DNA of 33,081 nt from Treponema sp. Its GTDB lineage: Bacteria > Spirochaetota > Spirochaetia > Treponematales > Breznakiellaceae. Both the position numbers and the translations under genes were made by a program. Shown in pieces: positions 1-33,081 of the stretch. The stretch lies in contig JAITIC010000184.1 of the NCBI GenBank assembly GCA_031279635.1, positions 1 through 33,081 on the forward strand, read 5' to 3'. The notes under the pieces were generated by a model. It did no database searches and had not been told where the DNA came from. It saw only the letters and a program-made list of their open reading frames with translations. The first letter of the stretch is position 1, and every line of letters begins with the position of its first letter.

Positions 1-749
1 AGGAAGTCCCGCGGGAAAATTTCGCCGCGCACAACGTTTTCATGCACCGAATTGACATCGCCGTTCCAGTTTAACTCAAAGGTGAGCACCGAACCGGGGG
101 CGTGGATTACCCCGGCGGGCGAGTACCATCCGCTGCCCAACTCGATGCGGTAAGCCCGCGAAAGTTCGGTGATCCGCGTATCTCCCTTATTGTAGTCGCG
201 GAGGCGCTGTTTAACCTGCTCAGGTTTTGTGTCGGGGTCGTAGCCGAAGTAGGTGGCGTCCATTTCACCAGAATGGCTGGCAAACTGCCGGGGAAAATAG
301 TAACATTCGGGTTTGCCCAGTTTGCCGACCCTGGCGGCGGCTTCCATATCAAGGTGCAGGTGGTGGAAGAGGGGAGTGGTCAAATCGTAGAACTTTGAGA
401 ATACCGGCCATCCGCCGTACTTCGCCATAAGTTCTTCCCCGATAAGTTTTGCCCCCAGCACCTGAATCGCTTCCTTCAGGGTGAATTTTTCATCGCTGCC
501 GTAGTCCACCGCCACATAACTCAATCCCTCGTCAGGACCGGCAAGAGGGCCGTTTTGCGCGACATTGGTGGAATTCATCCACCGCTCTTTGATGGAACCC
601 CGCTGCAGGCCGTAAGCGTAATAATCATCCGGATGCAAACGAAGCCGGTACCCCGCTTTGCCGAAAGGGCGCGGAATAAACATCGGATTCATGCGGAAAA
701 TGCCTTCTCCCCGCTCCAGGGTTTTTTCAATCAAATCTTTATTACTCAT
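1..749 (-). CDS. Cupin / phosphomannose-isomerase-like protein (3' end cut by window edge)
   Basis: The reading frame stays open from ATG 749-747 to the left edge, giving about 249 residues without a stop. A good GGAGG ribosome site lies about 6 bases upstream of the ATG. The protein resembles uncharacterised cupin proteins related to class I mannose-6-phosphate isomerase. It has an HHLHLD motif, then KPECYYFP, a QFASHSGEMDATYFG stretch and a GVIHAPGS motif, which supply the His and Glu residues such cupins use to bind metal. A sugar-phosphate isomerase role is possible, but the family is poorly characterised and the substrate cannot be read from the sequence. The gene starts 33 bases downstream of the mature tmRNA 3' end on the same strand with no terminator between them, so it may be read from the ssrA promoter. 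Confidence 0.72.
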   Translation of the reverse strand, partial: MSNKDLIEKTLERGEGIFRMNPMFIPRPFGKAGYRLRLHPDDYYAYGLQRGSIKERWMNSTNVAQNGPLAGPDEGLSYVAVDYGSDEKFTLKEAIQVLGAKLIGEELMAKYGGWPVFSKFYDLTTPLFHHLHLDMEAAARVGKLGKPECYYFPRQFASHSGEMDATYFGYDPDTKPEQVKQRLRDYNKGDTRITELSRAYRIELGSGWYSPAGVIHAPGSVLTFELNWNGDVNSVHENVVRGEIFPRDF

Positions 750-782
750 CTTTGCCTCCTCGAATATATATTACCAGGCTAT

Positions 783-1126
783 TGGAGGTGGCGGGAGTCG
801 AACCCGCGTCCTGATACGCGAAATACAGGCTTCTACAGGTTTAGCCGTTTATTGCATTGTCGGGAACCGGCTTGGCCAAACGGCGCGCGGCCGGTCCGTA
901 TCCCGGAAAATCTTACCGCACTGTCACCGGAAGCGGCAGCACAGCCAGCCCTGATTGCGACGCGGAAGCCGTCCCTCAGAGCGGCGGAACGGTTCCACGC
1001 GCTTACGCAGCTAAGGCGTAAGCGTAACTGTCGTTGTCGGCAGTTAAATTGTTGCCCAATCAGGAGATGAGCGCTCCACCTGCAACCTGCACCCCGAATC
1101 GTACCAGTCGAAACCGGTGCACCCCC
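783..1126 (-). ncRNA. ssrA: tmRNA (SsrA), one-piece
   Basis: This is transfer-messenger RNA, which with SmpB rescues stalled ribosomes and tags the unfinished protein for proteolysis. The 5' end (1126) and 3' end (783) form a seven-pair acceptor stem, GGGGGUG with CACCUCC, with one G-U pair and discriminator A. The 3' side carries a T-arm with a GUUCGACUC loop region, and the 5' side carries the typical GGUUUCGACUGGUACG stretch. The tag frame and pseudoknot-rich middle lie between them. The length of 344 nt is normal for a one-piece tmRNA. The 3' CCA is not encoded; the genome reads AUA after the discriminator, so CCA must be added enzymatically. I set the ends by the acceptor stem. Confidence 0.95.
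1003..1041 (-). other. ssrA: tmRNA proteolysis-tag reading frame
   Basis: From the resume codon GCC (1041-1039) the frame reads ADNDSYAYALAA and stops at TAA (1005-1003). With the alanine carried by the tmRNA itself, the appended tag would be AADNDSYAYALAA. The resume codon is inferred from the TTAACT stretch just before it, which corresponds to the -6 to -1 region known from E. coli. The LAA end is the standard ClpXP/ClpAP degron. Confidence 0.88.
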
Positions 1127-1162
1127 GTCTGACCACCCAAATCGGGCGATCAGGGGCATATT

Positions 1163-1192
1163 AGTATACCCCGCAGTCCCGGCTTTACGCAA
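1163..1192 (-). promoter_or_regulatory. Probable sigma70 promoter of ssrA
   Basis: On the minus strand TTGCGT (1192-1187), an 18-base spacer and TATACT (1168-1163) precede the tmRNA. Transcription would start near 1156, leaving a leader of about 30 bases to be trimmed by RNase P. The dead IS element ends only about 20 bases upstream of the -35 box. Confidence 0.6.
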
Positions 1193-1224
1193 GTATCCGA
1201 ATTATTTGTGCAGCAATTTTACAT

Positions 1225-1827
1225 TTACCCACCCGGATCATCGTCAAGGACGAAAATCAGAAACTCTTCCCAGCTCTCATGTAGAAAACAACGGAACAAA
1301 ATCCCAGAGCCTCGAAAAATGTCTCCCGCCTCCCACATGTCGCCCAGGTCTTCTGTTATTCCTCCTCCTCCAGCAGCATTAGCCCGTGCATTAAAATCCC
1401 AGGGAAATCCTATACCGCATATATCTCACTGGCAGGGTTCCTCCCCTGCCCAAAGTTGTGTTCCAGGTTGTACCCGCGGCTCTTCTGTACGTTGTTATAT
1501 TCATTCTCTATCTCCCACCGCCCCCTCCCGCACTCAACAACCAATCGGACATTCTCCTCCCCTACCTCTTTGTCCCTAACCCATACGTTCTTATACGTAA
1601 CCGTACCGCTGCCCGTTGTTCGTAAGCCACCGTTTGGCCGCATTCCGCTCGCAGTCCTGCTGAAAGTTCAGCATAGAAGGATGTTGAAAGAAAAATACAC
1701 CGTAAGCACTCTTGACGGCGTCCGCATAGTCGTATTTGTCCCGCCGCCTAGGCTGAATCTCACGGTCAGCCCGCTGTCCAATCTGGTTAAAATCGCGCAA
1801 TTGCGCCTTGAGTATTTCCCGTCCCAT
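1225..1827 (-). pseudogene. Transposase relic with central deletion (DDE-type IS)
   Basis: Two transposase pieces are joined by a deletion. The N-terminal piece (1827 to about 1600) contains DAVKSAYGVFFFQHPSMLNF, typical of the start of such transposases. The C-terminal piece (about 1643-1410) contains VTYKNVWVRDKEV, then GRGRWEIENEYNNV and RGYNLEHNFGQG, the usual C-terminal block. The central catalytic part between them is missing and the two frames do not match. After a further frameshift at about 1410 the tail ends in WEEFLIFVLDDDPGG and TAA (1227-1225). This tail matches the transposase end at the right edge of the window (32978-33081), including the bases after the stop codon. The element is inactive. 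Confidence 0.8.
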
Positions 1828-1954
1828 GCCTCATTTTAGCACGTTAAGTTCCGATAGAGTGATTTTGCAACGTTATTCTACCGTGTTTACGATGCCGTTT
1901 CTATGCCCTGCTGTTTTCGCACTAAAAAAAATTCGGCCAGACAAAACCCGCAAG

Positions 1955-2389
1955 AGCGGCATGCCGCCGGTCAGTGAAGCAATAAAGAACCGTATTTGTA
2001 CGGCGGCCTGCACGGAAAACCGAAAGACGCCACCCATTGGAGTACTCATGCCCTGGCGAAGCGGTTCTCCGTTGGCAAAAGCACGGTACACACGATTCTC
2101 AGGAGCGGAGTATAAAACCGCAGCTGGTAAAGGAGTTTCGGTTTAGCAATGACCGGCGGCAGTTTGAGAAAAAACCGGCCGATGTGGTAGGACTGTAAAG
2201 AAAGCACCGGACAATGAGGTAGGGCTGAGTGTGGATGAGCAATCGCAAATACCGGCGTTTGAGAGAAACAACAATCTCCCCTCCAGGCCGATTCCCAAAA
2301 CCGCTGTATCTCACGAGTTGTTATATTCACTTTTGTCCGGCCGTTACTCTGTAACAGCCGGACAAAAAAGTCCAAGAAAACCGGGTTAG
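1955..2389 (+). pseudogene. IS630-family transposase relic, frameshifted
   Basis: Several frames must be joined to read this element. One frame gives KPKDATHWSTHALAKRFSVG followed by KSTVHTILRSG, the helix-turn-helix region typical of IS630-type transposases. The next gives KPQLVKEFRFSND and KKPADVVGL. A third gives VKKAPDNEVGLSVDEQSQIP followed by AFERNN, which contains the SVDE catalytic segment. Stops and 1-2 base shifts lie between the segments, and the C-terminal half of a normal transposase is absent. The 5' boundary is approximate. The last part (after about 2285) is open to TAG 2387-2389 but may not belong to the element. Confidence 0.65.
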
Positions 2390-3027
2390 TTTGTAAAGGA
2401 CAACCTTACGCCGTTGGTCCGCAGGGCAACCCAGTTGCCGGTTTTAGGCATATCCTTGAGAGCCAGTTCATAATAAACCGTACCGGAGGCCACAGTGGGA
2501 TCGTAGACCCTGACTTCACCGGTGTTGCCGTCGGCGGTAATCCTGAAATGCACCGGATAGTTAAGATCGTCATAGGTCACCATGTCCGCAATGTAGTTCA
2601 AATCATAGCTCTGAACCAAGTCCATCCGCGAATTGGAATAGCTGCGGTAGACCTGGGCGGAAAGTCCCCGGGGAATTTGCCTGGTGCCCGGATTTTCATC
2701 ATAGTTGAGCCACAGGAGATACGAGGTACCCGCGCCCCACGAGGGACCGTTGAACGCTGAATCCACAAAGATATGCAGACCAAAGCCGCCGTGGCCGTCT
2801 TCACCGCCGCTCTCATAGCGGGCGTCAAACTCGTACAGCATGGCGCCGCTCTGGGGAACCCGGATATTCATCTTGGCAAGCCCCGCCCTTGCATCGTTCT
2901 GATACAGCCGCTGACCCGAAATGGCCCAACTCCCCGAAGCAAAGCGGTAATCCGCCGGCAGATTAACCTGAGCGAACAGGATCGTTCCCATGGCAAGCAA
3001 TGCCAAAACCAACATGATTCTTTTCAT
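2386..3027 (-). CDS. Exported protein of unknown function
   Basis: This is a 213-residue protein with a clear signal peptide: MKR, a hydrophobic core to about residue 18, and a likely signal-peptidase I site after LFA before QVNLP. I chose ATG 3027 because it begins this signal peptide and has a GGGGG stretch just upstream; an in-frame ATG at 3099 would add 24 residues with no signal-like character. The mature part is rich in aromatic residues and glycine, suggesting a beta-sandwich, but I recognise no family. It probably lives in the periplasm or is anchored on the cell surface. The gene is transcribed away from ruvA and its end touches the IS630 relic. A perfect hairpin lies in its leader. 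Confidence 0.7.
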   Translation of the reverse strand: MKRIMLVLALLAMGTILFAQVNLPADYRFASGSWAISGQRLYQNDARAGLAKMNIRVPQSGAMLYEFDARYESGGEDGHGGFGLHIFVDSAFNGPSWGAGTSYLLWLNYDENPGTRQIPRGLSAQVYRSYSNSRMDLVQSYDLNYIADMVTYDDLNYPVHFRITADGNTGEVRVYDPTVASGTVYYELALKDMPKTGNWVALRTNGVRLSFTN

Positions 3028-3040
3028 AAAGCCCCCTTCG

Positions 3041-3065
3041 ACCCGCTCTTCCGGAGCGGGTTTTT
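3041..3065 (+). terminator. Hairpin plus T-run (plus-strand terminator; leader hairpin on minus strand)
   Basis: ACCCGCTC (3041-3048) and GAGCGGGT (3054-3061) form a perfect 8-pair stem with a 5-base loop. Read on the plus strand it is followed by TTTT, like an intrinsic terminator. On the minus strand it lies 14 bases before the start codon of the exported protein, so it would also fold in that mRNA leader. Confidence 0.55.
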
Positions 3066-3251
3066 GTATAGTGTGTAAAGTACGAAGATATTCTAGCATG
3101 GTTCTTCATTATTTGGGAATACCTTTTTTTGTTTTTTTTACGAATTTTTACGGAAAAATAGTATACGGGGCGACAAGCAAAAAGCGCGAAAAACATCGAA
3201 AAATCGGGAAAATTCCTTCTACTAAAAGGCAAAAAATGCTATATTTGCCCC

Positions 3252-3845
3252 ATGTTTAACAGTATAATGGGAACGGTCGGCGGAAAAACCGGCGAGTCGC
3301 TGTACCTTTTAACCGGCGGAGTGGAATGGGAAATCGCCATGCCTACAAGCGATATGGAAAATCTGCCGTCCGCCGGCGGGGAATGCCGGGTTTTTACCTG
3401 GCTTTACCACCGGGAAGACCAGATGCGGCTTTTCGGCTTTGCCGGTGAGGTCAGGCGGAATACGTTTCTGGAACTGCTCAAGGTTGAGGGAATAGGGCCC
3501 AAGGGGGCACTGAAAATCATGGGAGGCATCGGGCAGGAAGATCTTGAGCATGCCCTTGAAGCCGGGGACCTTGCCCGGCTTGAGGCGGTGCCCGGCCTGG
3601 GGAAAAAAACCGCCCAGCGGATGCTCCTTTCCCTCAAAGGCAAGCTGGCCCATGCGCCGGCGGATTCGACGCCCGCCTCGCCCTATAACGATCTGGTCGA
3701 GGCTCTGGCCGAAATGGGCTACGAAAAGCGCGCCGCCGCGGAGGCCATTGCCAAAGCCGAGGCCGCTCTTCCCCACGGACTTGCCCCGGCGGAAAGGGAA
3801 AAACAGCTCTTCAAAGAAGCCATCGTTTATTTAAGCGGCTCGTAA
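3252..3845 (+). CDS. ruvA: Holliday junction DNA helicase subunit RuvA
   Basis: RuvA binds Holliday junctions as a tetramer and loads the RuvB motor for branch migration in recombinational repair. The 197 residues match the usual family length. Residues 1-65 are the OB-fold domain. Two helix-hairpin-helix motifs follow: KVEGIGPKGALKIM near 77-90 and AVPGLGKKTAQRML near 112-125. The C-terminal domain III that contacts RuvB spans about 145-197 (NDLVEALAEMGYEKRAAAEA). No Shine-Dalgarno is visible before ATG 3252. Instead a TATATT box ends 6 bases before it, so the mRNA may be leaderless. ruvB and ruvC are not in the window. Confidence 0.95.
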   Translation: MFNSIMGTVGGKTGESLYLLTGGVEWEIAMPTSDMENLPSAGGECRVFTWLYHREDQMRLFGFAGEVRRNTFLELLKVEGIGPKGALKIMGGIGQEDLEHALEAGDLARLEAVPGLGKKTAQRMLLSLKGKLAHAPADSTPASPYNDLVEALAEMGYEKRAAAEAIAKAEAALPHGLAPAEREKQLFKEAIVYLSGS

Positions 3846-3867
3846 CTGTGCGCGGGGTATGCGTATG

Positions 3868-3896
3868 TTGATTGTTTACCGCGTTTTTTTCATACT
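3868..3896 (+). promoter_or_regulatory. Promoter placing the start site at the ATG of the lipoprotein gene
   Basis: TTGATT (3868-3873), a 17-base spacer and CATACT (3891-3896) are followed by only six bases before ATG 3903. Transcription would begin at or next to the A of the start codon. There is no ribosome site in those six bases, so a leaderless mRNA is predicted. Confidence 0.5.
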
Positions 3897-3902
3897 ACAA
3901 AT

Positions 3903-5102
3903 ATGAAGCTTCTTTGGCCGCTTCTGGCGGCGGTTTTCCTCGTTTTCTGCTCCTGCTTCGGGGCGGATGTCAGTTCTATAGAACGGGAGGATCTTTTTTC
4001 CCTTGACATCGGCCCGATGGAAGATCAGATAGCGATGTACAAACTTGAGGGGGACAGCGGCGTTAAGCGCACTGATTTTGCCATGCGGGACGGGTTGTTT
4101 TATATAGCCGACGGAAACGGCGGGAAAATTGTCCGTTACAATTCCTACGGGGATCTCCTCTTTATGATCTACAACGAGGAAACGAACCCCCAGCCGGCAA
4201 GCCTTAAGACCAACATCGAAGACAGCGCCCAGGTAACCCGCTGGGCCTTTTCGTATCCTCTGCGGGAGCCGGGGGTGATTGCCGTGGATTCCCGCAAGCA
4301 CATTTACGCCGGGGACCGCCTGGCCCATGAACAGCGCCGCTTTGACCCGGAGAACGAAGTGCTGCTGGACGGCATTATTCTTCATTTTGACGCGGACGGC
4401 CGGTTCATCGAATACCTTGGACAGGAGGGCATAGGGGGCAACCCTTTTCCGCTGATAACGGGACTGTATACCTCGATACGGAACGAACTCGCCGTGGTCT
4501 GCCGTACCCCGCAGGGCTGGAATATTTACTGGTACAGTTCTTCGGGGACGCTGCTCAACCTGGTGGAGCTTAAAAACAGCGCCATACCTTCGCCGCCGGA
4601 CTGGCCCGCCGGGGTTTCCTCCGTGGACAGCATAATGGCCGCGCCGGACGCCAGAAGGCTTTTTATCAAGGTGGACTACTACCGGGATACTTTTGACGAA
4701 TCTACCAATACCCGTACCGGCAGCGAACCGGACAGTTCGGTGATCTGGATATTGGACGTGGAAGATGGTTCTTATTTGAGTTACATCGAAGTTCCCCTTT
4801 TTGAATATCCTGTTACCGAAAATGGGCGTACCCTTACGGCCAGAATGTTATATTCCATGATGGGGGCGCTCCGTGACGGAAAGGTTTTTCTTTATTTTCC
4901 TATTGAGCGCGGCTATTCCATTTTGTTTTTGGATACCGAATCAAAAGAACAGCGCCGGGGCTATATCAGGGTGGATGATGAAGAGTTGCAATTTAACGAT
5001 TTTCACCTTTCCGCCGAGGGGATTATTTCCGCCCTGCTCGTGGACGAAAAGATTAAACTCGTCTGGTGGCGTACGGACTCCTTTGTCGGGGAGGCGCCGT
5101 GA
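3903..5102 (+). CDS. Spirochaetal lipoprotein, probable beta-propeller-like, function unknown
   Basis: This 399-residue protein starts with a lipoprotein-type signal, MKLLWPLLAAVFLVFCSCFG. Cys16 or Cys18 could be the lipidated residue under the relaxed spirochaetal lipobox. The rest shows repeated short beta-strand blocks such as GLFYIADGNGGKIVRYNSYG, GVIAVDSRKHIYAG and GIILHFDADGRFIEYLG, which resemble blades of an NHL/YncE-like propeller. It is likely anchored in the periplasm or on the outer membrane. The stop overlaps the GTG of nnr (GTGA), so the two are translationally coupled. The family looks spirochaete-restricted to me; the propeller reading is inference. Confidence 0.75.
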   Translation: MKLLWPLLAAVFLVFCSCFGADVSSIEREDLFSLDIGPMEDQIAMYKLEGDSGVKRTDFAMRDGLFYIADGNGGKIVRYNSYGDLLFMIYNEETNPQPASLKTNIEDSAQVTRWAFSYPLREPGVIAVDSRKHIYAGDRLAHEQRRFDPENEVLLDGIILHFDADGRFIEYLGQEGIGGNPFPLITGLYTSIRNELAVVCRTPQGWNIYWYSSSGTLLNLVELKNSAIPSPPDWPAGVSSVDSIMAAPDARRLFIKVDYYRDTFDESTNTRTGSEPDSSVIWILDVEDGSYLSYIEVPLFEYPVTENGRTLTARMLYSMMGALRDGKVFLYFPIERGYSILFLDTESKEQRRGYIRVDDEELQFNDFHLSAEGIISALLVDEKIKLVWWRTDSFVGEAP

Positions 5103-6733
5103 GTTCGCTTGTGTTGGCCGAAAAGGTCCGTCTTCTGGACGGGGAAGCCGCCGAATGGGGTCTTAATCCCTTTGCCCTGGTAGAGGCTGCGGGCAGGGCC
5201 TGCGCCGCCGTGTTAGTCAAAGCCTTTCCCCGCTTTTTTGTCCGCCATCCCGCCGGATCGCGGCCCGCGGCCAAAGCGCCGAAAATTACCGTTCTGGCCG
5301 GAAGCGGTAATAACGCCGCCGACTCCCTGGTCATGCTGCGCGCCCTTTTACTGGATGGCCGCGCCGATCTTACCAACGCCCTGGTACTGGTTAGCCGCCT
5401 TCCCGCCGCCGGTGGGGAAACTCCTCTGTCGGAGGCTTTGCTGGCAATTCAAAAGATGGGCGTCTCCGTAAGGGCCTGGGACAGGGAAGAGGCCGCGCTC
5501 TCCGGGGCGGACATTATCATCGACGGCATTGCCGGTACGGGCCTCCAGGGCCCCCTCAGGGGGAAGGCGCTGGAAATGGCCGAAGCGGTGAACAGGCTGA
5601 GGGAAGACCCGCCAGTGGACGGCTCGCCGGGCCGTCCACTGGTGGTTTCAATTGACGTGCCTTCGGGTAATTTTGATGAATGGCGGCCCGGTATGCCGCT
5701 TCTCGCGGCGGACGCCACCCTGGCGATTGAACCCCAAAAGCGCTGCCTGTATACACCGGCGGTCCGTTCCCGCGCGGGAAGAATCCTTTCGGTGGGGGGA
5801 ATCTTTCCCCCTGCGCTTATCGAAAAATACCGGGACGCCGAGCGGCTTTCCTGGCGGGATGCCGCCCGCCGCCTTCCGGAGATATGGGCCGACACGTACA
5901 AGTACGAACGGGGCCTTGTTGAAATCCGGGCCGGGGCAACGGGTACGGCGGGAGCGGCGCGGCTTGCCGCGCGGGGCGCGCAGGCCGCCGGGGCGGGCCT
6001 AGTCCGGCTCATCGTGGACGATTCGCTGTATCCCATTCTCGCTCCGGCCGCCACGGGCATCATGGTTGCGCCCGGCGGCGCTTCTCCCGGCGGGACCTCC
6101 GGCCGTTTTCAGCCGGACGCGGTGCTGCTGGGGCCGGGCTGGGGCAGAGGGCAAGACCGGGCCGCGCTCCTGGAACAATGCCTGCCCCTTGAGGAACAGG
6201 GCGTCCCCCTTATCCTTGACGCCGACGCGGTTTACCTTGCCAAAGGCCTGACTTTTCACGGCAGAGCGATCCTCACCCCCCACGCCGGAGAATTCGCCGC
6301 CTACACCGGTCTTCCCAAAGAGGAAATCCTCGCCGGCCCCGCGCCGGTATTGCGGCGTTTCGCCAAAGAAAAAAACGCGCATATTCTGTTCAAGAGCCAC
6401 GTATTGTACGCGGCGGCCCCCGACGGCAGGCTGGGAATAATTGACGGCATGGCCCCCGTCCTGGCGGCGGGCGGCTCCGGCGACGTGCTGGCCGGTATCT
6501 GCGCCGCGCTGGCCGCCCGCCTGCGCGCCGCCGGAAAACAGCGCGCCTTTGACGGCTATGTCTGCGCCTGCGCCGCGGCCGCCCTGCTCATGGAAGCGGC
6601 CCGATCGCCTGAAACCGCCGGCAGATTTATCGATCCCTCCGACCTGGCCTGCGCGGCGTCATCAATAGCAGGCAAAGCCTGGCTTCCCGCAGACCTCACA
6701 AACAACACGAACAAAGACGATACTATAATATGA
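5099..6733 (+). CDS. nnr: Bifunctional NAD(P)H-hydrate epimerase / ADP-dependent dehydratase
   Basis: This enzyme repairs damaged NAD(P)H: the N-terminal YjeF domain epimerises NAD(P)HX and the C-terminal ribokinase-like domain dehydrates it using ADP. I start it at GTG 5099, which overlaps the upstream stop and follows GGGGAGG by a few bases; an in-frame ATG at 5066 lies inside the lipoprotein gene. The product is 544 residues. The N-domain shows AGSGNNAADSLV (about 67-78), DGIAGTG (142-148) and SIDVPSG (184-190). The C-domain shows LDADAV (373-378), LTPHAGEFAAYTG (392-404) and GGSGDVLAGI (458-467), whose Asp is the catalytic residue. The usual NNGGDG of the epimerase reads NNAADS here, so epimerase activity is less certain than dehydratase activity. 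Confidence 0.9.
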   Translation: MSSLVLAEKVRLLDGEAAEWGLNPFALVEAAGRACAAVLVKAFPRFFVRHPAGSRPAAKAPKITVLAGSGNNAADSLVMLRALLLDGRADLTNALVLVSRLPAAGGETPLSEALLAIQKMGVSVRAWDREEAALSGADIIIDGIAGTGLQGPLRGKALEMAEAVNRLREDPPVDGSPGRPLVVSIDVPSGNFDEWRPGMPLLAADATLAIEPQKRCLYTPAVRSRAGRILSVGGIFPPALIEKYRDAERLSWRDAARRLPEIWADTYKYERGLVEIRAGATGTAGAARLAARGAQAAGAGLVRLIVDDSLYPILAPAATGIMVAPGGASPGGTSGRFQPDAVLLGPGWGRGQDRAALLEQCLPLEEQGVPLILDADAVYLAKGLTFHGRAILTPHAGEFAAYTGLPKEEILAGPAPVLRRFAKEKNAHILFKSHVLYAAAPDGRLGIIDGMAPVLAAGGSGDVLAGICAALAARLRAAGKQRAFDGYVCACAAAALLMEAARSPETAGRFIDPSDLACAASSIAGKAWLPADLTNNTNKDDTII

Positions 6734-7386
6734 GTGACGAAACCGATACACAGGAACCGTCTCTTGGCGCGCCCCAAAGACGGCGGCCCAACGCCGGCTA
6801 CAAACTGAGCAAGGAACGGACCGGCGGTGACCAGCTTAACTTCCATTACTCCCGTGACCGCCGCCTGGAAAAAGCCCCCCAGTCGGTTCGGGACCTGTAC
6901 AAAGAAGAGCCGCCCCGCCGCTTTAACCTGCTGCGGCCCCTCATCGGCAGCAAGCCGCGGGCAATGATGTTCGGCTCCATAGTACTGATATGCGTAACAA
7001 TGCTCACCCTGTCGGTTCTAGGGTATACCGGCGACACCTATTCCCTTGCCGGTAACAGCCTCTTCATACAGGCGGACAACTACGACGGCGCGGTCATGGT
7101 AACGCTGAAAAAAACGATCAAAAAAAACGGCCTCTTCGCCGGAGACGACGCCTACACCGGCGCGGTGGACCTGGCCGTCTCTCCGGCCAATACCGGTTCA
7201 AACGCCGTGGCTCCGCCCGTCTTTTACCACCGCGTTTTTTTCAGCCTGGAAAGCGCGGAAGAATACCACTTTTCCGTTCCCTTTGATTCCGGCGAACTGG
7301 TCATGGTACTGCAGACCGAGAAGGACACCCTCAGCCTCAAGATAAAGGCAAGGGAAGTCCAGCCGGCAATTCCAATTTCAAAATAA
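6730..7386 (+). CDS. Single-pass membrane protein, unknown function
   Basis: The ATG overlaps the nnr stop (ATGA), so the gene belongs to the same operon. The 218-residue protein has a basic, proline-rich cytoplasmic part (1-77), one transmembrane helix at about 78-98 and an extracytoplasmic domain rich in beta-strand-like segments (about 100-218). There is no cleavable signal, so the topology is probably N-in, C-out. I recognise no named family. A TATAAT sequence covers the six bases just before the ATG, but it is too close to drive this start. Confidence 0.72.
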   Translation: MSDETDTQEPSLGAPQRRRPNAGYKLSKERTGGDQLNFHYSRDRRLEKAPQSVRDLYKEEPPRRFNLLRPLIGSKPRAMMFGSIVLICVTMLTLSVLGYTGDTYSLAGNSLFIQADNYDGAVMVTLKKTIKKNGLFAGDDAYTGAVDLAVSPANTGSNAVAPPVFYHRVFFSLESAEEYHFSVPFDSGELVMVLQTEKDTLSLKIKAREVQPAIPISK

Positions 7387-7399
7387 CCACAAGCCCACC

Positions 7400-7829
7400 C
7401 TGCGTAGGCGCTGCACGGACAGACACGGACGAATTAACCAATACCTCGATTATTTCCGCTTTGAGGTTCGCCCAAAAATGTACCGGAAATCCCGCACTTG
7501 TTCCCGCGGCCGAAAGAATATTTGAAAATGCTCTCTGTTCGCCGCCAAGCTTATGTACCGTCGTTATTGCTATTATGCTTCTCCCGACACAGAAAAAATC
7601 AGGGCGGTATACCTGTTTGAGCGGCTTGCCGTCATATAGGGAACGCTTGTTCCGCTTCATAGGGAACTTCGGCCTTTTGCAGCTCAATTTCCAGGCATTT
7701 ATGCGGGCTTTCCGCTATGCAGCCTCCGGGAAACCCGGGCCCGGTTTCCTGTTTACTTCGTAAAGACACCCGCGGATACGAAAACTTTCGTTTTCATACC
7801 GTAGTTTCCCCTTTTTAAACTTTCTGCAT
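7400..7829 (-). pseudogene. Decayed GxxExxY-family gene
   Basis: The GxxExxY family is named for its N-terminal motif; its function is unknown, with a nuclease-like fold suggested. Here the frame gives LYEVNRKPGPGFPEAA and then a TAG where the motif tyrosine should be. Another frame continues CLEIELQKAEVPYEAEQAFP up to a stop. The first frame resumes with YDGKPLKQVYRPDFFCVG, HKLGGEQRAFSNIL and KAEIIEVLVNSSVSV. So at least one nonsense change and several shifts are present. The start region (ATG 7829) also carries one extra base compared with the second copy at 18093. The 3' boundary is approximate. Confidence 0.72.
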
Positions 7830-7890
7830 ACTATTATATCACTTTTATCCGTTCTGTCCGTGATGGTCGGTGGTTGAATTCGGAATCCCT
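7779..7890. repeat. Dispersed repeat, copy 1 (5' region of the GxxExxY gene)
   Basis: About 110 bases here match 18044-18145 with only scattered differences. Shared landmarks are CGAAAACTTTC, TTTTCATACCGTAGTTT, GCATACTATTATATC, TTCTGTCCGTGATGGTC and TTGAATTCGGAAT. The repeat covers the first codons of the GxxExxY gene and the bases upstream of it. Confidence 0.85.
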
Positions 7891-7910
7891 GAAAGTCCAG
7901 CTCATGGCCG

Positions 7911-7940
7911 TTGACCAAAAGGGACTTTCCGGTTTATACT
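7911..7940 (+). promoter_or_regulatory. Strong sigma70-type promoter for the membrane protein / Nudix pair
   Basis: TTGACC (7911-7916), an 18-base spacer and TATACT (7935-7940) form a near-consensus promoter. Transcription would start near 7946-7948. That leaves a leader of about 10 bases containing GAGG (7948-7951) before ATG 7957, which supports 7957 rather than ATG 7945 as the real start. Confidence 0.65.
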
Positions 7941-7956
7941 GTAGATGAGGCATAAA

Positions 7957-8379
7957 ATGATACAGCTCTATTTTTTGTCTATACTGTGTAACAGTCTGAC
8001 CGCTTATATGCTCATTCTGGATGATACCGGGGAAAGTGACTCGATAGAGGGCAGTCTGAAATTTTCATCCCGCGGCGGCGTTTTCCGTCTTGTCCTGGGC
8101 ATTCTGTGCACCCTTACCGGCGTGCTGAAACTGCTTTCCCCCAGTCAGGACTCTATACCTATCCTGGGGGACATCGTGCCCGCCCTGGCGGGTTTCCTCG
8201 CCGGCTTTGTCCTGATTTTCGGCTACTACCGGGAACACGCTTCGATTGGCGCTTCCGTGTCTGAAGGAAAACTCGACCGGATTGGCGATGCCTTCCTGAA
8301 ATATAAAAAAGGGCTTGGCTTTATCCTCCTTGCCTCGGCGGCCCTGCACTTCCTCTTTCCCCAGGCGCTCTTTTTGTAG
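7957..8379 (+). CDS. Small multi-pass membrane protein, unknown function
   Basis: The protein has 140 residues from ATG 7957, chosen because GAGG lies 6 bases upstream and because the predicted transcription start falls after the alternative ATG 7945. It has about four hydrophobic segments: the N-terminus (IQLYFLSILCNSLTAYMLIL), a middle helix (FRLVLGILCTLTGVLKLL), another around PALAGFLAGFVLIFGYY, and a C-terminal one (LGFILLASAALHFLF). No family with known function is recognised. It is followed after 6 bases by a Nudix gene and is probably co-transcribed with it. Confidence 0.72.
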   Translation: MIQLYFLSILCNSLTAYMLILDDTGESDSIEGSLKFSSRGGVFRLVLGILCTLTGVLKLLSPSQDSIPILGDIVPALAGFLAGFVLIFGYYREHASIGASVSEGKLDRIGDAFLKYKKGLGFILLASAALHFLFPQALFL

Positions 8380-8385
8380 GCCGCT

Positions 8386-8811
8386 GTGGGGCAAAAAAGG
8401 TCTGTCGCGGGGATAGCGGTTAAGGGCGGCGCGCTTTTTATCGCCCGGCGGAAATCCGGCGGCGACCTGGGAGGCAAATGGGAATTCCCCGGCGGAAAAG
8501 TGGAAGAAGGAGAAAACGACCGGGCGGCTCTGCTGCGGGAATACCGCGAGGAATTCGGCCTTGACATTGAGACAGGACCCCTGCTGGCAAGTTCTTCTTT
8601 TGAACATAAGGACAATACCTTTTCCCTGAACGCCTACCGGGTTTTTTTTGAAGGCGGTGAGCCGGGCAGTCGTATATGTCTGGAAGAACATACCGAATGG
8701 CGCTGGGCCGCGTTGGAAGACATTGAAAAAATGGATTTTGCCGATTCGGACCGGGGACTTTTCCCCGCCCTAAAGGCGTATCTTAACCATGAAGCCGGTA
8801 TCCATCATTGA
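8386..8811 (+). CDS. Nudix hydrolase (MutT-like)
   Basis: The 141-residue protein starts at GTG 8386. The Nudix box GX5EX7REUXEEXGU is complete: GGKVEEGENDRAALLREYRE followed by EFGL, at about residues 39-62. The Glu residues of REYREE bind the catalytic metal. GGKWEFPGGK just before the box is typical of the MutT/8-oxo-dGTP group, so nucleotide-pool sanitation is the likely role, though other nucleoside-diphosphate substrates are possible. Its last 42 bases overlap the end of the convergent omptin gene. Confidence 0.88.
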   Translation: MGQKRSVAGIAVKGGALFIARRKSGGDLGGKWEFPGGKVEEGENDRAALLREYREEFGLDIETGPLLASSSFEHKDNTFSLNAYRVFFEGGEPGSRICLEEHTEWRWAALEDIEKMDFADSDRGLFPALKAYLNHEAGIHH

Positions 8812-9798
8812 AAGACCGGTCCCCGACTCGCCCGCCTGGGTATACTCTCCTCCCGCCAAAGACCGCTGGTACACCTCGCCCCTGCTTCCGGTGATATAGC
8901 GGTAGGCGAAGTCCAGGGAAAGCGAAAGCCGCTCGCCGGGATTAAAGGCAAGCCTGGCCCTGGGTTCAAGAAAGAGGCCCCAGCGTGTATAATCCCTGAA
9001 TTCCCTCCCTACCATTAGGTGCTCGTCCAGATCGGCGCACCAAATCAGCGGGCTTATCTGAAAAAACAATTCTCCTGAAAAAAGGTTAAGAAAGCGGAAT
9101 TCGGCGGAAACACCCGGTGCGACAAGCAGCCAGTCCTGGGTGTAGTTGATTACTTTTCCGGAAACTGAAACTTCCACAGCGTCGTCGACGGAACCGAAAT
9201 TCCCTCCGCTTCCCGATGCGTAACGCAGAAAGCCGTTCCAGCCGCTAAAGGAAAAGCGCATGTACGACACACCGGCGTATGACTTGAGGGTGAAAAGGGA
9301 TTTTATCGGAATAGAAACACCCACCATCCCCTCAAGCCAGAAAAATTCCCTTGTTTCATTATCGTGGGACGAGTAATTCGTCAGGGCGCTGTTTGCAGTT
9401 GACTGCCAGTCCCGGTCTTCCATTTTGCCGCTTCTGGAGGGTATACCCGCTTTGAAAGATAAATCGGAAAAAAACCCCCATTTTTCCATGGGATCGGTAC
9501 GGCCAAAATCCAGCAGCACGCCGCAATAAAACAGGGGTTTCATATCCCAAAGGAGTTGGCTCAACAATTCATTTTTTGTGCTGCCGGAAGAATACACTAT
9601 TTCCTCGGCATGGCCGTAGACCATGCCGAATTGAGGGCTAATCCCCAGGGAATACTGCCTCTTTCCGCCGGTATCGGGAGACGGCGAATTTTCGATTTCC
9701 AGGGGAATTTCCTGTCCCTGGCAAAATGTCCTGCCTGCGGCAAAGAAGGCGCATATAATGACTAAAATCTTGAAAACGGTTATATTTCTCACTAACAT
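8770..9798 (-). CDS. Omptin-family outer-membrane protease
   Basis: Omptins are outer-membrane beta-barrel proteases whose active site faces outward. This 342-residue protein has a signal peptide (about 1-26, ending before QGQEIP). It keeps the family's catalytic landmarks: EDRDW at 127-131, corresponding to the Asp83/Asp85 pair of OmpT, and DLDEH at 256-260, corresponding to Asp210/His212. Other shared blocks are LLSQLLWD (78-85), an Asn/Ser/His-rich loop after the first pair, and a C-terminal strand ending TGFMVKIRL. The start is uncertain. A promoter with -10 at 9805-9800 predicts a transcript beginning near 9793, downstream of ATG 9798, so the in-frame GTG 9792 may be the true, leaderless start. 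Confidence 0.85.
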   Translation of the reverse strand: MLVRNITVFKILVIICAFFAAGRTFCQGQEIPLEIENSPSPDTGGKRQYSLGISPQFGMVYGHAEEIVYSSGSTKNELLSQLLWDMKPLFYCGVLLDFGRTDPMEKWGFFSDLSFKAGIPSRSGKMEDRDWQSTANSALTNYSSHDNETREFFWLEGMVGVSIPIKSLFTLKSYAGVSYMRFSFSGWNGFLRYASGSGGNFGSVDDAVEVSVSGKVINYTQDWLLVAPGVSAEFRFLNLFSGELFFQISPLIWCADLDEHLMVGREFRDYTRWGLFLEPRARLAFNPGERLSLSLDFAYRYITGSRGEVYQRSLAGGEYTQAGESGTGLSMMDTGFMVKIRL

Positions 9799-10216
9799 GA
9801 GAATAGTGGCGATAGGTTTCAGCCGTCAAGGGACTCGGCTTAGAAAGACGGTTTTTTATTTGGTACTTTGCGTGATGGTGCATATCGCCCTCGTCTCCTG
9901 CGGCGGAAAAAAAGAAACGCCGATTGTCCCGCCGCTTACCTCTCCCCTGTCGCGGACGATTATCGGCTTCGGAGTTATCAACGTGTCCTACACCTATGTT
10001 ACCGCCGGGCCGGAAGACGGCGGCGCTTCCCTCGGTTATCTGCGGCGCGGCGCCCTGGTGAGGATTATCGAGCGGCGGCTGGTCAAAAACGGTAGTTCCG
10101 CCGAATCCTGGGTACTGGCCGAGGGAAGCAGCCGGGGCTGGCTCAGGGAAGAACTGGTAGACATTTACGATAACGAAGGCAGGGCCAAAACCGCCTCGGA
10201 GTCCATGAGCCGGTGA
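9797..10216 (+). CDS. Lipoprotein with SH3-like domain
   Basis: The protein has 139 residues from ATG 9797; an in-frame ATG at 9758 would lengthen it by 13 and is hard to rule out, since neither has a ribosome site. The signal region (RLRKTVFYLVLCVMVHIALV) ends in the lipobox LVSC followed by GGKKE, so it is a membrane-anchored lipoprotein. The mature domain runs from about residue 55 with VSYTYV, GYLRRGALVRIIER and SRGWLREELVDIYD, a pattern of bacterial SH3 domains that often bind peptidoglycan. The stop overlaps the GTG of the DUF445 gene (GTGA), giving a coupled pair. Confidence 0.75.
   Translation: MRIVAIGFSRQGTRLRKTVFYLVLCVMVHIALVSCGGKKETPIVPPLTSPLSRTIIGFGVINVSYTYVTAGPEDGGASLGYLRRGALVRIIERRLVKNGSSAESWVLAEGSSRGWLREELVDIYDNEGRAKTASESMSR
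9800..9829 (-). promoter_or_regulatory. Promoter of the omptin gene
   Basis: On the minus strand TTGACG (9829-9824), an 18-base spacer and TATTCT (9805-9800) match sigma70 boxes well. The -10 box ends one base before ATG 9798, so transcription should begin inside the first codons. The whole promoter lies within the beginning of the divergent lipoprotein gene. Confidence 0.55.
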
Positions 10217-11619
10217 AAACGCTGCTGCTTTTCGCCGTCCCATCCCTGGCAGGGGCGCTCATCGGCTTTGTTACCAACGTAATCGCCATAAGGATGCTCT
10301 TCAGGCCTCTGCGTGAAATCCGGCTGTTCGGGATACGGCTGCCCTTTACGCCGGGCATCCTGCCCCGGCAGCGGCACAGGCTCGCGGACAGCATCGGCGG
10401 CATGGTTCAGCGGGAACTCCTCACGCCGGACCTGCTGCGGCAGCGCTTTCGTAGGAACGATGTCCGCGAAAAGGTCTACCAATCCGTTTCACGCTTTACC
10501 GAAACGGCGCTCGCCGCGCCCCTGCGGGACATCTTGGGCCAAAGCGCCCCGCCGCCGGAACGGGCCATGCTGTCCTCCCTGGCGGACGCTTTTGTACATT
10601 CCCCCCTGTGCGCCGGCCTTGCCCGTACGCTTGTCGTGTCCCTCACCGGGGACCTGAACCGGAGCCTTTTTGACATTCTTGGCATCATTGACCCGGTTGA
10701 CATGGCCCTGCCGCCTGACGCAGACGCCGGAGACGGCCGCGCCCTTGAGCTGCGCAGCGGAGAGGCCGAACAGCGTGTCGAGCGATTTATTGAAGAAGTA
10801 CTGCGCAGCCGCGCGGGCCTGCTCGCAGGGTACTTGAGGGAAGAGGCCGCTAAACAATACGCCGCGCTGGCCAAAACCTGCGTCGATTTTCTCCGCCGCG
10901 ATGATACGCACCACGAGTTGGAGCTACAGGGCCGGATATTTCTCGCCGGCGCAATCCTTAAGCTCAACATGTTCCAGCGCTTTTTTCTTTCCGCAGCTCA
11001 GTACGACCGGACCCTAAGCGAGCGGATGCCCGAAATCATCGACGACCTTATCGGCCAGACCGAAAGCCTGCTGGAAGACGGCGTGATACGGCGGCGGCTT
11101 CTCGATTTTCTGGGCGTTTCCGTGGAGCGCCTGTTTGCCGGCGGCAGCCCGGCCGCCGCCCGCGCAATCACGGGCCTGCTCATCGCCGAGGGGAAAAAGC
11201 CGCTCAGGGAACTCGCCCCGGCTTTGAGCGTAGAGGCCCTTGCGGAAAAACTCGCCGCCCTGCCGGGCAGGCGTGGGGCGGGGCTTTGGCAGGACACGCG
11301 AAAATCCCTCCTTGAGCAGTACGGCGGCCAAAGTCTGGGCGCGCTGCTTGCCATACACGGCGAAAAAAAGAACGCTCTCGACCGGACGCTCTGTTCCCAG
11401 TTGCTTCGTCTTGCCGATGAACAAATCGAAAATGTCCTGTCTTCCGTTGACGTGCGCAGCCTCGTTTCCGAGCGTATCGATTCCCTTGAGATGATCCGTG
11501 TGGAGCGGATCATCCTCGACGTAATGGCCGATCAGCTCAAGTGGATTGATGCATTCGGCGCGGTCCTCGGCTTCCTCATCGGCCTCTTCCAGGCCCTTTT
11601 CGGCCACCTGCTCCGCTAG
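10213..11619 (+). CDS. DUF445-family membrane protein
   Basis: The 468-residue protein starts at GTG 10213, overlapping the upstream stop. It has the family layout. The N-terminal membrane segment contains GALIGFVTNVIAIRMLFRPL, followed by PFTPGILPRQRHRLADSIG. A long helical middle comes next, and a C-terminal hydrophobic anchor (AFGAVLGFLIGLFQALFGHL) ends the protein. Members such as Bacillus YheB are membrane proteins of unknown role, so no function is assigned. No gene follows on this strand before the terminator near 11870. Confidence 0.85.
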   Translation: MKTLLLFAVPSLAGALIGFVTNVIAIRMLFRPLREIRLFGIRLPFTPGILPRQRHRLADSIGGMVQRELLTPDLLRQRFRRNDVREKVYQSVSRFTETALAAPLRDILGQSAPPPERAMLSSLADAFVHSPLCAGLARTLVVSLTGDLNRSLFDILGIIDPVDMALPPDADAGDGRALELRSGEAEQRVERFIEEVLRSRAGLLAGYLREEAAKQYAALAKTCVDFLRRDDTHHELELQGRIFLAGAILKLNMFQRFFLSAAQYDRTLSERMPEIIDDLIGQTESLLEDGVIRRRLLDFLGVSVERLFAGGSPAAARAITGLLIAEGKKPLRELAPALSVEALAEKLAALPGRRGAGLWQDTRKSLLEQYGGQSLGALLAIHGEKKNALDRTLCSQLLRLADEQIENVLSSVDVRSLVSERIDSLEMIRVERIILDVMADQLKWIDAFGAVLGFLIGLFQALFGHLLR

Positions 11620-11705
11620 CAGCCTGCTGCACTTGTGGATTTTTTGCAATCTTTCAGGAAAAACGCAAGAAAATCCTCAATTTTGGGGAAGCGACCTTGA
11701 AATTC

Positions 11706-11812
11706 GCAGTTTTGCAAGGCTGAAAGCCTGAAAAACTGCACGAGCCTGTCCTAAAACCGTGCCACCTATGCCGGGAACGTTAACGCGCAGTCAATTAATT
11801 TTTGGGACAGGC
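11706..11812. repeat. Inverted-repeat remnant, possibly of a small mobile element
   Basis: The 300-base gap between the DUF445 and corrinoid genes holds two folded structures. GCAGTTTT (11706-11713) pairs with AAAACTGC (11732-11739), with an inner stem AGGCT/AGCCT. Next, GCCTGTCCTAAAA (11744-11756) is matched in inverse at 11800-11812 with one mismatch, 43 bases apart. The second pair looks like terminal inverted repeats of a very short element, but no transposase is present and no target duplication is clear. Confidence 0.5.
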
Positions 11813-11869
11813 CCTTTCTTTATACGAATTACGTAAAGCCCCACAAACTGGAGAAACGAGGGTAGATAG

Positions 11870-11897
11870 AAAAAGCCCCCGCGGAAGGGGGCTTTTT
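11870..11897. terminator. Bidirectional intrinsic terminator
   Basis: AAAAAGCCCCC (11870-11880) and GGGGGCTTTTT (11887-11897) form a perfect 11-pair stem with a 6-base loop, GCGGAA. It has A and T tracts on both sides, so it can end the DUF445 transcript (plus) and the corrinoid-protein transcript (minus), which converge here. Confidence 0.9.
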
Positions 11898-11920
11898 CCA
11901 ATGCGGCTACCCGTACAAAC

Positions 11921-12553
11921 TTACGCGCACAATCTCTTGGCAAGCTGGGCGGCGCTCGCCGCGTCCGGCGAATACCCTTCCGCCCCTATCTGATCGGCAA
12001 ACTCCTGCGTTATCGGCGCTCCCCCCACCATCAGTTTGAAGCCCTTCAATCCGCTCCCCTTTATCGCCGTCGCCGTCTCCTGTAACGCCGGCATCGTCGT
12101 CGTCAGCAGGCAGGACAGCGCCACCAGCTTCACATCGGGGTGTTCCTTAATGGCCTCGATGAATTTGTCCACCGCCACGTCAACCCCCAGATCGATGATC
12201 TCAAAGCCCGTGCTCTCTATCATCAGCGCTACCAGGTTCTTGCCGATGTCGTGCAGGTCCCCGTGTACCGTACCGATGATGCACTTGCCCAGACTCACGC
12301 TCTCTTTGTCCGCCAGCTTGGGCTGTAAGACCGCCACGCCTTTTTTCATAGCCCGCGCGGCCACCAGCATTTCGGGGACGAAAATCTCGGATTTCTGGAA
12401 CTTTTCGCCCACAATACCCATGGCGCTGATCATGCCCTCGTTGAGGATTTTTATGGGGTCGATGCCCTCGTTCAGAGCTTCCGTTACCAGCCCTTCGATG
12501 ATTTTTGCCTTCCCGCCCTGCACTGCCTGGGCAATTTCTTCAATCTTTGACAT
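11921..12553 (-). CDS. Corrinoid (B12-binding) protein of a methyltransferase system
   Basis: The 210-residue protein follows a good AGGAG site. Residues 1-80 form the helical cap domain of methyltransferase corrinoid proteins (EGMISAMGIVGEKF, FVPEMLVAARAM). Residues 88-208 form the Rossmann-like B12 domain. The cobalt-ligand motif DxHxxG is DLHDIG at 99-104, followed by LSCLLTTTM and GGAPIT. The length and layout match MtbC/MttC/MtaC-type proteins. They carry the methyl group between a substrate-specific methyltransferase and a second methyltransferase that loads tetrahydrofolate or coenzyme M. Neither partner is adjacent, so the methyl donor cannot be named. Confidence 0.9.
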   Translation of the reverse strand: MSKIEEIAQAVQGGKAKIIEGLVTEALNEGIDPIKILNEGMISAMGIVGEKFQKSEIFVPEMLVAARAMKKGVAVLQPKLADKESVSLGKCIIGTVHGDLHDIGKNLVALMIESTGFEIIDLGVDVAVDKFIEAIKEHPDVKLVALSCLLTTTMPALQETATAIKGSGLKGFKLMVGGAPITQEFADQIGAEGYSPDAASAAQLAKRLCA

Positions 12554-12578
12554 ACGCTTCTCCTTACCATAAAATATA

Positions 12579-12605
12579 TCCGGTTTTTGGGGATGTCCGG
12601 TTTTT
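12579..12605 (-). promoter_or_regulatory. Direct-repeat operator candidate and -10 region of the corrinoid gene
   Basis: On the minus strand AAAAACCGGA occurs twice with a 17-base period (12605-12596 and 12588-12579). A TATATT box (12580-12575) overlaps the end of the second copy, about 20 bases before the start codon. The arrangement resembles a tandem regulator site covering a promoter. No regulator gene lies next to it. Confidence 0.4.
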
Positions 12606-12682
12606 CCCGCAACAAGAAAATGTACCGGCGGGCCGCAGGCGCTTCCCGGTAGTTACCATAGAGCATCTTAACATCATCATGC

Positions 12683-12688
12683 TATAAT
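12683..12688 (+). promoter_or_regulatory. Possible -10 box of the dehydrogenase gene
   Basis: A perfect TATAAT lies about 80 bases before ATG 12769, but no good -35 box is seen 16-18 bases upstream. The transcript would have a leader of about 75 bases holding a short GGGA/TCCC hairpin around 12714-12728. Confidence 0.35.
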
Positions 12689-12768
12689 TGTAAAGTAATT
12701 ATTTGGCGGACGGGGGAGAAAATCCCTCCGGCGCTAATAATACAACGATACAACGAAGGAGCATAATC

Positions 12769-13848
12769 ATGGCAAATTACAGGCACATTGATACTGAAAA
12801 GGCGCGGCGTTTCTGTGAGCGGATTTTCCGCAGTTACGGATTCACAGAGGAAGAAAGTCAGACCATTACCGACGTGCTGATTAGGGCCGATTTGTACGGC
12901 ATTGAATCCCACGGCATGCAGCGGCTGATACGCTACCATAACGAGATAGGTTCCGGCTTTGTGGATGTGCGGGCAAAGCCGGAAATAGTGCACGAGACCG
13001 GCATTTCCGCGGTTATTGACGCCCGCAAGTGGGCGGGGCAGCTTGCCGCCGTTCAGGGCATGAAACTGGCCATAGCAAAGGCCCGGTCCGCGGGCTGCGG
13101 CATGGTGTCGGTGCGCAACTCAAACCACTACGGCATCGCCGGCTATTACAGCGGCATGGCCGTGGAAGCGGATCTCCTGGGAATCTGCATGACCAATTCC
13201 GAGGCCATCAGTGTGCCCACCTTCAGCCGGGAGGCCATGATCGGGAGCAACCCCATAGCCGTAGCCATGCCCGCCGATCCGGTTCCTTTTTCGTATGACG
13301 CGGCCACCACCGTGGTCTCCCGCGGCAAACTTGAGGTTTACAACAAGAACGGCAAGGCACTGCCGGACCAGTGGGCCCTGGACGCCGGGGGCAATCCCAG
13401 CGCCAACGCCGCCGAAGTGCTGCATAATATCGTCCGTAAACTGGGCGGCGGCATAGCCCCCCTGGGCGGCGCGGGCGAATTGAACGGCGGCCACAAGGGC
13501 TACGGACTGGGCCTTATCGTCGATATTTTTACCGCCGTTTTTTCCGGGGGCCTCAACTCCAACCATGTGAGCGTAACGCCGGGACTAAACGGCATCTGCC
13601 ATTACTTCATGGCGCTGGACTACGGGCTTTTCGGCGACAAACAGGCGATAAAGGCGCGGCTGTCCACCTTTCTGCGGGAACTGCGGGAAAGCAAAAAAGC
13701 CGAAGGGAGGGAGCGCGTTTACACCCACGGTGAGAAAGAAGTGGAAATGATGGCCGCCCGCCTTAACGGCCAAATTCCGGTGAACGAAAAAACCCTGGAG
13801 GAAATGCGGGCGATTGCCGCCGGGCAGAGAGTAGACTGGGAGTTTTAG
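12769..13848 (+). CDS. Ldh_2 family (malate/L-lactate/ureidoglycolate-type) NAD(P)-dependent dehydrogenase
   Basis: The 359-residue protein starts at ATG 12769 with GGAG upstream; extending to an in-frame codon at 12703 would add 22 residues with no family character. It has the marks of the AllD/YlbC/Mdh oxidoreductase family: the N-terminal helix bundle with ADLYGIESHGMQRL (40-53), VRNSNHYGIAGYY (115-127) with the probable catalytic His120, GSNPIAVAMP, and GGHKGYGLGLIVDI, which closes the nucleotide pocket. These enzymes reduce or oxidise 2-hydroxy acids such as malate, lactate, ureidoglycolate or sulfolactate. The exact substrate cannot be set from sequence. It is divergent from the corrinoid gene. 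Confidence 0.87.
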   Translation: MANYRHIDTEKARRFCERIFRSYGFTEEESQTITDVLIRADLYGIESHGMQRLIRYHNEIGSGFVDVRAKPEIVHETGISAVIDARKWAGQLAAVQGMKLAIAKARSAGCGMVSVRNSNHYGIAGYYSGMAVEADLLGICMTNSEAISVPTFSREAMIGSNPIAVAMPADPVPFSYDAATTVVSRGKLEVYNKNGKALPDQWALDAGGNPSANAAEVLHNIVRKLGGGIAPLGGAGELNGGHKGYGLGLIVDIFTAVFSGGLNSNHVSVTPGLNGICHYFMALDYGLFGDKQAIKARLSTFLRELRESKKAEGRERVYTHGEKEVEMMAARLNGQIPVNEKTLEEMRAIAAGQRVDWEF

Positions 13849-13874
13849 TTACGGAACATTGGTATACCCGTTTA

Positions 13875-16800
13875 ATGAGGGGGGAAGTCTCCCCCCCCGC
13901 TCCATCCCCGCCTTCGGCGGGTATTCCGCTTCCCCCCTCTGCGGGGGCTGTCGCCCCCGCAGCGCCCCCGCCCGCTCTCGTTCTCCGTTCCTTGGCCCTG
14001 TGCGCGATCCTCTACCAGTTCCGGCTTGCCGCCGCTGATCTGGCGGACACGCCGGTTTTTATTGCCGCCCTCTTTGCCGCCTTTGCCACGGCGGCGTTCC
14101 TTGCAAGAACGCGCTCCGGCGGCGGAAAAACCGGCCCTCTGGGCGCCCTTGTTTCCATCGGCCTCATACCCTGGATTGCCCGGGCCTTTGTCGCCCTGCC
14201 CCGGTTTTTTATTCCCGGCAGGACCGGCTCTTTGGCGGTTACGCTTGATTCCCTGCTTCTCAACATGGACCGGAATAATTTTGTTTCGCTCATTCCCTTT
14301 TACTGGGCCGCGGCCACCAGTTGGTTTTCGATCCGCTCCCGCAGGGCCTTGAGGGCCGCCGTAATAGCCGATGCGGCCCTGCTGCTACTGGTGTTCAGCA
14401 TCGCCTCCACCGCGGATACAGCGGCGTACCGCTGGCCCGTAGTGATGATCTCCGTGTTTGCGGGTATTGTTTTTGTGCAGGCCCTGGCCCTGCTCTTTTC
14501 CCCGCCGGCGGAAACGCGGCTGCGGAAAAGAGAGGCAATCCCCGCGGCAGCGGCGTTTCTGGCGCTCGTGATCCTTGGAGGAATGCTTTTTCTCAAACCT
14601 TCACAGGAACGGGCGGTTGAGAAAGGCGGGGGACTCCTGGAACCAAAGCTCTTTAGTTTTGATTTTTCCCGCTTCCTCAGGCTGGACTCCGAAATCAGCA
14701 TGAATGACGATCTCGTTCTGATCGTGAAAAAAGACAGCGGCGATGACCATTATTTACTGCGGAGAGCGGTACTTTCAGGCTACAACCGCAGGCAGGGTTT
14801 TTTCAGAATTGAGGAACTTGACGAACGGACGCATCCGGAGCGTCTGCCCGACCGGCCGTCCCGCCTTTCCGGCAGGCCGGCGCAAACCGCGGAACAGGCC
14901 GATTCGCGGGACGAAAGCGCCGTGTCTCAAGCGGCGCGGCTTTTGAATCAGGTGTACTATCTGGTGAATTTTGACTCCTCGGCGTTTATCGGCATGAATG
15001 AGCCGGTTTCGGTTACTCCCTATGAAACCTGGGATGCCTCTTCCTTCAGCTCCGCTTACGCGGTGGAAAGCGCGGTGAACGATACCGCGCTCGCGGAACT
15101 TTCCCAATCCGCCGCCTGGCCCGGCGCGGCGGCCTTGGGTTTGAGCGAAAACGAATTCAAGATATACACCGACTACGGCGGAGACGAGCGGATTCGCGCA
15201 TACGCCGGGGAAATTACCCGGGGGCTGGAGCATTACGGTGACAAGGTGAGGATGATTCACGATTGGCTCAAGTACGGCGAATACCGCTACAGCCTAAAAC
15301 CCGGCATCGCTCCGGACGGGGATCAGCTTGGCTGGTTTCTCTTTCAGTCAAAAAAAGGCTACTGCTCCTATTACGCTTTTGCTATGGCGCTGCTGCTCCG
15401 TTCCCTGGGAATCCCCGCGCGGGTGGCGGCGGGCTTTTTCATCGATCCTGCGGCCAACACGTTTGATTATTACCCGGTCCGCTCGGACATGGCCCACGCC
15501 TGGGTCGAGGTTCCCTTTCCCGGTTACGGCTGGCTTGAGTACGATCCCACTTCGGAGGATCTTGCCGAAGGCGAAGATTACCGGTTCTCCGCCGGGGCGG
15601 ACCCGGAGCTTTTTGAAAAGCTGATGCGGGAAATTCTGGAAAACCGTTCGCGGTTACGCGCAAAGGAAGGGCGGGAGGGAGCGGACGCCCCGCCAAATAT
15701 ACAATCTCTTGTACAGTCCGCCGCGGCGCTGTTACGCGATTATTCACCGCCGCTGCTGCCGATCCTGCTCGCCGCGCTCTTTATGTATATCCGTTGCGGT
15801 CCTCTCATCGCCTCGGCGCTGTGCCGCAACAAGCGGAAAAAAGCGATCCGTCTCTGGAAACACGCGCTACGGCGGCTGAATCTGGCGGGCCTGAAAAGAA
15901 CGGCGCAGATCCCTGAATCAGAATGGGCTTTGCGTATGGATCAGCATATCGGGGGAATCTATGCTCTGTACCAGGGTATGGCGGCGGCCCGTTTCGCCCC
16001 CGCCTATACCGCGGACGATTTCACCTCACAACAAAACGCCTACCGCGCATTTTCCGCCGCCTGCGGAAAAAAGATTTCTCTCTTGCGGCGCTTCGCGGCC
16101 TGGGCGCTTCCCCCCCTCGCGCTGATCTCCGGCCCCGCGAAAAACCGCCGCGGCATCCCGCCGTTTCTTGCGCTGCTGATTTTTCTCGCGCTTGCCGGCT
16201 CCGAAACCAAAGCCCAGGACCAGGGGAAAACTTTTTCCGCCGCGGATGAACTCTATATGGATGCCACCGAAGCGGAATTCGCCGAATTCTGGGAGCGGGC
16301 GATAGAACTTTTCAGCGAGGGGAAAACCCGCTATCCTAACGATCCCCGCTTCCCCAGGGCGCTGGGTAATCTCTACTACGGCCGCTCCCTCTACGGCTTT
16401 GCCCTGGAGGAATACCGCAGGGCGGAAGCGCTCGATCCCTATAACACCTATATACTCTTACGGCTTGCCGAAACGGCCGCTTACCTTAACCGCGATCAGG
16501 AATCGGCGGCATACTATGAACAGGTTCTTGCGCTCGACCCGGATAATAAGGAAGCCGCCGGCAGCCTGGGCTGGATGTACTACAAGGTCCACCGCCTGGC
16601 GGAAGGCGAGCGGCTTCTACTTGATGCCCTTGAACGTTTCGGCGGCGATCCGGATTTGTCCATGACTCTGGGAACGGTCTACTCGGACATGTACCGGTAC
16701 GACGAAGGAAAGCACTGGTACGGACAGGCGATAGATCAGGGGGAAGCCCTGGGTGACCGTTTTTTTACTGCGGTGGCCTACTACAATCTTTCGATTTTGG

Positions 16801-17954
16801 AATCCCGCTTCTACCATTTCGACGCCTCGCTGTCCGCGACTAACGCTTCCCTGAACACCCGGAACCGCGCCTCCGGGCGGCTTGCCCGTGGGGAACTCTA
16901 TCTGCGCCGTCTTGATTTGGAACAGTCCCAGCGGGATTACGAAGCGGCCTACGAACTCGACACTTCCCCTCTGGCGAAACTCAATCTGGCCCAGGTCTAC
17001 CAAATATCAGGCCGCCTAGAAGAGGCCCGCCTCTACGCGGAGGACTGCCTCAAGGCGAGCGATCTTTCCTGGATGCTCCATTACGGCATAGACCCTGACC
17101 GTTACAAAAGGGATATCCACGAAATTCTCTATAAGACTTACGCGGGGCTGGCCCGCGCGGAGCGCCTGACGCCCTGGGGACAGGCGGGTAAAAAAATCCG
17201 CTCTTTTTTCCGCAGGCTTTCCTACCGCTTCAAGACTGCGGTCCACGATCGGTTCTACCGGAAATACAGCCTCGCAGCGGCGGACGCTTACGGCAACGAA
17301 ACATACGGGGACGGACCTCATATCGAGATGTTAATCCAGTACTACAACGCCTTTGAGCGCTATCCCCGCCGCGCCCTCCCCTATCTCCGCAAGGCGCGGG
17401 ACTTGGAATCTTTGCGTATTCCGGCGGCCGCCCCTTCCTACGATCTTGAGGAAGGGCTTCTGTTAAAAGACGCGGCGCTGCTGGAAAAGGCCCTTGCCAA
17501 TCTTGACCCGCTTTGGGAACGGGAAAAGATCTCCCAGTGTTACCGGGAATTCGCCCGCAGCGGAAAGGCCGCGCGGCGCGATGCGGCGGAAGAACTCTTC
17601 GCCCTCAACCCGGGCGCGCTGAGGCAGGCGGGCATAAGCCTGCCGCTGGAGATCCGCATGGATTTAAGCGGCGCGCCGGATTTCCCGCGCAATGAAAAGC
17701 CGCTTCTGAAGGCCCTCACCAAAGCGGGTTTCCGGCAGGCGGCCGCGGGAAACGCAAGCTCCCCGGCGCGCTTCACCCTGAACATACAGGTAAGCGGTTC
17801 GGCGGCCGCCGGCTTCACCGCTTTCTGCGAGCTTACCGACACCGAAGACGCGGCCAAAGCGCAGCGCTATTCCGTTCCCCTGCGCTCCCTTTCCGGCGCG
17901 GGCCTTGCCAATTTTGCCCGGGCCCTGGGCGGCGCGGTGTTCACGGTGGAGTAA
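13875..17954 (+). CDS. Transglutaminase-like membrane protein fused to TPR domain
   Basis: This is a 1359-residue protein. After a Pro/Ala-rich start (1-35) come about six membrane segments (36-240), then an extracytoplasmic transglutaminase-like domain with the triad Cys497 (KKGYCSYYAFAM), His541 (DMAHAWVEV) and Asp557 (LEYDPTSE), and a further helix near 626-640. This first part resembles TgpA-type membrane proteins. A second hydrophobic stretch at about 761-777, followed by SETKAQD, looks like an exported protein's signal sequence. Tetratricopeptide repeats follow (about 800-1080), then a C-terminal region of unknown type. The order suggests fusion of a TgpA-like gene with an exported TPR gene. 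A peptidoglycan or protein cross-linking role is possible. The start is doubtful: there is no ribosome site and the first codons cover strong hairpins. TTG 13992 is an alternative. Confidence 0.82.
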   Translation: MRGEVSPPAPSPPSAGIPLPPSAGAVAPAAPPPALVLRSLALCAILYQFRLAAADLADTPVFIAALFAAFATAAFLARTRSGGGKTGPLGALVSIGLIPWIARAFVALPRFFIPGRTGSLAVTLDSLLLNMDRNNFVSLIPFYWAAATSWFSIRSRRALRAAVIADAALLLLVFSIASTADTAAYRWPVVMISVFAGIVFVQALALLFSPPAETRLRKREAIPAAAAFLALVILGGMLFLKPSQERAVEKGGGLLEPKLFSFDFSRFLRLDSEISMNDDLVLIVKKDSGDDHYLLRRAVLSGYNRRQGFFRIEELDERTHPERLPDRPSRLSGRPAQTAEQADSRDESAVSQAARLLNQVYYLVNFDSSAFIGMNEPVSVTPYETWDASSFSSAYAVESAVNDTALAELSQSAAWPGAAALGLSENEFKIYTDYGGDERIRAYAGEITRGLEHYGDKVRMIHDWLKYGEYRYSLKPGIAPDGDQLGWFLFQSKKGYCSYYAFAMALLLRSLGIPARVAAGFFIDPAANTFDYYPVRSDMAHAWVEVPFPGYGWLEYDPTSEDLAEGEDYRFSAGADPELFEKLMREILENRSRLRAKEGREGADAPPNIQSLVQSAAALLRDYSPPLLPILLAALFMYIRCGPLIASALCRNKRKKAIRLWKHALRRLNLAGLKRTAQIPESEWALRMDQHIGGIYALYQGMAAARFAPAYTADDFTSQQNAYRAFSAACGKKISLLRRFAAWALPPLALISGPAKNRRGIPPFLALLIFLALAGSETKAQDQGKTFSAADELYMDATEAEFAEFWERAIELFSEGKTRYPNDPRFPRALGNLYYGRSLYGFALEEYRRAEALDPYNTYILLRLAETAAYLNRDQESAAYYEQVLALDPDNKEAAGSLGWMYYKVHRLAEGERLLLDALERFGGDPDLSMTLGTVYSDMYRYDEGKHWYGQAIDQGEALGDRFFTAVAYYNLSILESRFYHFDASLSATNASLNTRNRASGRLARGELYLRRLDLEQSQRDYEAAYELDTSPLAKLNLAQVYQISGRLEEARLYAEDCLKASDLSWMLHYGIDPDRYKRDIHEILYKTYAGLARAERLTPWGQAGKKIRSFFRRLSYRFKTAVHDRFYRKYSLAAADAYGNETYGDGPHIEMLIQYYNAFERYPRRALPYLRKARDLESLRIPAAAPSYDLEEGLLLKDAALLEKALANLDPLWEREKISQCYREFARSGKAARRDAAEELFALNPGALRQAGISLPLEIRMDLSGAPDFPRNEKPLLKALTKAGFRQAAAGNASSPARFTLNIQVSGSAAAGFTAFCELTDTEDAAKAQRYSVPLRSLSGAGLANFARALGGAVFTVE
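13879..13962. repeat. Three successive GC hairpins at the start of the transglutaminase gene
   Basis: The stems are GGGGGGA/TCCCCCC (13879-13885 with 13890-13896), CCCGCC/GGCGGG (13907-13912 with 13916-13921), and a perfect 10-pair CTGCGGGGGC/GCCCCCGCAG (13939-13948 with 13953-13962). All have loops of 3-4 bases. They lie in the predicted first 30 codons, which therefore encode almost only Pro, Ala, Ser and Gly. Confidence 0.85.
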
Positions 17955-18043
17955 GAGGCAGGGCAAAAGCATTTACTTCCAATTACGGAGAAAGCATCAA
18001 AATTGAAGAAAATTTTACCCAAAAGGCGAATGAGGTTTTGGGC

Positions 18044-18145
18044 CGAAAACTTTCATTTTCATACCGTAGTTTTCCTTCTTTAAATTCCTGCATACTATTA
18101 TATCGGTTCTGTCCGTGATGGTCTGTGCTTGAATTCGGAATTCCT
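18044..18145. repeat. Dispersed repeat, copy 2, with GxxExxY start remnant
   Basis: This is the partner of 7779-7890. On the minus strand it holds an intact first stretch of the GxxExxY gene, MQEFKEGKLRYENESF from ATG 18093. It then runs into unrelated sequence before the GxxExxY motif itself, so only the first 16 or so codons remain. The rest of the 255-base gap between 17954 and the ddl start holds the ddl promoter and nothing else I can identify. Confidence 0.82.
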
Positions 18146-18157
18146 GTGGCCGCGCTA

Positions 18158-18186
18158 TTGACACTTAATCAAATCAGGAATATACA
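18158..18186 (+). promoter_or_regulatory. Near-consensus promoter of ddl
   Basis: A perfect TTGACA (18158-18163), a 17-base spacer and TATACA (18181-18186) predict a start near 18193. The leader is then about 19 bases and contains GGGGGA before TTG 18212. The promoter begins 13 bases after the repeat copy ends. Confidence 0.75.
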
Positions 18187-18211
18187 AAGTAAAGAACAAT
18201 TGGGGGAACCG

Positions 18212-19312
18212 TTGGGGAAAAAAACAGTCGTGGGTATTCTCTTTGGCGGCAAGTCCGCTGAGCATGAGGTTTCCCTGCAATCAGCCCAAAATGTGTATGA
18301 CGCCATTGACCGGAATAAGTTTGAGCCGGTACTCATCGGCATTGATAAATCCGGGCGCTGGCTCTTAAACGACGAATCCCGTTTCCTGCTGAACTCAGGT
18401 GATCCCAGGCGGATCAGTTTGAGTCCAGACGGCGAGCCTGTGGCTCTGGTCCCCGAAAGCGCCGGATTACTCTCCGGCCTGGACGGTGCGGGGTATGCCG
18501 GGCCGGGGCGGCTCGACGTGGTTTTTCCGATCCTTCACGGCCCCTTCGGCGAGGACGGCACGGTACAGGGACTGTTGAAACTGGCGAATATTCCCTTTGT
18601 GGGGCCGGGAGTTCTGGGCTCCGCCGTGGGCATGGACAAAGACGTGATGAAGCGGCTGCTCAGGGACGCGGGGATTCCGGTGGGGAAATTCCTGGGGTTT
18701 CAGTCCCACAGGCCGGTTCCCGCGTTTGCCGAAGTTTCAGGCGTCCTGGGGCTGCCTTTTTTTATCAAGCCGGCGAACATGGGTTCTTCGGTGGGGATCA
18801 GCAAGGTGCATGATGAGGGGGAATATTCCGGCGCGGTAAAAGGCGCTTTTCAGTACGATACCAAGATCCTCGCGGAGGAATTTGTTTCCGGCCGGGAACT
18901 GGAGTGCGCGGTGCTGGGCAGCGAAGAACCGGCCGCGTCGGTTCCGGGGGAGATTATTTCCTCGCATGAATTCTATTCCTATAACGCGAAATACCTTGAT
19001 GAAAAAGGGGCGGCGCTGGATATCCCTGCGAATATCCCCGAAGAAACCCAAAAGCGGGTGCGGGAACTGGCGATCAAAACTTTTCAGACGCTCTGCTGCG
19101 AGGGGCTTTCCAGGGTGGATTTTTTTCTTAAAGAGTCAGGAGAGCTTGTCGTCAACGAGATCAACACCATGCCGGGTTTTACCAGGATCAGCATGTACCC
19201 GAAACTGTGGGAAGCCTGCGGCATCAGCTATACGGAACTTATCAGCCGTTTAATAGATCTGGCGATAAGACGCTTTGAAAAAGAGCGCGCCTTAAAGACC
19301 AGCGTGGTGTAA
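18212..19312 (+). CDS. ddl: D-alanine--D-alanine ligase
   Basis: Ddl joins two D-alanines with ATP to make the dipeptide end of peptidoglycan precursors. I start it at TTG 18212, because GGGGGA lies 5 bases upstream and the promoter at 18158-18186 excludes the in-frame GTG 18125. The resulting 366 residues match DdlA-type enzymes. Visible marks are [18 protein letters not shown] at the N-terminus, [15 protein letters not shown], the ATP-grasp loop [14 protein letters not shown], the omega-loop segment FYSYNAKY, and [17 protein letters not shown], which carries metal- and substrate-binding residues. The Tyr in the omega loop fits D-Ala-D-Ala rather than D-Ala-D-lactate synthesis. It ends two bases before the end of the convergent kinase gene, with no terminator seen. 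Confidence 0.95.
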
Positions 19313-19314
19313 GA

Positions 19315-22068
19315 TTACACAGCGTTAGACGCAAGCCGTTCAGCGATGGCATCGTATTCAAGATTATCCAACTGTTCCCGCAGCCAGACGATCAGTTCCC
19401 CGCCGGATTCATACTCATTTTCCTCAAGTCTGAGCAAAGTTTTTTCCATGACGCTTATCCTGTAATGTTTGCAGGCTTCCAGCAGTTCCGCAAGCAGGTC
19501 CTTGTCAGGCTCCGGCAGACGGGGCCTTGCTTCCGCAGGCCCTGTAATTTCTTCCAGCAGATTCCGTATATTTTGAAGCAGGGTTTCGGAGCTTTCAAGA
19601 AAGCGGCCGTTGTTGGCTTCGATAAATCGCAGATTCCCGTTCCGGGCCGCGTGTTCAAGGCCTCCGGCCAGCTTCGCCGTCTCGCCGGCACAGACGCCGT
19701 AAGCGGAACCTTTCAGGCCGTGGACCGTAATGATATAGTCCCTAATGCGCTCCCCTTCCAGGGGGGCTTTTGTAAGCTTCCGCATTTTTTCCAGCAGCGC
19801 CGGGGTGTGGATACTGTAAGAACGAAGTACCTCCAGATAGGATTCTTCACCGTAACGCTCTTTTCCCGCCGCGAGGTCAATGCCATCCACTAAAATATCC
19901 GGCGGCAGCAGGGAGGATTTTTCTTCTTCCGTCCTCTCTTGCCGCATTTTCTTGTGCGCCGGAATCCAGATATCCATTATGTCATTGAGTCTGGTGATTT
20001 CAATGGGCTTGCTGAGGTAATCGTTAAAACCGTTTTCCAGAAACATTTCTTTCATTCCCGCGATGGCGTTGGCGGTAAGGGCAACCACGGGCATATCCCG
20101 AAAACGATCTCCCCTGAGGGAACGTATTGCCGCAGTGGCCGCGATTCCGTCCATGTCCGGCATCATGTGATCCATAAAGACGATGTCGTACTCGTTTTTT
20201 TGTACCAGCTCAAAGGCTTCCTGCCCGCCGGTACAGATGTCCACTTTTACTTTGAACATGGCCAGCAATCCCTGGGCTACGGTTAAATTGGTCCGGATGT
20301 CGTCTACCACGAGGACATGCGCTTCCGGGGCGATAAAGTGGCCCCGCCGTTTTCGGCGTTCCACCAAGGTCTGACGGTTGAGGACATTGGCTGTCGTTAC
20401 GGCGTAGGCGGGCATGAATATGGCGGGCATATTCCAGCTTGAGGAAGTTTCACCGGGATTTGCCAGCAATACCAGGGTAGTTGAAAGGGACAGGTTTTTT
20501 TTCATCTCCATGGCTGTCTGGGCAATATCGGCGCTCACAAAGGCAAAGGGATAGATTTCCCCGGTATCTTTGCCTTTGCCGGACGCCTGTGCCCCAAACT
20601 CGTGAAAAAATTCCGCTTCCGTGGCGCAGATTTTTACCGGCGTTTCAAGGCTTTGGAGGGTGAGGGCAATGGACTCGGCGTACAGCGGCTGTCTCTCAAA
20701 ACAGAGCACTTTTTTTTCGGCGGAATCCTCCACCGACGCCAGGTTCGGACCGTTGAGGGTACCTTGAGGGATGGCAACGGTGAAAACCGATCCTTCGTTG
20801 TATTTGCTGTCGAGGCTTATGTCTCCGCCCATGGCCTGGCAGAGACTCTTCGTAATGGCAAGCCCCAGCCCCGTGCCTTCAATTCCCGAATTCTTCCGCA
20901 TATCCAGTCGCGTAAAACGGGTAAAAATATTCGGCATGTCTTTTTCACTTATGCCGATACCGCTGTCGGCGACTGTAAAGACCATAAGGACATTTTCCGC
21001 CGCCCTGCTTGGACCTGTGACGAGGCCTGATTTCCGGACGCTGAAGCGGATAAATCCCTCGTTGGTGTACTTCACCGCGTTGGAGAGCAGGTTGATGAGA
21101 ATCTGCCGAATCCGCACCTCGTCACCTAACAGGTTGTTGGGAAGGGTGGGATCCGCTTCGGCGAGGAAAATGATGGGCTTTTCCGCCACCCGCAGGCGGA
21201 ACATGCTGATCACATCGTTCAGGAGGGATGCCAGCGAATAGGCAACCGGCTTTATCTCCAGGGTTCCCGCCTCAATTTTGGAAATGTCCAGAATATCGTT
21301 GATGATGGTGAGAAGACTCATCCCCGCCTGTTTAATGCCCTCGACATATTCCTGGGCCTTGGGCAGGGAGTCGGCCTGTAGCGCCAGCTCGCTCATGCCT
21401 ATCACGACGTTCATCGGGGTACGGATTTCGTGGCTTGTCTGGGCAAGAAAAACCGATTTGGCCCTGTTGGCCTGCTCGGCCTGTTCTTTGGCCTGTATGA
21501 TTTCGGTAAAATCCTGAAATTGCAGGAGGGTGCCTTCGGAAATTCCCTTGTCATTCAGCATGGGGGCGACATATATCCGGTAATGGCGGGGATTGCCCGT
21601 TCTGCCCACGTCTATCAAACGGTCAACTACCTGGGCCTTTCTGTCTGTTATCGCCCGGTCAAGGGACAAGACAATCTCTTTTACTGAGACACAGTCCACA
21701 TACTCAAGAAAAATTTCATGCAGAGTCCGGTCGTTGACAAAGCCTATATTGTCTATGCCGGCAAGATCCAAAAAAAAATCGGAACAGTACACCAGCCGCA
21801 GATACTGATCCATGAGCAGAATAATGTTCTTTGTGTTTTTCAACAGCAGGGTGAAAAAGTTTTTTTGTTTGGCGTTTTTGAGCATGAGGGAATCATAGAG
21901 ATGGTCCCTGGCGCGGCTGTAGCTTTCAAGGCGGTCCACGGCGTCCTGTGTCAATGAGATCTTGCGTTTAAGGGCGTTGTTTTCCGCCGACAGCCGTTTG
22001 TTTTCTTCTTCCAGACGGATTACATTTTCTTTCGCGTGCATGACGCCGTTTTGCGTGTTCTGTTCCAT
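19315..22068 (-). CDS. Soluble hybrid histidine kinase (coiled coil-PAS-HK-pseudoREC-REC-Hpt)
   Basis: The 917-residue protein has no membrane segment. Order: coiled coil (10-70), PAS-like sensor (about 70-195), HisKA with His213 ([10 protein letters not shown]), HATPase_c with [20 protein letters not shown] and GTGLGL (to about 435), and a receiver-like domain (about 453-565) without the Asp pocket. A complete receiver follows, with VVDD, Asp633 in [11 protein letters not shown] and Lys687. An Hpt domain has His783 ([14 protein letters not shown]), and a C-terminal tail (855-917) is shared with the kinase at 25772-28543. This is a full phosphorelay in one chain. It is the last gene of the seven-gene operon, 13 bases after the FIST gene, so the FIST protein may be its sensor partner. 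Confidence 0.93.
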
Positions 22069-22081
22069 TCGCGGCGTTTTC

Positions 22082-23245
22082 CTAAAGCTGACAGGCTACA
22101 AGGGCAAAAACAGAAAACTGATTCACCCTCTCCCCGGATTTTGTATATTGGGGACAAACTTCTCCCGCGGAATGGGAAAGCAGATAAGGAACGGGAAAGC
22201 CGCTCATCTCTTTTTGAAACAGTTCAATTTCCGCCGTGGGTTTTGCCCCCAGCACTACGCTGCGCAAAAAACACGAGAACACGAAAAAGCCCGCGCCGCC
22301 TCCGTTTTTTTTGATGGCCTGCAGCAGGGTATTCGTACTCTCAAGCACATAATCGGCGGTAACGGCGCCTATGTTCAGTATTCCTCCAATCTTCACCTTT
22401 TTACTGCATATCAGCGCCCCTCCGGGGCTGGTATCATGAATAACGACCACCTGCGGATCGGTCCCGTCACCGTAATCAATAACCAGGGGAAACGCAAGAG
22501 AGACGCTGTGCCCGTCTTTTTCAACAAGGCCCAGCTCTTTGACAAAGGAAATCGCGGACCTATTATTTATGCCGGTGATTTGGCTGCCCTCCGCGCCGGT
22601 AATGACCGCGTCCTGGGTAAACACGGATTTTAGCGGAAAGCCAAAGGAAAAAAAACGGGGCTTGACCGGGCCTTTGAGCAGCAGCAGCGCCATCCTATTG
22701 TCGTATGCCGCGCCCTGGTAGAACGTTTTGGGATTCCTGCGGTCCTGGTGGATGTCCAGAGCGCCGGTACCGAAGGCCGGTATCCCCCCGCAGGCGCGGT
22801 TCAGGGCGGCGACCATATCGTCGCCTGTCAGACTGAAAATCGTCGGCAGCAGCGTAAAAACAAGTTCCGGCCGTGCGTCAAGGGAAGCGGCGGTTTTTTG
22901 GTAGAGGGCCTCAATGCGGCCTTCCGTGTTTTCCGCGGTCAGGGGATCGGAAAGACCCGCGGCAAATTCCGTGTCATCGCTGGTCAGCACCGTTACGGTC
23001 AGCATAATTTCGCCTGACGCGCCGGCCAGAGCAAAATACTGGGAAGTGCAGCCAAGCGTTTCAAAGGGCAGGCTTTCGCTTACTTTCTTCATAATGCCGG
23101 ATTTGATAAATTCACTGTGACAAAAAAGCAGGGCCGCCGAGTGTGCGAGCCGCTTTTCCGCAAGGTTCAGTTGTTCCAGAATTTCCCCGGCCGCTTTTAC
23201 AGGATCATCCACTTCCTGTGTGTACGCTGTTAACAATTTAATCAT
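22082..23245 (-). CDS. FIST-domain sensory protein (FIST_N + FIST_C)
   Basis: FIST proteins are intracellular sensor modules thought to bind small ligands such as amino acids, often next to chemotaxis or two-component genes. The 387 residues show the N-terminal FIST part ([21 protein letters not shown], and [20 protein letters not shown]) and the C-terminal FIST_C part ([57 protein letters not shown]). There is no membrane segment and no output domain, so it must act through a partner. A GGGGGG site lies 8 bases before ATG. It sits between a single receiver and a hybrid kinase in one operon. Confidence 0.88.
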
Positions 23246-23260
23246 GACAAGCGCCCCCCG

Positions 23261-23653
23261 TTAAGGCTGCCCCTTAGCCGCATCTCCTGAATCCCGCATA
23301 TTCAATTCGATACGGTTTAACAGAATTTCTTTTTCGACCGGTTTGGAAATAATATCGGCCGCGCCGGATTCAAAGGCTTTTGCTTTGGTTGCCTCGTCCT
23401 GATTGCCGCTGATAAAAACCACAGGAGTAGAGCCGAACCAGGCTTCTTTTTTTAATCTGGCGATAGTCTCAAAACCGTCCATTTCGGGCATCTCGACATC
23501 CAGCAGAATCAAATCTGGTTTTTCCTGAGCGCCTATTTTCAGTGCCATTGCGCCGGATTTGGTCAGGAAAAGCTCGTATTGCCCTTCCAAAAGGACGCTG
23601 ACTTGCTTGAGAAAGCTGACGTTGTCATCCACCACCAATAATTTTTTCATCAT
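23261..23653 (-). CDS. Single-domain response regulator
   Basis: The 130 residues are a receiver domain only, with the acidic pair VVDD near 8-10, phospho-acceptor Asp52 (LILLDVEMPEMDG), Ser/Thr in FISGN and Lys in SKPVEK. A second ATG directly follows the first. The start overlaps the upstream stop by one base (TAATG). The stretch EKPDLILLDVEMP is identical in this protein and in both adjacent REC-HD-GYP proteins. It may therefore be a shortened copy that lost its output domain, serving as a phosphate shuttle or sink for the two hybrid kinases. Confidence 0.93.
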   Translation of the reverse strand: MMKKLLVVDDNVSFLKQVSVLLEGQYELFLTKSGAMALKIGAQEKPDLILLDVEMPEMDGFETIARLKKEAWFGSTPVVFISGNQDEATKAKAFESGAADIISKPVEKEILLNRIELNMRDSGDAAKGQP

Positions 23654-24699
23654 TAATTTTCCCCTTCGTTTTTTTTCTGCGAAGCGGGCTCGTATTGCCC
23701 GGCTAATTCATCCTTGATATTTTCAAAGGCTTCCACGACACGGGGATCAAACTGGGTGCCACTGCCTCCGGTAATGATACTACAGGCCTCGGAGTGGCTC
23801 ATGCCTTTGCGGTAAATGCGGTTGTCCATAAGGGCGTCGTAGACATCCGCCACGGCCATGATGCGGCCGCAGAGGGGAATGCTGTTATCCTTGAGACCGT
23901 TGGGATAACCCTTGCCGTCATAGCGCTCGTGATGGGAAGCGGCGATAAGGGCCGCGTAATGCAGATAATACTGGGTCGGAAGCCGCCGGTACATCCGTTC
24001 CATAATTTCCCCGCCGATAGCGGCGTGGCGTTTCATAATCGCGAATTCCTCATCATCCAGCCTGCCCGCTTTCAGGAGAACCGTGTCGCTGATGGCGATT
24101 TTACCAATGTCGTGTAACGGGGAAGCCCGCATGATGAGCCGCAGTTCCGGCAGGGTGAGTTCCTCGGCGAACAGGCCGTTTTTCATAAGCTCCTGTCCCA
24201 GGCGTTCCACCAGTCTGGATGTTCGTATAACGTGGCCTCCGGTATTTTCGTCCCTGCATTCTATGAGTTCGGCGAATGAGATGGCGATACTATCGGAGAG
24301 CGCCGTAACGGTTTCCTCGGTTTTTGCCTGGTAGGAATTCAGGCGCAGATGCAGTTCTATGCGATGGAGGAGTATGCTCTTTTCTACCGGCTTGGTGATA
24401 AAATCCCTGGCCCCCATTTCCAGGGCCTTGACTTCTACGGCGGCGTCGGAGTTGGCGGTGAGGAATATCACCGGAATCCGGTCAAGACAGGGATTCTGTT
24501 TCAGGCGGGAAATGACATCAAAGCCGTCCAGATCGGGCATTTCCACATCCAGCAGGATCAGGTCCGGCTTTTCCTTTATGCAGATTTGCAGGGCTAAAAG
24601 GCCGGATTTTGCCAGTGACACCTCGTACTTGCCGCCAAGATGGGCGGAGATTTGTTTGAGGACCGAAAGGTTATCGTCAACTACCAGGATTTGTTTCAT
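23653..24699 (-). CDS. REC-HD-GYP response regulator, probable c-di-GMP phosphodiesterase
   Basis: I start it at ATG 24699, which begins MKQILVVDD like its neighbours; an in-frame start at 24759 would add 20 residues overlapping the upstream gene. The 348-residue protein has a receiver with Asp51 (LILLDVEMPDLDG) and an HD-GYP domain. The signature is complete: HDIGKI at 196-201, HAAIGG and SHHERYDGKGYPNG around 255-268, which contains the GYP motif. HD-GYP proteins hydrolyse c-di-GMP to pGpG or GMP. The start overlaps the preceding REC-HD-GYP gene by 23 bases. It is a close paralogue of that protein with the same residue numbering for the key motifs. Confidence 0.93.
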   Translation of the reverse strand: MKQILVVDDNLSVLKQISAHLGGKYEVSLAKSGLLALQICIKEKPDLILLDVEMPDLDGFDVISRLKQNPCLDRIPVIFLTANSDAAVEVKALEMGARDFITKPVEKSILLHRIELHLRLNSYQAKTEETVTALSDSIAISFAELIECRDENTGGHVIRTSRLVERLGQELMKNGLFAEELTLPELRLIMRASPLHDIGKIAISDTVLLKAGRLDDEEFAIMKRHAAIGGEIMERMYRRLPTQYYLHYAALIAASHHERYDGKGYPNGLKDNSIPLCGRIMAVADVYDALMDNRIYRKGMSHSEACSIITGGSGTQFDPRVVEAFENIKDELAGQYEPASQKKNEGEN

Positions 24700-25753
24700 G
24701 GTATAAATTCCATCCCGCATCATCCATCGAAAAATGCGAATTCGCGCCCAGGAGGGCAAACTTGTCCTGAATGCGGTTAAAAGTGTCTACAATCCGGGGA
24801 TCAAATTCCGTACCCCGGCCCTCGGAAATAACCCGGCACGCGGCCTCATGACTGAGGCGTTTGCGGTAAACCCGGTCAGTAACACAGGCGTCATACACAT
24901 TGGCAACCGACATGATCCGGCAGCAGAGCGGAATCTGCTCGCCTTTAAGCCCCCGCGGATAACCCGCGCCGTCGTAGCGTTCATGGTGCCCTTCGGCAAT
25001 CATCATCGCCATTTTCAGATACAGCTGATCGGGAGTGCGGTTATAAATAAGCCCCATCATTCTGCCGCCGATGAGGGTATGTTTTTGGACCTTTTTGTAT
25101 TCTTCGTCGGTCAAAGAGCCCCGCTTAAGAAGCAGCAAATCGCTCACCCCTATCTTTCCGATGTCATGAAAAGGCGCCGCCCGTTTGATCATGTCAACAT
25201 CCTCGACCTTGAGTTCTTCCCTGAAACATCCCCCCTCAAGCAGTTCCGCAGTGAGGCATTCCGCGTAGCTTCCGGTTCGCATAACGTGTCCGCCTATATT
25301 GTAATCCTTACATTCCACGAGTTCCGCGAAGGAGATGCCGATGTTGTCCTCCAGTTCTTTTACCATGTGTTCAAGATGGAGCTGGTAGGCGGAAAATTCA
25401 AGGTGAAGCCTGATCCGGTGCCGCAGAATATCGGTGTTGGCGGGCTTGGTGATAAAGTCCATGGCCCCGGTTTCAAGGCATTTGACTTGAGTGGCGTCGC
25501 TGTGGCTGCCGGTAAGGAAAATCACCGGAATATAGCTCAGTTTCGGATCGTTTTTCAGGCGGCCTATGGTTTCAAAGCCGTCCATGCCCGGCATCTCCAC
25601 ATCCAGGAGAATGAGGTCCGGTTTTTCATCGGCACAAATTTGCAGGGCCAGCTCGCCGGATTTTGCCAGCGACACCTCGTATTCCCCGGCAAGCTGGGCG
25701 CTGATCTGCTTGAGAGCCACCAGGTTATCATCAACAATCAGTATTGATTTCAT
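24677..25753 (-). CDS. REC-HD-GYP response regulator, probable c-di-GMP phosphodiesterase (second copy)
   Basis: The 358-residue protein starts at ATG 25753 with GGGGAGG just before it; the TTG four codons earlier lies inside that ribosome site. The receiver has Asp51 (LILLDVEMPGMDG). The HD-GYP domain has HDIGKI (196-201), HTLIGG, and HHERYDGAGYPRG from 256. All metal-binding and GYP residues are present, so it should be active. It follows the hybrid kinase by 18 bases and is likely controlled by it. It differs from the next gene in many surface positions, so the two copies may answer different kinases or act as heterodimers; this is inference. Confidence 0.93.
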   Translation of the reverse strand: MKSILIVDDNLVALKQISAQLAGEYEVSLAKSGELALQICADEKPDLILLDVEMPGMDGFETIGRLKNDPKLSYIPVIFLTGSHSDATQVKCLETGAMDFITKPANTDILRHRIRLHLEFSAYQLHLEHMVKELEDNIGISFAELVECKDYNIGGHVMRTGSYAECLTAELLEGGCFREELKVEDVDMIKRAAPFHDIGKIGVSDLLLLKRGSLTDEEYKKVQKHTLIGGRMMGLIYNRTPDQLYLKMAMMIAEGHHERYDGAGYPRGLKGEQIPLCCRIMSVANVYDACVTDRVYRKRLSHEAACRVISEGRGTEFDPRIVDTFNRIQDKFALLGANSHFSMDDAGWNLYHETNPGS

Positions 25754-25771
25754 ATACCTCCCCAATAGTAT

Positions 25772-28543
25772 TTATAGGGCCGGGTTTTCCAGCCGGCTCC
25801 GAATCGCGTCATATTCGAGATTATCCATCTGTTCCCGCAGCCATACCACCAGTTCCCCTCCGGTTTCGTACTCAAAGGATTCAAGCTCGGCAAGTATCTC
25901 CTCCATAGCCAAGGATTTATACCGCCTTACCGCGTCCAGCAGTTTTTCCAGCAGTTCCTTGTCAGGCGATCCTGCCTTCTGTTTGACCTCTTTGCCCGCG
26001 GCCACCCTTTGCAGCAATTCCCCTATATCATGCAGCAACAGTTCCACCTTTTCTATAAAAGGCCCATTCCCCGCCTGCACCCGCTTCAGGTTCCCCGCAC
26101 GGGCCGCGGCCTCCAGTTCCTCCGCCTGTTTCCCTATGGGGTCCGCGCAGATGCCGTAACTGGAACCCTTTAGCCCGTGAACCTGTATAGTATACTCCGT
26201 AAGGCTCAACCCTGTCCCCCCGCCGCGAGACAATGAACGCAATTTTTCCAGCAGCCCCGGCGTATGCACATGGTAGGACCGCAGCACGTCCAAATACGCC
26301 GTCTCGCTGTTGTACCGTTCAACGCCCCGGACCAGATCGATCCCGTCTACTATGACGCCGTCCAGTACGCCCGGAACATTCCGGGCATCTTCGCCGGCGT
26401 AGCCGCCCTGTTCCATCTCCGCCTGTAAAAGCGTCTCCTTGTTCTGTTTGTTCTTCACCCAGGTGTTCAGGGCCACGTCCAGCTGCATTATGTCAATCGG
26501 CTTGGAAATATACGCATTAAAGCCCTTTGACAAAAACATCTCTTCGTTTCCCGCAAGGGCGTTTGCCGTCAGCGCCACAATGGGTACCGTCCGGGCGTAC
26601 TCGCTGTCTATCTCGTTACGGATGATCCTCACCGCTTCCACCCCGTCCATCTCAGGCATCATGTGATCCATGAGCACGAGATCGTAGCGGGGACAGGCGG
26701 GATCGCTTCCCGCGCCGCGTATTTTCTTTACCGCTTCCGCGCCGCTTGAGGCGCTGTCGATGGAAAGCCCATAGGGCAGCATCAGCCCTTTGGCCACGTC
26801 CAGGTTGGTTTCCACATCGTCTACCACCAGCACCTTGCCGTAGGGCATATAGGCCCGCACCAGATTGAGACTGCGGGCGCGGCGGTGTTCCATAAACCGG
26901 AAAAGCTGCAAATTCTTCGCCTTTATCTCCCCGATGGGATTTCCGTCCACTATCAGCTGGGGTATCTGCACGGTAAACACGCTCCCCTTGCCGTACTCAC
27001 TCTGGACGCAGATGTCGCCGCCCATGAGTTTTATCAGGTTTTGGGTGATGGATAACCCCAGGCCGGTCCCTTCGATGTTGCGGTTTGCCTTGGCGTCAAG
27101 CTGGCTGTATTCCGAGAAAAGCCGGGAAATATCTTCCTGCCGTATGCCCCGCCCGGTGTCGCTCACCGTAAAGGTTATCCAGGCGACGTCCTCGCGGCGT
27201 TCCCAGTCAATCTTCAACATCACGCTCCCCTCTTCGGTGTACTTGAAGGCGTTGGAGAGGAGATTGTTAAGCACCTGCTTGACCCGCAGTTCGTCGCCGA
27301 AGAGCTTTACCGGAAAGGAAGGATCGATTTCCAGCTTGAAGATAATGTTCTTTGAACCGATCCGCACGATGTTGAGGTGTATCGTATCGTTTACCATGCT
27401 GGGCGTATCGTAATCGGCCTGGACCAGTTCAAAACTGTCGGCCTCAATTTTGGAGATGTCAAGAATATCGTTAATGATGCTGAGGAGGCTGCTGCCTGAG
27501 CTGTGGATTTTTTCGATGTCGAGGCGGGTATCCAGGGGGAGTTTTTTTTGCAGTTCAATTTCCGAGAGGCCGATGATGGCGTTAAGGGGCGTGCGTATCT
27601 CGTGGCTCATCGTGGCGAGAAAGGCGCTCTTGGAATGGGAAGCGGCTTCGGCCTCAAGCCTCGCCTGCATCACTTCCGTAATGTCAACCAGATTCAAAAG
27701 CCGTCCCCGGACTTCGCCGGAAAAAGATCCTATAAGTACCTCGAAATAACGCTTTTCCCCGTTCAGTATCATTTCCCAGATACCCGCGTAGTCTTCACCT
27801 TCCCCCAAAATATCATAGAATTCCTGTTTGATATTCGCGTCCCTGAACAGATCAAATACCGGCCTGCCCACGCTCTTTTCAGGGGCCAGCAAATCGGCCA
27901 TCTCTATAAACGGCTTGCTGAAAAACATCACCTGGTTCAGGGGATCCAGCAGGACAACATTATTGATGGTTGTGGAAAGCATGGCGGAAAAAGCAACCTG
28001 GGCGCTGTCCGCGGACCTGGTCCGGTAGCAGGCAAAGGCCAATATCATATAGATAAATAACGATCCTATCAGGTTAATGACCCACTGCGACATAAGTTCG
28101 GTAAAGGGGATCGCTGCCTCATAGCGCATCATGGGAGCTTTGAAAACTATCAGCATAAGGGAAATGATATTGGCAATGATGATGTAATTCAGCAAAGACC
28201 GGTGGTTAAAAAACAGCGCGCCTATGCAGCAGACACCCAGGCAGACGGAGAAAAAATATAAAAAACTGCCCGTGAAGAAAAACATCACTGTAAACAGCAC
28301 GTACAGTGACAGGGGGATGAAAAAACTTTCATCGAGAACCCGCCTCAGCCGGTGGAGCAGGGCGACTACCAGCATGGACAGGACGGCCGTAATGAAGGAT
28401 ACAACAACGAGCCTTGTGTTCCGTTCAAAGGAGGCTTCAAAGAGACGGAAACCCGTCATGGCAAGAACCGCTAATTCGATAAGGATAAAGACCAGACGGT
28501 CGGACGAGGAACGGGCGGCTTTGGACTTGTCGGCGTTAACCAT
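25772..28543 (-). CDS. Membrane-bound hybrid histidine kinase (TM-PAS-HK-REC-Hpt)
   Basis: The 923-residue protein starts at ATG 28543 after GGAGG; an in-frame codon at 28579 would lie further inside the lipid-kinase gene. About six membrane helices (15-175) form a sensor without an obvious ligand domain. They are followed by PAS (about 190-290), HisKA with His314 ([10 protein letters not shown]), HATPase_c ([25 protein letters not shown]), a receiver with Asp626 ([11 protein letters not shown]), Hpt with His789 ([13 protein letters not shown]) and a C-terminal tail shared with the 917-residue kinase. It overlaps the lipid-kinase stop by 8 bases. The two kinases are clear paralogues from HisKA onward except for the extra receiver-like domain in the other. 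Confidence 0.94.
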
Positions 28544-29522
28544 CGATCCTCCGGTATCCCTGCCTGGCGGCGTCCACAAAGCGCAGCGCGCCGGACATCA
28601 ATTCCACCGAAAAAATCTTCCGGTAAAAGATCACGCCGTCACAGGCGGACAAAAACAGTTCCGCGGAACTGATGCGGATCTTCCGCCCCCGCTTCAACAT
28701 AAAATCACCGGGAAATTGCTGCTGGCGGCCCTTCAGGTAAAAGGGAATCAGTACCGCGGCGCGAAGAGGATTACGGCTGCGGGTAAGGATAATATCCATC
28801 ATGCCGTCGTTGGGCATGGCCGCGGACGCCGGAGACTTATTGCCGCCGTAATACGGGCCGTTGGCTATCAAAATACTGCGGTAGCTGCCGCTGAGATCCT
28901 CCCCGTCAATGTCTATCTCATAATGCCGGTATACTTCTTTATTGAAACAGGCGGCAATCGCGCCCGCGTAGAAAATCGCGGTGTACAGCCTGCGGCCCAG
29001 CCATCGGGTAAACTGCTCGCCTTCCCGCATGCTGTTCCTGAGACGCTCGATATTAAGAACCGCCTGGGCCTCAATACCGACGGTACAAGAGTTGAAGGCG
29101 TAGGTGTCCCCGCAGTACATAATATCCATAGGGACCGTCGGCGCGGTAAACTGCCGGGCAATGTCCCGAAACAGGGGCCAGTTTTGTCTGCCGAAGCCCC
29201 AAATAAAACTATTGACATGCCCGTAGGGCAAGGCCGCAAGCTCCACGTTGGGAAGCCCCGCGATGCCGTTCAGACAGTCGAACAAAATCCCGTCGCCGCC
29301 AATCGCGTATACCCTAAGGGGCGTTCCCGGCGGCAGTTCCCGCATAAACCGCCTGATAAAACCCGTCGCATCCCTGGGAAAGCGGGAGATATGCACCACA
29401 TAGTTATCCGCCCCCGTTATTTTGAAAAATTCGTGTATGCGGGCGAGTACGGCTTCCTGCTTCCATGTATGCCAGAACGATTTCGGGTTCAGAATAAGCA
29501 GATGCTTCATGGTATTATTCAT
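28536..29522 (-). CDS. Diacylglycerol-kinase-like (DAGK catalytic domain) protein
   Basis: The 328-residue protein has the fold of lipid and sphingosine kinases: LLILNPKSF at the start, the nucleotide motif [15 protein letters not shown] (75-89), [14 protein letters not shown] (98-111), [21 protein letters not shown] and [15 protein letters not shown]. The usual GGDGTxNE reads GGDGILFD and the usual PxGTxND reads PYGHVNS, so activity or substrate may differ from the normal DgkB/YegS type. Two start codons are possible, 29522 and 29510. It is the first gene of the signalling operon. This placement suggests that a lipid product or membrane state is linked to the kinase that follows; that link is inference. 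Confidence 0.85.
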
Positions 29523-29617
29523 ACAAGTCTCAAACTCAGCCTTTCACAGCGTAAACGGAGCCTCTCAAACAAACATTTTGAGCTCATACGCCGTCATCAC
29601 GGCTCTGCCTTTATATA

Positions 29618-29646
29618 ATAATACTATTTCTCAGGAAATAATGCAA
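29618..29646 (-). promoter_or_regulatory. Promoter of the seven-gene signalling operon
   Basis: On the minus strand TTGCAT (29646-29641), a 17-base spacer and TATTAT (29623-29618) precede a leader of about 90 bases. The leader contains a small GCCGT/ACGGC hairpin and a 22-codon open frame (from ATG near 29588) that ends in TGA overlapping the ATG at 29522. Confidence 0.55.
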
Positions 29647-29669
29647 TGAGTGAGCGGAGGGAGAAAATT

Positions 29670-29729
29670 AACCGCAGACAATACGGACTTTTGGCTTTTG
29701 TCCGTGCCTGTCCCTGTCCGTCCGCGGTT
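29670..29729 (-). terminator. Nested hairpin after the large hybrid-kinase gene
   Basis: The kinase stop codon TAA is followed directly by an imperfect outer stem, AACCGCGGAC (29729-29720) with GTCTGCGGTT (29679-29670). Inside is a second stem, ACGGAC/GTCCGT (29705-29700 with 29688-29683), around AAAAGCCAAAA. AATTTTC follows on the minus strand. It probably ends the kinase transcript and separates it from the operon downstream. Confidence 0.5.
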
Positions 29730-32700
29730 ATTCTCGGCGGTTTTGGGGGCCGGGCGGCTCCGGGGGGAGATATGCGGCTAAGGTGCTGTAAAGCTGCCGC
29801 ACGTCTATGGGTTTGGCGACGTGCCCATTCATGCCCGCCGCGAGGCATTCCCGCACATCCTCCTTAAAAGCGTTGGCAGTCATCGCAATGATGGGTATCT
29901 GTTTCACGGATTTCGATTGTTGCTCCGCCTCAAGAGAGCGGATAGCCCGGGTGGCGTCAAAACCGTCCATAACCGGCATTTGTATGTCCATCAATATAAT
30001 ATCGTACTCATGCCCGGCAAACATCTGTACGGCACGGCTGCCGTTTTCCGCGCACTCTATTGTTATTCCTGTCTCTTCCAGTATCCCCACCAGCACTTCG
30101 CGGTTTATTTCCACGTCTTCCACCAAAAGCAGCCTTCTGCCGCTCCAGTCGTAAGAAGGCGTCCCCTTTTCAGCGGCAGCCTCGTTTTCGTACCCCATCA
30201 GGGTGATAATCGTGTTGAAGAGCGCGGAAGGCAGCACGGGCTTGGGCAGGAAGTGGGTTACCCCGACAGGGTTCAGCGCGGAAATGACTTCGTCCTGCCC
30301 GGCCGAAGAAATCATCACGATAACCGGGTTCTTCCCTATAATGCACTTTATCTCAGCGGCGGTTTCGCGGCCGTCCATATCGGGCATCTTCCAGTCGAGG
30401 AACACCATGTCGTAGGGGCGGCCTTCTTCGGCGCACTTTTTTGCCATTGCTACGGCCTGGGCGCCGCTTCCGGCCTTGTCGCAGGCAAGGGAGAAGCTCT
30501 CCAGGATACTTTCAATATACTCAAGGGTTGGCGGATCGTCGTCCACTACCAGAATACGCAGTCCGCCGGCCGGGCCGTGGCGCAGGGCGGCGGGTATATT
30601 CTTCGGCCGGCAGGCCCTGCCCCACGTTATGATGACCTCGAACACGAACTTTGAGCCGCCGCCGGGATTGTCCTCCACCCAGATGTCCCCACCCATAAGG
30701 TTTACGATGCTTTTGCTTATGGAAAGCCCCAGCCCGGTGCCGCCGTATTTGCGGGTGGTGGTGCTTTCGGCCTGCTCAAACACGCGGAACAGCCGCGCCT
30801 TCTGCTCGTCAGTTATGCCGATGCCGGTATCGGCTACTTCGATGTGCAGCCGCGCCGTATCTGCGTCTATGGCCGTCTCTCTCACGAAAAGCGTGACGGC
30901 GCCGCCGTCAGGAGTAAACTTTACCGCGTTGGTGAGGAGGTTTATCAGCACCTGGGACAGGCGCAGCTCGTCGCTTATCACGGTGCGGGTGAACACGTTC
31001 TCTATATTCACCTGGAATTCCTGGGCTTTCTCGTCCATTTTTACCTGAACGACGTTGATGACGTGCTGTATCATGCCTTCAAACTCGAATTCCTCGCTGA
31101 GGATCTCCAGCTTGTTGGCTTCGATTTTACTCATGTCCAGCACGTCGTTGATAATGCCCAAAAGCTGGCGGGAGGAATTTTCTATCTGCTTAAGGCAGTA
31201 CTTAATACGATCCATACCGGAGGCTTTTTGGCCGAGGGTGGTCATGCCGATGATGGTGTTCATGGGGGTGCGGATCTCGTGGCTCATGCGGGAGAGGAAG
31301 TCGGTCTTTGCCTGAGCGCCGGCGGTGGCGGCGCGGTTGGCTTCCAGCAGGTGTTTGGTCATACCGTCGCGTATGATGGCCGACGCGATGAGGGTACCCG
31401 CGGACTGGAGCAGGTCTTCCTCGGCTTTGATAAAAAAACTGTCGTTGCTGACGCGCAAAAGTCCCACGGTGCCCCAAAAGACGCCGCTGATAAAGAGGGG
31501 GATATTGGCATAGGCCTTGGCGAAGGCTATGGAGGGGTGTATATCTTCGGGGCGCTCGAATATGTCGGAAAAGCGGGCGTTAAGGATGACGCCTTTGGCG
31601 AGGGTTTCGCGCCAGGGCGGCGCGAAACGGTCATAGGGCACGTTGACCGGCGGATTGGGCGTTACCCGCGCCCAAAAGATCTCGCATGAACAGCACAGTT
31701 CGCCGTTTACCTCGGCGTTTTCCAGTATATAGGCGATGTCGGCGTCCACGCCTTTGCCCAGTTCGGCGACGGCGTCATGCAGCAGGACGGCAATATCCTT
31801 ACCGGAGGACATGAGTATGACGGCCATGGTGTTCAGGGTGCTCAGGAGCCTGTCGCGCCTGGCGAGGGCGATGCGCATTTCACGCTGCCTGCGCTGGTCT
31901 ATGAAGTACGCCATAATCGCGAAACTGTCCATGTAGTCCACTTTCTTCATTATGGCGCTGATGGGGCAGGGCGCGCCGTTTAAGACAAGCACGGTTTCAA
32001 ACTCATTGGAGCCGTCCCGGGCCGCGATGACGAGCCGGTCCTGTAACGAGGAGGACACCTGGCCGTTGGGCTGGCGTTCGGGGATCGCGGCCGCGAGAAA
32101 GGGCAGGAAATCCCGCTTGAACTCGTCCAGGCCGGCAAAGCCGAAGAACTCAAGCGCGGCGGGGTTGCAGTCGATTACCTGAAAGGCGCTGTCGTACATG
32201 ACGCACATGTACGGGTTGTTTTGAAACATGGATCTGCGGGTTTCTTCGGAGCGTTCTATGTCCGCCAGGAGCCGCTCGCGGTGGCGGACGTTTTCTTCCT
32301 TTACCCGGGTGGCCTCTTCGGCCCGTTGTTTTTCTTTGCGGTATACAAAGTTTTGATATTTGATCACGGCGCTGAGAAAAAGGCCGGTCATAAGCACGTC
32401 CTGCACTTCGTCCGCATACCGCTGGAATTGACGGTTAAAAGGGATGATCAGGTGGGGGAAGTTCCATTCGACGATATACAGGGCCAGGACTATGGTCATG
32501 TTAAGGAGGAGCATGACAAGGAGTTCTTTTCCCCTGAGTACCAGGCAGATAAGGACGATGCTCATGACAAAATAACTTGCCATGCTGCTCTCGATGCCGC
32601 CGTTGACGAAAAACATGAGGGGGAACTGGATGTCGCACACGGCGATTACCGCTGCCCAGGTGTAAAGGCGGTACTTGCCGCTTTTATTCGCCAGAACCAG

Positions 32701-32898
32701 CAGCGCTATGGCCGACACGGCGACGATCATAAAAAGGGCCCCCGAAAGAAGGGAATTGCCCAGCAGAAACCGCAGGATGCCGGAAAAAACGGCGGTTACC
32801 ATGCCGAAGCTGAGAAGAAGGTTTAGCATCCGCCCTTCCAGGGGAATTTTGTCGGAAAAAATATATTTAGAAATCAGGTTATTCAACTTTTTTAGCAT
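29728..32898 (-). CDS. Membrane-bound hybrid histidine kinase (TM-PAS-GAF-HK-REC-REC)
   Basis: The 1056-residue protein has about six membrane helices (25-180), a short coiled coil (185-220), PAS (about 222-335) and a GAF-like domain (about 350-510). HisKA follows with His540 ([10 protein letters not shown]), then HATPase_c (VLINLLTNAVKFT, DTGIGIT, GTGLGLS) and two receivers. The receiver phospho-sites are Asp835 (FLDWKMPDMDG) and Asp971 (LMDIQMPVMDG). Unlike the two operon kinases it has no Hpt domain, so it needs an external phosphotransfer partner; the Hpt domains of the neighbouring kinases are candidates. It is transcribed from its own promoter and starts close to an IS element. Confidence 0.94.
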   Translation of the reverse strand: MLKKLNNLISKYIFSDKIPLEGRMLNLLLSFGMVTAVFSGILRFLLGNSLLSGALFMIVAVSAIALLVLANKSGKYRLYTWAAVIAVCDIQFPLMFFVNGGIESSMASYFVMSIVLICLVLRGKELLVMLLLNMTIVLALYIVEWNFPHLIIPFNRQFQRYADEVQDVLMTGLFLSAVIKYQNFVYRKEKQRAEEATRVKEENVRHRERLLADIERSEETRRSMFQNNPYMCVMYDSAFQVIDCNPAALEFFGFAGLDEFKRDFLPFLAAAIPERQPNGQVSSSLQDRLVIAARDGSNEFETVLVLNGAPCPISAIMKKVDYMDSFAIMAYFIDQRRQREMRIALARRDRLLSTLNTMAVILMSSGKDIAVLLHDAVAELGKGVDADIAYILENAEVNGELCCSCEIFWARVTPNPPVNVPYDRFAPPWRETLAKGVILNARFSDIFERPEDIHPSIAFAKAYANIPLFISGVFWGTVGLLRVSNDSFFIKAEEDLLQSAGTLIASAIIRDGMTKHLLEANRAATAGAQAKTDFLSRMSHEIRTPMNTIIGMTTLGQKASGMDRIKYCLKQIENSSRQLLGIINDVLDMSKIEANKLEILSEEFEFEGMIQHVINVVQVKMDEKAQEFQVNIENVFTRTVISDELRLSQVLINLLTNAVKFTPDGGAVTLFVRETAIDADTARLHIEVADTGIGITDEQKARLFRVFEQAESTTTRKYGGTGLGLSISKSIVNLMGGDIWVEDNPGGGSKFVFEVIITWGRACRPKNIPAALRHGPAGGLRILVVDDDPPTLEYIESILESFSLACDKAGSGAQAVAMAKKCAEEGRPYDMVFLDWKMPDMDGRETAAEIKCIIGKNPVIVMISSAGQDEVISALNPVGVTHFLPKPVLPSALFNTIITLMGYENEAAAEKGTPSYDWSGRRLLLVEDVEINREVLVGILEETGITIECAENGSRAVQMFAGHEYDIILMDIQMPVMDGFDATRAIRSLEAEQQSKSVKQIPIIAMTANAFKEDVRECLAAGMNGHVAKPIDVRQLYSTLAAYLPPEPPGPQNRRE

Positions 32899-32916
32899 GA
32901 TTTGTCTCTATAGTAT

Positions 32917-32945
32917 ATTATACAGGCCCCATGAATCTTTGTAAA
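32917..32945 (-). promoter_or_regulatory. Promoter of the large hybrid kinase
   Basis: On the minus strand TTTACA (32945-32940), a 17-base spacer and perfect TATAAT (32922-32917) predict a start near 32910. The leader is then only about 12 bases, with no clear ribosome site. The -35 box lies about 12 bases from the end of the adjacent IS element. Confidence 0.65.
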
Positions 32946-32977
32946 CATTACGCATTACCTGAACAGCAGTTTTACAT

Positions 32978-33081
32978 TTAGCCATCGGGATCATCTTCCA
33001 TGGTCACGAAGCCGATAAAGTCCTCCCACGTTTGAAACAGATACCGGCTGAATATCATCCGTAACCCCGCAAAAAACTCAT
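32978..33081 (-). CDS. Transposase, C-terminal end (cut by window edge)
   Basis: The frame gives 33 residues ending in LFQTWEDFIGFVTMEDDPDG and TAA (32980-32978). It matches the tail of the dead transposase at 1225-1827 (WEEFLIFVLDDDPGG). The similarity continues past the stop codon (ATGTAAAACTGCTG here, ATGTAAAATTGCTG there), so both are ends of the same IS family. No stop or shift is visible in this part, so this copy may be intact outside the window. Confidence 0.75.
   Translation of the reverse strand, partial: EFFAGLRMIFSRYLFQTWEDFIGFVTMEDDPDG

Follow-up and report, generated by a model that had tools for sequence, protein, structure and literature searches.

A high-copy, MITE-like repeat family with a GxxExxY nuclease-gene core in a Treponema genome

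What is the start of a GxxExxY gene doing directly upstream of the ddl promoter of a spirochete, and does the repeat that carries it move, regulate, or do neither? The window analyzed here is the whole 33,081-nucleotide stretch of contig JAITIC010000184.1 of Treponema sp. (assembly GCA_031279635.1, hereafter G000; 3.1 Mb in 276 contigs, completeness of 91%, estimated contamination of 5.4%). A preliminary description had noted that about 100 bases before ddl recur roughly 10 kb upstream, that both stretches carry the first GxxExxY codons on the other strand, that each lies just before a strong plus-strand promoter, and that the element may travel as a unit and end up next to promoters or influence them. 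The repeat is real: in a genome search, 18044 to 18146 and 7779 to 7891 proved 83% identical in an alignment that has small gaps (E = 1.1 × 10−27), and its ungapped pieces match at 81 to 90%. In both copies (the upstream copy A and the ddl-proximal copy B), the GxxExxY first codons (..YENESFR) are read from the minus strand, and both promoter sequences are present, TTGACC-18-TATACT starting at 7911 on the plus strand and TTGACA-17-TATACA at 18158 to 18186, to which the rule of our scanner (T at position 6) gives no score. What had to be redrawn were the borders. Copy A spans 7364 to 7892 and copy B spans 17959 to 18146; thus, the repeat first described is the inner section common to two larger objects (Table 1).

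Table 1. Coordinates of copy A, copy B, and adjacent features in the window
Feature	Position	Strand	Basis
Left target-site duplication of copy A, AAGTCCAGC	7355-7363	.	9/9 match with 7893-7901
Copy A, complete 529-bp element	7364-7892	-	End-motif pairing and target duplication
Terminal inverted repeat, copy A 3' end, CGGCAATTCCAATTTCAA	7364-7381	+	End-motif search
Iterated boxes CACGGAC-AGA-CACGGAC within copy A 3' end	7414-7431	+	Sequence
GxxExxY (PDDEXK_3-type) pseudogene, one in-frame TAG	7472-7786	-	TIGR04256, 29.8 bits, E = 1.4e-6
Promoter-like CGGACA-16-TATAAT before GxxExxY pseudogene	7833-7860	-	Consensus match only
Iterated boxes CCACCGACC-ATCACGGAC-AGAACG, copy A 5' end	7850-7873	-	Sequence
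Terminal inverted repeat, copy A 5' end, CAGGGATTCCGAATTCAA	7874-7891	-	End-motif search
Right target-site duplication of copy A, AAGTCCAGC	7893-7901	.	9/9 match with 7355-7363
Promoter TTGACC-18-TATACT of next gene, outside copy A	7911-7940	+	Scan; ancestral by comparison with relatives
Copy B, chimeric element remnant	17959-18146	-	BLAST, end-type search, junction search
Second end type, CAGGGCAAAAGCATTTACTT	17959-17978	+	Same end encloses ISAs1-type transposase remnant at C247
Linker to junction with GxxExxY leader	17979-18043	.	Common to C161, C212, C263
GxxExxY first codons, leader, CACGGAC boxes (repeat first described)	18044-18128	-	Sequence, BLAST
Terminal inverted repeat of copy B, CAGGAATTCCGAATTCAA	18129-18146	-	End-motif search
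TTGACA-17-TATACA before ddl, outside copy B	18158-18186	+	Sequence; unscored by scanner
ddl, D-alanine--D-alanine ligase, start codon inferred	18212-19312	+	NF002525, 506.8 bits, cutoff of 457

The search for further copies that the preliminary description had proposed returned 119 occurrences of the end motif CNGSAATTCCGAWTTCAA in G000 when up to 2 mismatches were allowed, whereas the reversed motif, used as control, gave 1 (0 + 1); about 100 of these places were at hand singly. Within the window itself, up to 3 mismatches gave three matches where 0.42 is expected. BLAST with the copy A leader, in which scoring covered 40 of 82 first-look candidates (40 of 86 in a second repeat search of the genome), located at least 43 places, and defined ends are visible in the 30 leader matches that were displayed. 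The outer 18-bp inverted repeat of the family reads C(A/G)G(G/C)AATTCCGA(A/T)TTCAA. Pairs and junctions were sought in 260 kb of G000 chosen around matches, where 27 convergent pairs of ends were found; one of these (19 bp, with overlapping motifs) was dropped, leaving 26 with 57 to 528 bp between the outer edges of the motifs. Copy A is the longest of them, and 22 are short (57 to 170 bp), too small for a GxxExxY gene. Direct 9-bp duplications matching in at least 8 of 9 bases flank 12 of the 26 pairs (over 200 permutations the mean was 0.11, and no permutation gave more than 1), with fewer than 8 matching bases at the remaining 14, and the profile over duplication lengths peaks at 9. Terminal inverted repeats, a target-site duplication (9/9 in copy A), and many dispersed short copies are features of a miniature inverted-repeat transposable element (MITE), and as such the window family is a variant of an established element type. 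It is nearly private to this genome, as BLAST with a short family element found it in 2 of the 59 genomes searched (G000 and G023). The suggestion that the repeat travels as a unit is thus borne out by the dispersed copies, their defined ends, and the 9-bp duplications, together with a chimeric junction that recurs at four places.

That junction lies in copy B. Its right end belongs to the same family as the ends of copy A, and its left end is a different repeat end, which occurs at 30 places in G000 with up to 3 mismatches (control, 0). Among the loci examined, the two end types are joined in this same way in copy B and at C161, C212, and C263, which argues that the chimera itself has spread. 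No target duplication flanking copy B was seen by eye. At C247, the second end type encloses a 107-aa open reading frame (ORF) matching PF13808 (E = 5.7 × 10−9), the N-terminal domain of ISAs1-type transposases. PF13808 was recovered at three places in G000: this 107-aa remnant, a sequence containing a stop, and a 172-aa frame that runs open to the edge of contig C182.

The gene inside the family is broken. At 29.8 bits, the copy A pseudogene lies below the TIGR04256 cutoff of 35. Three places in G000 reach E = 0.001 with this profile, each with one internal TAG, and the same stop codon is present in all five BLAST-found copies that reach that codon. The regular expression used for this comparison recognized only T/CAG at the position; the five copies had first been found by BLAST with a query ending before the codon. 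A stop shared by five copies is explained most simply if they spread after the gene broke, so the break in the gene probably predates the dispersal of the gene-bearing copies, a timing we deduce from the observed sharing; alternatively, the shared stop could stem from gene conversion. Neither copy A (529 bp) nor copy B (188 bp) contains a reading frame of transposase length. At one other GxxExxY copy (contig C261), a palindrome, GAGCCTGTTTCAAAACTAATTG..CAGCCTC, splits the leader, and similar REP-like palindromes surround several further GxxExxY copies.

The account that we favor, at a probability of roughly 80%, is that the window repeats belong to one high-copy, nonautonomous, MITE-like family with a GxxExxY core, moved in trans, likeliest by an ISAs1-type DDE transposase. 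The core would be a small PD-(D/E)XK nuclease gene between inverted arrays of approximately 10-bp boxes (here CACGGAC), accompanied in the lineage of G000 by the outer 18-bp inverted repeat. Insertion duplicates 9 bp, as the direct repeats around 12 of the 26 pairs show; copy A settled with a stop codon on one side and the promoter of the following gene on the other, and copy B is the chimera of two end types present at four places. Movement in trans is argued for by the 22 of 26 pairs that are too short for the gene, and the CAGG ends, the chimera with an ISAs1-type end, and the transposase remnants in the genome point to an ISAs1-type mover. ISAs1-family insertion sequences (ISs) have CAGG(G)-type ends and produce 8- to 10-bp duplications. 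The window family resembles them in its CAGG-type ends, its 9-bp duplication, and the PF13808 match beside the second end type; unlike them, its repeats are too short to encode a transposase, so no DDE transposase lies between the ends. An autonomous IS bearing the CAGGAATTCC end was not found in about 2 kb around each of the three PF13808 places, where the nearest match has at least 6 mismatches, or in the 210 bases immediately inward of each of the 45 unpaired ends displayed. As the frame at the C182 edge runs open, an intact ISAs1-type copy may be missing from the assembly.

The main competitor for the role of mover is the GxxExxY protein itself. Matches to GxxExxY occur in 21 of the 59 genomes of the set of relatives, where 22 intact genes score 121 to 148 bits against TIGR04256; three intact genes were tested against PF13366 (PD-(D/E)XK nucleases) and matched at E = 10−38 to 10−40. 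Residues D62, E72, K74, and Q86 (with the E72-x-K74 spacing) are invariant in 40 of 40 aligned proteins. A predicted model of an intact GxxExxY protein reached a pLDDT of 93.8, and its best structural match in the PDB was SSO0001 (Foldseek E = 7.1 × 10−4; Z = 10.2, root mean square deviation of 3.3 over 97 residues); by sequence, the PDB yielded a single weak match (E = 0.11). The intact proteins of relatives therefore combine PD-(D/E)XK residues with the predicted nuclease fold.

We assembled 102 GxxExxY loci, comprising the best 80 of 570 confirmed loci from many phyla and 22 of 32 rows from relatives, the latter without fragments and the broken copies of G000 itself. Inverted repeats of iterated boxes frame the intact genes of relatives near their start and stop (e.g., CCACGAACCACACGAAC). 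An inverted-repeat score of at least 16 was reached by 56 of the 80 loci versus 6 of 441 shifted positions at the same loci; pairing the upstream region of one locus with the downstream region of another reached 16 in 87 of 636 cases, an excess over the shifted control that is expected if box flavors are common between loci. Inverted iterated repeats flank 75 of the 102 GxxExxY loci, leaving about a quarter without the pattern at that cutoff, versus 3 of 44 other genes and 5 of 49 neighboring ORFs. In 52 of the 66 elements scoring at least 16, the best self-offset of an arm is 9 or 10 bp. Box content in these 66 elements also follows the relatedness of the proteins (Mantel r = 0.335, reached in 0 of 2,000 permutations), for which coinheritance alone could suffice.

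One such locus allows an insertion to be read from gene order. Between ffs and dnaX of the relative G006 lies a GxxExxY element, in a gap of 561 nt. We compared 21 same-genus loci of 30 returned, 4 of which had no ffs within the sequence examined; among the 17 with ffs, 14 have a gap of 57 to 169 nt, and G016 and G005 have gaps of 350 and 1,146 nt. On this sequence comparison, the G006 copy is an insertion. At the dnaX gene of G000 itself, the end of an element (GTCCGTGTTGGTCCGTG...GTAAAACTCCTG) lies directly upstream, and the corresponding 130 bases of G023 hold none.

If an intact GxxExxY protein, since lost from G000, had mobilized the family in trans by cutting at the boxes, the 9-bp duplication would be its signature. 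Boxes are indeed visible within the ends of the G000 elements, their flavor tracks the protein as just described, the catalytic residues and the confidently predicted fold are those of a nuclease, and the G006 copy is without a counterpart in the 14 short-gap relatives. Against this, the correlation between boxes and proteins is also expected from mere joint descent, a profile search found no intact GxxExxY in G000, and generic GxxExxY elements give a weak duplication signal. In the 76 elements of 430 to 658 bp retained for the duplication test at a score cut of 14 (the 66 used for box relatedness and for the G-U comparison below were cut at 16), at least 5 identical flanking bases occur in 30 (39%, versus 28.6% when shuffled) and at least 6 in 11 (14% versus 8.5%); runs of at least 7 occur in 2 of the 76 (versus 2.3% when shuffled), and none of 8 or 9 was seen. 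The 9-bp duplication therefore seems tied to the outer ends and not to the GxxExxY core, and we regard the protein as a rather unlikely mover of the G000 family.

The core by itself seems to belong to a type of mini mobile element that occurs widely and is organized around a small nuclease gene. GxxExxY is a protein family named after a motif; the framing by boxes, the tracking of box flavor, and the ffs-dnaX insertion suggest a function for it that can be tested, namely that of the protein encoded by such a mini element. We also entertain, tentatively and at well under even odds, a joint reading in which GxxExxY elements form a self-moving class of minimal elements, the S23 elements form a parallel one, and the window family is a decayed branch whose ends were captured by an IS. 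The stand-alone PD-(D/E)XK nuclease would then recognize arrays of approximately 10-bp boxes at both ends and move the element with no need for a transposase of the DDE, serine, tyrosine, or HUH type; in the parallel class, around the S23 four-helix-bundle gene, the boxes would be 7 to 8 bp.

The S23 comparison ties GxxExxY to the old puzzle of intervening sequences. In the Coxiella S23 intervening sequence, three tandem GACAGAT heptamers precede the start codon, and the article that describes it (PMC4990558, cited from excerpts) considers it a possible former mobile element. The intact GxxExxY loci of relatives are similar in having one small gene between inverted ends of iterated units; in contrast to the four-helix-bundle S23 protein, theirs is a PD-(D/E)XK nuclease, the unit is 9 to 10 bp, and the window copies lie between protein genes, outside 23S rRNA, with no clear sign of constraint on an RNA stem. 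The four-helix-bundle profile TIGR02436 had no match in G000, and we tested 11 of 15 rows from relatives (L289 to L296, L302, L303, and L297). The inverted-repeat score is at least 16 in 9 of the 11; L293 is marginal, its score of 14 barely exceeding its best control (13.5), and L297 gives no signal. Among the 10 arms with a repeat, the best offset is 7 in four, 8 in two, and 14 in four. By analogy, then, GxxExxY elements look like a nuclease-bearing counterpart of S23 elements. This shared plan, seen in the excerpted S23 account (PMC4990558) and again in the 7- to 8-bp units around the four-helix-bundle genes of relatives, also lends some appeal to an RNA-level explanation, under which the inverted ends would pair within the transcript into a stem that RNase III cleaves, as happens with the intervening sequences of 23S rRNA. 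We consider it improbable: a G-U bias is not clearly evident among the mismatches between the arms of the 66 elements (95 versus 87 transitions), and the G000 copies carry duplications of their DNA target.

Of 25 relatives matching gene 6730-7386, 19 loci were compared at the copy A site, and in 14 of them the next gene (MIQLYFLS...) is kept beside the orthologue. The intergenic gap is 27 to 68 nt in 13 of these 14 and 173 nt in G005, versus 570 nt in the window; 13 of the 14 have a TTGAC box 35 to 38 nt upstream of the start of the next gene (G014 has none), and the element of copy A is absent from all 14 gaps. Since the box is kept without the element, the promoter is older than the element: copy A brought no neighboring promoter and entered a gap that already held one. 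That the element might end up next to promoters or influence them, as the preliminary description proposed, thus finds no support. The promoter-like site of copy A itself (CGGACA-16-TATAAT, 7860 to 7833) points away from the downstream gene. Around ddl, 19 of 30 relatives' loci were displayed, and in 13 of the 18 read by eye ddl directly follows another gene, with gene order varying between relatives; in G017 and G009, inspection by eye shows a promoter-like site upstream of ddl and no repeat of the copy B type there. It is likely that copy B brought no ddl promoter either. A mobile cassette with a regulatory role, providing promoters or adjusting them in the manner of Correia elements, could have been read from the promoter-like site in copy A and from the end of each window copy less than 20 nt from a plus-strand promoter. 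We consider this reading, too, improbable, given that the neighboring promoter predates copy A, that the internal site faces the other way, and that the hexamer spacing of that site is shortened in copy B. The case cautions that such repeats beside promoters need not mean regulation; insertion of mobile elements explains the repeats in the intergenic gaps of the window.

Two further observations concern the copy A site. The last codons and stop of gene 6730-7386 (..QPAIPISK) come from the inverted repeat of copy A and adjacent bases (7364 to 7386). We rejected the possibility that copy A truncated this gene with the promoter at 7911 as former coding sequence, as the genes of relatives end before the same promoter. 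In G005, the same gap is occupied by an inverted-repeat element that has no gene, contains AACAGTTAACAGT units, and is unrelated to copy A, which suggests that elements have landed at this site more than once.

A single ancient gene duplication that left a gene remnant at ddl, which the preliminary description had reserved for the case that no further copies exist, would account for the GxxExxY first codons in copy B and can be dismissed in view of the further copies: 119 end motifs, 26 pairs, 9-bp duplications, and a junction at four places.

Among known repeats, MITEs in general lack a transposase and duplicate their target. The window family is like them and like the Correia elements in being short, high in copy number, inverted at the ends, mobile, and often near genes; it differs from Correia elements in that its core descends from an element with CACGGAC box arrays around a GxxExxY nuclease gene, in the 9-bp duplication and the chimeras with an ISAs1-type end, and in a promoter beside copy A that the element did not supply. 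Excerpts of two articles (PMC2649163 and PMC10969869) describe the Correia elements (CREE) of Neisseria as short, high-copy, mobile repeats with inverted ends, often beside genes. A second comparison is with REPINs and their RAYT proteins. RAYTs are single-strand (HUH/Y1) transposases. The window family shares with REPINs the nonautonomous repeats and a proposed movement in trans, and it differs from the REPIN/RAYT system in that the PD-(D/E)XK nuclease gene sits inside the element. In the excerpts of PMC3116915 and PMC8266576, REPINs are palindromic and nonautonomous, and the protein proposed to mobilize them in trans is encoded by the genome in which they reside. An excerpt of PMC8934634 names the GxxExxY/PDDEXK_3 domain in passing, and excerpts of PMC12085832 and PMC9756366 mention GxxExxY, PDDEXK_3, PF13366, or TIGR04256. 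A GxxExxY mini element is not described among the literature matches listed, a search whose scope lay outside preprints and most subscription journals, and the matches listed for MITEs of termites or Treponema, four-helix-bundle, REPIN-like, and ISAs1-MITE elements likewise hold no description of the present ones.

Elsewhere in the window, Rfam at gathering scores matched nothing except a tmRNA gene at 780 to 1126 on the minus strand (RF00023, 159.8 bits). A third end type, CAGSARTTTTACATTTA, is present at 1211 to 1227 and 32964 to 32980, near both ends of the window, which are those of the contig (two matches, 0.03 expected), and it recurs without mismatch in 7 of the 335 loci examined; the assembly may break at repeats of this type.
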